Source: Stenotrophomonas sp. SAU14A_NAIMI4_5 (lineage in GTDB: Bacteria; Pseudomonadota; Gammaproteobacteria; Xanthomonadales; Xanthomonadaceae). Taken from it: a stretch of DNA of 64,000 nt. Below the pieces are notes generated by a model, which was not told where the DNA came from, ran no database searches, and saw nothing but the letters and a program-made list of their open reading frames with translations. Every line of letters starts with the position of its first letter. The stretch's first letter is position 1. A program made the position numbers and the translations under genes. Shown here one piece after another: positions 1 through 64,000 of the stretch. The stretch covers positions 1,260,777-1,324,776 of the forward strand of contig NZ_CP026003.1 in NCBI RefSeq assembly GCF_003086795.1. Direction: 5' to 3'.

Positions 1-910
1 CGGTGGCGGCACTGAACACCGGGCGCACACGCGGCGCGACGATCTGCACCGGTCGCGCGGCATCAGCGTTGGCCACGATCTTGCGGCGGCCCCAGCGGCG
101 GCGCCCGCTACCGGTGCGCTCGCTACGGAACAGGGCGAAGGTGGCGGCGAACAGCGCTGCGGCCACACCCAGCCACAGGGCGCGGTTGGCCAGCAGGTAA
201 CCGGCCACCGGTGGCAGCTGCGTGTTGCTCTGCTCGGTGGCCCAGTAGCGCACGGCACGGCCCAGCGCACGCATGCCCAGCGGCTCGGTCAGCGTGGCGA
301 TCCAGACGTTGTCGATGTCCTTCAGCAGCGAGGCGCTTACTCCGTACAGCACGAAGTAGCCGACCAGGCCGATGTAGACCCACAGGATCGAGCGGGTCGC
401 CGCCGCCAGCATCGAGAGCAGGGCGGTGGTGAACACCACGTTGGGCAGGACGATCCAGGTGAACGTCCAGGCATACGCAGCCAGCGACACCGGGCCCACC
501 CGGGCCTTGTCCACCCACGGCATGAACGGCCCCAGAAAGATGCCCAGTGCGATGACCAGGTAGACCACCAGGCTGGCGCAGATCGCGGCGAGGATGCGCC
601 CTGCCAGGTAGTCGCGGCGCCTGATCGGGCTGGCGAAGATCAGTTCGGCGGTGCCCAGCTCGAAGTCACGCAGCAGGGCATTGCTGACGAACATCGTGGA
701 CACCAGCATGCACACCATGGTGAAGATGCCCATGAAGCGTGCGATGACGATGGGCGCGTTGCTGTACACGTTGCCGGTGCCGCCGCCGATCTGCACGGCT
801 TCGGTGGAAGCGGCGGCGAAGGCCAGCGCGGCGAACAGGAAGGCCAGCAGCCACAGCAGCGGCGAACGCAGCTGCTCGCGCAGCTCGAAGCGGAAGAAGG
901 TCAGGATCAT
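1..910 (-). CDS. ABC-2 type transporter permease, N-terminal part (gene runs off the window)
   Basis: The minus-strand frame starts at ATG 910 (MILTFFRFELREQLRSP) and stays open to base 1, so about 303 residues are present and the C terminus is missing. It begins with the cytoplasmic FRFELREQLRSP segment typical of ABC-2 permeases, followed by a hydrophobic helix, a long soluble loop and several further membrane helices, ending in an Arg-rich stretch. It lies 12 bases downstream of the ATPase gene in the same operon, so the two form an exporter. From memory of Xanthomonadaceae genomes, this N terminus often belongs to very large proteins that carry an M1 aminopeptidase domain after the permease; this cannot be seen here. 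Permease call firm, fusion inferred. Confidence 0.85.
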   Translation of the reverse strand, partial: MILTFFRFELREQLRSPLLWLLAFLFAALAFAAASTEAVQIGGGTGNVYSNAPIVIARFMGIFTMVCMLVSTMFVSNALLRDFELGTAELIFASPIRRRDYLAGRILAAICASLVVYLVIALGIFLGPFMPWVDKARVGPVSLAAYAWTFTWIVLPNVVFTTALLSMLAAATRSILWVYIGLVGYFVLYGVSASLLKDIDNVWIATLTEPLGMRALGRAVRYWATEQSNTQLPPVAGYLLANRALWLGVAAALFAATFALFRSERTGSGRRRWGRRKIVANADAARPVQIVAPRVRPVFSAAT

Positions 911-922
911 GGTCTACTCCGG

Positions 923-1822
923 TCAGGCCGCGCGGGCACGCGCCTGCAGGCGCAGGCGCTGGAAGTAGACGTCCTCGAGATCGGGGGCCACGGCGCGGAA
1001 GCCATCGCCGGGATCGCTGGCACTGTGGATGTGGATGACCGGGCGGCCACCGACCAGACGCGTGGAGAGCACCACGTAGCGCGCCTCGTGGTCGGCCAGC
1101 TCGGACGGATCGACCTGCTTGCGCCAGACCTGGTTTGCCAGCGCTTCGATGGCATCGGTGGGGCGGCCGGTCAGCAGCACCTGGCCCTTGTTCATGATGG
1201 CCATGCTCGGGCACAGGTCGGTCACGTCCTCCACGATGTGGGTGGAGAGGATCACCGCCACGTTCTCGCCGATGGCGGCCAGCAAGTTGAGGAAGCGGTT
1301 GCGTTCCTCCGGGTCGAGGCCGGCGGTGGGTTCATCGACGATGACCAGGCGCGGGTCGCCGAGCAGGGCCTGGGCGATGCCGAAGCGCTGGCGCATGCCG
1401 CCGGAGTAGGTGCCCAGCTTGCGCTTGCGCGCGTCCCACAGGTTCACCTGCTGCAGCAGGCCGTCCACCACTTCGCGGCGCTGCGCGCGCTGGGTCAGGC
1501 CCTTGAGCACGGCGAGGTGTTCCAGCAGGTCGAGCGCGCTGACCTTGGGATAGACGCCGAAATCCTGCGGCAGGTAACCCAAGCGGCGGCGCACGGCGTC
1601 CTTGTCGCGCAGCACGTCGATCGGCGCCTCGCCGGGAATGCTCAGCACGGCAGTGCCGCTGTCGGCTTCCTGCAGCGTGGACAGGGTACGCATCAGCGAG
1701 GATTTGCCGGCACCGTTGGGGCCGAGCAGGCCGAACATGCCGCGCGGGATGTCCAGGGTGACCGCGTTCAACGCGTGGACGCCGTTGGCGTAGGTCTTGG
1801 ACAGCGAGTCGATCTGCAGCAT
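923..1822 (-). CDS. ABC transporter ATP-binding protein
   Basis: A 299-residue nucleotide-binding domain that would energise the adjacent ABC-2 permease. Walker A is GPNGAGKSS near residues 34-42, the signature is YSGGMRQR, and Walker B with its glutamate is LVIVDEPTAGLD, followed by the H-loop STHIVED. About 90 extra C-terminal residues follow the core, as is common in CcmA/NatA-like exporter ATPases. It is the first gene of a two-gene operon (12-base gap to the permease). The substrate cannot be read from sequence. The start is ATG 1822. Confidence 0.93.
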   Translation of the reverse strand: MLQIDSLSKTYANGVHALNAVTLDIPRGMFGLLGPNGAGKSSLMRTLSTLQEADSGTAVLSIPGEAPIDVLRDKDAVRRRLGYLPQDFGVYPKVSALDLLEHLAVLKGLTQRAQRREVVDGLLQQVNLWDARKRKLGTYSGGMRQRFGIAQALLGDPRLVIVDEPTAGLDPEERNRFLNLLAAIGENVAVILSTHIVEDVTDLCPSMAIMNKGQVLLTGRPTDAIEALANQVWRKQVDPSELADHEARYVVLSTRLVGGRPVIHIHSASDPGDGFRAVAPDLEDVYFQRLRLQARARAA

Positions 1823-2022
1823 GCGGCGTACACCTCTTCCCTGTGTGTGAAGTGCCGTTTATCGCGCTGAATACGACGTCGGTCAATGCCGATGGTCATG
1901 GTTCCGGCAATTGGGGAGGGTCAGATGATGAAATTCCTCTCCTGCCTGGCTGCGCGGTCCGTCGATTCCCGTCGTTGCGCTGATCGGTCATCATCGGGCG
2001 CTATCCAGGGAGGGGGCAGGGT

Positions 2023-2400
2023 ATGGGCGGGTATCTGTTGTTGAAGGACGATTTCGAGGCGCGCATCCGCCTGCTGGCCCATGAAGAAGGCGGCCGCCGC
2101 CACCCTGCGTACAACGGCATCCGCTGGGACTTCGCCTATGCCGATGCATCGGGCGAATTCGAGCTGTTCATGATCTTCCCGGAGTTCCTTGGCGAGGATG
2201 GCCAGCCGCTGCCCGAAGACATCGCGCTGCCGGTCGGCCCGTGGCTGCGGGCGAGGATGCGGATCGTGAACCGGGAACTGCGCCAGACCCTGCATCGCGA
2301 TCGCATCGTCGAGGGTGTCCGCTTCCATTGTCATGAGGGCCCGCACGTATCCGCGGTAGGGGAAGTCACGCGGATTACCGGCCTGCACGAGACCCTGTAG
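2023..2400 (+). CDS. small protein resembling EF-Tu domain 3
   Basis: A 125-residue soluble protein with no signal peptide. The pattern FEARIRLLAHEEGGRRHP, then YNGIRWDF, then a C-terminal VSAVGEVTRI follows the order of conserved segments in the C-terminal beta-barrel of elongation factor Tu, without any GTPase domain. Stand-alone proteins of this kind are known in bacteria but I know of no assigned function. The start ATG 2023 follows a strong GGGAGGGGG ribosome site. Its stop codon TAG (2398-2400) lies within the first four bases (GTAG) of a palindromic repeat shared with the convergent lacI-type gene. Confidence 0.7.
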   Translation: MGGYLLLKDDFEARIRLLAHEEGGRRHPAYNGIRWDFAYADASGEFELFMIFPEFLGEDGQPLPEDIALPVGPWLRARMRIVNRELRQTLHRDRIVEGVRFHCHEGPHVSAVGEVTRITGLHETL

Positions 2401-2437
2401 AGCCGAGCCATGCTCGGCTGCCGTTGTTCGGCTCTAC
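2397..2437. repeat. GTAG...CTAC palindromic repeat (SMAG-like) between convergent genes
   Basis: GTAGAGCCGAGC at the left and GCTCGGCT plus a distal TCGGCTCTAC at the right make nested inverted repeats bounded by GTAG and CTAC, the form described for SMAG elements of S. maltophilia. The element overlaps both flanking genes: its left GTAG contains the TAG stop of the upstream gene and its right CTAC, read on the other strand, contains the TAG stop of the regulator. It may also act as a bidirectional terminator. Confidence 0.8.
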
Positions 2438-3465
2438 ATCCGCTGCGACGACTCGCGCACCACCAGCTTCACCGGAATGCTCAGGCTCTCCACCGGCTGG
2501 CGGCCGATCAGCGCCAGCAGTTTCTCCACCAGCAGCTGGCCCGCCTGCTTGGTGTCCTGCTGCACGGTGGTCAGTGCCGGCGACACCGAGGCGGCAAGCG
2601 GAATATCGTCGAAGCCGGTCACGGCCACGTCCTGCGGCACGCGCAGGCCCGCCTCGCGCAGCGCACGCATCGCGCCGATGGCGATCAGGTCGCTGGCGGC
2701 GCAGATCGCATCGATGCGTTCACCGCGTGCCAGCAACGCCTGGCAGGCTTCCTGCCCGGAGGCCTCGGTGGTGATGGCATCGTGCTGCAGCGCCGGGTCG
2801 GCGGCGAGGCCGTGGGTGCGCAGCGCCTCGACGTGGCCGCGGTAGCGCTCCTCGAATTCCGGGTAATGGCTGGACGCATGGCCGAGGAAGGCGATGCGAC
2901 GGCAGCCCTGCTGCAGCAGATGGGCGGTGATGTCATGCCCACCCTGGAAGTTGTCGCTGCCGATCGACACACCCGGCTGGCCGGGCAGGGCCGCGCCCCA
3001 GCGCACGAAATGCGTGCCCTGTTCGACCAGCCGCTGCAGGCGGTCGCGTGACTGGTGGTAGTCGCCGTAGCCGAGCAGGATGATGCCGTCGGCCTTGTTG
3101 CTGTCCTCGTAGTCGGCCTGCCAGTCGGTGGACAGCTGCTGGAAGGACACCAGCAGGTCCTGCCCATGTAGCGCGCAGGCGCGGGTGATCGAGCCCAGCA
3201 TCGAGTGGAAGAAAGGGTTGATCAGCGAGTCATCATTGGTCGGGTCTTCGAAGAACAGCAGGGCCAGCGTGCCGGCATTGCGCAGGCGCAGGCTGGAGGC
3301 GTTCTTGTCGACCTTGTAGTTCAGCTCGCGGGCGATGCGCAGGATGCGCTCGCGGGTTTCGGCGTTGACCATCGGGCTGCCGCGCAGGGCACGCGACACC
3401 GTGGGCTGGGAAACCCCGGCCAGGTGGGCGATATCCAGGGACGTGGCTTTGCCTTTGATGGTCAT
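2434..3465 (-). CDS. LacI-family transcriptional regulator
   Basis: A 343-residue regulator. Residues about 7-55 form the LacI helix-turn-helix and hinge (SLDIAHLAGVSQPTVSRALR), followed by a periplasmic-binding-protein-like effector domain ending in TGFDDIPLAASVSPALTT, a family hallmark. No metabolic gene is adjacent: the neighbours are the convergent EF-Tu-like gene and, across a 375-base gap, ssb, so target and inducer are unknown. It is distinct from the regulator at 13353. The final TAG lies in the CTAC end of a repeat. Confidence 0.9.
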   Translation of the reverse strand: MTIKGKATSLDIAHLAGVSQPTVSRALRGSPMVNAETRERILRIARELNYKVDKNASSLRLRNAGTLALLFFEDPTNDDSLINPFFHSMLGSITRACALHGQDLLVSFQQLSTDWQADYEDSNKADGIILLGYGDYHQSRDRLQRLVEQGTHFVRWGAALPGQPGVSIGSDNFQGGHDITAHLLQQGCRRIAFLGHASSHYPEFEERYRGHVEALRTHGLAADPALQHDAITTEASGQEACQALLARGERIDAICAASDLIAIGAMRALREAGLRVPQDVAVTGFDDIPLAASVSPALTTVQQDTKQAGQLLVEKLLALIGRQPVESLSIPVKLVVRESSQRM

Positions 3466-3840
3466 GGAGGGAGCAGGCGGGAAGATTCACGGATGATGCC
3501 ACGGGTGGCTGCTGCTGGCCCTGTGGATGTCTTGCCGGGGAGACGGATCGGACAGCGCTTGGCTGTGACGCGACCGGACCCGCCCGGTGCGGACAGGTCC
3601 AGACCATTCCTGCTGTCGGCTGGGTTGAACCGCCCCCAAGGCCTGACAGGACAAGGGCCCAGGGGGCAATCCGGCCGCCGCCGGGAGCTTCCCTGACCGG
3701 GCGAAAGGCGGTGGCGATGATAAGATGCGACATTCTTGAATTCCCCCAAATGCATCGGGGGCGGCCCCGGGCCACTGCCTCCTGCCAGGAGGACGTGCTA
3801 TCACTGGTGGTCTGCCCCTGTACAACGGACGAACACACCT
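3466..3840. other. 375-base gap between divergent regulator and ssb
   Basis: No convincing gene is present. It must hold the promoters of the lacI-type gene (minus) and ssb (plus). A short perfect inverted repeat, CCTCCTGCCAGGAGG (3778-3792), lies about 50 bases before the ssb start. I found no sequence resembling the xanthomonad LexA box, so SOS control of ssb is not supported by inspection. Confidence 0.5.
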
Positions 3841-4467
3841 ATGGCGCGTGGCATCAACAAAGTCATCCTGGTCGGCAACCTCGGCAACGACCCGGACGTG
3901 AAGTACACCCAGGGCGGCATGGCGATCACCCGCATCAGCCTGGCCACCACCAGCGTCCGCAAGGACAAGGACGGCAACCAGCAGGAACGCACCGAATGGC
4001 ACCGCGTGGTGTTCTTCGGCAAGCTCGGCGAAATCGCCGGCGAATACCTGCGCAAGGGCAGCTCGGTCTACGTCGAAGGCAGCCTGCGCTACGACAAGTA
4101 CACCGGCCAGGATGGCGTAGAGAAGTACTCCACCGACATCATCGCCGACGAAATGCAGATGCTGGGCGGCCGCGGTGAAGGCGGCGGCGGTGGCGGCGGT
4201 GGTGGCGGCGGTGGTGGCAACTTCGGCGGCGACCGTCCGCAGCGCCAGCAGGCCCCGCGCCAGGAGTACGGCGGCGGTGGCGGTGGCCAGCGTGGCGGCC
4301 AGGGCGGTGGTTACGGCAACCAGGGCGGTGGCAACCAGGGTGGCGGCTACGGCAACCAGGGCGGCAACCAGGGTGGCGGCTATGGCAACCAGGGCGGCAA
4401 CCAGCGCCCGCAGCCGCAGCAGGCCCCGCCGATGGACGACTTCGCAGACGACGATATTCCGTTCTGA
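3841..4467 (+). CDS. ssb: single-stranded DNA-binding protein
   Basis: A 208-residue SSB. Residues 1 to about 112 are the OB fold ([19 protein letters not shown] at the start, [18 protein letters not shown] in the core). A long low-complexity linker of poly-Gly and repeated [13 protein letters not shown] units follows, and the acidic tip [11 protein letters not shown] is the conserved peptide that recruits partner proteins at replication forks. Upstream in-frame codons exist, but homology begins at ATG 3841. It binds ssDNA as a tetramer in replication, recombination and repair. The Gly-rich linker is longer than in E. coli and its near-repeat codons may vary in length between strains. An intrinsic terminator follows. 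Confidence 0.97.
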
Positions 4468-4505
4468 TGCATGCCTGGCAACTGGCACAGACGTGAATCC
4501 AGAAG

Positions 4506-4533
4506 GAGCCCCATTCGTGGGGCTCTTTTTTTT
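4506..4533 (+). terminator. intrinsic terminator of ssb
   Basis: GAGCCCC (4506-4512), a six-base loop and GGGGCTC (4519-4525) form a perfect 7-bp stem followed by eight T residues (4526-4533), 38 bases after the ssb stop. Confidence 0.92.
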
Positions 4534-4588
4534 GCGCGTCCAGTCAGGTGCGTTGTGCTCCGCAGCATCATTTTTCGTGCACCGCGTC

Positions 4589-4631
4589 TTGCAAAAAAAA
4601 TAATTCCTCCCGTATGGTGCAATCGATTGCA
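4589..4631 (+). promoter_or_regulatory. candidate promoter and LacI-type operator of the sugar cluster
   Basis: TGCAATCGATTGCA (4618-4631) is a perfect 14-bp palindrome with the central CG expected of LacI/GalR-family operators. It sits just after a possible -35 TTGCAA (4589-4594) and -10 TATGGT (4613-4618, 18-base spacing), so a bound repressor would block initiation. The identical palindrome is found at 13274-13287 at the other end of the cluster, next to a LacI-family gene. The operator is well supported; the promoter hexamers are a weak match. Confidence 0.8.
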
Positions 4632-4679
4632 TTGCTGTGAATCCTCAGTGTTTGCACCGGTTGGGAGGCCGGGAAGTGG

Positions 4680-5576
4680 ATGTCGATCCATTCCATCGAA
4701 CCGGCGCCTGCGCCGGGGCTCACGCGGCGCGATGCGCTGCGCATGGCCGTCGCCGGCAGCCTGGGCCTGGCGGCTGCAGGCGTCCTGCCCTCTGTCGCAT
4801 CTGCCGCTCCGCTCAAGGGTCGGCTGAAGCACTCCGTCGCCCGCTGGACCTTCCCGCAGTTGTCGGTCGCCCAGCTCTGCCAGACCGTGAAGGGCCTCGG
4901 CTTTGCCGCCATCGACCTGGTCGGCCCGGAGGACTGGCCCACCTTGAAGGCCCATGGCGTGGACAGCTCGATGTGCAACGGCGCCGAGCTGGGCCTGACC
5001 AAGGGTTTCGCCGGCCGCGAATTCCACGATGAGCTGGTGGCGCGCTACACCCAGCACATCGACCGGGTCGCTCATGCCGGCTATCGCAACCTCATCTGCT
5101 TCTCCGGCAACCGCAACGGCATGGACCCCATGCAGGGCATGGCCAACGCCGAGGCTGGGCTCAAGCGCATCCTCGGCCACGCCGAGAAACGCGGCGTCGT
5201 ACTGGTGATGGAACTGCTGAACTCCCGGGTCGACCATCGCGACTATCTGTGCGACCACTCGGCCTGGGGCGTGGAGCTGTGCAAGCGGCTCGGCTCGGAC
5301 AACTTCGGCCTGCTCTACGACATCTACCACATGCAGATCATGGAGGGCGACATCATCGCCACCATCGGTCGGGACCATGCGTATTTCAAGCATTACCACA
5401 CCGCGGGCGTGCCTGGCCGGCACGAGATCGGTGACCAGCAGGAACTGAACTATCCGGCCATCTGTCGCGCGATCCGCGACACCGGTTTTGATGGGTATCT
5501 GGCGCAGGAGTTCATGCCTGCAGCGCCCGATCCCGTTGGCTCATTGCGCGAGGCGATCCGTCTCTGCGACGTCTGA
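4680..5576 (+). CDS. exported sugar isomerase/epimerase, hydroxypyruvate-isomerase-like TIM barrel
   Basis: A 298-residue protein. An N-terminal twin-arginine signal (TRRDALRMAVAG, then a hydrophobic stretch to ASAAP near residue 42) predicts Tat export. The rest is an AP-endonuclease-2-type TIM barrel. Probable metal ligands are seen in order in VMELLN (Glu), LLYDIYHMQI (Asp/His), HYHTAGVPGRHE (His) and LAQEFMP (Glu), the layout of hydroxypyruvate isomerases. ATG 4680 follows GGGAGG with a second GGAAG nearby. It is the first gene of the plus-strand arm, before the GMC dehydrogenase. I infer action on a periplasmic keto-sugar; the exact reaction is unknown. Confidence 0.85.
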   Translation: MSIHSIEPAPAPGLTRRDALRMAVAGSLGLAAAGVLPSVASAAPLKGRLKHSVARWTFPQLSVAQLCQTVKGLGFAAIDLVGPEDWPTLKAHGVDSSMCNGAELGLTKGFAGREFHDELVARYTQHIDRVAHAGYRNLICFSGNRNGMDPMQGMANAEAGLKRILGHAEKRGVVLVMELLNSRVDHRDYLCDHSAWGVELCKRLGSDNFGLLYDIYHMQIMEGDIIATIGRDHAYFKHYHTAGVPGRHEIGDQQELNYPAICRAIRDTGFDGYLAQEFMPAAPDPVGSLREAIRLCDV

Positions 5577-5603
5577 AACGATATCCACCCAGGTGATAGA
5601 CCC

Positions 5604-7289
5604 ATGGCAGATAATCATTACGACGCCATCGTTGTTGGCTCGGGAATCAGTGGCGGTTGGGCGGCGAAGGAACTGACCGAAAAAGGTCTCAAGGTCCTGA
5701 TGCTGGAACGCGGGCGCAACATCGAGCACGTGAAGGACTACGTCAATGCGATGAAGGAGCCGTGGGACTTCCCGCATCGCAACCGGCCGACACAGGCGAT
5801 GAAGGCCGCGTTCCCGGTGCTGATGCGCGACTACGCGCTGGCCGAGAACCTGGAGGGCATGTGGGCCGACGAACAGGACTCGCCCTACATCGAGACCAAG
5901 CGTTTTGACTGGTTCCGCGGCTACCACGTCGGTGGCCGCTCGCTGATGTGGGGGCGTCAGAGCTACCGCTTCTCCGATCTGGATTTCGAAGCGAACCTCA
6001 AGGACGGCATTGCCACCGACTGGCCGATCCGCTATGCCGACATCGCGCCGTGGTACGACCACGTGGAGAAATTCGCTGGCATCGCCGGCACGCGCGAAGG
6101 GCTGGACGTGCTGCCTGATGGCGAGTTCCTGCCACCGATCCCGCTGAACATCGTCGAGAAGGACGTCGCCGCGCGGATCCAGAAAGCCTTTGGTGGCACG
6201 CGCCACATGATCCATTCGCGCACCGCCAACATCACCAAGCCGATGCCGGAGCAGGGCCGGGTCAACTGCCAGTACCGCAACAAGTGCATCCTCGGCTGTC
6301 CCTTCGGCGCCTATTTCTCGACCCAGGCAGCAACGCTGCCGGCGGCGATGAAGACCGGCAACCTGACGCTGCGACCGTTCTCCATCGTCAAGGAAGTGCT
6401 CTACGACAAGGACCGCAAGCGTGCGCGCGGCGTGGAGGTCATCGACGCCGAGACCGGGCAGACCTACGAGTACACGGCCAAGGTCATCTTCCTCAATGCG
6501 TCGTCGTTCAATTCGACCTGGCTGCTGATGAATTCGGCCACCGATGTCTGGGAAGGCGGGCTGGGCTCGTCGTCTGGCGAGCTCGGGCACAACGTGATGG
6601 ATCATCACTTCGGCGCGGGCGCATCGGGCCGCGTCGAAGGTTACGACGACAAGTACTACTTCGGCCGTCGTCCCTGCGGCTTCTATATTCCACGCTTCCG
6701 CAACGTGGCGGCGGACAAGCGTGGCTACCTGCGCGGCTTCGGCTACCAGGGCGGTGCCAGTCGCAACGGCTGGTCGCGCGAGATCGCCGAGCTGAACATC
6801 GGTGCCGACCTGAAGGAGGCGCTGAGCCTGCCGGGTGACTGGCGGATCGGCATGACCGGTTTCGGCGAGATGCTGCCGCACCATGGCAACACCATCCGCC
6901 TGGACCACGAACGCAAGGACAAGTGGGGGCTGCCGGTGCTGGCCATGGACGTGGCCATGCGCGAGAACGAGAAGGCGATGCGCAAGGACATGGCCGCCGA
7001 TGCCGCCGAGATGCTGGAAGCCGCTGGCGTCAAGGATGTGGAGATGCACGACAACGACTATGCGCCGGGCAAGGGCATCCACGAAATGGGCACCGCGCGC
7101 ATGGGCCGTGATCGGAAGACCTCGGTGCTGAATCAGCACAACCAGGTCTGGGATGCGCCCAACGTCTATGTCACCGACGGTGCGTGCATGACCTCCAGTG
7201 CTTGTGTGAATCCGTCGCTGACCTACATGGCGCTGACCGCACGGGCCGCCGACCATGCCGTGCGCGAACTGAAAGCGGGGAACCTGTAA
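5604..7289 (+). CDS. GMC-family FAD-dependent sugar dehydrogenase (candidate glucoside 3-dehydrogenase large subunit)
   Basis: A 561-residue flavoprotein. The FAD-binding GSGISGG motif is at residues 12-18, and the C-terminal GMC domain has HEMGTARMG (His about 493) and CVNPSLT (Asn about 536), the His/Asn pair spaced as in pyranose 2-oxidase-like sugar oxidoreductases. A Cys-rich CILGCPFGAY segment lies mid-protein. There is no signal peptide: the next gene encodes a Tat-signal small subunit, and in this enzyme class the large subunit is carried out with its partner. With the cytochrome c at 8623 this matches three-part FAD-dependent dehydrogenases that oxidise glycosides at C3 and pass electrons to the respiratory chain. 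Gluconate 2-dehydrogenase is the annotation-level alternative, but the DUF1080 and TIM-barrel neighbours favour 3-keto chemistry. Confidence 0.9.
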   Translation: MADNHYDAIVVGSGISGGWAAKELTEKGLKVLMLERGRNIEHVKDYVNAMKEPWDFPHRNRPTQAMKAAFPVLMRDYALAENLEGMWADEQDSPYIETKRFDWFRGYHVGGRSLMWGRQSYRFSDLDFEANLKDGIATDWPIRYADIAPWYDHVEKFAGIAGTREGLDVLPDGEFLPPIPLNIVEKDVAARIQKAFGGTRHMIHSRTANITKPMPEQGRVNCQYRNKCILGCPFGAYFSTQAATLPAAMKTGNLTLRPFSIVKEVLYDKDRKRARGVEVIDAETGQTYEYTAKVIFLNASSFNSTWLLMNSATDVWEGGLGSSSGELGHNVMDHHFGAGASGRVEGYDDKYYFGRRPCGFYIPRFRNVAADKRGYLRGFGYQGGASRNGWSREIAELNIGADLKEALSLPGDWRIGMTGFGEMLPHHGNTIRLDHERKDKWGLPVLAMDVAMRENEKAMRKDMAADAAEMLEAAGVKDVEMHDNDYAPGKGIHEMGTARMGRDRKTSVLNQHNQVWDAPNVYVTDGACMTSSACVNPSLTYMALTARAADHAVRELKAGNL

Positions 7290-7864
7290 TGGATCGTCGT
7301 GAACTGTTGAAGATGATCTTTGCCGCCACCGGGGCGGCGATGATCGGCCTGCCGGCGCTGGCCAGCGCCAAGCTGCCGGCCGCGCCGCCAGGCGCTGGCT
7401 TCTCCGAGGCCGAGATCGCCACGCTTGATGAGATTGCCGAGACCATCCTGCCGCGCACCCGCACCCCCGGCGCGAAGGATGCGGCCACGGGCGCCTTCAT
7501 GGCGCGGTTCGTGACCGACTGCTACACCGCCCGGCAGCAGGCGACGTTCCGTGCCGGCCTGGCCGACATTGACAAACGCGCCGGCGGAAGCTTCGTGGCC
7601 CTTGCGCCTGAGGCGCGCAGCACGCTGCTGCGCACACTGGATGCGGAAGCCCGCAAGCGTGCGGTCGAGGTGAGCGAGACCGGCACCGGGGAAACCGCGA
7701 AGGCGATGCCGCATCCGTTCACCATGATCAAGCAATTGGCCATCTTCGGCTTCTTCACCTCGAAACAGGGCGCGACCGAAGTGCTGAAGTACGTCGCCGT
7801 GCCCGGACGCTACGACGGCGACATGGCCTACGCGCCAGGTACGCCGGCCTGGGCCACCAGCTGA
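7289..7864 (+). CDS. gluconate 2-dehydrogenase subunit 3 family protein (Tat-signal small subunit)
   Basis: A 191-residue small subunit. It begins MDRRELLKMIFAATGAAMIG, a twin-arginine motif plus hydrophobic stretch, cleaved near ASAKLP. The remainder (FSEAEIATLDEIAETILPRT, later KQLAIFGFFTSKQGA and VPGRYDGD) is typical of the gamma/subunit 3 family that chaperones and exports GMC dehydrogenases. ATG 7289 overlaps the upstream stop by one base, indicating translational coupling at equal stoichiometry. Inferred role: export and stability of the dehydrogenase at 5604. Confidence 0.9.
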   Translation: MDRRELLKMIFAATGAAMIGLPALASAKLPAAPPGAGFSEAEIATLDEIAETILPRTRTPGAKDAATGAFMARFVTDCYTARQQATFRAGLADIDKRAGGSFVALAPEARSTLLRTLDAEARKRAVEVSETGTGETAKAMPHPFTMIKQLAIFGFFTSKQGATEVLKYVAVPGRYDGDMAYAPGTPAWATS

Positions 7865-7878
7865 TGGAGTACGACAGG

Positions 7879-8613
7879 ATGATCAGACCTTTCTTGATGG
7901 CTGCGGGCGTGCTGGCGGCGGTGCCGGTGTTTGCGCAGGCCGGTGCGGAGCGTGATCCGGCGAAGACCGAGGTGTGGGCGCCGGTGGCGGAAGTCGCCAC
8001 GCCGGTCGGCGCTGCTCCATCGGACGCGATCGTGCTGTTCGATGGCAAGGACGTGTCCGCCTGGGAGGCGGAGCAGGGCGGGCGCGTGCCGTGGACGGTG
8101 GCCGACGGCGCGATAACCGTGGTGCCGGGCAGCAAGGGCATCCGCACCCGGCAGCGTTTCTGCGACATGCAGCTGCACGTGGAGTGGCGTACGCCGACCG
8201 ATACCAAGGGCTTCGACGGCCAGAACCGCGGCAACAGCGGCATCTTCCTGCAGGAGCTGTATGAGCTGCAGGTGCTCGACAGCCACGGCAACCCGACCTA
8301 CGCCAATGGCCAGGCTGGCTCGATCTACAAGCAGGCCATGCCGCTGGTGAATGCCGCGCGTGCGCCTGGCCAGTGGCAGGCCTACGACATCATCTGGAAG
8401 GCGCCGCGGTTCTCCGCCGGCGGCGGGCTGACCTCACCGGCGCGCATCACCGTGCTGCACAACGGCGTGCTGGTGCAGGACGACACCGTGCTGGCGGGCC
8501 GGACCGAGTACATCGGCGCGCCGTCGTACTCGCCACATGGCTGCGCGCCGCTGTATCTGCAGGAGCACGCCTCCAAGGTCAGTTACCGCAACATCTGGGT
8601 GCGCGAGCTGTAA
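7879..8613 (+). CDS. DUF1080 (3-keto-disaccharide hydrolase family) secreted protein
   Basis: A 244-residue protein. From ATG 7879 (GGAG nine bases upstream) it starts with a clean Sec signal (MIRPFLMAAGVLAAVPVFAQA). An earlier in-frame ATG at 7864 overlaps the previous stop but lacks a ribosome site. The mature part is a beta-sandwich DUF1080 domain: AIVLFDGKDVSAWE, FCDMQLHVEWRTP, NRGNSGIFLQELYELQVLDS and PSYSPHGCAPLYLQEHASKVSYRNIWV. Characterised DUF1080 enzymes cleave 3-keto-glycosides by elimination or hydrolysis after C3 oxidation. Next to a GMC dehydrogenase, this is the most likely bond-cleaving enzyme of the pathway, acting in the periplasm. The natural substrate is unknown. Confidence 0.9.
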   Translation: MIRPFLMAAGVLAAVPVFAQAGAERDPAKTEVWAPVAEVATPVGAAPSDAIVLFDGKDVSAWEAEQGGRVPWTVADGAITVVPGSKGIRTRQRFCDMQLHVEWRTPTDTKGFDGQNRGNSGIFLQELYELQVLDSHGNPTYANGQAGSIYKQAMPLVNAARAPGQWQAYDIIWKAPRFSAGGGLTSPARITVLHNGVLVQDDTVLAGRTEYIGAPSYSPHGCAPLYLQEHASKVSYRNIWVREL

Positions 8614-8622
8614 CGCTCGCGC

Positions 8623-8919
8623 CTACTTCGCCAGGAAGCTGGCGAGGTCATCGATCTCCTGCGCGGACAGCTGGGAGAAGGGCGGCATCAGTCCGCCGCC
8701 CTTGCTGATCTTTTCCTTGATCTGCGCCGGCGGCAGGCGCTTGCCGATGTCGGTGAGCGCGGGGAACGCGCCGGGCATGCCGGCACGATCCGCGCCGTGG
8801 CAGGCCACGCAGTTCGTCGCGTACAGCTTGGCACCGGCAGCAGGATCTTCCTTGGACCATGCCGGCAGCGCATGGCTTGCCGCGCACAGGGTCAGGGCCA
8901 GGGTCAGGACAGTTTTCAA
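8623..8919 (-). CDS. periplasmic c-type cytochrome, single heme
   Basis: A 98-residue protein that starts with TTG at 8919, supported by AAGGAG six bases upstream. A Sec signal (to about AWS, residue 22) precedes a small class I cytochrome c with one CVACH heme site and a likely Met ligand in GGGLMPPF. It is the first-transcribed downstream neighbour facing the dehydrogenase arm and is the probable electron acceptor for the GMC dehydrogenase, linking sugar oxidation to the terminal oxidases. It is convergent with the DUF1080 gene, with only 9 bases between the stops. Confidence 0.92.
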   Translation of the reverse strand: MKTVLTLALTLCAASHALPAWSKEDPAAGAKLYATNCVACHGADRAGMPGAFPALTDIGKRLPPAQIKEKISKGGGLMPPFSQLSAQEIDDLASFLAK

Positions 8920-8937
8920 ACGAAGCTCCTTGGCTGG

Positions 8938-9804
8938 CTAGCGCGAAGCGCGGGCGGGCAGGCTGACGGTCAGGTGTTCACGCAGGTAGTCGGCGCCGGT
9001 CTGGATCACCTTGGCCGGATCACGCGGCTGGTCGTGCTCGACGATGTACCACTTCACGCCGGCACTGGCGGCAGCCGGCAGGACCGCGTTCCAGTCGAGC
9101 ACGCCCTGGCCGACGGCGGCGAATCCGCCTTCGTCTTCGGCCTGGCCCTTGGGCGCGTTGTCCTTGGCATGCACCGCGAACAGGCGGCCGCGGAACTTGC
9201 CCAGCATCACCACCGGGTCGTGGCCGGAGCGGGCCACCCAGGCCAGGTCCAGCTCGGTCTGCAGGTTCGGGCCGGCGGCTTCGAAAAGCAGCTCAAGGCC
9301 GGTGCGGCCATCGAAGTCGACCAGCTCGAAGTCATGGTTGTGGTAGGCCAGGCGCATGCCCTTGGCGCGCACCCGTTCGGAGATGCCGCCCAGTTCCTTG
9401 CCCAGCGCGGCCCAGCCGGCGGCATCTTTTGGCCGGTCTTTGCTGTCCAGGTAGGGCACCACCAGCGTGGTGTTGCCGATGGCACGGTTGAAGGCCACCA
9501 CCTTGTCGAGATCATTGCGCAGGTCGGCCAGTGCGGTGTGCGAGGAAATCGCCTTGATGCCGTACTTGTCGAGCAGCTGCTTCAGCTCTGCCGCGCTGAC
9601 GTCCTGCGTGCCGACCGTTTCCACTGCATGCACGCCTGCGTCGTGGACGATCTTCAGCTGCTGGTCGAGCGTGCCGGCGTTGCGCAGCGTGTACATCTGC
9701 ACCGCAATGGGCTTTCCAGCGCCGCCGGTTTCCGCGGCGAAGGCCGGCAGGGCGGCGAGCAGCAGCAGTGCGGCGGTGGCGATCCTGCGTGTTGGAGCCT
9801 TCAT
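8938..9804 (-). CDS. secreted sugar phosphate isomerase/epimerase-family TIM-barrel protein
   Basis: A 288-residue protein. A signal peptide (MKAPTRRIATAALLLLAALPAFA) is followed by a xylose-isomerase-like barrel (IAVQMYTLRN, LAYHNHDFEL, TELDLAWVARSG, FAVHAKDN, YIVEHDQP) with the usual Glu/Asp/His metal-ligand positions. The frame is open far upstream, but that part is antisense-like shadow of the Gfo/Idh gene; ATG 9804 has GGAGG eight bases before it. Second barrel of the cluster and second predicted to be exported. Possibly an epimerase/isomerase or lyase on 3-keto-sugars, by analogy with YcjR-type enzymes; inferred. Confidence 0.87.
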   Translation of the reverse strand: MKAPTRRIATAALLLLAALPAFAAETGGAGKPIAVQMYTLRNAGTLDQQLKIVHDAGVHAVETVGTQDVSAAELKQLLDKYGIKAISSHTALADLRNDLDKVVAFNRAIGNTTLVVPYLDSKDRPKDAAGWAALGKELGGISERVRAKGMRLAYHNHDFELVDFDGRTGLELLFEAAGPNLQTELDLAWVARSGHDPVVMLGKFRGRLFAVHAKDNAPKGQAEDEGGFAAVGQGVLDWNAVLPAAASAGVKWYIVEHDQPRDPAKVIQTGADYLREHLTVSLPARASR

Positions 9805-9823
9805 CCGTACATCCTCCGGGGAT

Positions 9824-10948
9824 TCATTCGAGGGTGGCCCAGGCGCGCGACCTGGCCGATGCGATGACGCGGTCGACGATCCGCGCCGAGCGCAGGCCGT
9901 CTTCGAAGGTGGGCAGGCCCTGCGGTGTCTCGCCGTCGATGGCGCGATAGGTGTCGGCGACGAACGCCTCGAAGCACTGTGCGTAGCCCTGCGCATGGCC
10001 TGGCGGCAATGTCGACAGACGACGCTGTTCGGTGCTGCCGGCGCCGGGGCCACGCACGAAGGTTTCTTCGCGCTGGTCGGGACGGCCGATCCACAGCCGC
10101 TCGGGATCTTCCTGGTTGAACGCCACGCTCGCCTTGGCGCCATCGATCTCGAACCAGAGACGGTTGTGCCGCCCCGCCGAGACCTGGCTGACGGTCAGCG
10201 ATGCCAATGTGCCTGCGCCGGTGCGGAACATCGCCATGGCCACGTCCTCGCTGGACACTGCCTGCGTCGCGCCGCCTGCCGTGGGTGTGCTGAAACTCTG
10301 CGCGCCCCCGGCGCTGCGCTCGGCGATCACCGTGGCGAAGGCCGCGCTGACTTCGGTGAAGCGCTCGCCGCTGACCCATTCCACCAGGTCGCACCAGTGC
10401 GAGCCGATGTCGGCGAACACGCGCGAGGTGCCGCCCAGCACCGGGTCGACGCGCCAGTTGTTGCTGGCCGGGTCCAGCAGCCAATCCTGCAGGTAGCTGC
10501 CGTGGATGAGGTGCAGGGGCCCGAGGTCGCCGGCCGCGATGCGTGCGCGGGCCTCGCGGACCACCGGGTGGTAGCGGTAGACGAAGGGCACCGTGGCGAC
10601 CAGGCCGCGTGCTGCGGCCAGCGACGCCAGCGCCTGCGCATCGTCGAGGGTCGTGGCCAGCGGCTTCTCGCAGATCACGTGCTTGCCCGCTTCCAGCGCG
10701 GCCTGCGCCATCGGCCGGTGCAGGTGGTTGGGCGTGCACACATGCACCACCTGTACCTGCGGATCGGCGACGACCTCGTCGATATCGCGGTAAGCGCGCG
10801 GCACATTCCATGCCTGCGCCACGTCCTGCGCACGCTGCGGTGAAGACGCGGCCACGCCGCGTACGTCGGCACCGGCGAGCAGGGCGGCACGGCGGTGCAC
10901 CGCGGCGATCATCCCCGTGCCGACAATGGCGATTCCCAGCTTTGGCAT
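9824..10948 (-). CDS. Gfo/Idh/MocA-family NAD(P)-dependent oxidoreductase
   Basis: A 374-residue cytosolic enzyme. The Rossmann motif GIAIVGTGMIA is at the N terminus, the family signature ICEKPLA near residue 96 carries the catalytic Lys, and DIGSHWCDLVEW carries the candidate catalytic His. Gfo/Idh members such as YcjS interconvert glucosides and 3-keto-glucosides. In this cluster it could reduce an imported 3-keto-sugar back to a central sugar with NAD(P)H. It lies 19 bases upstream of the exported TIM-barrel gene and follows the permease by 11 bases, so it is mid-operon. Confidence 0.9.
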   Translation of the reverse strand: MPKLGIAIVGTGMIAAVHRRAALLAGADVRGVAASSPQRAQDVAQAWNVPRAYRDIDEVVADPQVQVVHVCTPNHLHRPMAQAALEAGKHVICEKPLATTLDDAQALASLAAARGLVATVPFVYRYHPVVREARARIAAGDLGPLHLIHGSYLQDWLLDPASNNWRVDPVLGGTSRVFADIGSHWCDLVEWVSGERFTEVSAAFATVIAERSAGGAQSFSTPTAGGATQAVSSEDVAMAMFRTGAGTLASLTVSQVSAGRHNRLWFEIDGAKASVAFNQEDPERLWIGRPDQREETFVRGPGAGSTEQRRLSTLPPGHAQGYAQCFEAFVADTYRAIDGETPQGLPTFEDGLRSARIVDRVIASARSRAWATLE

Positions 10949-10959
10949 CGGCGTTGTTC

Positions 10960-12177
10960 TCAGCGTGTAGTGGCTGCGGCCGCGGCGGTGGGGCGGTCGC
11001 GGAACAGCAGCAGGAAGGCGATCAGTACGACCAGTGCAACGCCGGCCGGGAACAGCCAGATCTGCTGCCAGTCCGGTCCTGCGGCCGTGGTGTAGTGCTC
11101 CACCACCGCGCCGGACAGGAAGGTGCCGATCAGCATGCCCACGCCGTAGGTGGCCAGGGTGATGAAGCCCTGCGCGCTGCTGCGTGCATCAGGACCCGCG
11201 TGTGCATCGGTATAGATCTGTCCGGTGACGAAGAAGAAGTCGTAGCAGATGCCGTGCAGCACGATGCCGATCACCAGCAGCGAGAAGCCGCCGCCGGCAT
11301 CACCGAAGGCGAACAGCGCATAGCGCACCACCCACGCCGCCATGCCCACCGCCAGCATGGTCTTCACTCCCAGCCGCACGAACAGGAACGGCATCGCCAG
11401 CATCAGCAGCACTTCGGACACCTGGCCCAGCGACTGCAGGCCGGCCGCGCCGCGCACGCCCAGGTCGTTGAGGTACGGGTTGGTGAAGTTGTAGTAGAAC
11501 GACAGCGGGATGCAGATGGCGATGGAGGCCAGGAAGAACACCAGGTAGGCGCGCGACTTCAGCAGGCGCAGCGAGTCCAGGCCGAGGATCTGCCCCAGCC
11601 CGGCGTCGCGCTGCTTGGCCAGCGGCGGCGTGTGCGGCAGGGTGAAGGCATACAGGCCCAGCAGCAGCGAGGCCACCGCTGCCATCCGGAAGGTGAGTTC
11701 AAGGCGGTGCGCCTGTTCCCAGCCCAGCCAGCCGATCAGTACGCCGGCGATGATCCAGCCGATGCTGCCGGCCACCCGTACCAGCGGGAACTGTTTCTCG
11801 GGCGACTGCATGTGCCGCATCGCCACGCTGTTGGCCAGCGCCAGCGTCGGCATGAACAGCAGCATGTAGCCCATCACACAGGCAGAGAACATGCTGAAGC
11901 TGGTCGCGGTGGAGGCCAGCCACATCAGCACCGCGCCGGCCAGGTGCAGTACCGCCAGGATGCGCTGTGCGGCGAAGTAGCGGTCCGCGATCAGGCCGAC
12001 CAGGAAGGGAGCGACGATCGCGCCGATGGACTGGCTGAGGAAGGCCGTGGCCACCTGGCTGGCGCTGGCCTGCAGCGGGCCCTGCACCAGATAGGTGCCG
12101 AGGGTGACGAACCACGCCCCCCAGATGAAGAACTGCAGAAACATCATCGCGCCCAAGCGCGACATGGCGTGCGTCAT
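10960..12177 (-). CDS. MFS permease of the nucleoside:H+ symporter (NupG/XapB-like) type
   Basis: A 405-residue membrane protein with 12 predicted helices. The opening MMFLQFFIWGAWFVTLGTYL is the hallmark of the NupG/XapB family. ATG 12177 follows GGGAGGG. Xanthomonads and Bacteroidetes often use this family within sugar clusters, so transport of a (3-keto-)sugar product across the inner membrane is at least as likely as nucleoside transport. Its place between the Gfo/Idh and a cytosolic TIM-barrel gene in one operon supports a role in sugar uptake. Confidence 0.87.
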   Translation of the reverse strand: MTHAMSRLGAMMFLQFFIWGAWFVTLGTYLVQGPLQASASQVATAFLSQSIGAIVAPFLVGLIADRYFAAQRILAVLHLAGAVLMWLASTATSFSMFSACVMGYMLLFMPTLALANSVAMRHMQSPEKQFPLVRVAGSIGWIIAGVLIGWLGWEQAHRLELTFRMAAVASLLLGLYAFTLPHTPPLAKQRDAGLGQILGLDSLRLLKSRAYLVFFLASIAICIPLSFYYNFTNPYLNDLGVRGAAGLQSLGQVSEVLLMLAMPFLFVRLGVKTMLAVGMAAWVVRYALFAFGDAGGGFSLLVIGIVLHGICYDFFFVTGQIYTDAHAGPDARSSAQGFITLATYGVGMLIGTFLSGAVVEHYTTAAGPDWQQIWLFPAGVALVVLIAFLLLFRDRPTAAAAATTR

Positions 12178-12204
12178 GGCTTGCCCTCCCGGGGCGGTGT
12201 CAGC

Positions 12205-13257
12205 TCAGATTCCCAGCATGCGGTGCAGTGATGCGGCGTCGGTGCCGCTGTCGGCGAAGTCGTCGAAGGCGCGCTCGGTGACCCGGATGATGTGGTCGCG
12301 GATGAAGGCGGCGCCCTCCCGTGCGCCGTCCTCGGGGTGCTTCAGGCAGCACTCCCATTCCAGTACCGCCCAGCCGGGGAAGTCGTACTGCGCGAACTTC
12401 GAGAAGATGCCCTTGAAGTCGACCTGGCCATCACCGAGCGAACGGAAGCGGCCCGGGCGATCGATCCAGTCCTGGTAGCCGCCATAGACGCCGCTGCGGG
12501 CGCTTGCGTGGTACTCCGCGTCCTTGACGTGGAAGATGCCGATGCGCGGGTGGTAGCGGTCGATGAAGCCGAGGTAGTCCATCTGCTGCAGCAGCAGGTG
12601 GCTGGGGTCGTAGAGGATCTTCGCGCGCGGATGGTGGTCGACCACCTCGAGGAAGCGCTCGAACGTCGCGCCGTCGTGCAGGTCTTCGCCCGGATGGATC
12701 TCGAAGCACAGGTCCACGCCGCAGTCGTCGAACGCATCGAGGATCGGGCGCCAGCGGCGGCCCAGTTCGGCGAAGGCTTCTTCCACCAGGCCCGGCGGGC
12801 GCTGCGGCCAGGGGTACATGTAGGGCCAGGCCAGTGCGCCGGAGAAGGTGGCGTGTGCAGTCAGCCCCAGGCGTTGGCTGGCCTTGGCGCCCAGCATCAG
12901 CTGGTCCACCGCCCAGGCCTGGCGGGCGGCAGGATTACCGTGCGTGGCTGCCGGTGCGAAACCGTCAAACAGGCTGTCATAGGCGGGGTGCACCGCGACC
13001 AGCTGCCCCTGCAGGTGGGTCGACAGTTCGGTGATCTGCACGCCGTACCCGGCCAGCATGCCGGCGACGTCATCGCAGTAGGTCTGGCTGCGTGCCGCCT
13101 CGGCCAGATCGAACAGCTGGGGCGCGGTGGTGGGCACTTGTACGCCAGAATAGCCCAGCCCCGCGGCCCATCCGGCCAGGGTGTCCAGCCGATCAAAAGG
13201 AGCCTTGTCGCCGATGAACTGCGCCAGGAAAAGCGCCGGACCCTTGAGCGTCCTCAC
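12205..13257 (-). CDS. cytosolic sugar phosphate isomerase/epimerase-family TIM barrel
   Basis: A 350-residue protein without signal peptide. Metal-ligand segments are seen in LCFEIHPGED (Glu), ILYDPSHLLLQ (Asp/His), IFHVKDAEYH (His/Asp) and AVLEWECC (Glu). I choose GTG 13257 (MRTLKGPALFL): GAGGG lies nine bases upstream, and a longer TTG start at 13278 would fall inside the operator palindrome. First gene of the minus arm, so directly under the operator at 13273-13288. Third barrel of the cluster and the only cytosolic one, fitting isomerisation or epimerisation of the imported product. Confidence 0.88.
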   Translation of the reverse strand: MRTLKGPALFLAQFIGDKAPFDRLDTLAGWAAGLGYSGVQVPTTAPQLFDLAEAARSQTYCDDVAGMLAGYGVQITELSTHLQGQLVAVHPAYDSLFDGFAPAATHGNPAARQAWAVDQLMLGAKASQRLGLTAHATFSGALAWPYMYPWPQRPPGLVEEAFAELGRRWRPILDAFDDCGVDLCFEIHPGEDLHDGATFERFLEVVDHHPRAKILYDPSHLLLQQMDYLGFIDRYHPRIGIFHVKDAEYHASARSGVYGGYQDWIDRPGRFRSLGDGQVDFKGIFSKFAQYDFPGWAVLEWECCLKHPEDGAREGAAFIRDHIIRVTERAFDDFADSGTDAASLHRMLGI

Positions 13258-13272
13258 GTTGATTCGCCCTCG

Positions 13273-13288
13273 ATGCAATCGATTGCAT
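13273..13288. promoter_or_regulatory. LacI-type operator, second copy
   Basis: ATGCAATCGATTGCAT is a perfect 16-bp palindrome whose 14-bp core is identical to 4618-4631. It lies 16 bases before the chosen start of the TIM-barrel gene (minus) and 65 bases before the LacI-family gene (plus), so it can control both the catabolic operon and the regulator itself. Confidence 0.85.
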
Positions 13289-13352
13289 TACCCTAGCATG
13301 GGCTTTCCGCAGATCCGTTGTGCAGTGCACAGCGGCAACAGGAGCTAGGACC

Positions 13353-14360
13353 ATGGCAACCATCTACGACATCGCAAAGCACGTAGGCGTCTCCGCAGGG
13401 ACGGTGTCGCGGGCGTTGTCGCGGCCGGAAAAAGTGCTGCCGGCCACCCGCGCGCGCATCGAACAGGCGGCCGCCACGCTGGGCTATGTGCCCAACACGG
13501 TGGCCCGCACGCTTAAGACCCAGCGCAGCGGCAAGATCCTGGTGACCGTGCCGGACATCGCCAACCCGTTCTTCGCGCAGATCCTGCAGGGCGCCGAAGA
13601 GGCGGCGCAGGCGGTCGGCTACGCGGTGCTGCTGGGCGATACCCAGCACCAGCCCGACCGCGAGGAACGCTACGCGCAGATGCTCAGGCGCAACGAAGCC
13701 GACGGCCTGATCGTGCTGGGGCACCGGCTGCCGCCGACCGCGCGCGAGATCGTGCAGGCGCTGGGCGCCGCCGCGCCGGTGGTCAACGGCTGCGAGTTCG
13801 ATCCCGCGCTGGGCATTCCCAGCGTGCACATCGATAACGCCGCCGCCGCGCGCGCGGTGATGGAGCACCTGTATGCCCTTGGCCATGAGCGCATCGCCGT
13901 GGTCGGCGGGCCGCCGGACAATCCGCTGCACCAGCAGCGCCTGGAGGGCGTGCGCAGCGCCGGCAAGGCGCGCGGCCGACTGCGCAACCTGAGCGTCGTA
14001 CCCGGTGATTTCTCGCTGGAATCCGGCCATGCCGCGGCGAAGGCGCTGCTCGCGTTTCCGCTCGCGCCGACCGCGGTGTTCTGTTTCAGCGACCAGATGG
14101 CGCTGGGTGCGCTGGCTGCCTGCCGCGACCTGGGCATCCGCGTGCCGGACCAGCTGTCCATCGTCGGCTTCGATGATCTGGCCTCGTCCAGCTTCCTGAC
14201 GCCGCCGCTGACCACCATCCGCCAACCGATGCGGGAAATCGGTGCGCGTGCGGTCAACCTGCTGCTGGCCATCATCGAACGCGTTGATGTGCCGCTGCAG
14301 CAGACGCTGGATTTCAGCCTGATGCTGCGGGGCTCGACGGCCGCGCCTGCCGCCGGCTGA
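13353..14360 (+). CDS. LacI-family repressor of the 3-keto-glycoside cluster (inferred)
   Basis: A 335-residue regulator. The N-terminal helix-turn-helix is ATIYDIAKHVGVSAGTVSRA with the hinge ending near VARTLKTQ, and the effector domain includes RIAVVGGPPDNPLHQQR and VGFDDLASSSFLTPPLTTIRQP. ATG 13353 has AGGAG upstream. It is divergent from the catabolic minus arm across the TGCAATCGATTGCA palindrome, and the only other copy of that palindrome in the window precedes the plus arm, which is strong circumstantial evidence for its regulon. A 10-bp hairpin at its stop separates it from the next, convergent gene. Confidence 0.93.
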   Translation: MATIYDIAKHVGVSAGTVSRALSRPEKVLPATRARIEQAAATLGYVPNTVARTLKTQRSGKILVTVPDIANPFFAQILQGAEEAAQAVGYAVLLGDTQHQPDREERYAQMLRRNEADGLIVLGHRLPPTAREIVQALGAAAPVVNGCEFDPALGIPSVHIDNAAAARAVMEHLYALGHERIAVVGGPPDNPLHQQRLEGVRSAGKARGRLRNLSVVPGDFSLESGHAAAKALLAFPLAPTAVFCFSDQMALGALAACRDLGIRVPDQLSIVGFDDLASSSFLTPPLTTIRQPMREIGARAVNLLLAIIERVDVPLQQTLDFSLMLRGSTAAPAAG

Positions 14361-14370
14361 GCGGCAGGCG
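14344..14370. terminator. hairpin over the lacI-type stop codon, no T tract
   Basis: CGCCTGCCGC (14344-14353) and GCGGCAGGCG (14361-14370) form a perfect 10-bp stem with a 7-base loop that includes the TGA stop. It lies between convergent genes. No T run follows on either strand, so terminator function is only probable. Confidence 0.5.
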
Positions 14371-14387
14371 CCGGGCAGGGCGCGGTG

Positions 14388-14804
14388 TTACTTCAGATGG
14401 GCCTTGGCGCAGGCCAGCACGTGGTTGTAGTCGCTGGACATGCACTGGTAGAAATCGCGCTTGGCGTCCGTCGCGCCTTCGCAGTCGGCATCGGTGATCT
14501 GCGGCAGCAGGCCGCGCATCGGCGTGGCCATGGCCTCGAACTTCGCGGCATCCATGTAGCCGCCGGCCACGTTCTTCGCGCCCACTTCCAGCATGGTTTC
14601 CAGCCCGTAGCGCGCGTTTTCGACGGCCTTGGGGCAGGACAGCTCGACATCGATGCGCTGCACTTCCAGCAGCGAGGCGGCGATGGCCTCGGCATCGGCC
14701 TTGACCTGCGGCGGCAGCGGCGTCGTGTCGGCATCGCCGCCCGCGGCCAGCGTCGGCAGCGGGCACAGCATCAACAGCAGGGCGGCGGGCAGCAGGCGGG
14801 GCAT
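14388..14804 (-). CDS. secreted hypothetical protein with paired cysteines
   Basis: A 138-residue protein beginning with a signal peptide (MPRLLPAALLLMLCPLPTLAA). The mature part is mostly helical by composition and has five cysteines (in ELSCPKAV, DADCEGA, FYQCMSS, VLACAKA and the signal), suggesting disulfides in the periplasm. The frame remains open far upstream but that region is antisense to the permease at 14946. No family is recognised. It is convergent with the lacI-type gene. Confidence 0.7.
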   Translation of the reverse strand: MPRLLPAALLLMLCPLPTLAAGGDADTTPLPPQVKADAEAIAASLLEVQRIDVELSCPKAVENARYGLETMLEVGAKNVAGGYMDAAKFEAMATPMRGLLPQITDADCEGATDAKRDFYQCMSSDYNHVLACAKAHLK

Positions 14805-14945
14805 CGGGCATCCATGCGGGCAGGTGGGGCGCCAGTGTGCGCTGGCGTGGGCGCGGCCGCCAGAGGGCTGAACGGAACGCCGCGCACTGCCCCGGAACCG
14901 CCATGGCAATCCACTACCATGGGCCACCCCAGTGGATGTGCTGCC

Positions 14946-15971
14946 ATGACCGACGTGATCCTTGCCCCGCCCAGGCCACCTGCCGCGCGCATCGCCGCCT
15001 GGCTGTTGATGCTGCTGGGCATGTGGCTGGCCCTGAAGCTGGGCCTGGTGGTCACCCTGTTGTCGGGCCTGCTGGTGTTCCAGCTGACCCACGTGCTGGC
15101 CAACACCGTGGAAGGCAAGCTGCCGCCGGGACGGGCGCGCGCGATTGCGGTCATCGTGCTTTCGGCGGTCATCATCGGTGCGCTGGTGCTGGCCGGTATC
15201 GGCGTGGCCTCGTTCTTCCGCAACGAGACCGGCGGCCCCGACGTGCTGTTGGCGCGGCTGATGGACATCCTCAATACCTCGCGGCACCAGGTGCCCGCAC
15301 TGCTGCAGCCGTACATTCCCGAAGACCTGACGCGGCTGCGCGAGGCGGTGAACGAATGGGCCGCCGAGCACCAGCGGCAGCTGGGCGTGGCCGGTACGTC
15401 GGTGGTGCAGGTGGGCGTGCGCGTGCTGATCGGCATGGTGCTGGGCGCGATGATCGCCCTGTACGACGAGTTGCCGCTGCCGAAGATGGGGCCGCTGGCG
15501 CAGGAGCTGATCGGGCGCACCACGCGCCTGGCCGTGGCCTTCCGCCAGGTGGTGTTCGCCCAGGTGAAGATCTCGCTGCTCAATACGGTGTTCACCGCGG
15601 TGTTCCTGCTGGGCGTGCTGCCGCTGTTCGGCGTCCACCTGCCGCTGTCGAAGACGCTGGTGCTGATCACCTTCCTCGCTGGCCTGCTGCCGGTGGTGGG
15701 CAACATCATCTCCAACACCATCATCACCATCGTGGCGCTGTCGGTGTCGTTCTACGTGGCGGTGGCGGCGCTGCTGTACCTGATCGTCATCCACAAGCTG
15801 GAGTACTTCCTCAACGCGCGCATCGTCGGCGGCGAGATCCAGGCGCGGGCCTGGGAGCTGCTGCTGGCGATGCTGGTGATGGAAGCGGCATTCGGCCTGG
15901 CCGGGTTGGTGGCCGCCCCGGTGTTCTACGCCTACCTGAAGCGCGAACTGGTTGACCAGGGCTGGATCTGA
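14946..15971 (+). CDS. AI-2E family (PerM/YdiK-like) permease
   Basis: A 341-residue membrane protein with about seven to eight helices. N-terminal paired helices (AAWLLMLLGMWLALKLGL onward) precede a soluble loop (residues about 100-150) and a conserved C-terminal half with LITFLAGLLPVVGNIISNT and LEYFLNARIVGGEI, the family core. Family members are called autoinducer-2 exporters, but substrates are poorly defined and several act in ion export or stress. ATG 14946 is the first start that keeps the N-terminal helix intact. Monocistronic here. Confidence 0.85.
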   Translation: MTDVILAPPRPPAARIAAWLLMLLGMWLALKLGLVVTLLSGLLVFQLTHVLANTVEGKLPPGRARAIAVIVLSAVIIGALVLAGIGVASFFRNETGGPDVLLARLMDILNTSRHQVPALLQPYIPEDLTRLREAVNEWAAEHQRQLGVAGTSVVQVGVRVLIGMVLGAMIALYDELPLPKMGPLAQELIGRTTRLAVAFRQVVFAQVKISLLNTVFTAVFLLGVLPLFGVHLPLSKTLVLITFLAGLLPVVGNIISNTIITIVALSVSFYVAVAALLYLIVIHKLEYFLNARIVGGEIQARAWELLLAMLVMEAAFGLAGLVAAPVFYAYLKRELVDQGWI

Positions 15972-15995
15972 TCCTGGCCTGGTCGCCCCGCATCG

Positions 15996-16018
15996 GTAGC
16001 GCCGGGCCATGCCCGGTG
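15996..16018. repeat. GTAG palindrome, single unit (SMAG-like)
   Basis: GTAGCGCCGGGCCATGCCCGG is one stem-loop unit starting with GTAG and carrying the common CCGGGCCATGCCCGG core. The same unit recurs at 47564 and 54846, and a related one at 27008. Confidence 0.75.
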
Positions 16019-16106
16019 CAGGCGTGAAGGCGGCGCCACCACCACTGCACGCGCCAGTCACCGCACGCGGGGGAGGCTGGGCTCCCCTTCCATCCGGACC
16101 CAGCGC

Positions 16107-16538
16107 ATGACCACGCTCACTCTGCCCGAACTGGCGAAGAAGATGGCCGGCATCGATTTCGCGATGCTGCAGACCCACGCAGCCGGCGAGATCGACGGCC
16201 GGCCGATGAGCAACAACGGCGACGTGGACTACGACGGAGACAGCTGGTTCTTCGCCCTGCAGAGCACCGACATGGTGCAGCAGATCGAGGCCGATCCGAA
16301 GGTCGCGCTGGGCTTCACCGGCAGCAAGTCACTGCTGGGCAAGCCGCCGCTGTTCGTACATGTCATGGGCCGGGCCGCCATCATCCGCGAACGCGGCGTG
16401 CTGGCCCAGCACTGGGTTGAAGAATTGGAGCGCTGGTTCGAGCAGGGCGTGGATACGCCGGGGCTGGTGCTGATCCACGTGCATGCACAGCGCATCCAGT
16501 ACTGGGATGGTGAGGACCACGGCGAACTGACGGTCTGA
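16107..16538 (+). CDS. pyridoxamine 5'-phosphate oxidase-like FMN protein (general stress protein 26 family)
   Basis: A 143-residue split-barrel flavin-binding protein. The pattern EIDGRPMSNNGD, then SWFFALQSTDMVQQIEADPKVALGF, then the C-terminal RIQYWDGEDHGEL matches general stress protein 26-type proteins rather than true pyridoxamine oxidase. Cytosolic, no signal. Probable FMN- or F420-like cofactor binding with a role in oxidative or general stress; no substrate can be assigned. It is convergent with the DUF2867 protein, with 11 bases between stops. Confidence 0.85.
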   Translation: MTTLTLPELAKKMAGIDFAMLQTHAAGEIDGRPMSNNGDVDYDGDSWFFALQSTDMVQQIEADPKVALGFTGSKSLLGKPPLFVHVMGRAAIIRERGVLAQHWVEELERWFEQGVDTPGLVLIHVHAQRIQYWDGEDHGELTV

Positions 16539-16549
16539 CGCCTGGCGGC

Positions 16550-17941
16550 TCAGGCCCCTTCGAACACAGCCTCATCCACCCAGTCGGCCAGCTCCGGCGC
16601 CAGCGCATGTTCCACCGCCCGCCGCAGCAGCGCCGGGGCGATGTAGTGGCGGTGCACGGCATCGATCATCGCCATGTACAGGCGGCCGAAGCGGCTGTGG
16701 GTCTGCACGCGCGAGCCCAGGCTGATCTGCACGCTGCCGTCGTCGCCGAGCTGCACGCGAACGCTGCTGCGGAAGCGCAGGTGGCGGTCGTCGGCACCGA
16801 GCAGCACTTCGGCACTGCGGTCCTGCCCGTCGACGCGTGCGTCCAGCACTGGAAAACGGCCGGCGAACAGGCGGCTGCGGTCGGTGGACAGCAGCGACGA
16901 CACCGGACAGCCCAGCGGCGAGGTCCGCAGGCGCAACGGTGCGACCAAGCGATTGCGCAGCGCCATCAGCCGTCCCACGCCGCCCGGCGGATTGCGCAGG
17001 AAACCGTCCAGCACCTCGGCCAGCAGCGCGGAGGCCGAGCGCTGCGTGCACTGCCCGCTGCGCAGGGGCAGCACGGTCAGGTCCTGGTAGTGGCTGCAGG
17101 GCAGCGCAGCGGCCAGAAGGCCCTGCGCGTCGGGACGACCACTGTGCACCGGGTAGTGCGGCGTGCTGCGTTCGACGAACCCGCGCAACGGCCGCAGGTT
17201 GATCCGCCGCAGCGGGCCCAGCAGTGAACGGGTCTGCGCACACAGCCGCGCGCACAGGCTGGGCGGCGCGGCCTGCAGTGACAGCTGCAGCAGGGGCGCG
17301 GTGGCCAGCATGGCCGCACTCGGCCAATGCGGCTCCGGCAGCACTTCGGTCAGGCTGGGGATGTCGGCACTGTTGGCCTGCACCTGCGCGCGGGTGCTCT
17401 CGCTCATGGCCCCGGCCAGTTCATTGCTGTGGCACGACAGCGCGAACAGGGCAGGGTGGGCGGCGTGGTTGGAGGCGAACTGGTGCCAGGTGCCACCGCC
17501 GAAGCGCACGGTGAACAGGCAGTCCGGTCGAATGCGGATGCGCCGCAGGCTGCGCAGGAAGGCGGCCGGGTCGGTGGCCAGCTGCGCATCGGCGGCGGTG
17601 GCGAAGCGCAGCTCCGCACCGGCGCTGCCGGCGATGGCGGTGAACATGCGCGGGCCGGCATGGCGATGGAACGGATGGCCGCCGCCGGCGACCACGAAGC
17701 TGTACAACGAGGACGCATCGCCGTGCTGCAGGTGCATCCCGCCCAGCCGCGCGGAGGGTTCATCCAGCGCATCGATGAAGGCCGGATGGTGGCGCTGGCG
17801 TTCGCCGGCATCCTTCACCAGCGCGTCGCCGGCACCGATGCCCAGCTGGGCGATGAGGGTGACTTCGATGGGGCCGGCGCCGTCCTGTGCGGGCAGCTGG
17901 ACACCTGGAAACGAACGGCTGTTGCGGGTCGAACCAGGCAT
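16550..17941 (-). CDS. cupin-like plus DUF2867 two-domain protein
   Basis: A 463-residue protein with no signal peptide. The first half has a short beta-rich segment (SSLYSFVVAGGGHPFHRHAGPR) resembling a His-containing cupin-type sensor, followed by a predicted helical middle. The last ~170 residues (from about LPLRSGQCTQRSASALLAEVL to FGRLYMAMIDAVHRHYIAPALL) fit DUF2867, a fold related to lipid/START-like proteins often fused to dehydrogenases. ATG 17941 has AAGGAG seven bases upstream. The ArsR-type regulator ends 14 bases upstream, so they form an operon and the regulator probably controls it. Confidence 0.7.
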   Translation of the reverse strand: MPGSTRNSRSFPGVQLPAQDGAGPIEVTLIAQLGIGAGDALVKDAGERQRHHPAFIDALDEPSARLGGMHLQHGDASSLYSFVVAGGGHPFHRHAGPRMFTAIAGSAGAELRFATAADAQLATDPAAFLRSLRRIRIRPDCLFTVRFGGGTWHQFASNHAAHPALFALSCHSNELAGAMSESTRAQVQANSADIPSLTEVLPEPHWPSAAMLATAPLLQLSLQAAPPSLCARLCAQTRSLLGPLRRINLRPLRGFVERSTPHYPVHSGRPDAQGLLAAALPCSHYQDLTVLPLRSGQCTQRSASALLAEVLDGFLRNPPGGVGRLMALRNRLVAPLRLRTSPLGCPVSSLLSTDRSRLFAGRFPVLDARVDGQDRSAEVLLGADDRHLRFRSSVRVQLGDDGSVQISLGSRVQTHSRFGRLYMAMIDAVHRHYIAPALLRRAVEHALAPELADWVDEAVFEGA

Positions 17942-17955
17942 CGTCGTGCTCCTTG

Positions 17956-18267
17956 TCAGCGGGCAGGGGACTTGCGGCGTGCGCGGGCTTCGCGCTTGAG
18001 CGGGCCACCGACCGGACACACTTCGGCGGCCCAGGAGAACAGCGTGTTGGCCAGGCGCTCGGGCACCTGGCGGAAATACACGAACTGGCCGCGCTTCTCG
18101 CGCTCGATCAGGCCGGCTTCTTCGAGGATGCGCAGGTGGCTGGACAGCGCCGGCTTGCTGAAGTCGAAGCGCTCGGCCAGCTCGCCCGCGCTCAGTTCAC
18201 CGGCGCTGAGGTAGGCCAGGATCTGCCGGCGGGCACCGGAGGCGAGGGCTTCGAAGATGCGGTCCAT
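17956..18267 (-). CDS. ArsR-family winged-helix regulator
   Basis: A 103-residue regulator. MDRIFEALASGARRQILAYL, then AGELAERFDFSKPALSSHLRIL as recognition helix, then GLIEREKRGQFVYFRQV as wing, are typical of the SdpR/ArsR type that lacks metal-binding cysteines in the helix (its single Cys is C-terminal). It is first in an operon with the DUF2867 gene and has an AT-rich palindrome directly upstream, consistent with autorepression. Signal unknown; not a metal sensor by visible residues. Confidence 0.9.
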   Translation of the reverse strand: MDRIFEALASGARRQILAYLSAGELSAGELAERFDFSKPALSSHLRILEEAGLIEREKRGQFVYFRQVPERLANTLFSWAAEVCPVGGPLKREARARRKSPAR

Positions 18268-18275
18268 GGGTCGTT

Positions 18276-18295
18276 AATTAACTAATTCGTTAATT
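18276..18295. promoter_or_regulatory. probable ArsR operator
   Basis: AATTAAC (18276-18282) and GTTAATT (18289-18295) form a perfect 7-bp inverted repeat with a 6-base spacer, starting 9 bases before the ArsR start codon. A strongly AT-rich island in a very GC-rich region, typical of winged-helix repressor sites. Confidence 0.7.
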
Positions 18296-18398
18296 GATGA
18301 TCCCGCGTGCATGGGGCCGTGTCAAGCGGGCGCGCCCGTTGCGCAGCAGCCCCTGCCTTTGCCATCCTCCCCGCTGATTTCGATCCGTTGGAGCTGTG

Positions 18399-19001
18399 AT
18401 GCGTGCTGCGCCCTGGTTGATGGCTGGCCTGCTGCTGCCCGTGCTGGCGGTGGCGCAGCCGTCGCGCGCGCCGAAAGCTGCCGTCGCACAGGATTCCTTC
18501 AGCGAACTGTTCGACACCGCGTGCATGCAGCACATCGGCGCCCCGGCACGGCTGCAGGCGCTGATGGAGGCCAATGGGCTGACCCCGCTGCAACCGGCCG
18601 AGGCGGCCACCCTGTTGCAGGGGCAGCCGGGCGTGGCGTGGCTGGTGCCATTGGCCAGCGGGCGTTATGCGGTGAGCTGGGCCGACGACGGCACCTGCAG
18701 CGTGTATGCGGAGAAGGCCGAACCGGCGGTGGTGCAGAAGGGCTTCGCGCGGTTGATGCAGGCGGCGCCGAAACCGCTGCAGGTGCGTTCGCTGCCCGGC
18801 CGCGGGCCGCTGCCGGCCGACCAGGTGGCCATCCAGTACGGCTGGGCCACGCCGGGCGAAACCAAGCTGCGCGTGCGTTTCCGCCTGGTCACCCGGCAGG
18901 CCGCCGAAGCTGGCGTGCAGGCGATGGCGTCGGCCAGCCCGGGTGAAGCCATGCTCGAACAGGCGACCACGCCGCCGGGCGACACGGCACCCCCGCGCTA
19001 G
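18399..19001 (+). CDS. secreted hypothetical protein
   Basis: A 200-residue protein with a Sec signal (MRAAPWLMAGLLLPVLAVAQ). ATG 18399 follows TTGGAG. The mature region has two cysteines (TACMQH and GTCSVY) that may form a disulfide, and a segment LVPLASGRYAVSWADDGTCSVY reminiscent of the small NMCC_0638-type periplasmic proteins; that assignment is tentative. It stands alone between the ArsR operator and the DUF2975 gene. Confidence 0.7.
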   Translation: MRAAPWLMAGLLLPVLAVAQPSRAPKAAVAQDSFSELFDTACMQHIGAPARLQALMEANGLTPLQPAEAATLLQGQPGVAWLVPLASGRYAVSWADDGTCSVYAEKAEPAVVQKGFARLMQAAPKPLQVRSLPGRGPLPADQVAIQYGWATPGETKLRVRFRLVTRQAAEAGVQAMASASPGEAMLEQATTPPGDTAPPR

Positions 19002-19053
19002 CGCCGGGCCCGGGACCCACGATTCATCCAACGCATCTGGATGTGGTATATCG

Positions 19054-19065
19054 TTTATCGATAAA
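19054..19065. promoter_or_regulatory. palindromic site TTTATCGATAAA, candidate operator of the DUF2975/HTH pair
   Basis: A perfect 12-bp palindrome, preceded by an overlapping TATCGTTTATCGATAAA context in which TATCG occurs twice. It lies 40 bases before the chosen TTG start of the DUF2975 gene. The downstream HTH protein is a small Xre-type regulator whose relatives usually control their own operon. Confidence 0.55.
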
Positions 19066-19105
19066 TCCATCCCGGGCGGCGAGGCTGCCCCATACCGGAG
19101 GCTGC

Positions 19106-19654
19106 TTGACCGCTCGTCCCGCCCGCGCCGAACCCGCGCGAGGCTTGTTCACCCTGGCCCAGACCGCCGTGCAGGCCGTACGGGCAATGTGCTGGCTGGG
19201 CATCCTGGCCGCGCTGCTGGCCGTGCCTCTGGTGGCCTACGACCGGCGCTGGCTGCTGGACAGCGTGCACGACGCGCACGCCGCGGCCGTCCACGGCAGC
19301 GATCTGTTCCTGCATTTCTGCATCGGCCTGGGCAGCATCGTGGCCCTGCTGGTGCTGTGCCTGGTGTTCCTGCGGCACCTGGCGCGCCTGCTGCGCTCGG
19401 CCGCCGGCGCGCGCCCGTTCACCCATGCCAATGCGCAGCGCCTGCAGCGCATGGCGTGGCTGATGCTGGCGATGGAAGTGCTGTCGATCATCATCGGCGT
19501 GTACGCGTCCTGGATGGGCCCGGACTTCGCCTGGATGGAAGTCGGCGGCGGCATGTCCATCACTGGCCTGATCGCCGTGCTGATGCTGTTCGTGCTGGCG
19601 CGCGTGTTCGCCGCTGGTGCGGCCATGCGTGATGACCTCGATGGTGTCATCTGA
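19106..19654 (+). CDS. DUF2975 membrane protein
   Basis: About 182 residues from TTG 19106, which follows CCGGAGG by four bases. A longer in-frame start at 19043 would place the N terminus inside the palindromic site, so I prefer the shorter one. It has four hydrophobic segments (CWLGILAALLAVPLVAY, then FLHFCIGLGSIVALLVLCLVFL, then LMLAMEVLSIIIGVYA, then ITGLIAVLMLFVLARVFAAG) and ends AAMRDDLDGVI. DUF2975 proteins are almost always paired with a small YozG-like HTH regulator, as here with a one-base stop/start overlap. Function unknown. Confidence 0.8.
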   Translation: MTARPARAEPARGLFTLAQTAVQAVRAMCWLGILAALLAVPLVAYDRRWLLDSVHDAHAAAVHGSDLFLHFCIGLGSIVALLVLCLVFLRHLARLLRSAAGARPFTHANAQRLQRMAWLMLAMEVLSIIIGVYASWMGPDFAWMEVGGGMSITGLIAVLMLFVLARVFAAGAAMRDDLDGVI

Positions 19655-19878
19655 TGGCGATCGTCATCACGCTCGACCGCATGCTGCAGGAACGGGGCAT
19701 GACCCTGTCCGAGCTTGCCGGGCGCATCGACATCACCCTGGCCAATCTGTCCATCCTCAAGACCGGCAAGGCACGCGCCATCCGCTTCTCGACGCTGGAT
19801 GCGATCTGCCGCGAGCTGCAGTGCACGCCGGGCGACCTGCTCGGGCACGACCCGCTGCAGGCGCAGGACGACGACTGA
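19654..19878 (+). CDS. small Cro/CI-type HTH regulator (YozG-like)
   Basis: A 74-residue one-domain regulator: MAIVITLDRMLQERGMTLSELAGRI, then TLANLSILKTGKARAIRFSTL as recognition helix, then DAICRELQCTPGDLL. ATG 19654 shares a base with the upstream TGA. It is co-transcribed with the DUF2975 membrane protein; such pairs probably sense a membrane-linked signal, and the palindrome before the operon is its likely target. Confidence 0.92.
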   Translation: MAIVITLDRMLQERGMTLSELAGRIDITLANLSILKTGKARAIRFSTLDAICRELQCTPGDLLGHDPLQAQDDD

Positions 19879-19920
19879 AACACCCCTCTCTCCCTTACCT
19901 CATGAAGAAACGGAACCGAA

Positions 19921-21456
19921 ATGGAATGGTTGGCTGACCCCTCGATCTGGATGGGCCTTGCGACCCTGATCGTGCTTGAGATCGTGCTTGGCATCGACAA
20001 CCTGGTGTTCATCGCGATCCTGGCCGACAAGCTGCCACCGCACCAGCGTGACCGCGCGCGGGTGATCGGCCTGAGCCTGGCCCTGCTGATGCGCCTGGTG
20101 CTGCTGGCCGCGCTGGCCTGGATCATGAAACTGACCGAGCCGCTGCTGACGCTGTTCGATCACAGCTTCTCCGGGCGCGACCTGATCCTGCTGGGCGGCG
20201 GCCTGTTCCTGCTGTTCAAGGGCACCATGGAACTGCACGAGCGTCTGGAAGGCCGCCAGCACGAGGACAACGGCAAGAAGGTCTATGCCAGCTTCGCGAT
20301 GGTGGTGGCGCAGATCGTGGTGCTCGACGCGGTGTTCTCGCTGGACTCGGTGATCACTGCCGTCGGCATGGTCGACAACCTGGGCGTGATGTACGCCGCG
20401 GTGACCATCGCCATGGTGCTGATGCTGCTGGCCAGCAAGCCGCTGACCCGCTTCGTCAACAAGCATCCCACCGTGGTCGTGCTGTGCCTGGGCTTCCTGT
20501 TGATGATCGGCTTCAGCCTGGTGGCCGAAGGCCTGGGCTACAAGATTCCGAAGGGATATCTGTACGCGGCCATCGCGTTCTCGATCCTGGTGGAAGCCTT
20601 CAACCAGTGGGTGCGCTTCAACCGCGAACGCAACGAGCGCCGCCAGCCGTTCCGCCAGCGCACCGCCGATGCAGTGCTGCGCATGCTGGGTGCACGCCCG
20701 GCCAACGGCCACGATGACGCCGGCGAAGAGGAGCACGGTGACGCGGAGGAGCGCCTGCAGCCGGCCGAGCACGAGATGATCCGCAGCGTGCTGGGCCTGG
20801 CCGACCGGCCGGTGTCGAGCGTGATGACGGTGCGTGCCGACGTGCAGTGGATCGACCTGGCGCGTGGCCAGGACGATGTGGTGGCGCGCCTGGTGGCGTC
20901 GCCGCACACGCGCCTGCTGGTGGGCGAGGGCGACCTGGACAGCCTGCGCGGCGTGGTGCAGAGCCGCGACCTGCTGGCCGACCTGCTGCAGGGCCGGCCG
21001 CTGCAGCTGGAGGGCAACCTGCGCGAGCCGCAGTACGTGCTGTCCAGCGCCAGCGCACTGCAGGCGCTGGAACTGATCCGCCAGCACCCGGTGCCGCTGG
21101 CGGTGGCCGTGGACGAGTACGGCAGCGTGGAAGGCCTGGTGACCGCCAACGACCTGCTGGCGGCGATCGCCGGCGACTTGGCCGATACCCAGGACGAACG
21201 CTACGGCGTGGTGGCGCAGGGCGAGGACCAGTGGGAAGCCGATGGCGCGCTGACTCTGGACGACCTGCAGCGCCTGGCGGGTGTGTCGCTGCCGCGCAGC
21301 AGCGACTACATGACCATTTCCGGCCTGGTGCTGGACCAGCTGGGGCGCCTGCCGGATGAAGGCGATGCCGTGGATGTGGCCGACGTGCGCATCACCGTGC
21401 TGGCGATGGAGAAGCGCCGCATCGCGCGTCTGCGCGTGCAAAGGCTGGCGCCGTAA
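19921..21456 (+). CDS. TerC-family membrane protein with CBS and CorC/HlyC domains (YoaE/YegH type)
   Basis: A 511-residue protein. The TerC domain (residues 1 to about 235) has seven helices with the acidic motifs [12 protein letters not shown] and [12 protein letters not shown] that resemble metal-binding transport sites. Two CBS motifs follow ([39 protein letters not shown]), then a C-terminal transporter-associated domain ([15 protein letters not shown] onward). TerC proteins are linked to manganese export and metallation of secreted enzymes; YoaE-type functions are less certain. The gap to the HTH gene is only 42 bases, too short for the yybP-ykoY riboswitch that precedes some TerC genes. 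Confidence 0.92.
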
Positions 21457-21472
21457 CGCGCGCCTGCCTCTT

Positions 21473-21564
21473 GTAGAGCCGAGCCCACGCTCGGCTGTTT
21501 TTCCCGCAGCCGAGCCTGGGCTCGGCTCTACAGTTGGTGTAGCCGAGCATAGGCTCGGCTCTAC
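21473..21564. repeat. tandem GTAG...CTAC palindromes (SMAG-like), two elements
   Basis: The first element (21473-21531) is a dimer: GTAGAGCCGAGC...GCTCGGCTG, a T-rich joint, then CAGCCGAGCC...GGCTCGGCTCTAC. The second (21539-21564) is GTAGCCGAGC...GCTCGGCTCTAC. The TTTTT in the joint (21498-21502 area) would let the first hairpin act as a terminator for the TerC gene. Confidence 0.85.
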
Positions 21565-21588
21565 CCATTGCAACCTCCGCCCGTCACC

Positions 21589-22746
21589 ATGGCGGGCCCC
21601 ACGTTCTGGAATGCCGCAGTGCTGAGTACGATTGGATTGTTGATGGGCCTGTACGTGGCCTGGCGCCTGTTCTGGCCGCTGCGCCTCCAGGTGTGGACCA
21701 AGGCCTTGTTGTCGCTGCTGCTGGTGGGCCTGGCCGTGCAGCTGCGTATCGTCGCCACGTTCTGGGGCACGATGGCCTCGCCGGAAATTCCGAAGATGGC
21801 CATCGCCGTGCTGGCCACCGGCTCGACCGCCGTGCTGCTGCTGGCGCTGGCGATGCTGCTGTTCGATGCCGGCCTGCTGTTGGCGCGCGTGCTGCGCCTG
21901 CCGCGCGCAGTCTCGGCCCTGCGTACGCCGCTGCTGCGTCCGCTGGCCGCAGGTGTCGCCCTGCTGCTCAGCGCCTACGGCGTCAGCCAGGGCATGGCAG
22001 TGCCGAAGCCGCGTCAGGTCGAGGTGGCGATCAAGGATCTGCCGGCCGCCTTCGATGGCTACCGCATGCTGCAGCTCACCGACATCCACGCCAGCCGCCT
22101 GCTGACCGGCGACTGGGTGCGCCAGGTGGTGGCCGAAAGCAATGCGCTGAAGCCGGACCTGATCGTGATCACCGGTGACCTGATCGATGGCACGGTGGAT
22201 GCACGCCGCGATGATTTCCGTCCGCTGGGCGACCTGCACGCGCCGGACGGGGTGATCGCCATCACCGGCAACCATGAGTACTACGCGCAGTACAGCGACT
22301 GGATGCAGGCCTTCCGCGCGCTGCACATGCAGGTGCTGGAAAACAGCCACACCCAGGTGCGGCGTGGCGATGCGGCGCTGACCATTGCCGGTGTCACCGA
22401 CCCGGTGGCGGCGCGCTACGGCCTGCCGCTGCCCGACCTGCAGGCGGCGCTGGCCGGTGCCGATCCTGCCGCACCGGTGATCCTCCTTGACCATCGCCCG
22501 CGCAATGCCGCCGATGCCGCCGCACGCGGGGTGAAGCTGCAGCTGTCCGGCCACACCCATGGCGGGCAGATCATCGGCATGGACCAGCTGGTGAAGCGGG
22601 CCAATGGTGGCTTTGTCTCCGGCCGCTACGAGGTGGATGGCATGACCCTGTACGTGAGCAACGGCGCTGGCCTGTGGGCCGGTTTCCCCGCGCGCATCGG
22701 CGTGCCTTCGGAAATCACCCTGTTCACCCTGCGCCGCGCGCCGTGA
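21589..22746 (+). CDS. membrane-anchored calcineurin-like metallophosphoesterase
   Basis: A 385-residue protein with about four N-terminal membrane helices (residues 1-140), then a YaeI-type phosphoesterase domain. Metal-binding motifs in order are LTDIHAS (D/H), VITGDLIDG (GD), ITGNHEYY (GNHE) and SGHTHGGQI (GHTH). Family members of this layout hydrolyse phosphodiesters or lipid phosphates at the membrane. ATG 21589 is preferred over TTG 21568, which is nearer the repeat and lacks a ribosome site. Ends before a GGGGTC-type repeat. Confidence 0.92.
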   Translation: MAGPTFWNAAVLSTIGLLMGLYVAWRLFWPLRLQVWTKALLSLLLVGLAVQLRIVATFWGTMASPEIPKMAIAVLATGSTAVLLLALAMLLFDAGLLLARVLRLPRAVSALRTPLLRPLAAGVALLLSAYGVSQGMAVPKPRQVEVAIKDLPAAFDGYRMLQLTDIHASRLLTGDWVRQVVAESNALKPDLIVITGDLIDGTVDARRDDFRPLGDLHAPDGVIAITGNHEYYAQYSDWMQAFRALHMQVLENSHTQVRRGDAALTIAGVTDPVAARYGLPLPDLQAALAGADPAAPVILLDHRPRNAADAAARGVKLQLSGHTHGGQIIGMDQLVKRANGGFVSGRYEVDGMTLYVSNGAGLWAGFPARIGVPSEITLFTLRRAP

Positions 22747-22754
22747 ATTCTGAT

Positions 22755-22795
22755 GGGGTCGGATCCCTTTGCCATCGGCAAAGGGCTCTGACCCC
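22755..22795. repeat. GGGGTC...GACCCC palindromic repeat, copy 1
   Basis: GGGGTCGGATCCCTTTGCC and GGCAAAGGGCTCTGACCCC make an imperfect inverted repeat with a short loop. Further copies are at 23225, 30614, 45110, 45151, 60605 and 61925, always intergenic. Confidence 0.8.
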
Positions 22796-22817
22796 TACGC
22801 ACTCCAGTTGAGGAACC

Positions 22818-23222
22818 ATGTCCCATACCCGCGCACCCATGGAACGGCTGATCCGCGCCAACGCGGATGAAATCAACCGGCTGCAGCAGCTCATCCGCGA
22901 GACGGCCGCACTGCGCTGGCGGGGGCCCGAAGAGAAGCAGCGACATGCGGATGCGTGCGCGGAGTTCAACCAGCGCTACCCGCAGCTGGTGTTTCCCGGC
23001 GGCTACGACCATGCCCTGCAGGAGCTGGCCAGGCACGACCCAAATATCGTGGATGTGGTGCTGACCTTCCTGGAAGTGCGGCCGTACTTCTTCCGTTCCG
23101 GGTACATGTGGAAAACCCTGTACAAGCGTGTGCAGCGGGTGCCGATGGGCACGAAGCAGCAGGCCAGGATGCAGAAGATCGTGGAGGCCTACAGCGCCTA
23201 TTGTGCTGCACGTGATGCCTGA
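22818..23222 (+). CDS. hypothetical protein, flanked by repeats
   Basis: A 134-residue soluble protein, no signal. ATG 22818 follows GAGG. Rich in Arg, Glu and aromatic residues; segments such as MERLIRANADEINRLQQLI suggest an N-terminal helix and FFRSGYMWKTLYKRVQR a basic C-terminal helix. The gene is enclosed by two copies of the GGGGTC repeat (22755 and 23225). Codon use resembles the neighbours. I do not recognise the family. Confidence 0.65.
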   Translation: MSHTRAPMERLIRANADEINRLQQLIRETAALRWRGPEEKQRHADACAEFNQRYPQLVFPGGYDHALQELARHDPNIVDVVLTFLEVRPYFFRSGYMWKTLYKRVQRVPMGTKQQARMQKIVEAYSAYCAARDA

Positions 23223-23224
23223 TG

Positions 23225-23262
23225 GGGCAGATCCCTTTGCCCGGCAAAGGGATCCGACCCCG
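23225..23262. repeat. GGGGTC...GACCCC palindromic repeat, copy 2
   Basis: GGGGCAGATCCCTTTGCC / GGCAAAGGGATCCGACCCC inverted repeat, directly after the stop at 23222. It lies 15 bases before the end of the convergent membrane gene. Confidence 0.8.
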
Positions 23263-23276
23263 CGCGCCCTGGCTCA

Positions 23277-23912
23277 TCACGCCGCCCGCAGCGGCCGTGC
23301 ATGCACACTGCGCTTCAGCGATTGAGCACGCTTGGCGATGGCGCGCACCACGAAGGCGGTGAACAGCAGGGCCGAAGGTACGGCGTACCAGAAATTGGCC
23401 GGCACGCGCTTGAAGTATGAGTAGGTGAACACCGCGGCGATGATCCACATGCCGGTTACGTGCAGGCGGCGCCATGCGGTGGGGCCCATGCGCCGGGCGA
23501 TGCCGCGATGCGAGGTGATCGCCAGCGCGAGGATGGCCACGTAGCCCACCGTGCCGGGCAGGTTGGCCAGCGCCGAGCGTGCTGGCCAGAACGCCGGGTT
23601 GAGGATGCCGAACGCGGTGATCGCGATGGCATGCAGCAGGTGCGAGAACGCGAACGACAGGCCGATGATCCGGCGTTCGCGCAGCAGGAAACGGCTGGTC
23701 GGCCCCGGCAGCAGGCTGGCGAACGACGAAGCAGTGAACGCCACCAGGAACAGCAGGAACGAGGTGCGCGCGGTGACCCGGATGGCCGCGCGGCTGCCCT
23801 CGGCCACGTCGGCGTGCAGGGCGAACGCGGCCAGCGCGAAGGCGATGAGCACCACGGCAATGGCCACGAACAGGCGCCAGCCGTGCAGGAAGGAAGTGTT
23901 GGAAACAGCCAT
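23277..23912 (-). CDS. ferric-reductase-like heme membrane protein of the metallophore operon
   Basis: A 211-residue protein with about six helices and several His within them (SHLLHAIAI, TSHRGIARRM, WRRLHVTGMWI), a layout like the ferric-reductase/MsrQ transmembrane domain that binds b-heme. No cytoplasmic flavin domain is present. It starts 3 bases after the HvfC stop, so it is the last gene of the metallophore operon. Inferred role: moving electrons to or from copper or the modified peptide at the inner membrane. Confidence 0.78.
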   Translation of the reverse strand: MAVSNTSFLHGWRLFVAIAVVLIAFALAAFALHADVAEGSRAAIRVTARTSFLLFLVAFTASSFASLLPGPTSRFLLRERRIIGLSFAFSHLLHAIAITAFGILNPAFWPARSALANLPGTVGYVAILALAITSHRGIARRMGPTAWRRLHVTGMWIIAAVFTYSYFKRVPANFWYAVPSALLFTAFVVRAIAKRAQSLKRSVHARPLRAA

Positions 23913-23915
23913 CGA

Positions 23916-24698
23916 TCAAGCCTCGGAATGGAGAAGGGTAGTGCCGGCCGCTGGCCGGCAATCAGGGAAAGCGGTCAGCACAACCAGCACACCCGCCGCG
24001 CACAGTTCGCCCAGCAAGGGCGCGGCCACCACGTGCAGTGCATCCGCGGGCACGTCATGCGCCGCGGCCAGTGCCTGCAGCGCGTCATCCACACGCGCGC
24101 CGTCGTTGCCAAAGGCCGACAGCAGCGCATACGCCAGCGGTGCCAGTTCCTCGACCTGCAGCCGGTAGTCCACCAGGCGGCGCAGCAGCAGAAGCGTCGG
24201 CTCGCTGACGGCGGCATCGTCCATCGCGGCGTCCTCATGCACCGGCCACTGGTAGCCCAGTACCCGCACCAGCGGCGACAGCGCCAGCACGTCGCTGCCC
24301 GCAGGCGTGTACTGCAGCGAATGCCCTGCGTCGCGCGCTTCGATGTGCAGCGCCTGCTGGGTGCTTTCGTAGTGCGCCAGCTCCGCCGCCCAGCCGGGCA
24401 GCGCGAACGTATCCTGCGTTGCCAGCCACGCAGCGAACTCGCTGGCGATCTGCGGAAACAACGGGGTATGGCAGGGGTGATGTGCGTAGTAGTACTCGAC
24501 CAGGCTGCGCCAGCGCGCTTCGCCCAGTTGTTCCTGCAGGCGCGGCAGGCTGCCGGCCAGCAGGCTGTCCAGGCTGTCGATGCACAGGCGGCGGTACACC
24601 GCCAGCCGGCGTGCCTCGATGCCATCGGGCGCCGGCATCGACGGGTCGCGCACATGGTCGGCCCAGCGCTGCTGCAGGGTGGCCAGCGACTCAGCCAT
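23916..24698 (-). CDS. hvfC: HvfC-type partner of an MNIO (DUF2063 N-terminal domain)
   Basis: A 260-residue protein. The N-terminal DUF2063 part ([16 protein letters not shown], then [29 protein letters not shown], then [17 protein letters not shown]) is the precursor-binding domain found next to DUF692 enzymes; a C-terminal helical region follows. ATG 24698 overlaps the end of the DUF692 gene by 8 bases. In characterised oxazolin/bufferin systems this partner delivers the precursor to the iron enzyme. The last codons (residues about 247-254) lie in a GTAG-type palindrome, so the C terminus appears to be repeat-derived. Confidence 0.9.
23938..23960. repeat. GTAG palindrome inside the 3' end of hvfC
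   Basis: GTAGTGCCGGCCGCTGGCCGG, one SMAG-like unit, lies within the coding sequence of the HvfC-type gene 20 bases before its stop. The same unit occurs in both orientations at 58242-58298 and at 49049-49070. Confidence 0.7.
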
Positions 24699-25536
24699 GG
24701 GCCATCTCCGGCAGCAGCACCTCGGCCTGGGCCTGGCGGATCTGCGTGACCTCGGCCAGCAGTTCGGCCAGCGGCGGGAAGTTGAAATCGCGCTCCAGCA
24801 GGGTGGGGCGCACGCCGACACGCGCATAGGCCTCGCGCAGCAGCGCCCAGACCATGCCCTTCACCGGCGCGCCGTGGGTGTCGATCTTGAAGCCATCGTC
24901 TTCGTCGAAGTGACCGGCCACGTGCAGCGAGGCGACACGGTGGCTGGGGACGCGGGCGAGGAAACCGAAGGCGTCGTAGCCGTTGTTGCAGGCGTTGACG
25001 AAGACGTTGTTGACGTCCAGCAGCAGGTCGCAGTCTGCTTCGGCCAGCACGGCGTTGATGAAGTCGATTTCGCTCATGTCCGCGCCGGGCACGGCGTAGT
25101 AGGAGATGTTCTCCACCGCGATGCGCCGGCCCAGCGTGTCCTGCACCTGGGCGATGCGCCCGGCGACGTGGCGCACAGCTTCGGCGGTGAACGGCAGCGG
25201 CAGCAGGTCGTAGACATGGCCGCCGGCAGCGCAGTAGCTCAGGTGTTCGCTGTACAGCTGCACCTGGTGCAGCTCGAGGAAGGCGCGGGTCTGTGCCAGC
25301 AGGGTGCGGTCCAGCGGGTCCGGGCCGCCCAGCGACAGCGACAGGCCGTGGCAGGTCAGGCGGTGGCGTTCGCTGAGCTGGCGCAGCGCGGCACCATGGG
25401 CGCCACCGACGCCGATCCAGTTGTCGGGCGAGACTTCGAGGAAGTCGATGGCGTCGGCGGGCATTGCCAGCAACTCGTCAATCAGGCCACGGCGCAGGCC
25501 AAGACCAGCGCTGGCGGAAGGCAGGGGCAGGGACAT
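24691..25536 (-). CDS. hvfB: HvfB-type multinuclear non-heme iron oxidase (DUF692, MNIO)
   Basis: A 281-residue TIM-barrel enzyme of the MbnB/TglH/ChrH superfamily. Metal-site segments in family order are visible: [48 protein letters not shown] and [12 protein letters not shown]. MNIOs use two or three irons to oxidise Cys (or Asp/Asn) of a peptide. With an EGKCG-type precursor next door, the expected product is an oxazolone-thioamide, as reported for HvfBC of Haemophilus. ATG 25536 has GGAG eight bases upstream. Cytosolic; it follows the precursor gene by 54 bases. Confidence 0.93.
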
Positions 25537-25590
25537 GCGCGGTACTCCAGGGCAGTGGCGCCGCCACGAGGGCGGCGCCGTTGGGGGCAA

Positions 25591-26067
25591 TCAGTCGTTG
25601 ACGCGGGAGAACAGGCCCTTCGGCATCGGCTTGCCGTTGGCGGTGTAGACGCTGCGCAGGTAGTCGTGCGCTTCCTGCTCGCTGATGTAGCCGTCGTGGT
25701 CGGCGTCGATGCGGTCGAATTCGGCGGCACGCTTGCCGGCCACGGCGTTGAACTCGGCACGCGAGACCCGGCCGTCGTGGTCACGGTCGGTGCGGGCAAA
25801 CGAGGCGTCCCCGCACTTGCCTTCGCCGCACTGGCCTTCGGCCACCTTGGCCTTGCCGGCGGGCTTGCTGGTGGCGGCCTTGTTGGCGCCGCACTTGCCT
25901 TCACCGCACTTGCCTTCGGCGGCGGCGCTCATGGCCACGGCACTGATCGCCAGCGGCTGGATCGCGGCGGCCTGGCCAGCCAGCAGCAGGCCGCCAGCCA
26001 GGGCGATACCGATGGCGCCGATGCGCGGCAGACGGGAAGCAGCGGTGTTCTTGGTCGAGACGGACAT
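25591..26067 (-). CDS. hvfA: HvfA-type RiPP metallophore precursor fused to an EF-hand pair
   Basis: A 158-residue precursor. Residues 1-35 form a long signal peptide (as in bufferins/oxazolins), cleaved near GQAAA. Two Cys-pair modules follow: EGKCGEGKCG (51-60; Cys54, Cys59) and EGQCGEGKCG (77-86; Cys80, Cys85), the motif in which Cys is converted to a copper-binding oxazolone-thioamide. The C-terminal half carries two canonical calcium loops, DRDHDGRVSRAE (94-105) and DADHDGYISEQE (121-132). Its neighbours are HvfB, HvfC and an HvfX-like DoxX protein. Probable role: periplasmic copper buffering. The EF-hand fusion is unusual; a plain EF-hand annotation would miss the RiPP. Confidence 0.92.
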   Translation of the reverse strand: MSVSTKNTAASRLPRIGAIGIALAGGLLLAGQAAAIQPLAISAVAMSAAAEGKCGEGKCGANKAATSKPAGKAKVAEGQCGEGKCGDASFARTDRDHDGRVSRAEFNAVAGKRAAEFDRIDADHDGYISEQEAHDYLRSVYTANGKPMPKGLFSRVND

Positions 26068-26169
26068 GGTGGTGACTCCTTGGGATGTGCACGCAGGGCG
26101 TGCGGGATGGACGCCGCGGGAAGGCGACGGAATGCGATGCGGAGAAGGGTGGGAAAGGGCGGAGGCGGA

Positions 26170-26814
26170 TCAGGCGCTGCGGCGACGACGCAGCACATGG
26201 GCCAGCAGCAGGGCGCCGCCGAGCAGGGCACCGCCGAATCCAATGCCCGGCAGCAGTGCGGCAATGGGCAGCAGCAGGGCGACCAGGCTGACGCCCCAGC
26301 CGAGGCGGTCATCGCCAACTGCGGCACGCTGCGGGCCGGCCAGCAGGCGGTCCAGGCTGAGTGCGCCGCCACCGTTGAGGATCAGTGGCAGCAGCATGGC
26401 CAGGAACAGCAGCGGCAGCTTGAAGTTGCCATAGCCCTGGTCGGTGATGGCATAGCCCTGCCAGAGTTCGCCGAGGCCGTTCCACTGGTCGGGCCAGTGC
26501 ACGGCGGCGATGGCGACCACGGTCAGCACCCAGAAGATGTAGGCCACCGAACGCGTGGCGAGGCCGAGCAGCAGCATCACCGCGCCCACCAGTTCCAGCC
26601 ACGTGGCGAGCTGCCAGTTGAGCGAGGCGGGCAGGGTGGAGAAGGGGAACGAGAAGCGGCCGTCCAGATCGGCGAACCAGTTCTGGCCGCCCAGCTTCTC
26701 GCGGCCGGATTCAAAGAACTCCCAGGCCAGCAGGGCGCGCAGGGCCAGCGGCGAAAGCCAGCGGCCGACGGCATCCAGGCGCGGGGTGTAGAGGGAGGAG
26801 GCGGTGCTGATCAT
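26170..26814 (-). CDS. DoxX-family membrane protein (HvfX-like) of the metallophore operon
   Basis: A 214-residue membrane protein with four core helices of the DoxX fold plus two C-terminal helices ([18 protein letters not shown] onward) and a basic end (RRRRSA). The conserved N-terminal [19 protein letters not shown] is typical of the DoxX proteins found with MNIO precursors and named HvfX in recent annotation. It is the first gene of the operon, 102 bases before the precursor. Its role in maturation, export or copper handling is not established. Confidence 0.87.
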
Positions 26815-27156
26815 GGGTGTGTCCTGCGGGCCGGTGGTCGATGGAGGCCATTTCGGGCCACGCAGGTATCGGTAACGTGTGCCGATGCCCGGGGTTTTGT
26901 CAGCGACTGTGGCTGCGGCAGGGGTTTCGTACAGTTGGATACAAAGACGCCGCGTCGGGGCGCATCGGCGCGCTGCGCGCCCGCGTGCGGGGAACCCTGT
27001 TCCCCCGGTAGTGCCGGACCATGCCCGGCGGCCGAATGTATCGGACTGTAGGAACCGGCCGCCGGCCTACAGTCCGGTACAACTCGGCGCCGCAGCGAAA
27101 CAGCAGCGATACACCCACCGGCGGAAATGGCCACTCCCAACACCGGAGTGCCACCC
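26815..27156. other. 342-base gap between metallophore operon and alpha/beta hydrolase
   Basis: A divergent promoter region with no gene I can support. It carries a GTAG unit (GTAGTGCCGGACCATGCCCGG, 27008-27030) and a long inverted repeat (27038-27079). On the minus strand the stretch around 26931-26945 (TTTGTATCCAACTGTAC) is locally AT-richer and may hold the promoter of the metallophore operon, possibly ECF-sigma type, but I cannot match it to a defined consensus. Confidence 0.5.
27038..27079. repeat. long inverted repeat upstream of the alpha/beta hydrolase gene
   Basis: CGGACTGTAGG (27042-27052) and CCTACAGTCCG (27066-27076) are perfect 11-bp arms around a GC-rich 13-base centre (CCGG-GCC-GCCGG type). 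With one mismatch the arms extend to GTAT...GTAC (27038-27079). The end is 77 bases before the hydrolase ATG. It could be a regulator site or a repeat variant. Confidence 0.6.
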
Positions 27157-27951
27157 ATGATCCGCACCACCCTGCTTGCCGCTGCCCTGGCCCTGGCCGG
27201 CGCCGCCACCCCCGCCTTTGCCGCGCAGGCCGATGCCGGCGCGCCGCCCACCATCATCCTGGTACATGGCGCCTTCGCCGATGGCTCCAGCTGGAACAAG
27301 GTCATCAGCACCCTGCACGACTGGAAGCTGCCGGCGGTGGCCGTGCAGAACCCGCTCAGCTCGCTGGCTGACGACGTGGCGGCCACCCGCCGCGCGATTG
27401 CCGCGGCACCGGGCAAGGTGGTGCTGGTCGGCCACAGCTGGGGCGGCACGGTCATCACCGAAGCGGGCAACGATCCCAAGGTGCAGGCGCTGGTCTACGT
27501 GGCCGCGTTCGCACCGGATGTCGGCCAGTCCTCCGCGCAGCAGGGCGAAGGCTTCCCGGTCGGCCCCGGGCTGACCCGCCTGCAGGAGAAGGACGGCTAC
27601 CTGACCCTGCCGGCCGATGCCATCGCCGAGGATTTCGCACCCGACGTGATGAAGAAGACCGCCGCCCTGCTGTACAGCACGCAGGTGCCGTTGAAAGCCA
27701 GCGCACTGGGCGAGGCCGTGACCACGGCGGCGTGGCGCAGCAAGCCGAGCTGGTACGTGGTCAGCCGCGATGACCGCATGCTCTCGCCGCAGCTGCAGGT
27801 CGCCACCGCACGGCGCATCGGCGCGCAGCTGCAGTCGATCGGCAGCAGCCATGTAGCGCTGCTCTCGCACCCGGCGCAGGTGGCCGACAGCATCCTGGAA
27901 GCTGCCGGGGTGAAGCCGGCCGAGCTGCCGCTGGCCGAGCAGGGGGGCTGA
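27157..27951 (+). CDS. secreted alpha/beta hydrolase
   Basis: A 264-residue protein with a Sec signal (MIRTTLLAAALALAGAATPAFA). The alpha/beta-hydrolase core shows the oxyanion motif VHGAFADGSSW, nucleophile elbow GHSWGG (Ser94), and a late SSHVALLSHP that supplies the catalytic His; this resembles EstC/hydroxynitrile-lyase-like esterases widespread as secreted AB hydrolases. ATG 27157 has GGAG nine bases upstream. Substrate unknown. It is followed after 3 bases by a thioredoxin-like gene, so the two are co-transcribed. Confidence 0.9.
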   Translation: MIRTTLLAAALALAGAATPAFAAQADAGAPPTIILVHGAFADGSSWNKVISTLHDWKLPAVAVQNPLSSLADDVAATRRAIAAAPGKVVLVGHSWGGTVITEAGNDPKVQALVYVAAFAPDVGQSSAQQGEGFPVGPGLTRLQEKDGYLTLPADAIAEDFAPDVMKKTAALLYSTQVPLKASALGEAVTTAAWRSKPSWYVVSRDDRMLSPQLQVATARRIGAQLQSIGSSHVALLSHPAQVADSILEAAGVKPAELPLAEQGG

Positions 27952-27954
27952 GCG

Positions 27955-28500
27955 ATGGCCACGCTTCGTGCCTACACCGTGCCGCTGCTGCTGGCCCTGC
28001 TCGGCGCCGCTGCGCTGCTGCTGGCCTGGCCCAGCCCCGAAGCCGGTGCACAGACCGCCGAGGCCGCACCCGCGGCGGGATTCAGCGGCGGTGGGCCGTG
28101 GCACAACAGCCCGCCGCTGACCCTGGAGCAGCTGCGCGGGCAGGTGGTGCTGGTCGAGTTCTGGACCTACGGCTGCAGCAACTGCCTCAACGTCGCGCCG
28201 TACGTGCACCAGTGGCATGCGCGTTATGCGCCGAAGGGGCTGCGCGTGATCGGCGTGCACACGCCGGAATTCGCCTATGAAGGCCTGCAGGGCAACGTGC
28301 GCCATGCGATCCGCCGCCTCGACATCACTTGGCCGGTGGTGCAGGACAACCAGTACCGCATCTGGAACGCGTGGGGCAATCGATTCTGGCCGGCGCTGTA
28401 CCTGGTCGACCGCCAGGGCCGGGTGGTCTACCGCCATTACGGCGAAGGCGATTACGCACGTACCGAAAGCGAGATCCAGCGCCTGCTGGCCAGCCCCTGA
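27955..28500 (+). CDS. membrane-anchored thioredoxin-like (redoxin) protein
   Basis: A 181-residue protein with one N-terminal helix (YTVPLLLALLGAAALLLAW) and a periplasmic thioredoxin fold. The active-site pair is CSNC (Cys74, Cys77) within VEFWTYGCSNCLN, very like the C-terminal domain of DipZ/CcdA-fused thioredoxins, and the cis-Pro is in FWPALYLVD. Probable thiol-disulfide exchange outside the membrane, perhaps keeping a secreted thiol enzyme reduced. Co-transcribed with the hydrolase upstream and 57 bases before the two-component genes. Confidence 0.87.
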   Translation: MATLRAYTVPLLLALLGAAALLLAWPSPEAGAQTAEAAPAAGFSGGGPWHNSPPLTLEQLRGQVVLVEFWTYGCSNCLNVAPYVHQWHARYAPKGLRVIGVHTPEFAYEGLQGNVRHAIRRLDITWPVVQDNQYRIWNAWGNRFWPALYLVDRQGRVVYRHYGEGDYARTESEIQRLLASP

Positions 28501-28557
28501 GCCGCGCTACCATGGCCGCGCCGCGCGGCCTTGTCCTCCGCCGCCATCGAGAACGCA

Positions 28558-29298
28558 ATGAACCACGTACCGCACATCCTTGTCGTCGACGATGACAGCG
28601 ACATCCGCCAGATGCTGGCCGACTACCTGCAGCGCAACGGCCTGCGCATCAGCCAGGCCGATGGTGGCCGCGCCATGCGTGCGCTGATGGACACCCATGC
28701 GGTGGACCTGGTGGTGCTGGACGTGATGATGCCGGGCGAGGATGGCCTGAGCCTGTGCCGCAATCTGCGGGCCGGCAAGCACCGCGCCGTGCCGGTGGTG
28801 CTGCTGACCGCCCGCGATGATGAGACCGACCGCATCATCGGCCTGGAAATGGGCGCCGATGATTACGTGACCAAACCCTTCTCCTCGCGCGAACTGCTGG
28901 CGCGCATCAATGCGGTGATCCGCCGCACGCAGATGCTGCCGCCGAACCTGCAGGTGAGCGAAGCCGGTCGCCAGCTGGCCTTCGGCGAATGGCGCCTGGA
29001 TACCACCGCCCGCCACCTGCTGGATGCGCAGGACACCGCCTATCCGCTCAGCGGCGCCGAGTTCCGGTTGCTGCGCGTGTTCCTCGACCATGCCAACCGC
29101 GTGCTCAGCCGCGACCAGCTGCTCAGCCTCACCCAGGGCCGCGATGCCGAACTGTTCGACCGCTCCATCGACCTGCTGGTCAGCCGCGTGCGCCAGCGCC
29201 TGGGCGACGACGCGCGCGAGCCGACCTACATCAAGACCGTGCGCAGCGAAGGCTATGTGTTCAGCGTGCCGGTGCAGCTGCTGGGGCCGGAGGAATGA
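28558..29298 (+). CDS. OmpR-family response regulator
   Basis: A 246-residue regulator. The receiver domain (residues 1-125) has the acidic pocket DDD (11-13), phosphoacceptor Asp55 (VVLDVMMPGEDGL) and Lys in DDYVTKPF. A winged-helix DNA-binding domain follows (LSGAEFRLLRVFLDHANRVLSR, ending IKTVRSEGYVFSVPV). ATG 28558 overlies no good ribosome site, but homology starts there. Its stop overlaps the kinase start (ATGA), so the pair is translationally coupled. Target genes are unknown. Confidence 0.95.
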   Translation: MNHVPHILVVDDDSDIRQMLADYLQRNGLRISQADGGRAMRALMDTHAVDLVVLDVMMPGEDGLSLCRNLRAGKHRAVPVVLLTARDDETDRIIGLEMGADDYVTKPFSSRELLARINAVIRRTQMLPPNLQVSEAGRQLAFGEWRLDTTARHLLDAQDTAYPLSGAEFRLLRVFLDHANRVLSRDQLLSLTQGRDAELFDRSIDLLVSRVRQRLGDDAREPTYIKTVRSEGYVFSVPVQLLGPEE

Positions 29299-30608
29299 AC
29301 GCCGCCGCGCGCCGCCTGCCGTGGCCGCGCACGTTGTCCGCGCGCCTGCTGCTGTTGCTGCTGGGCGGGCTGACCCTGGCCCACGCGCTGTCGTTCGGCC
29401 TGCTGTTCTTCGAGCGCTACCAGGCCACGCGCAGCATGATGCTGCGCAACCTGGACGAGGACGTGGCGGTTAGCGTGGCCCTGCTGGAACACCTGCCGGC
29501 CGACCAGCGCCAGGCCTGGGTGCCGCGCCTGGAACGGCGCACCTACCGCTATCTGCTGCGCCCGGCCGCTGCAGGGCCGGCGCTGGAAACCGAGCGTGCA
29601 CGGCAGGTCACCGCCATCATCGATGACAGCCTGGAGCATCGTTACCCGCTGCAGGCCCGCCAGGTCGCGCGCCTGCCCGAACGTTTCGAGGTGGAACTGC
29701 GGCTGCACGATGGCACGCCGTTGACCATCGAAGTAACGCCGTCCGGCCTGCCGCTGGCGCGCTGGCTGCCAGCCGTGCTGCTGGCGCAGCTGGCCCTGCT
29801 GCTGCTGTGCGCGTGGCTGGCGGTACGGCTGGCGCTGCGGCCTTTGCAGCAGCTGTCGCACGCCGTCGAGCACCTGCAGCCGGGCAAGGACGCACCGATG
29901 CTGGCCGAAGATGGCCCCGCCGAAGTCGGTACGGCGGCCGCCGCATTGAATGCGCTGCAGGCGCGCATCCGTGGCCATGTCAGCGAGCGCCTGCAGATTC
30001 TCGCGGCGATCTCGCACGACCTGCAGACGCCGATCACGCGGATGAAGCTGCGGGTGGAAACGCTGCCCGAAGACGCGACCCAGCAGCGCCTGCTGGATGA
30101 CCTGGACCACCTCGGCCAGCTGGTGCGCGAGGGCGTGGCCTATGCACGCAGCAGCCACGTGGCCAGTGGTGCGCCGGTGGCAATGGATCTTGGCGCATTC
30201 CTGGCCAGCGTGGTCGGTGATTACGAGGACATGGGCAAGCCGGTCTCGGGCGGTGCACCGTCGGGGCTGACGGTGCAGACCTGGCCGCAGCCGCTGCGGC
30301 GGGTGGTCGGCAACCTGGTGGACAACGCGCTGCGCTATGCCGGCAGTGCCGAGATCGATGCGGGTCGCGATGCGGCCGGCAAGCCGTGGATCAGCGTGTC
30401 TGATCGCGGCCCGGGCATTCCCGAGGACCAGCTGCAGGCCGTGCTGGCCCCGTTCCACCGGCTGGAGAGCTCGCGCAACCGTGATACCGGCGGCACCGGG
30501 CTGGGCCTGGCCATCGCCGTGCAGCTGGCGCAGTCGCTGGGCGGTTCGCTGCAGCTGCGCAACCGCGAAGGCGGTGGCCTGCAGGCGGTGCTGCAGCTGC
30601 CGGGCTGA
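29295..30608 (+). CDS. sensor histidine kinase
   Basis: A 437-residue membrane kinase. Two helices (near residues 15-40 and 155-175) enclose a ~115-residue periplasmic sensor region without a recognised domain. HAMP, then DHp with His241 in SHDLQTPITRMKLR, then the ATP-binding domain with NLVDNALRYA (N box), SDRGPGIPEDQL (G1) and GTGLGLAIAVQLA (G2) follow. EnvZ/RstB-like architecture. Partner of the overlapping response regulator. Signal not readable from sequence. Confidence 0.95.
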   Translation: MNAAARRLPWPRTLSARLLLLLLGGLTLAHALSFGLLFFERYQATRSMMLRNLDEDVAVSVALLEHLPADQRQAWVPRLERRTYRYLLRPAAAGPALETERARQVTAIIDDSLEHRYPLQARQVARLPERFEVELRLHDGTPLTIEVTPSGLPLARWLPAVLLAQLALLLLCAWLAVRLALRPLQQLSHAVEHLQPGKDAPMLAEDGPAEVGTAAAALNALQARIRGHVSERLQILAAISHDLQTPITRMKLRVETLPEDATQQRLLDDLDHLGQLVREGVAYARSSHVASGAPVAMDLGAFLASVVGDYEDMGKPVSGGAPSGLTVQTWPQPLRRVVGNLVDNALRYAGSAEIDAGRDAAGKPWISVSDRGPGIPEDQLQAVLAPFHRLESSRNRDTGGTGLGLAIAVQLAQSLGGSLQLRNREGGGLQAVLQLPG

Positions 30609-30613
30609 TGGGT

Positions 30614-30654
30614 GGGGTCGGATCCCTTTGCCACCGGCAAAGGGCTCTGCCCCC
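30614..30654. repeat. GGGGTC...GACCCC-type palindromic repeat, copy 3
   Basis: GGGGTCGGATCCCTTTGCC / GGCAAAGGGCTCTGCCCCC inverted repeat, 6 bases after the kinase stop. Confidence 0.8.
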
Positions 30655-30709
30655 GCGCCCTGCCTGCAGATGCACCGCGCCGTCACCCCGCGCGTGACAC
30701 CCTCCGGCC

Positions 30710-31978
30710 ATGAATGAAATGACGGCGGCGCGGCAGCGCTCGATGTGGGTCGCGGGCCTGTCCACCGTGGTGGAGTGGTACGACTTCACCCTGTACCTGT
30801 ATTTCGCCACCGTGTTGTCGCGGGTGTTCTTCGGCGGCGGCGAGCAGGCGATGTTGGTCACGCTCGCGGGCTTCGCCGTCTCCTACCTGATGCGCCCGCT
30901 CGGCGCGCTGTGCTTCGGCCACCTCGGTGATCGCCTCGGCCGGCGCTGGATGCTGCTGGCCTCGATGGCGCTGATGGCGGCGGCGATGCTGGCCACCGCC
31001 CTGCTGCCGACGGCCGCCACGGCGGGTACCACGGCCGGCGTGCTGCTGCTGGTCCTGCGCTGCGTGATGGCCTTTTCGGTGGGTGGCGAATACACCGGCG
31101 TGGTCGCCTACTTGCTGGAAAGCGCACCGGCGCGTCGGCGTGGACTGGTCACTTCGCTGGCCTCGGCGGCCAGTGAAGTGGGCGCGCTGCTGGCGGTGGC
31201 GATCTCTGCGGTGACGGTGGCAATGCTCACGCCCGCACAGCTGGATGGCTGGGGCTGGCGCATTCCGTTCTTCGTCGGTGCCGCGCTCGCGCTGGTGATC
31301 CTCATCGCACGCTCGGGCATGCACGAATCGCCCGAGTTCGAGCGCCAGCGTCGCGAGGGCAGCATTCCGGCGACGCCGCTGCGCCACGTGCTGCGCAACC
31401 ATCCCGGCGCGGTGGCGCGCACCTTCGCGATTTCCGCACTCGGTTCGATCACTTACTACGTCGGCATTACCTACGTGCCGGCGTTCCTGCACGCGCAGGG
31501 ACACGATGAAGGCGATGCGCTGTGGTTGTCGACGGTGGCGGCAGTGGCGGTCATCGCCATCACGCCGCTGTGCGGACTGCTGTCCGATCGCTTCGGGCGG
31601 CGACCGCTGCTTCTGGGGCTGACCGTGCTGGCGGCGCTGCTGCCGCTGTCGATGTTCGGCTGGATGGCCGAAGCCGCGCCGCTGGGCATCGCGCTGGCGG
31701 CGGTGGTGCTGGCCTGCGTGGCGGGTGGCATCAGCGCGGTAGCGGCACCGGCCACGGCCGAGCAGTTCCCGGGCGAGGGCCGGGTGAGCGGGCTGGCACT
31801 GGGGGTGACCATGGCCACGGCGGTGTTCGGCGGTGCGACACCGTGGCTGGCGCAGTGGTGGGTGGAACGCAGCGGCTGGGCGGCGGCGCCGGGCGCGATG
31901 ATCGCGCTGGTGGCGGTGCTGGTGCTGCCGGTGCTGTGGACCCTGCCCGAGACGACCCCGGGCAGGGGCAAGCGCTAG
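30710..31978 (+). CDS. MFS transporter of the metabolite:H+ symporter (MHS) family
   Basis: A 422-residue protein with 12 predicted helices. The N-terminal STVVEWYDFTLYLYFATVLSRVFF and GHLGDRLGRRWML motifs, and the LLESAPARRRG loop, are characteristic of the MHS branch (ProP, KgtP, CitA relatives). Substrates in this branch are organic acids or compatible solutes; none can be chosen here. It is convergent with the nucleoside hydrolase gene (4 bases between stops). Confidence 0.9.
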   Translation: MNEMTAARQRSMWVAGLSTVVEWYDFTLYLYFATVLSRVFFGGGEQAMLVTLAGFAVSYLMRPLGALCFGHLGDRLGRRWMLLASMALMAAAMLATALLPTAATAGTTAGVLLLVLRCVMAFSVGGEYTGVVAYLLESAPARRRGLVTSLASAASEVGALLAVAISAVTVAMLTPAQLDGWGWRIPFFVGAALALVILIARSGMHESPEFERQRREGSIPATPLRHVLRNHPGAVARTFAISALGSITYYVGITYVPAFLHAQGHDEGDALWLSTVAAVAVIAITPLCGLLSDRFGRRPLLLGLTVLAALLPLSMFGWMAEAAPLGIALAAVVLACVAGGISAVAAPATAEQFPGEGRVSGLALGVTMATAVFGGATPWLAQWWVERSGWAAAPGAMIALVAVLVLPVLWTLPETTPGRGKR

Positions 31979-31982
31979 GCGA

Positions 31983-32930
31983 TCAGACCGCCAGGGTCTG
32001 CTCGATGTCGGCCAGCACGGCCGGCGCATCCACGCCGATGGCGAACGACTGCAGCACGTGGCCATCCCACACGCTGGGGCCGAAGGCCAGGCCTTCCGGC
32101 TTGGGGATGGTCATGCCGCGGGCAACACCGTCGGTGGCCACGCGCACGCTGGCGCGCTCGAACTGGAACAGCTCCGGGCGGGTCAGGGCGATGCAGGCGC
32201 AGCAGTCGTGCACGACCATGCCCTTGTGCCCGGCCTGCAGGTAGAAGTCCACGTAGTCCTGCGACAGCGCACGCACCAGCTCGGCATCGGCACCGCCGAT
32301 GGCAGCCAGCTTGTCCAGGCCGTCACGGTCCATTTCCACGCGGGTGGTGACGTCCAGGCCGATGGCGGTGACCGGCCACTGCGCGGTGAACACGATGTCG
32401 GCCGCTTCGGCGTCGCCCCAGATGTTGGCCTCGGCGGCCGGGGTGATGTTGCCGTTGACGTGGAAGGCGCCGCCCATGAGGACCACGCCGCGCACCAGGC
32501 CGGCGATATCCGGGGCCTGCTGCAGGGCCAGGGCCAGGTTGGTCATGCGGCCGACCGCGATCAGGGTCACTTCGCCCGGGTGGGCGCGGACCAGGTCGAT
32601 GATCAGCTGGTGGGCCGGACGTGCATCGGCGGCCACGTCCAGCGCAGCCGGCACCGGGTGGTTGCCCAGGCCGTTGTGGCCATGGATGTGCACCGGCCAG
32701 GCTTCCGGGGTGGCTTCGGGCTGCAGCGGGCCGGCGGCGCCGCGCGCGACCGGGGCGGCAAAGCCCCAGGCCTGCTTCAGGTACAGCGCGTTGTGGGTGG
32801 TCGAATCCACCGACGCGTTGCCGAAGGTGGTGGTGACGCCGACCAGGTCGATCTGGGCGTGCTTGTGCAGGTACAGCAGGGCCAGCGCGTCGTCGACGCC
32901 CGGATCCGTATCGAAAATGACTTTCAGCAT
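31983..32930 (-). CDS. inosine-uridine preferring nucleoside hydrolase family protein
   Basis: A 315-residue cytosolic hydrolase. The calcium-binding DTDPGVDDALAL motif is at residues 7-18, followed by VGVTTTFGNAS and VLMGGAFHVNGNITPAAEANIWGDAEAA, the full set of nucleoside-hydrolase hallmarks. It splits N-ribosides into base and ribose; purine or pyrimidine preference cannot be decided. Monocistronic. No nucleoside transporter is adjacent, although an NHS-type permease lies far away at 10960. Confidence 0.93.
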   Translation of the reverse strand: MLKVIFDTDPGVDDALALLYLHKHAQIDLVGVTTTFGNASVDSTTHNALYLKQAWGFAAPVARGAAGPLQPEATPEAWPVHIHGHNGLGNHPVPAALDVAADARPAHQLIIDLVRAHPGEVTLIAVGRMTNLALALQQAPDIAGLVRGVVLMGGAFHVNGNITPAAEANIWGDAEAADIVFTAQWPVTAIGLDVTTRVEMDRDGLDKLAAIGGADAELVRALSQDYVDFYLQAGHKGMVVHDCCACIALTRPELFQFERASVRVATDGVARGMTIPKPEGLAFGPSVWDGHVLQSFAIGVDAPAVLADIEQTLAV

Positions 32931-33084
32931 GTTGTTGTTCTTCTTCTTCAGTGTGGTGCAGGGGGGCCGGCGGGACCCTGGGGGCCGGGCCGGCGCGCCC
33001 TACATTGTCCCATCTTCATGACAGGCAGGGCGAACCGCTGCGGCGGTGCTATCGTCAGGGGGTATCCACGGAAGGAGAACCGCC

Positions 33085-33543
33085 ATGAAGACCCCCGCGA
33101 TCCTGCTGGCCGGCCTGCTGTGCCTGGGCGCCGTAGCGCCGGCCCTGGCCACCTCGGTGGAGCCGAAGCCGCTGGAGGAAATGGTGGCTGAAGCCGACCA
33201 GATCGTCCGCGCCAAGGTGGTCGCCGTGGAAATGGTCGATGGCAAGGGACGGCCGCTGACCGATCCCGGATCGCGCACCGGGCCAGGCTCGGACAACGAG
33301 ATCCGCCTGGTCCTGCAGGTGCAGGAAGTGCTGCGGCCGCGGGAAGGCAAGGTGCCGGCGACGATCCGGGTGCCGCTGTGGACGATGTGGCATTACACCT
33401 TGGGCCATATCCGCGAGGCCACGCTGGGCAGCGAAAGCCTGTTCCTGCTCAAGGGCGAGCGCCATGCACCGGTCTATCCGATGGATTTCCAGCGGCCGCT
33501 GGAAGAGCGCGCGCAGATCCAGTCATTGATGGTGGCGCCATGA
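33085..33543 (+). CDS. secreted hypothetical protein
   Basis: A 152-residue protein with a signal peptide (MKTPAILLAGLLCLGAVAPALA) after a GGAGAA ribosome site. The mature part (ADQIVRAKVVAVEMVDG, RLVLQVQEVLRP, LGSESLFLLKG) looks like a small beta barrel of the type seen in secreted bacterial proteins of unknown function. It is followed after 31 bases by another small gene. Confidence 0.72.
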   Translation: MKTPAILLAGLLCLGAVAPALATSVEPKPLEEMVAEADQIVRAKVVAVEMVDGKGRPLTDPGSRTGPGSDNEIRLVLQVQEVLRPREGKVPATIRVPLWTMWHYTLGHIREATLGSESLFLLKGERHAPVYPMDFQRPLEERAQIQSLMVAP

Positions 33544-33574
33544 CCGCGCCGGTTCGCTGCTGCGGAGGCACGCC

Positions 33575-33901
33575 ATGCTGGTGGTGACCCTGGTCCTGAT
33601 CGCCCTGGTGCTGGGCCTGAACCTGGTCGCCACCTATGTGGTGGTGCGGCGCGACGACGTGTCGGTGGGAGGACGGATGGTGCAGCTGCTGCTGGTCTGG
33701 CTGCTGCCGCTGGTCGGCGCGATCCTGTGCATGGCGATCGCCACCGCCGATGGCTCGGTCAGCCGCAGCGATGGCAGCTTCGCGGGCAGCTACGATTCCT
33801 CGGGCAGTTACTCCAGTGACAGCCACAACAGCCACAGCTACAGCGGCTCGGACTGCAGCAGCGACAGTGGTGGCGGCGATGGTGGCAGCTGCGGCGATTG
33901 A
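33575..33901 (+). CDS. small membrane protein with Ser/Gly/His-rich tail
   Basis: A 108-residue protein with two hydrophobic segments (VVTLVLIALVLGLNLVATYVVV and LLLVWLLPLVGAILCMAI) and a ~50-residue tail that is almost only Ser, Gly, Asp and His with two late Cys (DCSS, SCGD). The composition is like that of small TM proteins with low-complexity, possibly metal-binding, tails. ATG 33575 follows GGAGGC. A three-unit GTAG repeat begins 15 bases after the stop. No family recognised. Confidence 0.6.
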   Translation: MLVVTLVLIALVLGLNLVATYVVVRRDDVSVGGRMVQLLLVWLLPLVGAILCMAIATADGSVSRSDGSFAGSYDSSGSYSSDSHNSHSYSGSDCSSDSGGGDGGSCGD

Positions 33902-33915
33902 GGCGCAGGCATTTT

Positions 33916-34009
33916 GTAGAGTCGAGCCATGCTCGACTGCCTGTGGCATTTGTAGAGTCGAGCCATGCTCGACTACACCGAAAAAGCAGTCGAGCAAGCT
34001 CGACTCTAC
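33916..34009. repeat. three-unit GTAG...CTAC palindrome array (SMAG-like)
   Basis: GTAGAGTCGAGCCATGCTCGAC occurs twice in tandem (33916 and 33952), followed by AGTCGAGCAAGCTCGACTCTAC ending at 34009. The array fills most of the gap between the small membrane protein and the convergent GntR gene. Confidence 0.85.
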
Positions 34010-34053
34010 GAAACAGCGGTCGGCCGGCGTTGTTCGTGCCGTGCCGTACCCGC

Positions 34054-34773
34054 TCAGCCGCCGCCTTCGGTCGGCAACGGTGCGGGCACGTTCAACAACC
34101 CCCCATCGGCCACGTAGGCGGCCAGCGCCTGGCCTTGGCTCAGCAGGTGGCGTTCCATCGTGCGTTCGGCCGCCTGCGCGTCACGACGGCGGAAGCAGTC
34201 CATCAGCTCGCGGTGTTCGGCCAGCGACTGCGCCGTGCGGCCCGGTGCCAGCAGCTGGCGGCCGCGGTGCATCTTCAGGATGCGGTGCAGGTCGTGGGTG
34301 ATGCGGATCAGCCACGGGTTGCCGGCGTAGTGCTGCACGGTTTCGTGGATGAGGTAGTTGTTGCGGTAGTACTCGGCGATGTTGCCGTTGGCCGCTGCCG
34401 CTTCCATCGCTGCATGCAGGTCTTCCAGCTGCTGCACGCCGGCGTCGTCGATGTGCTTGACCGCCTCATGCGCGCAGCGGCCTTCCAGCATCGCCATCAC
34501 CGGGAACAGCTGGTTGAGGTCTTCCAGGGTCAGCCGCGTGACCCGCGCACCGCGGCCAGCATCGATCTGCACCAGCCCTTCGGCTGCCAGCAGCTTCAAC
34601 GCCTCGCGCAGCGGCGTACGGCTGATGCCGAGTTCCTCGCACAGCGCGGGTTCGTCGATCCATTCGCCCGGCGGCAGCCGGTAATCGTAGATGCGCTCGC
34701 GCACATGCTCGGCCACCTCTTCGTACAGAGGTGCGCGCTTCTTCGGCGAACGCGGGGCGGGAGCAATGGCCAT
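34054..34773 (-). CDS. mdcY: GntR-family (FCD) regulator, probably of malonate decarboxylase (MdcY-like)
   Basis: A 239-residue regulator. The winged helix is in LYEEVAEHVRERIYDYRLPPGEW and EELGISRTPLREALKLLAAEGLV, followed by an FCD effector domain with metal-type His residues (EGRCAHEAV, NNYLIHETVQHYA). ATG 34773 is the start consistent with the family. It lies next to the mdc operon in the same direction, and GntR-type MdcY is the known malonate-responsive repressor in Acinetobacter. Assignment by context; own promoter lies in the repeat-containing gap 34774-35041. Confidence 0.83.
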   Translation of the reverse strand: MAIAPAPRSPKKRAPLYEEVAEHVRERIYDYRLPPGEWIDEPALCEELGISRTPLREALKLLAAEGLVQIDAGRGARVTRLTLEDLNQLFPVMAMLEGRCAHEAVKHIDDAGVQQLEDLHAAMEAAAANGNIAEYYRNNYLIHETVQHYAGNPWLIRITHDLHRILKMHRGRQLLAPGRTAQSLAEHRELMDCFRRRDAQAAERTMERHLLSQGQALAAYVADGGLLNVPAPLPTEGGG

Positions 34774-34874
34774 GGTGGAAAGTGTACTGCCTCCCTGGGT
34801 GGAACCTGTAACGCGGTGCGGGAAACCCGGTTGGGCGAAATCCGATGGAAAAAATGGCTGGCAGAAACTGCTTG

Positions 34875-34961
34875 GTAGAGTCGACCGTTGGTCGACTGCT
34901 CTTCGCATGGATGCCGAAGATCCCGCGCTGCGCGCGATAGTCGACCAACGGTCGACTCTAC
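34875..34961. repeat. GTAG...CTAC palindrome pair (SMAG-like)
   Basis: GTAGAGTCGACCGTTGGTCGAC (34875-34896) and the matching GTCGACCAACGGTCGACTCTAC (34940-34961) are inverted relative to each other around a 43-base spacer, giving two small hairpins nested in one large one. Confidence 0.82.
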
Positions 34962-35041
34962 CCGGTCGCCCCCCCCAGTCGCCCCCAGCCGAATCCGGCC
35001 CGTGCATCGAAGGGCGCCGGAATCCTCCGGCGCCCCGTCAC

Positions 35042-36409
35042 TTACATCCAGCCCGGTACCACGAACACCAGCCAGGCCAGCAGCGGGCCAAACGCCACCA
35101 CCAGGCCGCTGTACACCAGGAAGCGGCGGAACAGCGTCTCGCGCTCTTCCTTCGCGGCCGAGGCCACCACCAGCGCGCCGTTGGTCGAGAACGGGCTGAC
35201 GTCGACGATGGTGGACGACACTGCCAGCGCGCAGATCACGCCGGCCGCACCCAGGTGGCCCTGCAGCAGGAATGGCACCGCCAGCGGAATGGTCGCGCCC
35301 AGCACCGCCGCCGAGGACGCGAATGCAGACACGATGCCGCCCACGTAGCAGACCAGCAGCGCACCCAGCAGCGGGATGCCGATGCTGGAAACACCATGGC
35401 CGATGAAGTCCACCGCGCCTGCATGTTCGAGCACGCCGATATAGGTCACCACGCCGCAGATCAGCAGCACGGTCGACCAGCTGATGCCATCGACCGCACC
35501 CTTCTGGCTCTGCGGCGAGAGCAGGGCCAGCACCACCGCGACGGTGATCGAGACCAGGCCGACGTTGAGGTTGTAGATCAGCGCGGCTACGCCCAGGCCG
35601 AGCAGGCCGATCAGGGTGAACAGACGCTCGCGGGTGAAGCCCACCGCATCCAGCGCGGCCGGGTCATTGGACAGCGTGCCACCACCGGCGGCGACCAGCG
35701 CGCCGTGGCCTTCGATGGCGAACTGCCGCGACGACGCCTGCGGGCCACCGGCCATGGCGAGCTCGGCGTTGCCCACGCCACCGGTGGCGGTGATCGAACC
35801 GCGACGCATCAGCGCGATGCCACCGAAGGCCAGGAAGCAGATGATCGCCATCATGAAGTTGAAGCCGAGGCTGGTCAGGAACACTGCCATCTCGGTCACT
35901 TCCAGGCCGGCCTTCTGCACCACGCCGTTGGTGATGCTGCCGTACACGCTGATCGGCGAGAAGCCACCGGCCTGCGCACCATGGATCACCAGCAGGCCCA
36001 TCATCAGCGGGTTGATGTTGTACTGCTTGGCGAAGCGCAGCGCGACCGGGCCGATGATGGCCACCGCGGCCGGGCCCAGCGCGCCGAAGGCGGTCAGGAC
36101 GGCGGTGATGACGAACATCACCCACGGGATGGCCACGATGTGGCCGCGTACCGCTTTCACCGCCCAGTGCACCAACAGGTCGATGGTGCCGTTCTTCTGT
36201 GCGATGGCGAACAGGTAGGTGATGCCGACCAGGGTCAGGAACAGGTCACCGGGGAAGCCGGCGAGCACGTCCTTGCCACCCATGTCGACGAAGATGCCGC
36301 CGATGATGAAGGCGAGGGCGAAGGCCACCGCACCCATGTTGATGGGCATCGCGGTGGCGACGATGAACATGATCACCAGACCGATGATCGTTGCGATTTG
36401 TGGACTCAT
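35042..36409 (-). CDS. MatC-like dicarboxylate (malonate) carrier
   Basis: A 455-residue membrane protein with about 12 helices. The N terminus (IATIIGLVIMFIVATAMPIN, then GDLFLTLVGITYLFAIAQKNG) matches the MatC N-terminal domain of rhizobial malonate carriers, within the ion-transporter superfamily; VDVSPFSTNGALVV near the C terminus is the second substrate loop. ATG 36409 with GGAGGG upstream. It is the last gene of the malonate operon, taking the place of MdcL/MdcM. Inferred to import malonate. Confidence 0.85.
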   Translation of the reverse strand: MSPQIATIIGLVIMFIVATAMPINMGAVAFALAFIIGGIFVDMGGKDVLAGFPGDLFLTLVGITYLFAIAQKNGTIDLLVHWAVKAVRGHIVAIPWVMFVITAVLTAFGALGPAAVAIIGPVALRFAKQYNINPLMMGLLVIHGAQAGGFSPISVYGSITNGVVQKAGLEVTEMAVFLTSLGFNFMMAIICFLAFGGIALMRRGSITATGGVGNAELAMAGGPQASSRQFAIEGHGALVAAGGGTLSNDPAALDAVGFTRERLFTLIGLLGLGVAALIYNLNVGLVSITVAVVLALLSPQSQKGAVDGISWSTVLLICGVVTYIGVLEHAGAVDFIGHGVSSIGIPLLGALLVCYVGGIVSAFASSAAVLGATIPLAVPFLLQGHLGAAGVICALAVSSTIVDVSPFSTNGALVVASAAKEERETLFRRFLVYSGLVVAFGPLLAWLVFVVPGWM

Positions 36410-36513
36410 GCGCCCTCCCAGACACGTGACTCGGGTACAGCTCGGATGGAGACCCGCCATCCCGGGGTAAGGCGTCGTACAACGTGAGGCGTGATACGTA
36501 CTGCTCGAACCCG

Positions 36514-37434
36514 TTACTGCAGCCGCTCCAGCGCGCTGCGGACCCATTCCGCCGCGCCGTCCAGGCTCTGGAACTCTTCCACCGCGCGCACCTCGCAGCA
36601 CGGATAGGACGGCGCGATCATGCGCGCCAATGCATTGCCCGGGCCCAGCTGCAGGAATACCCGCGCGCCGCGCTCGAAGGCCTGGCGCATCACCTGCGCC
36701 CATTCAATGGTCTGTGCCAGCTGCGCCGACAGCGTGTGCACCGCTGCTGCGCGGTCGCGCACCGGGCGCGCATCGATGCCGGCCAGCAACGGCAGGCGCG
36801 GGGCCTGCAGCGGCGAGCCGTCGAGTGCGGCGGCGAACGGTGCGACGGCAGCGTGCAGCAGCGGCGTATGCGCGGGCACAAGCACCGGCAGCGGGCGGAT
36901 CTCCGCACCCTGCGCGCGCGCGGCATCGGCCAGGGCCTGCAGGGAAGCCTGCGTGCCGCCGACGATGAAGTGATCGCGGCCGTTGGCGATGGCCACATGC
37001 GCGCCGTGTGCATCACACAGCGGCTGCAGGGTATGGCGCTCCAGCCCCAGCACGGCCTGCATGCCTGCATCGGCAGGGCTGGCGGCATCCATCAGTTGCG
37101 CGCGCTGCGCGGCCAGGCCCAGGCAGGTGCTCGCATCAACGCTGCCGGCGATCGCATGCGCGGCCAGTTCACCGATGCTGTAGCCGGCCACCAGCAGCGG
37201 TGCCGGCAACGCCTCGCGCAGGCCGTGCCAGTGCGCCAGCGTTGCGGCACACAGCAGCGGTTGCGCCAGTGCGTTGTCGAAGCGTGTTTCATCGGCGGCG
37301 GCCGCGAACGCGTCACGGCCGAGCACGGCGCTGGCCGACGCCAGTACGTCGCGGGCCGCGGGCAGCTCGCGCACGCGGTCGAACATCGCCGCGTGCTGCG
37401 CACCTTGCCCGGGGCAGAGCAGGGCAAGGCTCAT
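36514..37434 (-). CDS. mdcH: malonate decarboxylase epsilon subunit, malonyl transferase
   Basis: A 306-residue acyltransferase of the FabD fold: CPGQGAQHAAMF at the N terminus, nucleophile Ser in VAGYSIGELAAHA, and catalytic His in LVPAHTPLLH. It loads malonyl from malonyl-CoA onto the thiol of the MdcC prosthetic group to start the catalytic cycle. It overlaps mdcB by 4 bases. Confidence 0.93.
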   Translation of the reverse strand: MSLALLCPGQGAQHAAMFDRVRELPAARDVLASASAVLGRDAFAAAADETRFDNALAQPLLCAATLAHWHGLREALPAPLLVAGYSIGELAAHAIAGSVDASTCLGLAAQRAQLMDAASPADAGMQAVLGLERHTLQPLCDAHGAHVAIANGRDHFIVGGTQASLQALADAARAQGAEIRPLPVLVPAHTPLLHAAVAPFAAALDGSPLQAPRLPLLAGIDARPVRDRAAAVHTLSAQLAQTIEWAQVMRQAFERGARVFLQLGPGNALARMIAPSYPCCEVRAVEEFQSLDGAAEWVRSALERLQ

Positions 37435-38288
37435 GCGCCCTCCTGCTGCAGCAGGAACCAGCTGCAGGCCAGCAGGTCGGCGCTGCCACCGGGGCTGAGG
37501 CGGCGCGCGACGAAGCCCTCTCCGATGCCGTGCAGGCGAGTTTCCCAGCCGGGTGCGAAGGCACCGCCTGCCTCGATGAAGCGGCGCGCCTGCTGCTGCG
37601 CCCAGGCCAGGCCATCGGCGCCGCCACGGTGCAGCAGGTTGAGATCATCCACCTGCGCGACCAGCTGCATCAGGGTCTGGCACATCGCTGCATCACGCGG
37701 CAGGCCGTTGTGCAGGGCATGGCGCAGGGTCGGTACGGCCAGCTCGCGCAGCACGGGGTAACCGGCGGCGGCCTGTTCGCGCACGCCCGGCACGCCATGG
37801 CGCAGGCGCGCGCGCTGGCCGGGGCTGTTCGCATCCAGCGGCGCCGCGGCGAACGCATCCGCCCAGTGCTGCACGGCCAGGCAGACCTGCGCAGCGGGCG
37901 CGGCGTGGCCCTGCTGGCGGTGGCAGCGTGCAGCAGCAGCCACCAGCAGGCCCAGGCTGAAGATGGCGCCGCGATGGGTATTGATGCCGCCGGTGGCGCG
38001 CAGCATTGCGTGCTCGGCGGCGATGCCGTGCGCGCGCAGGCTGGCGAACGGCGCATCAGCGGCACCGGCGTCGGCAATCGAGGTGAAGTAGTGGCGCAGC
38101 GCGAACAGGCTGCGCAGGAACGTACCCGCATCCATGTCGTCATGGCTGCCGGTATCGAACGGCGTGACCAGGCCCGGCTTGGGTGCGCAGGCCAGTTCCG
38201 CATGCAGGCTGGCGATGGCCAGGCGGCCCAGGCGCGCGCTGTCGACGCGGCGCGCGACGGTGCGGTCAGCATGGGCGAGGGCGTTCAT
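37431..38288 (-). CDS. mdcB: triphosphoribosyl-dephospho-CoA synthase
   Basis: A 285-residue CitG/MdcB-family enzyme that makes the prosthetic-group precursor from dephospho-CoA and ATP. Segments KPGLVTPFDTGSHDDMD and RATGGINTHRGAIFSLG are family signatures. Overlaps mdcG and mdcH by 4 bases each; the start ATG 38288 lies in the ATGA overlap. Confidence 0.93.
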   Translation of the reverse strand: MNALAHADRTVARRVDSARLGRLAIASLHAELACAPKPGLVTPFDTGSHDDMDAGTFLRSLFALRHYFTSIADAGAADAPFASLRAHGIAAEHAMLRATGGINTHRGAIFSLGLLVAAAARCHRQQGHAAPAAQVCLAVQHWADAFAAAPLDANSPGQRARLRHGVPGVREQAAAGYPVLRELAVPTLRHALHNGLPRDAAMCQTLMQLVAQVDDLNLLHRGGADGLAWAQQQARRFIEAGGAFAPGWETRLHGIGEGFVARRLSPGGSADLLACSWFLLQQEGA

Positions 38289-38926
38289 GCGGCCACTCCG
38301 GTGGCCACGAACAGCCGGTCACGGGCTTCGAGCGCAGCACCTTCCAGGCGTTTGACCAGCACCTGGCGGCTGCCACCGGCGTATTCGCGCCAGTTCACCG
38401 CGCCGCCGTCAGCCAGGCACAGTTCGCCGTCCACCCGACGGCCGTGCTCGGTTTCCCACTGCTGCAGTCGCGCCACCAGTGCATCGGCCTGTGCCGTGGC
38501 CTCCACCTGCCACAGCAGGTCGATGTCCGATGCGGCATGCACATAGGGCAGGCCACTCAGGTGCTGCCAGGCGAAGGCACCGAACACACGGGCCGGCGCA
38601 AGGCGGGCCAGTGCGTGCAGCGCGGCCTGCCAGTCGTTGGCAACGCCGGTGGTGAGGATGGCTTCCAGCGTCGGCGGCGGCTGCTGGCGCAGCACGTCGT
38701 GCAGCGGCACGCGCAGGGCCAGGCGTTGTTTGCCTTCGCTCGGCGGTAGCGGCACGCCCAGGCGCAGGCGCGGGTCGGGATCATCCACGGCACGCCGCGC
38801 CACCATGGCCGGCTGCCCCTGCGCGAACCACGCCGCCAGGCGCGGTTCCTGCGCGGCCACGTCGGCCCGCCAATCGGCTTGCGCCGACAGCCAGACCAGC
38901 GTGTGGCGGGCGGGCCGGTCAGGCAT
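38285..38926 (-). CDS. mdcG: malonate decarboxylase holo-ACP synthase
   Basis: A 213-residue nucleotidyltransferase that attaches the phosphoribosyl-dephospho-CoA group to MdcC. The nucleotidyltransferase motif is in HAASDIDLLW, with a KRLEGAALEARDRLFVA end. I choose ATG 38926 (MPDRPARHTLVWL), which overlaps mdcE by 8 bases and fits family length; ATG 38953 is an alternative, and the longer upstream frame is a shadow of mdcE. Confidence 0.85.
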   Translation of the reverse strand: MPDRPARHTLVWLSAQADWRADVAAQEPRLAAWFAQGQPAMVARRAVDDPDPRLRLGVPLPPSEGKQRLALRVPLHDVLRQQPPPTLEAILTTGVANDWQAALHALARLAPARVFGAFAWQHLSGLPYVHAASDIDLLWQVEATAQADALVARLQQWETEHGRRVDGELCLADGGAVNWREYAGGSRQVLVKRLEGAALEARDRLFVATGVAA

Positions 38927-39629
38927 CGCCGCGGGCCACCGCAGTGCAGACATCCGCCGCAAGCGCGCGGCCACCACGCTCGGCACCGCGTGCGGCACGC
39001 AGGTCGCCGTCGCTGGGCGTGCGCAGCGCCTGCAGCAGGTGCTGGGCGAGGTCACCGTTCCACAGCGATTCGACCGCGCCCATCGACACGTAGTTGGCCA
39101 CGCCCGGCGCGAACACCGGCGAGCTCTGGCTGAGCGCCTGCAGTTTTTCCAGCGGTTGCTTGGTTACCCGCGCCATCGCGCGCAGGTCCATCACCCGCAC
39201 CTGCGCATCGGGCAGGGCATGGATGTGGTCGGCCATCAAGCCGAAGGACAGGAAGCCACCGCTCACCGATTCGCCGTAGACCAGGGTGACCAGGCGCGCG
39301 CCACGACGGCGGGCCAGGTCGATCGTCTGCGCGAGGTGGGCGAAGTAGCCGTTGATGCCCAGCAGTTCATCGCGGCGGGCCAGGCGCTGGCCGGCGGTGT
39401 CGGCCAGCATCACGATCGGCCGCTGCGGGTGTGCGGCGGTACTGGCCAGCACGGTTTCGGCCAGCGCCAGCGCATGGTCGACGCCGACCTCGATGCGGTC
39501 GGTGGTGCCGATCACCGTCACTTCGCCATCTTCGGTGCTGGCCGTGCCGGTCAGTACCGAGTCATTGATGTTGATGCGGTGGCCGCGCGGGAACAGGGCG
39601 TCGAGCAGGGTCTGCAGCGGGGCGCTCAT
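38919..39629 (-). CDS. mdcE: malonate decarboxylase gamma subunit
   Basis: A 236-residue carboxyltransferase-fold subunit that pairs with MdcD to decarboxylate malonyl-S-ACP. Crotonase-like core segments are present: RPIVMLADTAGQRLARRDELLGIN and TLVYGESVSGGFLSFGLMADHIHAL. Overlaps mdcD by 4 bases. Confidence 0.93.
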   Translation of the reverse strand: MSAPLQTLLDALFPRGHRININDSVLTGTASTEDGEVTVIGTTDRIEVGVDHALALAETVLASTAAHPQRPIVMLADTAGQRLARRDELLGINGYFAHLAQTIDLARRRGARLVTLVYGESVSGGFLSFGLMADHIHALPDAQVRVMDLRAMARVTKQPLEKLQALSQSSPVFAPGVANYVSMGAVESLWNGDLAQHLLQALRTPSDGDLRAARGAERGGRALAADVCTAVARGDA

Positions 39630-40534
39630 GGCAGGCTCCTGCCGGCGGTGGCGGCGAGGAAGGCGTCGGTGTCCAGCAGCGGCAGGCGCTCGGGCTCGGC
39701 GATGCCCTGGCGGGTCCAGATCTCCAGTCCATCGCGGCAGTCGCCCCAGGCCTGCACGCGTGCCTTCAACGCAGCGTGGCGGGCCTGCAGGGCGCTCAGT
39801 GCAGTGTCGGTATCGCGGCTGGCGGCGTCGGCCTGCAATGCATCGGCGGCGGCGCGGGCGAAGGCTTCGATCGAATCGGGCACAAGTACCTGTGCCTGGT
39901 CGATCAGGTAGCGGTGCTTGCCACCGGTCACGCGCCAGACCAGAGCGCGGTCGCGCGAATCGAACTCTTCCACGCCGCGCACGGTCTCGATCACTTCCGG
40001 CCCGGACAGTGACAGCCGGCCTTCCTCGGACATGATGACGGTGGTGCAGCAGCGGGCGACGATGCCCATGCCGCCGAACGCGCCGTTGCCGCTGCCGATC
40101 AGTGCTACTACCTGTACGCCGGCAGCGCGTGCGCCCAGGGTGGCGCGCATGATTTCGGAAATCGCGATCAGGCCGGCATTGGCTTCGTGCAGGCGCACGC
40201 CGCCGGTATCCAGCAGCAGCAGCACGCCGTCGGGCTGCGTTTCCGCCGCGCGGCGCAGCAGGCCGGTCAGCTTGGCGCCGTGCACTTCGCCGACGCCACC
40301 GCCCATGAATTCACCCTGCTGCGCGGCCAGCAGCACGCGCTTGCCCTGCAGCGTGGCCTCGCCGACGACGATGCCGTCGTCAAAGGCGGCCGGCTGGTCG
40401 AGCTGGGCCAGGTGCGGGCTCATCATGCGCCGTGCGGGGCCGAGGAATTCGCGGAACGAACCGGCGTCGACCAGCCCGGCGATGCGCTCGCGTGCATCGG
40501 CTTCGTAATAGCTGTGGCGTTGCACGTGGCTCAT
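39626..40534 (-). CDS. mdcD: malonate decarboxylase beta subunit
   Basis: A 302-residue carboxyltransferase-fold subunit. Hallmarks are VVGEATLQGKRVLLAAQQGEF, LLLDTGGVRLHEANAGL and VVALIGSGNGAFGGMGIVA, the oxyanion-hole loops that stabilise the decarboxylation enolate. Forms the decarboxylase with MdcE. Overlaps mdcC and mdcE by 4 bases each. Confidence 0.94.
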   Translation of the reverse strand: MSHVQRHSYYEADARERIAGLVDAGSFREFLGPARRMMSPHLAQLDQPAAFDDGIVVGEATLQGKRVLLAAQQGEFMGGGVGEVHGAKLTGLLRRAAETQPDGVLLLLDTGGVRLHEANAGLIAISEIMRATLGARAAGVQVVALIGSGNGAFGGMGIVARCCTTVIMSEEGRLSLSGPEVIETVRGVEEFDSRDRALVWRVTGGKHRYLIDQAQVLVPDSIEAFARAAADALQADAASRDTDTALSALQARHAALKARVQAWGDCRDGLEIWTRQGIAEPERLPLLDTDAFLAATAGRSLP

Positions 40535-40851
40535 GGGGTGCCTCCGGCCAGCAGGGTTTCCACCGCCTGGTCCAGGCGCAGGCTGACCACGGCCGGGGTA
40601 GCACCGGCATCGTTGATCGAGACGCGCACGTCGCGCAGGGGATGGCGCTGGGCGAAATCGGCGATGACCGCCTGCCAGATGGTGCCGAAGCCCTGCGCGG
40701 CGGTGATGATGCGCACCGTCATCGCACCGTCCTGCGCGGCGGGCTCCAGCAGGATTTCCAGGTTGCCCGAGGCGAGCACGCCCACCAGCACCGCATCGCG
40801 CGGGAACTGCACGGGGGTGCGGCCGTCGAATCGATAGTCGAGGGTTTCCAT
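40531..40851 (-). CDS. mdcC: malonate decarboxylase acyl carrier protein (delta subunit)
   Basis: A 106-residue carrier protein. Ser28 in VGVLASGNLEILLEP is the expected attachment site of the phosphoribosyl-dephospho-CoA arm, matching the family SG[DN]LE motif. It carries acetyl and malonyl thioesters between MdcA, MdcD/E and MdcH. Ten bases after the mdcA stop. Confidence 0.93.
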   Translation of the reverse strand: METLDYRFDGRTPVQFPRDAVLVGVLASGNLEILLEPAAQDGAMTVRIITAAQGFGTIWQAVIADFAQRHPLRDVRVSINDAGATPAVVSLRLDQAVETLLAGGTP

Positions 40852-40861
40852 GCTCAGTCCC

Positions 40862-42505
40862 TTACCAGTTGCGGAAGCGCTTGGGCGGGTCGTACAGGCC
40901 GCCGGACCAGCGCACCAGGTCCTTCACCGAACGCGCGGCCAGCAGGTCACGGCTGGCATCGCGCGGCGAGATGCCGAGATCTTCGGGGCGACGGATCACG
41001 CCGCGGTCGCGCAGGTTTTCCACCATCGCGCGGTCGCGGCCGAGGCCGACGGCGGTGTAGCCGGAGACACCGCGGATCGCCTGTTCGCGTTCCTCCGGTG
41101 TGCGGCACAGCAGCAGGTTGGCGATGCCTTCCTCGGTCAGCACGTGGCTGACGTCGTCGCCGTAGATCATCACCGGCGGCAGCGGCATGTCCGCGCGCTC
41201 GGCCAGTTCCCAGGCGTCCAGTCGCTCGACGAAGGCGGGCGCCATGTGCTCGCGGAAGGTTTCCACCATCTGTATCACCAGCTTGCGCCCGCGCGGCATT
41301 TCGCCCGGCCGCGCGGCCTGCTGGCCAGCCTTGATCCAAGCATCGCTGGCGTGGCGGCGGCCGCGTGCATCCGAGCCCATGTTGGGTGCGCCACCAAAGC
41401 CGGCGATGCGGTCGCGGGTGGCGGTGGAGCTGTTGCCCTGCAGGTCGATCTGCAGGGTCGAGCCGATGAACATGTCGCAGGCATACAGGCCGGCGGTCTG
41501 CGAGAACGCGCGGTTGGAGCGCATCGAACCGTCGGCACCGGTGAAGAACACATCGCCACGTGCGGCGATGTACTTCTCCATGCCCAGTTCCGAACCGAAC
41601 GAATGCACCGATTTGACGAAGCCCGATTCGATCGCCGGAATCAGCGCCGGGTGCGGGTTCAGCGCCCAGTGCTGGCAGATCTTGCCCTTCAGCCCCAGCG
41701 ATTCGGCGTAGGTCGGCAGCAGCAGTTCGATGGCCGCAGTGTCGAAGCCGATGCCGTGGTTCAGGCGGTTGACGCCGTACTCGGCGTAGATGCCCTTGAT
41801 GGCCATCATCGCCATCAGCACCTGGATCTCGGAGATCTGCGCCGGGTCGCGGGTGAACAGCGGTTCGATGTGGTTCGGGCGCGGCGCCTGCACCACGAAG
41901 TTGACCCAGTCAGCGGGGATATCGACGCGGGGGAGGGTGTCGACGATTTCGTTGACCTGGGCGATGACGATGCCGCCACCGAAGGCGGTGGCCTCGACGA
42001 TCACCGGCGTGTCTTCGGTGTTCGGGCCGGTATAGAGGTTGCCGTGGCGGTCGGCGGCCTGCGCGGCGACCAGCGCCACGCGCGGGGTGAGGTCGATGAA
42101 GTAGCGGCCGAACAGTTCCAGATACGTGTGGATGGCACCGATCTGGATGCGCCCTTCGGCCACCAGGTTGGCCAGCCTCACCGACTGCGGGCCGGAGAAC
42201 GAGAAGTCCAGCTTCGACGCGATGCCGCGCTCGAACACATCCAGGTGCGAGGGCAGGGACAGCACCGACTGCACCATGTGCAGGTCGTGCACGCGGGCGG
42301 GGTCCAGGTCGGCCAGGGCCTGGGCGAGGAAATCGGCCTGCTTCTGGTTGTTGCCCTCCAGGCAGACCTTGTCGCCCGGCTCCAGCAGGGCATGCAGCAG
42401 GTCGGCCACATCCGCGGCGGCGACCTCGCGGCCCCTGGCCCATGGCGCGGCCCGTTCCAGGCGGGCCTGGCGGCTGCGTTCCAACGTGTCCCAGCTCGGG
42501 TTCAT
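40862..42505 (-). CDS. mdcA: malonate decarboxylase alpha subunit, acetyl-S-ACP:malonate transferase
   Basis: A 547-residue CoA-transferase-like subunit that exchanges acetyl for malonyl on MdcC. Typical segments are CLEGNNQKQADFLAQAL, EGRIQIGAIHTYLELFGRYF and SVHSFGSELGMEKYIAARGDV. ATG 42505 matches the usual N terminus (MNPSWDTLERSRQARL); the frame stays open upstream but without homology. First gene of the operon, behind an AT-rich palindrome. Confidence 0.95.
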   Translation of the reverse strand: MNPSWDTLERSRQARLERAAPWARGREVAAADVADLLHALLEPGDKVCLEGNNQKQADFLAQALADLDPARVHDLHMVQSVLSLPSHLDVFERGIASKLDFSFSGPQSVRLANLVAEGRIQIGAIHTYLELFGRYFIDLTPRVALVAAQAADRHGNLYTGPNTEDTPVIVEATAFGGGIVIAQVNEIVDTLPRVDIPADWVNFVVQAPRPNHIEPLFTRDPAQISEIQVLMAMMAIKGIYAEYGVNRLNHGIGFDTAAIELLLPTYAESLGLKGKICQHWALNPHPALIPAIESGFVKSVHSFGSELGMEKYIAARGDVFFTGADGSMRSNRAFSQTAGLYACDMFIGSTLQIDLQGNSSTATRDRIAGFGGAPNMGSDARGRRHASDAWIKAGQQAARPGEMPRGRKLVIQMVETFREHMAPAFVERLDAWELAERADMPLPPVMIYGDDVSHVLTEEGIANLLLCRTPEEREQAIRGVSGYTAVGLGRDRAMVENLRDRGVIRRPEDLGISPRDASRDLLAARSVKDLVRWSGGLYDPPKRFRNW

Positions 42506-42530
42506 CGACCGGCTTCCGATTGGCGTTGAA

Positions 42531-42549
42531 ATAATTACGGCATAATTAT
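42531..42549. promoter_or_regulatory. AT-rich palindrome before mdcA, candidate promoter/operator
   Basis: ATAATTA (42531-42537) and TAATTAT (42543-42549) are perfect 7-bp arms with a 5-base spacer, 26 bases before the mdcA ATG. On the minus strand it contains -10-like TATAAT-type sequence (ATAATTATGCC...). It is the only AT-rich site in the gap and is a natural target for the MdcY-like GntR regulator. Confidence 0.65.
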
Positions 42550-42576
42550 GGAGCGGTGTGCAACCCGCAGCGCAGC

Positions 42577-42606
42577 AAAAAAAAGGGCCCGCACGCAGGC
42601 GGGCCC
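42577..42606 (-). terminator. intrinsic terminator of the TonB receptor gene
   Basis: On the minus strand GGGCCCGC (42606-42599) and GCGGGCCC (42592-42585) pair around a six-base loop and are followed by eight T (A run 42577-42584 on plus). It lies after the receptor stop and before the mdcA promoter. Confidence 0.88.
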
Positions 42607-42651
42607 ATTCAGGTAGGCCATGACCGTTGGTCATGGCGGCTGGGGAGGCAA

Positions 42652-42712
42652 GTGCCGACCAACGGTCGGCCCCCACCGCGACTACGCCAGTAGATCCACG
42701 CCATGCGTGGAT
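42652..42712. repeat. two short palindromic units near the receptor stop
   Basis: GTGCCGACCAACGGTCGGC (42652-42670) and GTAGATCCACGCCATGCGTGGAT (42690-42712). The second unit is also present at 54875-54897. Both belong to the SMAG-like set by GTAG start or CCGACC core. Confidence 0.7.
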
Positions 42713-42731
42713 TGACCGGCATGCTGAGTGC

Positions 42732-44927
42732 TTAGAACTTCCAGCGCAGGCTGGCCGCCACGAAGCGCGGTTCGCCGTAGTTGTTGTAGTCCAGGTTGGC
42801 CCAGTAGGTCTTGTCCAGCGCGTTGCGCACGCTCAGCGTCGCCGTCCAGTTGTCGCTGATGCGGTAGTTGGCGTTGAACTGCACCAGCGCATAGGCCGGC
42901 TGGTTCACCGTCACCGTGCCGCCCAGCGGGTAGGGGTTGTTGTAGCCCTGCACCTTGCTCTGCCACTGCACGCCGGCACCGACGCTCAGGCGGTCGAGCA
43001 CGCCGGGCAGGCGCACCTGGGTGTTCAGCTGCAGCAGGTCCTCGGCCGGGTTCGCGTACAGCAGGTCGGTCGCGGCGCGGGTCACCTTGACGTGGGTGTA
43101 GCCGGCATTGACCGTCCAGCCCGGCAGGATCTCGCCGTTGATGTCCATTTCCCAGCCGCGTGCCTTGGTGCCGTTCACGCCGATGTAGGCCGAGCTGCCA
43201 TCGCTGAGTGAGCCGTCCGGCACGCTCATGTCACGCACCGCGTAGTTGTCCTGCTTGGCTTCGAACACCGCCGCATTGGCGGTCAGGCGGCCGTCGAACC
43301 ACTGCGTCTTGATGCCCGCTTCGACGTTGGAACCCTGCACCGGCGCCAGCAGGTTCTCGTTCCTGTCCTTGTAGTTCTGCGGGTTGAAGATCTCGGTGTA
43401 GCTGGCGTAGACCGACACGTCCGGGGTGATGTCGTAGACCAGGCCCACGTACGGCGTGACTTCGTCGCTGACCTTGTACGCACCGCTGGTGCCGGTGTAC
43501 GCGCCGGTGGCGTTGTAGGCGCGGGTGCGGGTTTCCCAGCGGCTCAGGCGTGCGCCGGCGATCAGCGCCAGCGGGTCGGCCAGGCGCAGGCGGGTGGCCA
43601 GGTACACGCCACTCTGCGTGGTCTTGGCCAGGCGGCGCGCACCGGTACGGGTGTAGGTCACCTCGGAGATGTCGCCGTTCCAGTCGTAGATGTTGGGGAT
43701 GTAGTAGCAGCGCTCGTTGCCGCAGCGCGCCCAGTCGCTCGGGAAGTTCAGCGTGGTGGTGTTGGTGGTGGCTTCCAGGTCCGACCACTGCGTGCCGAGG
43801 GTCACGTCGTGCTCCTGGCCCCACAGGCTGAAGGTGCCGGTCAGGTAGGCATCGACGTTGCGGCGGGTGTCCTCGGCATCGCCGGCGGCGGCGCGCAGGA
43901 AGATGCCCGAGCCGTCCACCGGGTTCGGGTTGCCGGTGCCGTACAGGCGCACGTTCTGCACGTTGCCGCGGGTGTAGGAAGTGTTGACCTTCAGCAGCCA
44001 GTCGTCACCGAAGCGCTGTTCGAGGTTGGCGAACACGGTGCTGGTTTCGCGCTGCCAGTAGCTCCACTTCGGCGACAGGTTGGTCGAGCGCGGCAGGTGG
44101 GCGAAGTTGCCCTGGCTGTCGAAGAACGGCACGGTGCCCCAGGTCGAACCCACCGGGTTGTTGTCCTGGGTCTGGTAGCCGACGGTGACCGTGGTGCTGT
44201 CGGTCAGGTCGCCTTCCAGCACGGCCATGCCGGCCATCTTGTTTTCCTTGTAGCGGTCGTAATAGAAATCACGATCGGTATAGGCGGCGACCACGCGGCT
44301 GCGGAAGCGGCCATCGGCGGTCAGCGGCGCGGTCACGTCCGCCTCCATGCGGCGGTAATCCCAGCTGCCGGCGCTGACCGAGAACGAGGCGTCGAATTCC
44401 TTGCCTGGGCGCTTGCGCAGCAGGTTCACCGTGGCCGACGGCACGCCGGCACCGCTGAGCAGGCCGTTGGCACCGCGGATCACTTCCACGCGGTCGTAGA
44501 AGGCGGTGTCGTATTCCTGGTTGGTCGAGCCGCTGTAGGTGGGGATGCCATCGACCTGGAAATCGGTGATGGCGAAACCACGCGCGTAGTACAGCGGGCG
44601 CTGGGTGTCATAGAAGGACACGCTGACGCCGGTGACGTTGCGCATCACGTCGTTGATGCTGAACAGCGATTCGTTCTGCAGGCGCTCCAGGCCGATCACC
44701 GTGGACGACTGCGGGGTCTCCTGCAGGGTGATCGGCAGGCGGGTGGTGCTCGACGGCGGTGCCGACTGCTCGGCGCGCACGCTCACCCGGTCGAGGGTCT
44801 TGGCGTCGGAGGCATCGGCATCGGCATCGGCGGCCGATGCAGCGGGCGCGGCCACGGCCAGGCAGGACAGCAGGGCAGCCGGCAGCAGCGCACGGCGGGG
44901 CAGGGAAGAACGGACAGGCAGGGTCAT
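42732..44927 (-). CDS. TonB-dependent siderophore receptor (FhuE/FpvA type)
   Basis: A 731-residue outer-membrane receptor. A signal peptide (to about ASAA, residue 33) precedes a plug domain (PITLQETPQSSTVIG, INDVMRNVTGVSVSF, YARGFAITDFQVDGIP, RVEVIRGANGLLSGAGVPSATVN) and a 22-strand barrel that ends in the typical aromatic RWKF. The plug signature and length fit receptors for ferric siderophores such as coprogen or pyoverdine-like ligands; the exact ligand is open. ATG 44927 is preferred by signal peptide. A possible Fur box lies 117 bases upstream. No biosynthetic genes adjoin, so it likely captures xenosiderophores. Confidence 0.93.
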   Translation of the reverse strand: MTLPVRSSLPRRALLPAALLSCLAVAAPAASAADADADASDAKTLDRVSVRAEQSAPPSSTTRLPITLQETPQSSTVIGLERLQNESLFSINDVMRNVTGVSVSFYDTQRPLYYARGFAITDFQVDGIPTYSGSTNQEYDTAFYDRVEVIRGANGLLSGAGVPSATVNLLRKRPGKEFDASFSVSAGSWDYRRMEADVTAPLTADGRFRSRVVAAYTDRDFYYDRYKENKMAGMAVLEGDLTDSTTVTVGYQTQDNNPVGSTWGTVPFFDSQGNFAHLPRSTNLSPKWSYWQRETSTVFANLEQRFGDDWLLKVNTSYTRGNVQNVRLYGTGNPNPVDGSGIFLRAAAGDAEDTRRNVDAYLTGTFSLWGQEHDVTLGTQWSDLEATTNTTTLNFPSDWARCGNERCYYIPNIYDWNGDISEVTYTRTGARRLAKTTQSGVYLATRLRLADPLALIAGARLSRWETRTRAYNATGAYTGTSGAYKVSDEVTPYVGLVYDITPDVSVYASYTEIFNPQNYKDRNENLLAPVQGSNVEAGIKTQWFDGRLTANAAVFEAKQDNYAVRDMSVPDGSLSDGSSAYIGVNGTKARGWEMDINGEILPGWTVNAGYTHVKVTRAATDLLYANPAEDLLQLNTQVRLPGVLDRLSVGAGVQWQSKVQGYNNPYPLGGTVTVNQPAYALVQFNANYRISDNWTATLSVRNALDKTYWANLDYNNYGEPRFVAASLRWKF

Positions 44928-45043
44928 GGAGGGCTCGGGGGACGTTGAGAGGGGGAGGGCAGCAGCCTTCGACCAGCACCCGGCGGCGGCAGCGGGTGGG
45001 TTCAGATCCATCTGGGAGGCGTGCGTGCGTCGTGCGGGACGCA

Positions 45044-45062
45044 AATGTAAATCGTTCTTAAC
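45044..45062. promoter_or_regulatory. candidate Fur box of the siderophore receptor
   Basis: AATGTAAATCGTTCTTAAC is an imperfect palindrome of the AATGA-AATC-TTCTCA-TT type seen in Fur boxes, in an AT-rich island upstream of the receptor. Fur control is the rule for this family, but the match is moderate and needs a matrix score. Confidence 0.5.
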
Positions 45063-45109
45063 AACATTACAATTCGTGACACGAGGAAATGATGTTTGAA
45101 CGTTGCTCA

Positions 45110-45190
45110 GGGGTCAGAGCCCTCCGCCTGCAGCGCAGGGATCCGACCCCGGAGTCAGATCCCTTTGCCCTGGCAAAGGGCTCTGACCCC
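45110..45190. repeat. GGGGTC...GACCCC palindromic repeats, copies 4 and 5 in tandem
   Basis: Copy 4 (45110-45150) runs GGGGTCAGAGCCCT...AGGGATCCGACCCC and copy 5 (45151-45190) GGAGTCAGATCCCTTTGCC...GGCAAAGGGCTCTGACCCC, immediately adjacent. The only tandem pair of this family in the window. Confidence 0.82.
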
Positions 45191-45213
45191 ACCCCCGAAA
45201 CCCCCAAACGCGA

Positions 45214-45235
45214 ACGGCCACCCGAAGGTGGCCGT
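45214..45235. terminator. hairpin terminator downstream of mqo
   Basis: ACGGCCACC (45214-45222), loop CGAA, GGTGGCCGT (45227-45235): a perfect 9-bp stem with a stable tetraloop. On the minus strand it is followed by TTCGCGTTTGGGGGTTT, a weak T tract, 27 bases after the mqo stop. Confidence 0.75.
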
Positions 45236-45261
45236 CCGTTTATTGCAAAGGGAAAGCAGGC

Positions 45262-46950
45262 TTACAGCGCCTGCAGCTCCTCGTTGGCGTTGCGCTTTTC
45301 CGGCGCAGCCGGGGCAGCGGCCGGGGCCACCGCCGGCGTCGCATCGGCTTCCACCGGCACGTCCAGATACGGCAGGTGCAGGGTCTGGCTGGTCTGCGTG
45401 CGGATCTCGTTGGTCAGCGCGGCGCTCTCATTGAGCTTGCGCCCGTACGACGGCACGATCTCGCGCAGGCGGGTTTCCCAGCCGGCCTTCATCTGTTCCG
45501 GGAAGGCCTTGGCCATCAGGTCCAGCATGATCGGCGGCGAGGTCGAGGCACCCGGCGAGGCACCCAGCAGGGCGGCCAGGGTGTGGTCCTTGTCGGTCAC
45601 GATCTCGGTGCCGAACTGCAGCACCGGGCCCTTCAGCGGGTCGCGCTTGATGATCTGCACGCGCTGGCCGGCCGTCACCAGCTTCCAGTCAGTGGGCTTG
45701 GCGTTGGGGAAGTACTTGACCAGCTCGGCCTGGCGGTCGGCATCATCCAGACGCGCCTGGGCCATCAGGTACTGCACCAGGTCCAGGTTGTCCTTGCCCA
45801 CCGACAGCATCGGGCCGACGTTGTTGTGGTTGACCGACGAATACAGGTCCCACCACGAGCCGTGCTTGAGGAACTTGGTGCTGTACAGGGCGAACGGCCC
45901 GAACAGGATCACCGGCTTGCCATCGAGCTTGCGCGCATCCAGGTGCGGCACCGACATCGGCGGCGAACCGGTTTCGGCCATGCCGTAGGCCTTCACGTGG
46001 TGGCGCGAGGTCACGTCCGCGCCCTGGAAGGCGAGGAACTGGCCGCCCACCGGGAAGCCGGCGTAATCCTTCGACTCGGGAATGCCGGACATCTGCAGCA
46101 GCTTCAGCGCGGCGCCACCGGCACCGATGAACACGAAGCGGGCGTGGGTGGTGGTCTCGGTGCCGGCCTTGAGGTCCTTCACCGTCACGTTCCAGCTCTT
46201 GTCGGCGTTCTGCCGCAGCGCGCGCACTTCATGTTCCAGGTGCAGGCCGAAGTTCGGGCTGCGCTGCAGGCCGGCGGTCAGCTGGCGGGTGATCACGCCG
46301 AAGTTGACGTCGGTACCGAGCGGCATCCAGGTCGCAGCGACCTTCTGCTTGGGGTCGCGGCCTTCCATCAGCAGCGGGGCCCACTGCTTGATCTGCGCCG
46401 GATCCTCCGAGTACTGCATGCCGTAGAACAGCGGGTTCTTCACCAGCGCCTGCTGGCGCTTGTGCAGGTAGGCGATGTTGTCATCGCCCCAGACGAAGCT
46501 CATGTGCGGGGTCGGGTTGATGAAGTCGCTGGGCTGGCTCAGCCGGCCTTCCTTCACCTGGTGCGACCAGAACTGGCGCGAAACCTCGAACGATTCGGCG
46601 ATGCCGACCGCGCGCTTGGTCTCGATGCTGCCGTCGGGCAGTTCCGGGGTGTAGTTCAGTTCGGCGAATGCCGAGTGGCCGGTGCCGGCGTTGTTCCAGC
46701 CGTCCGAGCTTTCGCCGGCGACGGTGTCCAGGCGCTCGTAGACCTGGATGTTCCAGTCCGGCTGCAGTTCCTGCAGGTAGGTGGCCAGGGTGATGCTCAT
46801 GATGCCGGCACCGACCAGGACGACGTCGACCGGCTTGTCGTTGCTGGCGGCGGGCACCGAGCGCTGGGTCAGCGGCCAGTACAGGAACAGCGCGGCGGCC
46901 AGCAACAGCAGCACGAGCAGGGCGATAAGAGCCTTGCCAAATTTCTTCAT
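45262..46950 (-). CDS. mqo: malate:quinone oxidoreductase with N-terminal membrane anchor
   Basis: A 562-residue FAD enzyme oxidising malate to oxaloacetate and reducing quinone in the TCA cycle. The FAD motif [20 protein letters not shown] is near residue 45; [33 protein letters not shown] and [16 protein letters not shown] are Mqo signatures. Unlike E. coli Mqo, it begins with a clear membrane helix ([21 protein letters not shown]) that could be an uncleaved signal anchor, and it ends in an Ala/Pro-rich tail. ATG 46950. The topology implied by the anchor deserves attention, since the active site should face the cytoplasm. Confidence 0.94.
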
Positions 46951-47103
46951 GGGAATGACTTGGGCGTGGGGAAGGGGGCAGGATGCGCGCTGGGACAGCA
47001 AATGGCGTGAAGAAACAATGCCTTGCAGCAACCTGACGCGATTCTAACCCGATCCGGTCCGGTTTTGATGCAATGCAGCATCCCGCCCCCCGGCGTCACG
47101 CGC

Positions 47104-47550
47104 TCAGACCAGTTCCAGGATCTCGTCGCCCGCCTCGTCCACCTCGCCGGTGGCCTGCCAGCCCAGATGCCGGTAGAAACCGTGCGAGCGCGAGCGCGGA
47201 TCGGCCGAGCAGGCCAGGAACAGGCGGCCATGGCCGGCGGCGCGGGCGAGTCCGACCACCTCCTGCAGCAGGCGCTGGCCGATGCCGCGGCCTTCGTAGT
47301 CCGGCAGCAGCGCCAGCACCAGCACCTCGCCACTGTCGCTGTCGGCGAAGCCGTAGCCGACCACCGTGCCGTCGTCCTCGGCGATGCGGCCGATGAAATC
47401 GCCCTCGGCGATGCCTGTCGCCCAGCTGTCGGCGGTGATGCCCAGTTCGGCCAGCTGCGCGGCGCTGAAGGCGTTCTCGCGGGTACGCCCGCGCAGGTCG
47501 ATGCAGGCAGCCGCATCAGTGGCAAGGGCGGGGCGGTAGTGGATCGTCAT
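47104..47550 (-). CDS. GNAT-family N-acetyltransferase
   Basis: A 148-residue acetyl-CoA-dependent transferase. Motif A is VLALLPDYEGRGIGQRLLQEV, with the acetyl-CoA loop GRGIGQ; SRSHGFYRHLGWQATGE is motif B. Acceptor unknown. ATG 47550 lies just after a GTAG unit (47564-47585) on the upstream side. Confidence 0.9.
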   Translation of the reverse strand: MTIHYRPALATDAAACIDLRGRTRENAFSAAQLAELGITADSWATGIAEGDFIGRIAEDDGTVVGYGFADSDSGEVLVLALLPDYEGRGIGQRLLQEVVGLARAAGHGRLFLACSADPRSRSHGFYRHLGWQATGEVDEAGDEILELV

Positions 47551-47563
47551 GCAGGTTCCTTCG

Positions 47564-47585
47564 GTAGCGCCGGGCCATGCCCGGC
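47564..47585. repeat. GTAG palindrome, single unit (SMAG-like)
   Basis: GTAGCGCCGGGCCATGCCCGGC, identical in core to the units at 15996 and 54846; between the acetyltransferase start and the next gene's stop. Confidence 0.78.
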
Positions 47586-47593
47586 GGAAGCAT

Positions 47594-48178
47594 TCAATCA
47601 CTGCCGATGGTGAAGTACTCCGCAGCGAAGTAGCCCACCTGGTACGCCAGCGCCACGCCGGCCAGCACCACCTGCGCGCGCGCCGTGCGCAGGTTCCAGC
47701 CCAGCATGCAGACCACCAGCATCAGCCCCGTGTGCAGCGGATACGCCTCGCCCAGCAGGCGCCAGCGACTCTGCCCCTTGATCGCGGTATCCACAAGATC
47801 CAGAAGCGTCAGCGCGGCGATCACGCTGAAGATCCAGCGCCGGCGCTGCATCAAGTAGGCGCCGTAGCTGCCAAAATCGCGCAGGTCATCGGGAAACAGC
47901 AGGGCGCACAACAGGAACCACGTGGCGCCGTAAGTGATCACGAACAGATAGATCTCGAAGGTCCACTGGTGCACCTGGACCAGGCGGAATTCCCACCACC
48001 AGAACGTCACCAGCGACACCAGCGTCCACGCCACCCAGCACAGGTGCAGGGCCGAACAGCCGCGCCGCTGCGGGTGCTCGATGATCTGCGCCAGCCCCTT
48101 CAGCAGCGTGGTGATCGACAGGCCCAGGATGATGCCCATCACCACGCGGATATGCAGGAACACCGGATCGGTCTGCAT
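47594..48178 (-). CDS. integral membrane hypothetical protein
   Basis: A 194-residue protein with about five to six helices (FLHIRVVMGIILGLSITTLL, LHLCWVAWTLVSLVTFWWWEF, EIYLFVITYGATWFLLCALLF, and two more near the C terminus). No motif of a known transporter or enzyme. ATG 48178 is the start that leaves the first helix intact. Function unknown. Confidence 0.78.
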   Translation of the reverse strand: MQTDPVFLHIRVVMGIILGLSITTLLKGLAQIIEHPQRRGCSALHLCWVAWTLVSLVTFWWWEFRLVQVHQWTFEIYLFVITYGATWFLLCALLFPDDLRDFGSYGAYLMQRRRWIFSVIAALTLLDLVDTAIKGQSRWRLLGEAYPLHTGLMLVVCMLGWNLRTARAQVVLAGVALAYQVGYFAAEYFTIGSD

Positions 48179-48263
48179 CGCCCAGCCCCCAGAAGGTCGG
48201 TTGCCGCGATGCTGGCACAGAAACCGGGGCTGGAGGGCGCGGCCGGAACTGGCCGGCATCCAG

Positions 48264-48698
48264 TCAGGCGGGGATCAGACCCTCTTTCCGGAGCAGATCA
48301 AGGAGAACGGCACCCTGTTCATCCGCCTCAAAAATGTCTCCACCGTCCAGTGCGTACGCCCTGATCAGAAGATCCAACCCCTGCTTCCGGTTGCCGAGTG
48401 CTTCGCAGCACTGCCCGGCGCGATAGAGAATGAACGGGTTTACCTGGCCGTCGGGTCCGTTCATTGCGTCCATGAAGCAATGGAATGCCTGGGCGACGTT
48501 GCCAAGTGAAAAAGAGGCGTCTCCCAGCGATGCACAGAGCCACGTGTAGGCCTCCCATTGCTCTTTGGGCGATGGCAGCAGGGACGACGCACTGCTCCAG
48601 GGAACGATCGCGCCAGCCGGATCTTCATTGTCCATCAGAGCGTTTCCCTGCTCGGAAAGCTCAGTGATGCGTTCGTACAGTTCGTCCGGAAGCTCCAT
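48264..48698 (-). CDS. TPR-type small protein, possible orphan immunity protein
   Basis: A 144-residue acidic protein with tetratricopeptide-like repeats: ELPDELYERITELSEQGNALMD, then EQWEAYTWLCASLGDASFSLGN, then NPFILYRAGQCCEALGNRKQGLDLLIRAYAL and GGDIFEADEQ. This layout matches a family found next to polymorphic-toxin C termini in proteobacteria, where it acts as immunity or scaffold protein. No toxin gene is upstream; only a short open frame ending 3 bases before the ATG (stop 48702-48704) and repeats. Base composition is lower in GC than its neighbours. The immunity role is inference. Confidence 0.75.
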   Translation of the reverse strand: MELPDELYERITELSEQGNALMDNEDPAGAIVPWSSASSLLPSPKEQWEAYTWLCASLGDASFSLGNVAQAFHCFMDAMNGPDGQVNPFILYRAGQCCEALGNRKQGLDLLIRAYALDGGDIFEADEQGAVLLDLLRKEGLIPA

Positions 48699-49066
48699 GG
48701 ATCACTTCGTCTTGGGAATCAAGCCGCCCAGCCTAGGATGTCCCGTGGCTGAAGTCGCGTGGCAATTCCGACAAACGAAGACGCTAACAATTCTCCAGAG
48801 GAAGGGATCCGCCCACGTGCCGACCAACGGTCGGCACCCACCACCAGCAGAACCACCATCAGCAGAAGCATCATCAGCAGCAGGCTCCAACAGCTCGCGG
48901 GAAACTGTCGAAGGCGGGGTGGGTCCGGTTGCGGGGGCGTGAGCCGCATGGATGCGGCGACCGAGCTTACATGGACGTACTTGCAGCGTCCCCCGCAACC
49001 GGACCCACCCCGCCAACCCACAGGAAGCCGGTTTTTGACGTTGACGTTGCCGGCCAGCGGCCGGCA
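48699..49066. other. 368-base repeat-rich gap
   Basis: No intact gene. It contains a GTGCCGACCAACGGTCGGCAC unit (48817-48837), a CAGCAG/CATCAGCAG simple run (48844-48890), the large inverted repeat at 48913-49014, and the start of a GTAG unit that overlaps the next gene (49049-49070). On the minus strand a frame ending CRNCHATSATGHPRLGGLIPK stops 3 bases before the TPR gene; it has no start or homology I can support. Confidence 0.6.
48913..49014. repeat. large stem-loop: 25-bp perfect inverted repeat with internal hairpin
   Basis: Arms at 48913-48937 and 48990-49014 are perfect complements over 25 bases (arm core GGGTGGGTCCGGTTGCGGGG). The 52-base spacer holds a second perfect hairpin, GCCGCAT-GG-ATGCGGC (48943-48958). 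I recall similar elements in other Stenotrophomonas and Xanthomonas intergenic regions, so this may be a family of structured repeats; only one copy is in this window. Confidence 0.8.
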
Positions 49067-49972
49067 CTACCGCTTCCGCCGGACCAGCGTGCTCGACGCC
49101 TCCAGCACCGCCCGGGTCAGCAGCGCCATCGTCTGCACATCGCCCTTCCAGTGCTGCCAGTACAGCGGCACGTCCTCCCACGCACGCTGCCGCACATACA
49201 CCAGCCGCCCCGCATCCAGATGGCGCTTCACCAGCGGCAGCGGGTTCATCGTCCAGCCCAGCCCGCCCAGGTTGGCCTGCACGAAGGCCCGGGTGGAGGG
49301 GATCCACCACGTCGGCGCCGTGCTCGGCAGCGCATCGCCGGCCATCCGCTGGGCGAAGCGCGACTGCATGTCGTCCTTGCGGTTGAACACCAGCACCGGG
49401 GCCTGCGCCAGCGCCTGCGCCGTCACCCCCTTGGCGAAATGGCGCTCGCGGAACTCCGGCGTACAGGTCGCCGCATAGCGGATGCTGCCCAGCGCATGGA
49501 TCTGGCAGCCCTGCACCGGCTCGTCCAGCGTGGTCACCGCACCCAGCACCGTGCCCTGGCGCAGCAGCTCCACCGTGTGGTCCTGGTCTTCCACGCGCAG
49601 GTCCAGGGTGGTGCCGGTGTTCTGCGCGAACTGCTGCGCGGCCTGCGGGAACCAGGTTTCCAGGCTGTCATGGTTCACCGCCACCGGGATGCTCGCCTGC
49701 GGCAGGTCCTCGTCGGCCAGGCCCATGCGGTGCAGGGCGTCGTGCTCCAGCAGCGCGGTCTGTTCGGCCAGCTGGACCAGCAGCTGGCCCTCGGCGGTGG
49801 CCGTGGCCGGGGTGCCGCGCTTGACCAGCAGGCGGCCGATCCGGTCCTCCAGCGCCTTCACCCGCTGCGAGATGGCCGAAGGGGTCACATTGAGCGACTG
49901 CGCGGCGCGGTCGAAGCTGCCTTCGCGGATGACCGCGGCCAGGGCCCGCAGCTGGGCATGATCGATGCGCAT
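49067..49972 (-). CDS. argP: LysR-family regulator ArgP/LysG-like
   Basis: A 301-residue regulator. LysR helix-turn-helix: HAQLRALAAVIREGSFDRAAQSL and VTPSAISQRVKALEDRIG; effector domain follows (IPVAVNHDSLETWFPQA, as in ArgP/IciA, LysG). Divergent from a LysE/ArgO exporter across 137 bases, the arrangement of lysine/arginine-responsive exporters in corynebacteria and E. coli. Its TAG stop is provided by a GTAG repeat end (49067-49070). Confidence 0.9.
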   Translation of the reverse strand: MRIDHAQLRALAAVIREGSFDRAAQSLNVTPSAISQRVKALEDRIGRLLVKRGTPATATAEGQLLVQLAEQTALLEHDALHRMGLADEDLPQASIPVAVNHDSLETWFPQAAQQFAQNTGTTLDLRVEDQDHTVELLRQGTVLGAVTTLDEPVQGCQIHALGSIRYAATCTPEFRERHFAKGVTAQALAQAPVLVFNRKDDMQSRFAQRMAGDALPSTAPTWWIPSTRAFVQANLGGLGWTMNPLPLVKRHLDAGRLVYVRQRAWEDVPLYWQHWKGDVQTMALLTRAVLEASSTLVRRKR

Positions 49973-50109
49973 CGAATTAAGCTCCGCTAATGTTGGTTTA
50001 GTAAGTTTAGCTCGTCTTTCGAATGTTGCGGCGCGACAATGGCGCCCATTCCGGTGCTGTCCGCCTTCGCGAGGCACCGTCCCCCCAGCAAGACAAGGCA
50101 GTGAATCCC

Positions 50110-50745
50110 ATGTTCTCGGTCATCTCCGCCAGCACCGGCCTCGGTGCCTGGTTCTCTGGTGCAGCTACCGGCGTCGGCCTGTTCGCCGTGGTCGGTGCCC
50201 AGAGCGCCTTCATCCTGCGCCAGGGCATCCTGCGCAAGCACATCGTGCCGGTGGTCGCCACCTGCGCGGCCATCGATGCGATCTTCATCTTCGCCAGCGT
50301 GGCCGGCCTGCGCACGCTCACCTCGGCGCTGCCGTGGCTGACCAGCGCCGTGCTGTGGACCGGCGTGGCCTTCCTGGCCTGGTATGCGATGAAGTCCGCG
50401 CGCCGTGCCTTCGCCGGTGGCGGTGGCATGGGCGAGGCCGACAGCGATGACGGCAGCCGCCGTGCGGTGCTGCTGGCCGCGGTCGGCTTCTCGCTCATCA
50501 ACCCGCATTTCTGGCTGGACATGATGGTGATCGGCTCGATCGCCGAGAACTTCGGCAATGCGCGCATGGCGTTCGCCGCCGGCGTGGTCACCGCCAGCTG
50601 CCTGTGGCTGACCGCGCAGGGCCTGGGTGCCCGCCTGCTGGCGCCGCTGTTCACCAAGCCCAGCACCTGGCGCGTGCTCGACGGCACCATCGCCGTCATC
50701 CTCAGCATCCTGGCGCTCACGCTGGCCATCCGCGGCGTGCACTGA
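50110..50745 (+). CDS. argO: LysE/ArgO-family basic amino acid exporter
   Basis: A 211-residue exporter with six helices. LysE-family motifs: GATGVGLFAVVGAQSAFILRQGI near the N terminus and GFSLINPHFWLDMMVIGS, the conserved NPH segment. It exports lysine and/or arginine under control of the divergent ArgP-like regulator. ATG 50110 is preferred over GTG 50101 because AAGG is then at a workable distance. A strong terminator follows. Confidence 0.92.
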   Translation: MFSVISASTGLGAWFSGAATGVGLFAVVGAQSAFILRQGILRKHIVPVVATCAAIDAIFIFASVAGLRTLTSALPWLTSAVLWTGVAFLAWYAMKSARRAFAGGGGMGEADSDDGSRRAVLLAAVGFSLINPHFWLDMMVIGSIAENFGNARMAFAAGVVTASCLWLTAQGLGARLLAPLFTKPSTWRVLDGTIAVILSILALTLAIRGVH

Positions 50746-50787
50746 GCCCGGCACCGAACACCACACTCTCTCCAAGGTCGTGGCTGC

Positions 50788-50820
50788 GGCGGCATCGGAA
50801 ACGATGCCGCCGTTCTTTTT
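50788..50820 (+). terminator. intrinsic terminator of the LysE/ArgO gene
   Basis: GGCGGCATCG (50788-50797), loop GAAA, CGATGCCGCC (50802-50811), then GTTCTTTTTT: a 10-bp GC-rich stem, tetraloop and T tract, 43 bases after the stop. Confidence 0.93.
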
Positions 50821-50919
50821 TGTCCCTGCATGCGGTATGTCGCTGGGCACTGGCAGGCCGCCCATCGGCCTGCCTACAATCGGGGGTGCGGACAGGGTGT
50901 CCGCTGTATAGGGGGAAGG

Positions 50920-52905
50920 ATGCGCAAGACAATGATGGCTGCGCTGCTGGCGCTGGCCTGTGCCGCGCCGGCTGCGGTCGGTGCCGTGGACCTGGAAAAG
51001 TACATCCGCCAGGAAACATTCCAGGACATCAAGATTTCGCCGGGGGGCGACTACTACGCTGCCACCGTGCCGTTGGAAGACAGCACCGCTGTCGTCATCA
51101 TGCGCACGTCGGACAACACGCCGATGGGCACTTTCCGCCCGCCCCGCAACAACCATGCGACCAACTTCGACTGGGTCAGCAACGAACGCGTGCTGATCGA
51201 GCTGTCCGAGAAGTTCGGCTCGCTGGATACGCCGCAGCGCACCGGTGAGCTGTACGCGATCAACGCCAATGGCGGGCGCGGCGAGCTGCTGGTCGGCTAC
51301 CGCGTGGAAGGCAATGGGCCTGGTACCCGCATCCAGCCGAAGAAGGTGGAGGCGGTGGCCGCCTTCCTCACCGATGAGCTGGCCAATGACGACCGCAACG
51401 TGCTGGTCGCGGTGTGGCCGTTCGGCAACGATCCCTTCACCCGCGTGGAGCGGCTGGACGTCACCACGGGTCGCCGCGTGCAGGTCGCGGGCTCGCCGGT
51501 GCGCAACGCCAGCTTCACCACCGACAACAAGGGCGACGTGCGTTTCGCCCATGGTTCCGGTACTGACAACGTCAACAAGCTCTACTACCGCCAGCCGAGC
51601 AACAACCAGTGGGTGCTGGTCAACGACGAGGCGGTCAACAACCGGATCGAGACGGCCATTGGTTTCGCTGAAGACAACAGCGTGGCCTACCTGCAGGTCC
51701 AGCAGCCGAAGGGCCCCGACGCCATCGTCAGCTGGAACCCGGAGACCGGCGAGCGGAAGACGCTGCTGGCCGATGACGTGGTCGATCCGTACCGCATCAT
51801 CTTCCGCAACGGCACGCGCGTGCCGGTGGGTGCGCTGTACCTGGGCGATACCACCCGCAGCCGCTTCTTCGACGAGACGTCGGCCGATGCGCGCCTGTAC
51901 CACAGCCTGGAAGCGGCCTTCAAACAGCCGGTCTACATCACCTCCAGCACGCGTGACGGCAAGAAGGTGCTGGTGGAAACCTGGACTGGCAACGATCCCG
52001 GCTCGTTCTATGTGTTCGATACCGTGGCCAAGTCGGCGCAGCACCTGATCAGCCGCAGCGAGTGGCTGGACGTGGACAAGACCGCGCCGGTGCGCGCTGT
52101 ATCGCTGAAGGCCCGCGATGGCCTGCCGCTGCACGGCTTCCTGACGCTGCCGCATGGCAGCGACGGTCGCAACCTGCCGATGGTGGTGCTGCCGCATGGT
52201 GGTCCGTACGACATCTTCGATTCCGGCCGCTATGACATGGAATCGCAGCTGCTGGCCGATGCCGGCTATGCGGTGCTGCAGGTCAACTACCGTGGCTCGG
52301 GCAACTACGGTCGCGCGCACACCCAGGCCGGTGCACGGCAGTGGGGCGGCGCCATGCAGGACGACGTCACTGATGCGACCCGCTGGGCCGTCGCGCAGGG
52401 CATCGCCAACAAGGACCGCATCTGCATCTACGGTGCCAGCTATGGCGCCTACTCGGCGATGATGGGTGCGGCGCGCGAACCGGGCATGTACAAGTGCGCC
52501 GCCGGCTACGTGGGTGTGTATGACCTGCCGATGATGTTCACCCGTGGCGACATCCAGAACCGCGGTTCGGGCATGACCTACCTGCGTGACTGGCTGGGCG
52601 ACCCGGCGAAGCTGGGCACGGTCTCGCCGGTCACCCTTGCCGGGCAGATCAAGGTGCCGGTGTTCCTTGCGGCCGGTGGCGAAGACAAGCGCGCGCCGAT
52701 CGAGCACACCAAGCGTCTGGAAGCGGCGCTGAAGAAGGCGGGCACGCCGGTGGAAAGCCTGTACTACAGCACCGAAGGCCACGGCTTCTACCGCCCCGAG
52801 CACGAGCGGGAGTACTACAGCCGCCTGCTGGCGTTCCTGTCCAACAGCCTGGGTGGGGCCACTGCCAGTGCGCCCACGCCGAAGGCCAGCGGCAAGGCGC
52901 CGTAA
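50920..52905 (+). CDS. secreted S9-family peptidase (prolyl oligopeptidase/acylaminoacyl type)
   Basis: A 661-residue serine peptidase with a signal peptide (MRKTMMAALLALACAAPAAVGA). A beta-propeller (residues about 25-400) is followed by an alpha/beta-hydrolase domain: VVLPHGGPYDIFDSG, nucleophile Ser507 in YGASYGAYSA, then GGEDKRAPIEHTKR (Asp) and STEGHGFYRPEH (His). Cleaves short peptides in the periplasm. ATG 50920 with GGGGGAAGGA upstream. First gene of a peptide-use neighbourhood with POT and OPT transporters. A hairpin follows. Confidence 0.93.
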   Translation: MRKTMMAALLALACAAPAAVGAVDLEKYIRQETFQDIKISPGGDYYAATVPLEDSTAVVIMRTSDNTPMGTFRPPRNNHATNFDWVSNERVLIELSEKFGSLDTPQRTGELYAINANGGRGELLVGYRVEGNGPGTRIQPKKVEAVAAFLTDELANDDRNVLVAVWPFGNDPFTRVERLDVTTGRRVQVAGSPVRNASFTTDNKGDVRFAHGSGTDNVNKLYYRQPSNNQWVLVNDEAVNNRIETAIGFAEDNSVAYLQVQQPKGPDAIVSWNPETGERKTLLADDVVDPYRIIFRNGTRVPVGALYLGDTTRSRFFDETSADARLYHSLEAAFKQPVYITSSTRDGKKVLVETWTGNDPGSFYVFDTVAKSAQHLISRSEWLDVDKTAPVRAVSLKARDGLPLHGFLTLPHGSDGRNLPMVVLPHGGPYDIFDSGRYDMESQLLADAGYAVLQVNYRGSGNYGRAHTQAGARQWGGAMQDDVTDATRWAVAQGIANKDRICIYGASYGAYSAMMGAAREPGMYKCAAGYVGVYDLPMMFTRGDIQNRGSGMTYLRDWLGDPAKLGTVSPVTLAGQIKVPVFLAAGGEDKRAPIEHTKRLEAALKKAGTPVESLYYSTEGHGFYRPEHEREYYSRLLAFLSNSLGGATASAPTPKASGKAP

Positions 52906-52924
52906 GTCCAGCTGCGCGCTTGAG

Positions 52925-52954
52925 CAGGCCGGGCAGCCAAGGCTGTCCGGCCTG
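52925..52954 (+). terminator. terminator-like hairpin after the S9 peptidase gene
   Basis: CAGGCCGGGCAGCC and GGCTGTCCGGCCTG (52925-52954) pair over 14 bases with one G-U; followed by GAAACACC, so no T tract. Possible Rho-independent-like or processing site. Confidence 0.5.
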
Positions 52955-53053
52955 GAAACACCATGAGACCCGCTGCGCTGTGGGTCGGGCTGCCCGCGCT
53001 GTGTGACGGCGGGCAGGCCATGGCGCCCTGATCGGGCGCCGCCGGGTCGAGGG

Positions 53054-54808
53054 TCACTTCACCCCGTGCATCATCCGCTTCAGCAGCGGCGCGGCGATGA
53101 AGGCCAGTACCGCACAGCCCAGGCCGATCCACATCAGCAGCCAGAACAGGTGCGCATAGGCGCCTGCGGCCGCCACCATGTCCAGCGTCTCGCCTTCGGG
53201 CACGTCGATCGCCGCCAGCTTGCCGAACAGCGCGGCCAGCGTTTCGGAAAACGCCGTGGCCAGGAACCAGGTGCCCATCATCAGGCTCATCACCCGCGGC
53301 ACGGCCAGCTGGGTCACCGCCGACAGGCCCACCGGCGACAGGCACATCTCGCCGCTGGCCAGCAGGAAGTAGGCCAGCACCAGCCACCACACGCTGGCCA
53401 TTTCACCGGTGGCGCCGACCTGCTGCGCGGCCAGTGCCAGCGGCACGAACGACAGCGCACCGATGACCAAGCCCCAGGCCGACTTCACCGGCTTGCCCGG
53501 CTCCCAGCCGCGGCGGTCCATCCAGGTCCACAGCGCGGCGAACGCCGGGGCCAGCAGCACCAGGAACAGGCCGCCCAGATAGGTAAGCGAACCGGCGGTC
53601 TGCGGAATCACCAGGCAGTCGCGCACCAGCAGCACCAGCATCAGCGCGACGATGGCAATGAAGAATGCACGCGGCGCGTTCGAGCCCGGGCGACGCTCGG
53701 ACAGGCGCGCGCTGACCACGAAGCCCAGCGGCGCCAGCAGCAGCGAGATGATCGACCACGGCAGCGGGGTGCCATCGGTGATGACCAGCGCCGGCACGAT
53801 GTCCTTGGTCAGCAGGCGGTCGGTGAAGGTGACCCACGAGCCGTAGGACTGCTCGTACATCGTGAAGAACACCAGCGCCATGAAGATCAGCACCATCAGC
53901 GCGATCATCTGCTGGCGCTGCACCGGGGTGCACTTGCTGCCGGTGAACCAGGCGAACCAGACCAGCACGCCGCCCAGCACCACCAGCATCAGCATCAGCG
54001 CCAGGCTGATCTCGCCGCCGAGGGCGAAGGCGCCGTTGCCGGCCGCCCACATCAGCCACGCCACCGGCAGCACGCCGACCACCGCGCACAGGTAGATCAG
54101 CCATTCGCGCGGCAGGCCCAGCACCTTCTGCTTCAGCGCGGCCGGCTGCGGCGGTTCGGCGTGGCCCTGCAGGTACTTCTGGCCCCAGAGGAACATCGCC
54201 AGGCCGGCCAGCATGCCGATGCCGGCGGCGCCGAAGCCGTACTTCCAGCCATAGGCCTCGCCGAGGAAGCCGCAGACCAGCGAGGAGAACAGCGCGCCAA
54301 GGTTGATGCCGGCGTAGAACAGCGAGAAGCCCGAATCGCGGCGCGGGTCGTCCTGCGGGTAGAGCTTGCCGACGATGGTGGAGATGTTCGGCTTGAGGAA
54401 GCCGACGCCCATGATGATCAGCGCCAGCGACAGGTAGGTCACCGCCAGGGCCGAGGTATCGCGCACCACTTCACCGTTGACCCGGTACGCAGCGTGGCCC
54501 TCGAAGGCCATGCCGAGGTGGCCCAGCACCAGCAGGATGCCGCCGAACAGCACCGCCCGGCGCATGCCCAGCCAGCGGTCGGCCAGCATGCCGCCGAACA
54601 CCGGGATGCAGTAGACCAGGCCGCCATACGCGCCCAGCAGGTCCAGGCCGGCCTTGTCGCCGAACAGGTGGTACTTGGTGAGATACAGCAGCAGCAGCGC
54701 CTTCATCCCGTAGAAGGAGAAGCGCTCCCACATTTCAGTGAAAAAGCAGACGTAGACGCCTTTCGGGTGGCCGAGGAAGTCGTCGGAAGCGATCGCGGTG
54801 GAATTCAT
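53054..54808 (-). CDS. POT/PTR2-family proton-coupled peptide transporter
   Basis: A 584-residue transporter, 14 predicted helices. Family motifs: GVYVCFFTEMWERFSFYGMK (ExxERFxYYG-type motif), GGMLADRWLGMRRAVLFGG, and GFSLFYAGINLGALFSSLVCG (FYxxINxG). Imports di/tripeptides with protons, matching two peptidases nearby. ATG 54808 is the start for the family N terminus. Monocistronic; ends before a hairpin region at 52925. Confidence 0.95.
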   Translation of the reverse strand: MNSTAIASDDFLGHPKGVYVCFFTEMWERFSFYGMKALLLLYLTKYHLFGDKAGLDLLGAYGGLVYCIPVFGGMLADRWLGMRRAVLFGGILLVLGHLGMAFEGHAAYRVNGEVVRDTSALAVTYLSLALIIMGVGFLKPNISTIVGKLYPQDDPRRDSGFSLFYAGINLGALFSSLVCGFLGEAYGWKYGFGAAGIGMLAGLAMFLWGQKYLQGHAEPPQPAALKQKVLGLPREWLIYLCAVVGVLPVAWLMWAAGNGAFALGGEISLALMLMLVVLGGVLVWFAWFTGSKCTPVQRQQMIALMVLIFMALVFFTMYEQSYGSWVTFTDRLLTKDIVPALVITDGTPLPWSIISLLLAPLGFVVSARLSERRPGSNAPRAFFIAIVALMLVLLVRDCLVIPQTAGSLTYLGGLFLVLLAPAFAALWTWMDRRGWEPGKPVKSAWGLVIGALSFVPLALAAQQVGATGEMASVWWLVLAYFLLASGEMCLSPVGLSAVTQLAVPRVMSLMMGTWFLATAFSETLAALFGKLAAIDVPEGETLDMVAAAGAYAHLFWLLMWIGLGCAVLAFIAAPLLKRMMHGVK

Positions 54809-54845
54809 CGGCGGATTATAGGCGCGTGCCGCAGGCACGCGCCGG

Positions 54846-54897
54846 GTAGCGCCGGGCCATGCCCGGCGGCCCCAGTAGATCCACGCCATGCGTGGAT
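54846..54897. repeat. two GTAG palindrome units (SMAG-like)
   Basis: GTAGCGCCGGGCCATGCCCGGC (54846-54867) and GTAGATCCACGCCATGCGTGGAT (54875-54897), between the POT start and the DUF1624 gene end. Confidence 0.8.
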
Positions 54898-54919
54898 GGA
54901 GCTCATCACACGCGGTCGA

Positions 54920-56068
54920 TTACAGGTACCGCAGCCAGGCCAGGTCGCGCCGGCGCGCCTTGAACCGACCGAACAGCAGCGTCGGCGGGTACATCGCCAC
55001 CGCCAGCGCGCAGGCCACCAGCAACAGGCCGGCCACCGAATCCAGTGCGTACAGGCTGCCGTGGGTCGGCCCCCAGATCGCCAGCGCGGCCACGTACAGC
55101 AGCTTCAGCACATACAGATGCAGCAGGTAGAAGAACATCGGCGCCGCACCGATGTCGGCCAGCGGTCGCAGCGCGCGGGCCAGCGGCGGCCATTCGTACA
55201 GGCGCAGCAGCGACAGGCCCACGCCCAGGGTCAGCAGCAGGAACTGCAGCGACGGCGGGTACTTGGTCACGTTGAACACGCTCATCCAGGTGCGCAGGGC
55301 GCTGTCCTGGTGCTGCCACGGCGCCTCGCCATAACCGTTGGCCAGGCGCAGCAGGGCGAACGCGGCCAGCGCACCCAGCCCGGCCCACAGCAGCCAGCGC
55401 TGGCGCTGCGCCGGGTCGCGGTCGCGGGCGAACCACGGCCCCATCAGGTAGCCCAGCACGATCACCCCGATCCACGGCAGCACCGGGTAGGAGGTACGCA
55501 GGCGCATCACGCCGGTTTCGATCCAGTCGCGCTGGTGCAGCACCTTCCACAGCACGGCCAGCACGCCGTTGCCTTCCACGCGCACGCCATCGAACAGGTT
55601 GTGGCCGGCCACCAGCAGCACGCCCAGCACCAGCAGCGCCGGGCGCGGCAGCCACAGCAGGCCGGCCAGCGCGATCATGCTCAGGCCGATGGCCCAGATC
55701 ACCTGCAGGTACAGCGTGTCCGGCGGGAGCTGGAAGGTCCAGGCGAAGTTGACCAGGGTCAGCTCCAGCACCACCAGGAACAGGCCGCGCTTGAGCAGGA
55801 AGGCGGCGATGGCACTGCGCGGGTCGGCCTGGCGCTGGCCGTACAGCCACGCAGACAGGCCGGTGAGCAGCACGAATACAGGCGCGCACAGATGCGCCAG
55901 CAGGCGGCAGGCGAACAGGGCGGGGGAGACGCTGGCCGCGTCCACCGGATCGCCGACCTGGTGCTGCAGGAAAAAGGTCTCGCGCACGTGGTCGAGCAGC
56001 ATCAGCAGCATCACGGTGCCGCGCAGCTGGTCGATGGAGGCCAGCCGGAGGGAGGGGGAAGGGGGCAT
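54920..56068 (-). CDS. DUF1624 membrane protein (heparan-alpha-glucosaminide acetyltransferase-like)
   Basis: A 382-residue protein with about ten helices. The N terminus IDQLRGTVMLLMLLDHVRE (R and DH in a first helix) is the hallmark of the DUF1624/DUF5009 family related to HGSNAT acyltransferases. Homologues probably move acyl groups across the inner membrane onto glycans. ATG 56068 preferred to TTG 56077. The 199 bases upstream hold an AT-rich segment at 56087-56113. Confidence 0.85.
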   Translation of the reverse strand: MPPSPSLRLASIDQLRGTVMLLMLLDHVRETFFLQHQVGDPVDAASVSPALFACRLLAHLCAPVFVLLTGLSAWLYGQRQADPRSAIAAFLLKRGLFLVVLELTLVNFAWTFQLPPDTLYLQVIWAIGLSMIALAGLLWLPRPALLVLGVLLVAGHNLFDGVRVEGNGVLAVLWKVLHQRDWIETGVMRLRTSYPVLPWIGVIVLGYLMGPWFARDRDPAQRQRWLLWAGLGALAAFALLRLANGYGEAPWQHQDSALRTWMSVFNVTKYPPSLQFLLLTLGVGLSLLRLYEWPPLARALRPLADIGAAPMFFYLLHLYVLKLLYVAALAIWGPTHGSLYALDSVAGLLLVACALAVAMYPPTLLFGRFKARRRDLAWLRYL

Positions 56069-56086
56069 GCGGAGCAACGGCTGGGT

Positions 56087-56113
56087 ACAACATAAAGATA
56101 TAACATATCATTT
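56087..56113 (-). promoter_or_regulatory. AT-rich promoter-like segment before the DUF1624 gene
   Basis: A 27-base AT-rich island (plus strand ACAACATAAAGATATAACAT) in the 199-base divergent gap between the DUF1624 and OPT genes. On the minus strand it offers TATATC/TATGTT as -10-like hexamers. No clear -35; indicated as a likely promoter region only. Confidence 0.3.
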
Positions 56114-56267
56114 GCAGGTCGGCCAGTCCGGCTTTGCTGCATCGGCCGGTTGCCTGTGCACGCCCGCGGCCGTTGCACTGCAGCAGCCGGCCCCATCCTT
56201 TGGCACGCTGGACTTGCTCTGCCCTGAACGCTAGCGTGGCAGGGATTTTTTGCCAGCAGGGGCTTCC

Positions 56268-58232
56268 ATGAACCATGACGCTGCGCCCAAGCAGCTCACC
56301 TTCCGCGCAGTGGCCCTGGCCATCGTGCTGGCGGTGGTGCTGTCGGCGGCCAACGCCTATCTCGGTCTGTTCGCAGGCCTGACCATCGCCACCGCCATTC
56401 CCGCGGCGGTCATTTCCATGGGCGTGCTGCGCCTGCTGGGCGGTGGTTCCATCCTCGAAAACAACATCGTGCAGACCGGCGCCTCGGCCGGTTCGTCCAT
56501 CGCCGCCGGTGTCATCTTCACCATCCCGGCGCTGGTCATCATGGGCTACTGGCCGGACTTCAAGTACTGGTGGGTGCTGGGCATCGCCGGTCTCGGCGGC
56601 CTGCTTGGCGTGCTGTTCTCGGTGCCGCTGCGCCGTTCGATGATCGTCGAAGATCCGCTGCCCTTCCCGGAAGGCAAGGCCGCGGCCGAAGTGCTCAAGG
56701 CCGGTGAAAACCCCGGCCCGGGCCTGAAGATCCTTGGCCTGTCGGCCGTGATCGGTGCCTTCGTCAAGCTCGCCGCCGAGAGCGGTCTGCGCCTGATCCC
56801 CGATGCCTGGTCGACCTCGGCCTACGTCGGCAGCTCGAAGATCACCGCCTTCATCGGCACCAACCTGTCGCCTGCCCTGCTGGGCGTGGGCTACATCGTC
56901 GGCTTGAACGTCGGCATCGTGGTCGTGTCCGGCTCGATCCTGACCTGGCACATCGCCATTCCGATCTACCAGGCGTTCTTCATGAACACCGATCCGGCCC
57001 TGGCCGCGTCGGTCGCCGCTGCTTCGTCCACCGAGGCGGCGTTTGCCATCTGGGGCGCGAAGATGCGCTACCTGGGTGTCGGCGCGATGCTGATCGGCGG
57101 CATCTGGACCCTGATCTCGCTGCGCAAGTCGCTGCTGAACGGCGTCAAGAGCGGCTTCGCCGCCGCGCGCAAGAGTGGCGGCCCGGTGCTGGCCCATACC
57201 GAACGCGACCTGCCGATGAAGTGGATGCTGGTCGCCCTGGTGGTCTTCGTGCTGCCCCTGCTGGCCCTGTACCAGGCCATCGTCGGCCAGTGGCACGTGT
57301 CGATCCCGATGACCATCATCATGATCGTCGCCGGCTTCCTGTTCGTGTCGGTCTCGGCCTACCTGGCCGGCCTGATCGGTTCGTCCAACAACCCGGTCTC
57401 GGGCATCACCATCTCCACCATCCTGTTCGCCTCGGCCGTGCTGGTCGTGCTGCTGGGCGCCGATGGCCTGAAGCCGGTCGGTGCCGGCGGTGCGCCGCTG
57501 GGCGCGGTGGCCGCCATCATGATCGGCGCGGTGGTCTGCTGCGCCGCCGCGGTGGGCGGTGACAACCTGCAGGACCTCAAGGCCGGCTACATCGTCGGTG
57601 CCACCCCGTGGAAGCAGCAGCTGATGCTGGGCATCGGCGCGTTCTCGTGCGCGCTGATCATGGCCCCGGTGCTGAACCTGCTGGCCACCGCCTACGGCAT
57701 CGGCGTGAAGTCCGAGCTGCACCCGAACGCGCTGGCCGCCCCGCAGGCAAACCTGATGGCCTCGGTGGCCAAGGGCCTGTTCGGTGGCGAGCTGCCGTGG
57801 ACCTTCATCGGCATCGGTGCCGTGGTCGGTGCGCTCATCATCGCCTTCGACAGCTGGCTGAAGTCGCGCAATTCGCGCTTCCGCGTGCCGGTGCTGGCCG
57901 CCGCCATCGGCATCTACCTGCCGCTGGAACTGATGGTGCCGATCTTCCTGGGTGGCCTGATCGCCTACCTGGTCGAGCGCTTCCACAAGGTGCGTGGCGA
58001 TGACGAAGAAGGCCGCGACCGCGTGCACAAGCCGGGCGTGCTGTTCGCCGCCGGCCTGATCACCGGCGAGGCGCTGATGGGTATCGCCATCGCCGTGCCG
58101 ATCGTGGTCAGCAGCCGTGCCGACGTGCTGGCCCTGCCGTTCCACCTGCCGGCCGCGCAGTGGTTCGGCCTGGCCGTGCTGTTCCTGGTGGGCTGGCTGA
58201 TCTACCGCACCGGCAAGCGCGCCATGGCGTAA
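56268..58232 (+). CDS. OPT-family oligopeptide transporter
   Basis: A 654-residue protein with about 15-16 helices. Hallmarks: ANAYLGLFAGLTIATAIPAAVISMG, then NNIVQTGASAGSSIAAGVIFTIPAL, then GSSNNPVSGITISTILFASAV, the NPVSG motif of prokaryotic OPT transporters. Imports longer oligopeptides or metal chelates; a neighbour of S9 peptidases and POT, so peptide uptake is likely. ATG 56268 with GCAGGGG upstream. Confidence 0.93.
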   Translation: MNHDAAPKQLTFRAVALAIVLAVVLSAANAYLGLFAGLTIATAIPAAVISMGVLRLLGGGSILENNIVQTGASAGSSIAAGVIFTIPALVIMGYWPDFKYWWVLGIAGLGGLLGVLFSVPLRRSMIVEDPLPFPEGKAAAEVLKAGENPGPGLKILGLSAVIGAFVKLAAESGLRLIPDAWSTSAYVGSSKITAFIGTNLSPALLGVGYIVGLNVGIVVVSGSILTWHIAIPIYQAFFMNTDPALAASVAAASSTEAAFAIWGAKMRYLGVGAMLIGGIWTLISLRKSLLNGVKSGFAAARKSGGPVLAHTERDLPMKWMLVALVVFVLPLLALYQAIVGQWHVSIPMTIIMIVAGFLFVSVSAYLAGLIGSSNNPVSGITISTILFASAVLVVLLGADGLKPVGAGGAPLGAVAAIMIGAVVCCAAAVGGDNLQDLKAGYIVGATPWKQQLMLGIGAFSCALIMAPVLNLLATAYGIGVKSELHPNALAAPQANLMASVAKGLFGGELPWTFIGIGAVVGALIIAFDSWLKSRNSRFRVPVLAAAIGIYLPLELMVPIFLGGLIAYLVERFHKVRGDDEEGRDRVHKPGVLFAAGLITGEALMGIAIAVPIVVSSRADVLALPFHLPAAQWFGLAVLFLVGWLIYRTGKRAMA

Positions 58233-58241
58233 GAGAATGGG

Positions 58242-58298
58242 GTAGTGCCGGCCGCTGGCCGGCAATCTGCCTGGTTGCCGGCCAGCGGCCGGCACTAC
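58242..58298. repeat. GTAG...CTAC palindrome pair (SMAG-like)
   Basis: GTAGTGCCGGCCGCTGGCCGG (58242-58262) and its mirror CCGGCCAGCGGCCGGCACTAC (58278-58298) around a 15-base joint, a full dimeric element 9 bases after the OPT stop. Confidence 0.85.
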
Positions 58299-58308
58299 CG
58301 TCGCCCCC

Positions 58309-58340
58309 GCAAACCCCGCCACGGCGGGGTTTGCTTCTTC
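58309..58340 (+). terminator. intrinsic terminator-like hairpin after the OPT gene
   Basis: GCAAACCCCGC (58309-58319), loop CACG, GCGGGGTTTGC (58324-58334): a perfect 11-bp stem followed by TTCTTCT. It lies after the GTAG repeat. Confidence 0.75.
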
Positions 58341-58442
58341 TGGCGAAGGCATCCACCCGCCCGGGCGGCCATGACCGATGGCCTTGGCAGCCGCGCCCGC
58401 ACGGGCCTACCATCGGTTTTTTGCCGTCCTGCGGAGATCCCG

Positions 58443-60521
58443 ATGAAACTGCGTCATGCCCTGCTGCCACTGAGCCTGCTGGCCGCCCTGCCCAGCGTCG
58501 CCGCTGCCCGTGGCCTGGAAGTCCGCGACATGGTGGCCATGGATCGCGTCTCCGCCCCGGTCCTGACCGCTGACGGCAGCACCGTGGTGTTCGCCAAGCG
58601 CAGCACCGATGCCAACCTCAAGTCCAGCACCGCGCTGTTCGCGCGCAACCTGCGCACCCGCGATGCGGCACCGCCGAAGCAGATCACCCCGGCCGGCTGG
58701 AACGTCAATTCGGCCTCGCTGTCGGCCGACGGCCAGACCGTGTACTTCCTCAGCGCCAAGAACGGCAGCCAGCAGCTGTACGCACAGGGCATCAGTGGCG
58801 GCACCCCGCGCCAGCTGACCGATTTCCCGGTGGACGTGGACAGCTACCACGTCTCGCCGCAGGACGACCGCGTGCTGTTCAGCGCCGGCGTGTTCCAGGC
58901 CTGTGCCTCGGACCTGGCCTGCACCGAAAAGAAGCTCAAGGACGTGGCCGACGCCAAGGCGAGCGGCAAGGTCTTCGATTCGCTGTTCGTGCGCCATTGG
59001 GACACCTGGAACGACGGCCGCCGCAACACCCTGTTCGTGGCCCCGCTGCCGACGGCCAAGGCCGGCCCGGTGAAGGGCGCCTCGGCGCTGAGCGCGACCA
59101 TCGATGGCGACGCACCGTCCAAGCCGTTCGGCGGCAATGACGATTTCACCTGGTCGCCGGATGGCGCCAGCGTGGTCGCCAGCATCCGCGTGGCCGGCAA
59201 GCAGGAACCGTGGTCGACCAACTTCGACCTGTACCGTTTCGATGCCGCCGGCAAGCAGGCGCCGGTCAACCTGACCGCTTCCAACCCGGCCTGGGATGCC
59301 GGCCCGGTGTTCAGCGCCGACGGCAAGACCCTGTTCTACCGCGCCATGAAGCGGCCGGGCTTCGAAGCCGACCGCTTCGGCCTGATGGCGATGGACCTGG
59401 CCAGCGGCAAAGCCCGCGAGATCGCCCCGCAGTGGGATCGTTCGGCCGGTGAGATCAACCTGTCCGCCGATGGCGCCAGCATCTACACCACCACCGACGA
59501 CCTCGGCGAGCACCCGCTGTTCCAGATCGACGTAGCCAGCGGCAAGGCCACCAAGGTCATCGGCGATGGCACCGTGTCCTCGGTCAGCGTGGCCGGCAAC
59601 AGCGTGGCCATCACCCGCAACAGCCTGAAGAGCAACGACCAGGTGCTGGTCGGCATGCTGCCGGCCGCCGGCCAGCCGATCGGCGAGCTGCGCGCGCTGA
59701 CCCCGGCCGCTGGCGAGGTGCTGAAGGACGTCAACTTCGGCGACTTCGAACAGTTCGAGTTCAAGGGCTGGAACAACGACACCGTGCACGGCTACGTGGT
59801 CAAGCCGCACAACTACCAGGAAGGCAAGTCCTACCCGGTCGCGTTCCTGATCCACGGCGGCCCGCAGGGCAGCTTCGGCAACGGCTGGAGCTACCGCTGG
59901 AACCCGCAGACCTACACCGGCCAGGGCTATGCCGTGGTCATGATCGACTTCCACGGTTCCACCGGCTACGGCCAGGCCTTCACCGATGCGATCAGCCAGC
60001 ACTGGGGCGACCGCCCGCTGGAAGACCTGCAGAAGGGCTGGAGCGCGGCGCTGAAGAAGTATTCCTTCCTCAACGGTGACAAGGCCTGTGCGCTGGGCGC
60101 CAGCTACGGCGGCTTCATGGTCAACTGGATCGCCGGCAACTGGAACAGCCCGTTCAAGTGCCTGGTCAACCATGACGGCGTGTTCGACCAGCGCATGATG
60201 GGTTACGCCACCGAAGAGCTGTGGTTCACCGAGTGGGAGCAGGGCGGCACGCCGTACGAGAAGGCCGCCAACTTCGAGAAGTTCAACCCGGTCAACCACG
60301 TGGCCGACTGGAAGAAGCCGATCCTGGTCATCCACGGCCAGCAGGACTTCCGCATTCCGGTCGAGCAGGGCTTGGCCGCGTTCACCGCCGCCCAGCGCCA
60401 GGGCATCGAATCGAAGTTCCTGTACTTCCCGGACGAGAACCACTGGGTGCTGAAGCCGAACAACAGCATCCTGTGGCATGACACCGTCAACGCCTGGCTG
60501 AAGCAGCACATCGGCGAATAA
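58443..60521 (+). CDS. secreted S9-family peptidase (DAP BII/DPP5-like)
   Basis: A 692-residue serine peptidase. Signal peptide MKLRHALLPLSLLAALPSVAAA, then a beta-propeller of WD40-like PD repeats (APVLTADGSTVVFAKRS, VFSADGKTLFYRAMK), then the catalytic alpha/beta domain: FLIHGGPQGSFG, Ser554 in ALGASYGGFMVNW, HGQQDFRIPVEQG (Asp) and PDENHWVLKP (His). Similar to dipeptidyl peptidase 5 / prolyl peptidases. Periplasmic peptide breakdown, then uptake by POT/OPT. ATG 58443. A strong terminator follows. Confidence 0.94.
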   Translation: MKLRHALLPLSLLAALPSVAAARGLEVRDMVAMDRVSAPVLTADGSTVVFAKRSTDANLKSSTALFARNLRTRDAAPPKQITPAGWNVNSASLSADGQTVYFLSAKNGSQQLYAQGISGGTPRQLTDFPVDVDSYHVSPQDDRVLFSAGVFQACASDLACTEKKLKDVADAKASGKVFDSLFVRHWDTWNDGRRNTLFVAPLPTAKAGPVKGASALSATIDGDAPSKPFGGNDDFTWSPDGASVVASIRVAGKQEPWSTNFDLYRFDAAGKQAPVNLTASNPAWDAGPVFSADGKTLFYRAMKRPGFEADRFGLMAMDLASGKAREIAPQWDRSAGEINLSADGASIYTTTDDLGEHPLFQIDVASGKATKVIGDGTVSSVSVAGNSVAITRNSLKSNDQVLVGMLPAAGQPIGELRALTPAAGEVLKDVNFGDFEQFEFKGWNNDTVHGYVVKPHNYQEGKSYPVAFLIHGGPQGSFGNGWSYRWNPQTYTGQGYAVVMIDFHGSTGYGQAFTDAISQHWGDRPLEDLQKGWSAALKKYSFLNGDKACALGASYGGFMVNWIAGNWNSPFKCLVNHDGVFDQRMMGYATEELWFTEWEQGGTPYEKAANFEKFNPVNHVADWKKPILVIHGQQDFRIPVEQGLAAFTAAQRQGIESKFLYFPDENHWVLKPNNSILWHDTVNAWLKQHIGE

Positions 60522-60530
60522 GCCGGTCCA

Positions 60531-60559
60531 GCGCCGCCCCCCGGGGCGGCGCTTTTTTT
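60531..60559 (+). terminator. intrinsic terminator of the second S9 peptidase gene
   Basis: GCGCCGCCCC (60531-60540), CC, GGGGCGGCGC (60543-60552), then seven T (60553-60559). Nine bases after the stop. Confidence 0.93.
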
Positions 60560-60570
60560 CCAACCGGTGG

Positions 60571-60645
60571 GTGCCGACCGTTGGTCGGCACACCTTTGCC
60601 CCTTGGGGTCAGAGCCCTTTCGCGCAGCGAAAGGGATCCGACCCC
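60571..60645. repeat. palindromic unit plus GGGGTC repeat, copy 6
   Basis: GTGCCGACCGTTGGTCGGCAC (60571-60591), a perfect 10-bp-arm palindrome of the SMAG-like set, followed by GGGGTCAGAGCCCTTTCGC...GCGAAAGGGATCCGACCCC (60605-60645), the sixth copy of the second family. Confidence 0.8.
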
Positions 60646-60662
60646 GTACCCAGAGCGCCTGC

Positions 60663-61886
60663 ATGATCCAGAACGACATCGTCGTCTTCGGTTTGATCGC
60701 CGCCACCCTCGGTGCCGTGTTCTGGACCGCCTCGCGCGAACAGGGTGCGTGGAAGCGCTTCTACACCTTCGTGCCAGCCTTGCTGCTGTGCTACCTCATT
60801 CCCGGCATCTACAACACCGTCGGCCTCATCGACGGGCAGAACACCAAGCTCTACAACCCCATCGCACGCGACATCCTGCTGCCGGCGGCGCTGATCCTGC
60901 TGACCCTGGCGGTGGACATCAAGGGCATCCTGCGGCTGGGCCCGAAGCTGGTGCTGATGTACCTGGGCGCCTCGGCCAGCATCATGCTCGGCGCGGTGGT
61001 GGCCTTCCTGGTGATGCGCGCGATCCATCCCGATACCGTGGCCGGCGATACCTGGGCCGGCATGGCCGCACTGGCCGGCAGCTGGATCGGTGGCGGCGCC
61101 AACATGCTGGCGATGCGCGAAGTCTTTGATGTCAACGCGACCACCTTCGGCCAGTTCGCCGTGGTCGATGTCGGCGTGGGTTATGTGTGGATGGCCGCGC
61201 TGATCTTCCTGGCCGGGCGTGCGGCGAAGATCGATGCGCGCAGTGGCGCCGATACCTCGGCCATCGATGAACTGAAGGAGCGCATCGCGCGCTTCCAGGC
61301 CGAGCACGAGCGCATTCCCAGCCTGACCGACCTGATGCTGATCGTGGCGGTGGCCTTCGGCGGCGTCGGCCTGTCGCACGCCATCGGGGCGCCGCTGGCG
61401 GCCTGGTTCAAGGGCAATGTCAGCTGGGCCTCGCAGTTCAGCCTGGATGCGCCGTTCGTGTGGGTGGTGGTGCTGTCGACCACGCTCGGCCTGAGCCTGA
61501 GCTTCACCCGCGCGCGCACTCTGGAAGGCGCGGGCGCCTCGCGCCTGGGCTCGCTGCTGCTGTACTTCCTGATCGCCTGCATCGGCATGCAGATGGACCT
61601 TCTGGCGCTGCTGGACCGCCCGTGGCTGTTCCTGCTCGGCATCATCTGGATCGCCGTGCACATCGCCCTGCTGTGGTGCCTGGGCAAGCTGCTGAAGGTG
61701 CCGTTCTTCTACTTCGCCATCGGTTCGCAGTCGAACATCGGTGGCCCGGCCTCGGCGCCGGTGGTGGCCGCGGCCTTCCATCCGGCATTGGCGCCGGTGG
61801 GCGTGCTGCTGGGCACGATGGGCTATGCCACCGGCACGTACCTGGCGTACATCGTCGGCATCACCCTGCGCGCGCTGGCCGCGTAG
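60663..61886 (+). CDS. DUF819-family membrane protein
   Basis: A 407-residue protein with about eleven helices. Core segments GSWIGGGANMLAMREVF and FFYFAIGSQSNIGGPASAPVVAAAF, Gly- and Asn-rich loops in the two halves, are the DUF819 (YjcL) signature and suggest an inverted-repeat transporter fold. Function is unproven. ATG 60663. The TAG stop (61884-61886) is the tail of a GTAG repeat. Confidence 0.85.
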   Translation: MIQNDIVVFGLIAATLGAVFWTASREQGAWKRFYTFVPALLLCYLIPGIYNTVGLIDGQNTKLYNPIARDILLPAALILLTLAVDIKGILRLGPKLVLMYLGASASIMLGAVVAFLVMRAIHPDTVAGDTWAGMAALAGSWIGGGANMLAMREVFDVNATTFGQFAVVDVGVGYVWMAALIFLAGRAAKIDARSGADTSAIDELKERIARFQAEHERIPSLTDLMLIVAVAFGGVGLSHAIGAPLAAWFKGNVSWASQFSLDAPFVWVVVLSTTLGLSLSFTRARTLEGAGASRLGSLLLYFLIACIGMQMDLLALLDRPWLFLLGIIWIAVHIALLWCLGKLLKVPFFYFAIGSQSNIGGPASAPVVAAAFHPALAPVGVLLGTMGYATGTYLAYIVGITLRALAA

Positions 61887-61965
61887 AGTCGAGCTTGCTC
61901 GACTGCTTCTGGTTTCGGGGTGATGGGGTCAGATCCCTTTTGCGCAGCAAAAGGGATCTGACCCC
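61883..61965. repeat. GTAG unit over a stop codon, then GGGGTC repeat, copy 7
   Basis: GTAGAGTCGAGCTTGCTCGACT (61883-61904) contains the DUF819 stop codon. A GGGGTCAGATCCCTTTTGC...GCAAAAGGGATCTGACCCC repeat follows (61925-61965), the most symmetrical copy of that family here. Confidence 0.8.
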
Positions 61966-61978
61966 GGTTCACGGTGCG

Positions 61979-62458
61979 TCACGCCACCGGCAACCCGCGT
62001 TCGATCAACCACGCCCGCGCGTCTTCGGCGTCCTGCTCGAACCACGCCTTGGTCGACCCCAACCGGTACGTATACCCCCACGCATCCATGTCGGCCATCA
62101 GCTGTTCGCTGCCCACGCCGGGCAGCTGCCCGGCCAGCACGATCTGCAGGTAGCAGGTGGCATCTTCCTCGGGCACCGAGTCGGTGGCGTCGGTATGCAC
62201 CTGCGCGCGCCGCTCCGGCGGCAGCACGATCAGGTGGCAGGCTTCGTGCAGCATCGAATGCACCGGCGTGTCGTCACGCACGTAGACGTCGCTGGCGATG
62301 ATGCCGGCCTCCGGTTCGCCCCAGTAGCTGCCGGGAATCGGCGCACCGGCCGCCACGTGGTGCAGGCGCAGGTCATGCGCGGCGAGCAGGCGCTGCGCAT
62401 CGGCGAAGGCGATATCGCCGACGCGGGTGACGTTCGGTTCGGGTGCGGTGTCGGTCAT
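61979..62458 (-). CDS. hypothetical protein with HEXXH metal-binding motif
   Basis: A 159-residue cytosolic protein. HSMLHEACHLIVL holds HEACH, the zinc-binding HEXXH motif, in a helix context, and DATCYLQIVLAGQL downstream could supply a further ligand. The size is small for a protease; related small proteins have been annotated as hypothetical in Xanthomonadaceae. No signal peptide. It lies 47 bases upstream of, and opposite in role to, the min genes on the same strand. Confidence 0.72.
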   Translation of the reverse strand: MTDTAPEPNVTRVGDIAFADAQRLLAAHDLRLHHVAAGAPIPGSYWGEPEAGIIASDVYVRDDTPVHSMLHEACHLIVLPPERRAQVHTDATDSVPEEDATCYLQIVLAGQLPGVGSEQLMADMDAWGYTYRLGSTKAWFEQDAEDARAWLIERGLPVA

Positions 62459-62505
62459 GCGGGGTCACACGGCCCCGCCCATGCAGGCACGGGCGGGGCA
62501 GGGGG

Positions 62506-62766
62506 TCAGGGTTTTTCCGGGCCTTCGGGCAGCGCCACGGAGATGTCCAGCACGTCGTGCTGACCATCCTTCACCAGGTCGACCTTCACCGCGTCGACGT
62601 CGATGTTGACGTACTTCTTGATCACTTCCAGCAGCTCGCGCTGCAGCAGCGGCAGGTAGTCCGGGCCACCACGGTTGCTGCGTTCCTGCGCGATGATGAT
62701 CTGCAGGCGGTTCTTCGCGGTTTCGGCGGTGGTCTTCTTCGCTTTGAGGAAATCGAACAGGCCCAT
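62506..62766 (-). CDS. minE: cell division topological specificity factor MinE
   Basis: An 86-residue Min[21 protein letters not shown] at the N terminus holds the membrane-targeting sequence, and the MinD-contact helix and beta-strands follow ([26 protein letters not shown]). Displaces MinD from the membrane and drives pole-to-pole oscillation so that the Z ring forms at midcell. Its GGAGGG ribosome site is in the end of minD, 2 bases upstream. Confidence 0.96.
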
Positions 62767-62768
62767 GC

Positions 62769-63578
62769 TTACCCTCCGAACAGCTTGCTGAAGAAGCCCT
62801 TCTTCTCGACGTTGGTGAAGCGCATCGGGCGCTCTTCGCCGAGGATGCGTGCAACGGCATCGTCGTAGGCCTGGCCGGCGGCCGATTCCACGTCCAGGAT
62901 GACCGGCTCGCCCTTGTTGGAGGCATTGAGTACGTCGCCCGATTCGGGGATCACGCCGATCGCCTTCAGGCCCAGCACTTCCTCGACGTCGGCGATGCTC
63001 AGCATCTCACCGCTTTCCACGCGCACCGGCGTGTAGCGGGTCAGCAGCAGGAAGGCCGGCACGTTCTGGCCCGATTCGGCCTTGTGGGTCTTCGAATCCA
63101 GCAGGCCGATGATGCGGTCCGAGTCGCGCACCGAGGACACTTCCGGGTTCACCACGACCACGGCGCGGTCGGCGAAGTACATCGCCAGGAAGGCGCCCTT
63201 CTCGATGCCGGCCGGGGAGTCGCAGATGATGTAGTCGAAGCCGTCGGCGGCCAGGTCCTTCAGGACCTTGCCCACGCCTTCCTGGGTCAGCGCATCCTTG
63301 TCGCGGGTCTGCGAGGCAGCCAGCACGTACAGGTTGTCGAAGCGCTTGTCCTTGATGAGGGCCTGCTTGAGGGTCGCTTCGCCGTGCACGACGTTGACGA
63401 AGTCGTACACCACGCGGCGCTCGCAACCCATGATCAGGTCGAGGTTGCGCAGGCCGACGTCGAAGTCGATCACGGCCACCTTCTTGCCGCGCCGCGCGAG
63501 GCCGCAGGCCAGGCTCGCGCTGGAAGTGGTCTTGCCGACGCCGCCCTTGCCGGAGGTGACTACGATGATTTCAGCCAA
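62769..63578 (-). CDS. minD: septum site-determining ATPase MinD
   Basis: A 269-residue ParA-type ATPase. Deviant Walker [16 protein letters not shown] begins at residue 10, Walker B in [13 protein letters not shown], and the C-terminal amphipathic membrane helix is [16 protein letters not shown]. The start is TTG at 63578, supported by AGGAG seven bases upstream and by the conserved [13 protein letters not shown] terminus; an upstream extension has no homology. Recruits MinC and MinE at the membrane. Confidence 0.95.
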
Positions 63579-63613
63579 AGGACTTCTCCTGATGATTCTG
63601 TTTTGGGGCTGCG

Positions 63614-64000
63614 TCAGTCCAGCGCAGCGATCTTGATCTGGTCCTGTTCCAGCCACACCTGCACGGCCTTGCCGCGCAGGTTGTCCGGCACATCGTCCAG
63701 TACCTTGTAGTGGCCTGCAATGGCGACCAGTTCCGCATGGAAATCACGGCAGAAAATGCGTGCCGCGGTGTTGCCCTGGGCCCCTGCCAGCGCGCGGCCG
63801 CGCAGGGTCCCGTAGATATGGATGCTGCCGTCGGCGATGACCTCGGCGCCTGCGCCGACGGTGGCCATCACGGTCAGGTCGCAGTTTTCCGCGTACAGCT
63901 GCTGGCCCGAGCGCACGTTGCCAAGCTGCATGCGACCCGGCTGCGGTGCGGCCGCATCGGCGGCGTTGCCCACCGGTGCGACGGGAGCCGGGGCCGGTTC
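63614..64000 (-). CDS. minC: septum site-determining inhibitor MinC, C-terminal part
   Basis: The last ~128 residues of MinC, cut by the window end. The Pro/Ala-rich linker (PAPVAPVG) is followed by the C-terminal beta-helix domain (QQLYAENCDLTVMATVGAGAE, DGSIHIYGTLRGRALAGAQGN, FCRDFHAELVAIAGHY) that binds MinD and FtsZ. First gene of the minCDE operon, 35 bases before minD. Confidence 0.93.
   Translation of the reverse strand, partial: EPAPAPVAPVGNAADAAAPQPGRMQLGNVRSGQQLYAENCDLTVMATVGAGAEVIADGSIHIYGTLRGRALAGAQGNTAARIFCRDFHAELVAIAGHYKVLDDVPDNLRGKAVQVWLEQDQIKIAALD

Follow-up and report, generated by a model that had tools for sequence, protein, structure and literature searches.

A Stenotrophomonas operon with an EF-hand-fused, EGKCG-type precursor resembles the Pseudomonas aeruginosa EfhP gene cluster

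The stretch of Stenotrophomonas DNA analysed here (64 kb, hereafter the window) contains a gene for a 158-aa protein in which EGKCG-type cysteine motifs are fused to a pair of EF-hand loops, raising the question of what such a protein is made for and whether it belongs to a known kind of system. The gene lies in a single minus-strand operon (nt 23277–26814), whose five genes were all found at the coordinates and on the strand given in a preliminary description of the sequence. The operon opens with a DoxX/HvfX-family membrane protein (nt 26170–26814; PF07681, 66.8 bits; NF050144 HvfX family, 130.8, cut-off 80), followed by the precursor (nt 25591–26067), an HvfB-family MNIO (DUF692; nt 24691–25536; NF003818, 408.4 bits, cut-off 360; PF05114, 338.6; PDB 3bww, E 2.3e-71), an HvfC-family RRE partner with DUF2063 and NGO1945_C domains (nt 23916–24698; NF050145, 195.6 bits, cut-off 142; PF09836; PDB 3dee, E 0.0018) and a ferric-reductase-like haem membrane protein (nt 23277–23912; PF01794 Ferric_reduct, 36.8 bits, cut-off 28). 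As in HvfA/EGKCG-type MNIO operons, the MNIO and a PME-type 1/RRE partner thus adjoin the precursor (NF003818, NF050145), and the locus was rightly filed under MNIO/HvfB-HvfC metallophore operons, with EF-hands fused to the precursor, models for the HvfA domain, HvfB, HvfC and HvfX all being matched over cut-off. Judging from the sequence, the most likely starts are the ATG at 25536 for hvfB and 24698 for hvfC, which gives an 8-nt overlap between hvfC and the hvfB stop; 3 nt separate hvfC from the start of the ferric-reductase-like gene. A promoter/terminator scan found no sigma-70 promoter and a single terminator-like site, where shuffled sequence gave a mean of 1.6, and PADLOC gave no defence match for the precursor or the MNIO.

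The precursor carries, by eye, a Sec signal peptide region with an estimated cleavage site (residues 1–35; nt 25963–26067, minus strand), followed by four motifs, three of them EGKCG and the third EGQCG. These are arranged as a first EGKCG pair recognised from sequence and alignment (residues 51–60, Cys54 and Cys59; nt 25888–25917, minus) and a second, EGQCG-EGKCG pair, also covered by the spacing survey (residues 77–86, Cys80 and Cys85; nt 25810–25839, minus). Cys85 stands 9 residues ahead of EF-hand loop 1 (residues 94–105, DRDHDGRVSRAE; nt 25753–25788, minus), read from the sequence in a protein where EF-hand_5 and EF-hand_1 match two stretches each; loop 2 follows (residues 121–132, DADHDGYISEQE; nt 25672–25707, minus; best PF13202/PF00036 stretch 117–132/139). 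Both EF-hands are therefore C-terminal to the EGKCG domain, as in the EfhP (EGKCG/EF-hand) subclass, and the four cysteines and two loops had been placed correctly to the residue. The precursor exceeds the cut-offs of NF050137 KCGExKCG_twice (36.2 bits, cut-off 19.5) and Pfam EF-hand_5 (PF13202, 37.2 bits over two stretches, cut-off 25.9), and stays below that of the full-length HvfA equivalog NF050188 (30.1, cut-off 95). The loop ligands are intact, and Ca2+ binding is predicted. The AlphaFold model has a mean pLDDT of 57.6, with usable blocks at 101–150 (77–84) and a low-confidence Cys part, and Foldseek with this model retrieved no match at E ≤ 0.001, the best ones being EF-hand pairs; our structural claim therefore stops at an EF-hand pair. 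Weak PDB matches were to an EF-hand protein and lanmodulin (E 0.0006–0.0008). As identities for the EF part, both XopAW effector (30.3 bits, curated full-length cut-off 120) and lanmodulin (20.3 bits, curated full-length cut-off 135) were rejected. An LxxGY-like motif, considered as a recognition element, follows the signal peptide in 105 of 121 precursors, that of the window being without it.

The preliminary description knew of no characterised member with a calcium-type domain; this does not stand, as EfhP (PA4107) is a homologue with the same gene set and a measured Ca affinity of 13.7 µM (PMC9132961), and the class itself has been described (PMC12452194). The precursor is 57–63% identical to seven entries named P. 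aeruginosa (EfhP, PA4107), efhP is operonic with DUF692 and DUF2063 genes (PMC4053335), and a SignalP signal-peptide call is quoted for EfhP (PMC9132961). In P. putida strains, KT2440 among them, efhP likewise adjoins DUF692 and DUF2063 genes (PMC4053335). Seven proteins that the window also encodes (EfhP, MNIO, HvfC, DoxX, ferric reductase, kinase and regulator) were found clustered in a Pseudomonas genome whose EfhP is close, and the annotation of PA4101–PA4107 matches this cluster (PMC4918941). Judged by sequence, the window operon is a Stenotrophomonas relative of the P. aeruginosa EfhP gene cluster and so belongs to a known kind of system.

How consistently the cysteines accompany the EF-hands was surveyed in two sets. 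The family set consists of the window and 120 of the 149 other listed MNIO matches, taken in rank order (121 loci); it leaves out G023:C213 and G041:C353, near contig ends, and the 27 lowest listed matches, and its flanks extend for about 4.5 kb, so that a DoxX, reductase or regulator called missing is missing within that stretch. The named set comprises the best 80 of 225 relatives, found by patterns that include DASFxxTD, which lies between the last Cys and loop 1. A regular expression served to call EF loops, and the 43 family-set precursors without EF-hands were read over their first 260 residues, one being incomplete. A related MNIO (E ≤ 1e-40) occurs in 153 of 198 family genomes, and in 121/121 loci examined the MNIO has a precursor ORF carrying two or more GxCG motifs just upstream; the operon is therefore far beyond chance. 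At least two GxCG motifs are present in 78/78 EF-hand precursors of the family set, 74 of which have both EF loops and four a single recognisable one, and as many are found in each of the 80/80 named relatives, where the MNIO adjoins in 64 and lies elsewhere in the genome in the other 16. Homologues that lose the cysteines and keep the EF-hands, which by the preliminary description would refute its reading, number 0/78 in the family set and 0/80 among the best 80 of 225 named relatives; since one set is MNIO-anchored and the other limited to those best 80, such Cys-less homologues may exist elsewhere.

The two sets do not carry equal weight on spacing. In the named set the DASFxxTD pattern accounts for the uniformly C-terminal layout and partly builds in the 9-residue spacing (79/80), and the family set is the fairer test. 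There, the distance from the last Cys to Ca loop 1 is 9 residues in 15 of the 18 C-terminal types and 6 residues in 51 of 60 precursors of an internal type, in which the EF pair lies between GxCG repeats on both sides (60 of the 78 EF precursors), while the linkers between earlier Cys pairs are variable. The part of PMC12452194 available to us presents the C-terminal layout alone. Among 145 domains (158 rows less 13 duplicates), D121, G126 and E132 are conserved in all 145 and D94, G99 and E105 in 141; this conservation is partly circular, the sequences having been chosen by an EF regular expression, and was not used as evidence. From a separate 185-row set, 6 identical rows were removed.

As to the fate of the cysteines, an oxazolone-thioamide product had been proposed at the outset, an assignment since revised to 5-thiooxazole for HvfA and related peptides (PMC12668002; PMC13419390). 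All characterised MNIO-PME1 clusters are stated to install 5-thiooxazole, and their products generally to bind Cu; EGKCG products from other species likewise combine this chemistry with Cu binding (PMC12668002). The precursor cysteines are predicted copper ligands. In the literature we found no experiment showing Cys modification or Cu binding for EF-hand members, nor any report linking DUF692, copper and Stenotrophomonas. Among the genes scanned (nt 22818–30608), none was recognised as a copper-specific regulator, and the response regulator of the window scores 133.9 with the NCBIfam heavy-metal regulator model, below its cut-off of 279.2.

That regulator belongs to a divergent plus-strand operon just beyond the operon edge, which the preliminary description, right as to operon content, had overlooked together with its sites. 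An alpha/beta hydrolase with a signal-peptide-like start comes first (nt 27157–27951; PF12697, 75.0 bits), followed by a ResA/TlpA-like thiol redoxin (nt 27955–28500; PF08534, 48.9 bits), the OmpR-type response regulator (nt 28558–29298) and a BfmS-type sensor histidine kinase (nt 29295–30608; PF02518, PF00512, PF00672). The regulator is the reciprocal best hit of the syntenic P. monteilii regulator at 74% identity (next best 49% and 56%), and the kinase is 54–55% identical to those of three syntenic Pseudomonas loci. The name BfmR is absent among the 120 homologue matches listed for the regulator; the identification of nt 28558–30608 as putative BfmRS orthologues rests, for BfmR, on synteny with the Pseudomonas cluster.

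Besides the orthologous regulator, the BfmRS regulon has as its mark an upstream TACAA-N3-GATACA site, a consensus from P. aeruginosa (PMC8025907). The 64 kb of the window hold two such sites with one mismatch each (0.10 expected), both in the gap between the divergent operons: TACAGTTGGATACA (nt 26930–26943, plus strand), about 115 nt upstream of doxX, and TACAGTCCGATACA (nt 27037–27050, minus strand), upstream of the divergent operon. In both, G replaces A at position 5 of the consensus, and exact TACAGNNNGATACA has only these two matches in the 4.57-Mb genome. BfmR-type sites were found in 67/80 named loci versus 0/80 reversed controls, 13 loci being without one; the Pseudomonas cluster L290 has a site before the reductase gene and none before efhP at one mismatch. 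In P. aeruginosa, BfmR directly binds and strongly activates the efhP-cluster operons, its three strongest reported ChIP peaks lying at the promoters of the efhP operon, the PA4103-PA4104 reductase/DoxX operon and bfmRS, and efhP is the gene that it activates most (PMC8025907). The BfmRS-type regulators and the conserved sites thus form a candidate control circuit for these metallophores.

Gene content, homology, Cys/EF co-retention, spacing, regulator orthology and site presence support reading the locus as a Stenotrophomonas version of the BfmRS-EfhP gene set, the product of which would bind copper in the periplasm and contain a domain folded on calcium; to this reading we incline, if only slightly. 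The BfmRS-type system would turn on doxX-efhP-hvfB-hvfC-ferric reductase as one operon, HvfB and HvfC would oxidise the four cysteines in the EGKCG and EGQCG motifs to 5-thiooxazoles, for which a loss of 16 Da is expected, Sec would export the product, and its C-terminal EF-hand pair would fold on Ca2+, leaving the thiooxazoles to buffer periplasmic Cu(I)/Cu(II). Calcium loading probably shapes or presents the copper site of the last Cys pair, because this pair stands at a fixed 9 residues from Ca loop 1. DoxX and the haem reductase would be membrane partners, most simply electron suppliers (Cu(II) to Cu(I), or thiol/oxidant control). A stronger version would join the last EGKCG pair to EF loop 1 in a single rigid unit for two metals, with Ca2+ gating thiooxazole copper binding; EfhP would then be a protein of this type, with BfmRS as dedicated regulator in both Pseudomonas and Stenotrophomonas. 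This version strikes us as distinctly improbable.

The P. aeruginosa evidence implicates Ca and Fe rather than Cu, which counts against the copper reading, and the word copper is absent from PMC9132961. Also against it are the failure to recognise a copper-specific regulator, the consensus mismatch in the two sites, the named loci and the efhP promoter of L290 without a site, the sigma-70 promoter that was not found, and the 16 of 80 relatives whose MNIO lies elsewhere in the genome. Periplasmic Ca, moreover, may keep a 13.7 µM site full at all times, which would void a sensing role. The protein could instead be, like EfhP, a calcium (perhaps iron) sensor first, its EF-hands altering their conformation with Ca and signalling to a partner, and its Cys repeats, modified or not, binding or sensing iron. 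EfhP shows Ca-dependent hydrophobicity and NMR shifts along with its Ca binding (PMC9132961), its gene has a promoter responsive to Ca and Fe, deleting efhP impairs Ca regulation, iron uptake included, and its discoverers propose that the Cys repeats sense Fe (PMC11559002). Against this stand the copper-binding thiooxazole products of the characterised MNIO-PME1 clusters (PMC12668002), and the protein used in the Ca assays, being signal-less and made in E. coli, in a paper without mention of PA4105 or PA4106, was probably unmodified; we consider a calcium-first role unlikely. Somewhat doubtful too, if less so, is a role of the EF-hand pair as the mere folding or stability domain of an ordinary oxazolin/captophorin, bound to periplasmic Ca at all times and carrying no information. 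On a quick MNIO tree, in which 70 of 176 inner branches are weak, EF presence has to change 11 times, so that the domain is optional; the second MNIO locus of the source genome has a precursor without EF-hands, and four family members retain one recognisable loop. The two loops kept in nearly all EF precursors and the fixed Cys-loop spacing of the family set, however, seem more than ballast needs.

Only a small chance is given to the remaining explanation, that the main job of the cluster is envelope redox or oxidative-stress control by DoxX, haem reductase and redoxin, with the peptide as an accessory. The redoxin gene adjoins the regulator, and DoxX is present in 31 of the 32 named loci that have the reductase; yet within the fetched stretches the reductase is found in 11/78 and DoxX in 20/78 EF loci of the family set, while none of the 78 lacks the precursor, MNIO or HvfC. 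A Fisher test of reductase against EF gave p = 0.0075, uncorrected for relatedness. The window's reductase is the only PF01794 match of the genome, and its His91, His94 and His151 are invariant in 43/43 aligned relatives. It thus shares the Ferric_reduct family and invariant His with MsrQ, the haem subunit of MsrPQ, but this identity was rejected, the MsrQ model scoring 34.5, far under its cut-off of 130, in a genome without a PF00174 (MsrP family) match.

These results bear on a studied calcium sensor tied to iron uptake and virulence, whose Cys repeats are described as uncharacterised by the EfhP paper in which they are mentioned: placing EfhP with MNIO enzymes means that its published Ca affinity probably comes from unmodified protein, and coupling between Ca and Cu becomes testable through the fixed distance from Cys to loop.

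Compared with known systems, the window has the HvfA-type domain, HvfB, HvfC and HvfX of the oxazolin HvfA-HvfBCX of Haemophilus influenzae and of the captophorins (FonA), as judged by model matches; it differs from them in that those precursors have EGKCG repeats, the words EF-hand and calcium being absent from PMC12668002 and PMC13419390. Leprevost 2025 (PMC12452194) names and describes the EGKCG/EF-hand precursor class, with which the window shares a short EGKCG domain, two C-terminal EF-hands, MNIO, DUF2063 and DoxX; ferric reductase genes are reported there in a small number of clusters, and BfmR is absent from the source. The closest likeness in precursor architecture and in MNIO, HvfC, DoxX, ferric reductase and BfmRS neighbours is with EfhP/PA4101–PA4107 (bfmRS-efhP). 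The BfmR control reported there has its counterpart in the BfmR-type sites of the window. As to differences, the reductase-doxX pair of P. aeruginosa and of 14 named loci runs convergently to efhP-mnio-hvfC, whereas the window and 17 named loci (12 Stenotrophomonas-type, 3 Lysobacter, one Pseudomonas and one Bordetella) have a same-strand array with doxX first and the reductase last; and the window, unlike PA4101–PA4107, has hydrolase and redoxin genes ahead of the regulator. To this known EfhP-type system our analysis adds the co-retention counts, the Cys-to-loop spacing, the internal layout and the BfmRS neighbours and sites.

Curated models placed all five genes of the operon above their cut-offs, on the minus strand and in the following order of transcription: doxX/hvfX (26814-26170; HvfX model 130.8 bits, cut-off 80), the precursor (26067-25591; KCGExKCG_twice 36.2 bits, cut-off 19.5; EF-hand_5 37.2, cut-off 25.9), hvfB, the MNIO (DUF692) gene (25536-24691; HvfB model 408.4 bits, cut-off 360), hvfC (DUF2063; 24698-23916; HvfC model 195.6 bits, cut-off 142) and a ferric-reductase-like gene (23912-23277; Ferric_reduct 36.8 bits, cut-off 28). 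The 8-nt overlap of hvfB with hvfC and the 3 nt between hvfC and the reductase gene are as expected of one transcription unit. Gene content and positions proposed in the preliminary description (23277..26814) were thus borne out by sequence and models, and its precursor residues (Cys54, 59, 80 and 85; loops 94-105 and 121-132) were matched exactly. The structure model of the precursor was poor except for the EF part; its Cys modification and metal binding are predicted from sequence. A second MNIO of the same genome (G000:C1:1582019-1582867, locus L101), 63% identical, sits with HvfC, a downstream DoxX and an EGKCG precursor that lacks EF-hands, and is a natural within-genome control for the EF-hand precursor.

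In the family set, which comprises 121 related MNIO loci with that of the window among them, a precursor ORF carrying two or more GxCG motifs lay directly upstream of the MNIO in 121/121 loci; EF loops, called by regular expression, were present in 78 of these precursors (two loops in 74, one in four) and in none of the other 43. At least two GxCG motifs occurred in 78/78 EF-hand precursors and, in the named set (best 80 of 225 relatives, sought by EF domain alone), in 80/80. Homologues keeping the EF-hands after losing the Cys motifs, which the preliminary description regarded as contrary evidence, numbered 0/78 and 0/80, both sets being biased toward relatives retaining the system. An MNIO adjoined the EF-hand gene in 64 of the best 80 of 225 named loci and lay elsewhere in the genome for the other 16/16, nine of which had only two GxCG motifs. 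An LxxGY-like motif, possibly a recognition element for HvfB/HvfC, follows shortly after the signal peptide in precursors of 105/121 family loci, with and without EF-hands alike, and is absent from the window's own precursor. One EGKCG-type precursor without EF-hands (L147) has an extended run rich in His and Asp that may serve as another kind of metal-binding addition.

GxCG repeats both before and after the EF pair were observed in 60/78 family EF precursors (loci L037-L152, e.g. L065 and L045), an internal layout not found in the available part of PMC12452194. In these precursors, the Cys nearest the EF pair on its N-terminal side preceded the first Ca ligand by 6 residues in 51/60. In the C-terminal layout the distance was 9 residues in 15/18 and the linker between the last two Cys pairs measured 15-26 residues; one further precursor read 6 and two read 36, because the expression missed loop 1 and the usual 27 residues from loop to loop were added to the 9. 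A spacing of 9 in 79/80 named loci (best 80 of 225) is partly built in, because the search pattern spanned part of this stretch, and shared ancestry partly explains the constancy. A quick tree built from 179 MNIO rows required 4 changes for the C-terminal class, against a shuffled mean of 58.2, and 11 for EF presence or absence, six of them forced by well-supported branches, indicating that the EF module was repeatedly gained or lost.

The ferric-reductase-like gene was detected in 11/78 EF loci versus 0/43 non-EF loci of the family set (p = 0.0075, relatedness ignored), and DoxX was also present in 31/32 reductase-bearing loci among the best 80 of 225 named. Three His were invariant in 43/43 aligned sequences. 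The usual MsrQ identity was rejected, the gene being the only PF01794 match in a genome that yielded no PF00174 (MsrP family) match. The reductase might supply electrons for copper.

Divergently from doxX, a plus-strand operon encodes a hydrolase (27157-27951), a redoxin (27955-28500), a response regulator (28558-29298) and a sensor kinase (29295-30608). In Stenotrophomonas, as in several relatives, the secreted hydrolase and ResA-like redoxin genes (27157-28500) separate the doxX promoter from the BfmR-type regulator. The regulator, far below the heavy-metal regulator cut-off, and its syntenic P. monteilii counterpart are reciprocal best matches (74%; next best 49% and 56%). The published BfmR motif, TACAA-N3-GATACA (PMC8025907), matched twice in the window with one mismatch, both times in the doxX-hydrolase gap (predicted sites 26930-26943 and 27037-27050), against a shuffle expectation of 0.10, two matches being reached in 1/100 shuffles; with two mismatches, 4 matches compared with 1.64 expected. 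In the 4.57-Mb genome, TACAGNNNGATACA has exact matches at these two sites alone; allowing one mismatch gives 12 matches versus 7 for the backward control. Family loci with doxX upstream of the EF precursor had the regulator in 16/18 and a site in 14/18, the remaining 103 in 0 and 4, respectively (a site in 1/121 reversed loci). A site lay somewhere in the fetched stretch in 67/80 named loci (best 80 of 225) versus 0/80 reversed. Counting against BfmR control, ten of the 16 named loci without adjoining MNIO had no site and in one the sole site was about 4.4 kb distant; in the close Pseudomonas cluster (L290) a one-mismatch site was found before the reductase gene and none before efhP. The divergent BfmRS-type system is a candidate switch for the operon. 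Nine Pseudomonas EfhP-like genes lack an adjoining MNIO (L228-L230, L232, L234-L236, L238, L239), several of them from P. fluorescens isolates; eight have a single EGKCG pair, 0/9 have a BfmR-type site, and every genome carries an MNIO elsewhere.

The operon is real and has a characterised relative. EfhP (PA4107) of P. aeruginosa shares 57-63% identity with the window precursor over 89-98% of its length (seven P. aeruginosa-named rows), binds Ca2+ (13.7 uM; PMC9132961) and shares an operon with DUF692 and DUF2063 genes (PMC4053335), and PMC12452194 (Leprevost et al. 2025) describes a second type of EGKCG precursor with two C-terminally fused EF-hands; the claim that no characterised member has a calcium-type domain therefore falls. 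The latter paper suggests Ca homeostasis or signalling for this type, 'as exemplified by EfhP', and reports ferric reductase genes in a small number of EGKCG clusters. The oxazolone-thioamide product previously assumed is likewise superseded, the HvfA-type modification now being assigned as 5-thiooxazole (PMC12668002, where two repeats give an 8 Da loss; PMC13419390). Against a copper role, the P. aeruginosa work indicates Ca and Fe as the metals, Fe sensing having been proposed by its authors for the four EGKCG repeats of EfhP (PMC11559002). One Pseudomonas genome, with an EfhP that shares 95% identity with one from P. aeruginosa, holds efhP, MNIO, HvfC, DoxX, ferric reductase, kinase and regulator in a single cluster (L290), in agreement with the PMC4918941 annotation from PA4107 to PA4101 (PA4106 DUF692, PA4105 DUF2063, PA4104 DoxX, PA4103 ferric reductase, PA4101/4102 BfmRS); the available part of that paper draws the DUF 692 gene beside bfmRS with no metallophore reading. 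BfmR ChIP signals in P. aeruginosa were strongest at three promoters, those of efhP, PA4103 and bfmRS, and BfmR activated efhP more than any other gene, 11,268-fold (PMC8025907). BfmR control of efhP itself is thus published, and our literature search found no link between BfmRS and an MNIO metallophore. To these known systems we add a connection linking EfhP, MNIO chemistry and BfmRS, together with the fixed Cys-to-loop spacing and the internal layout.
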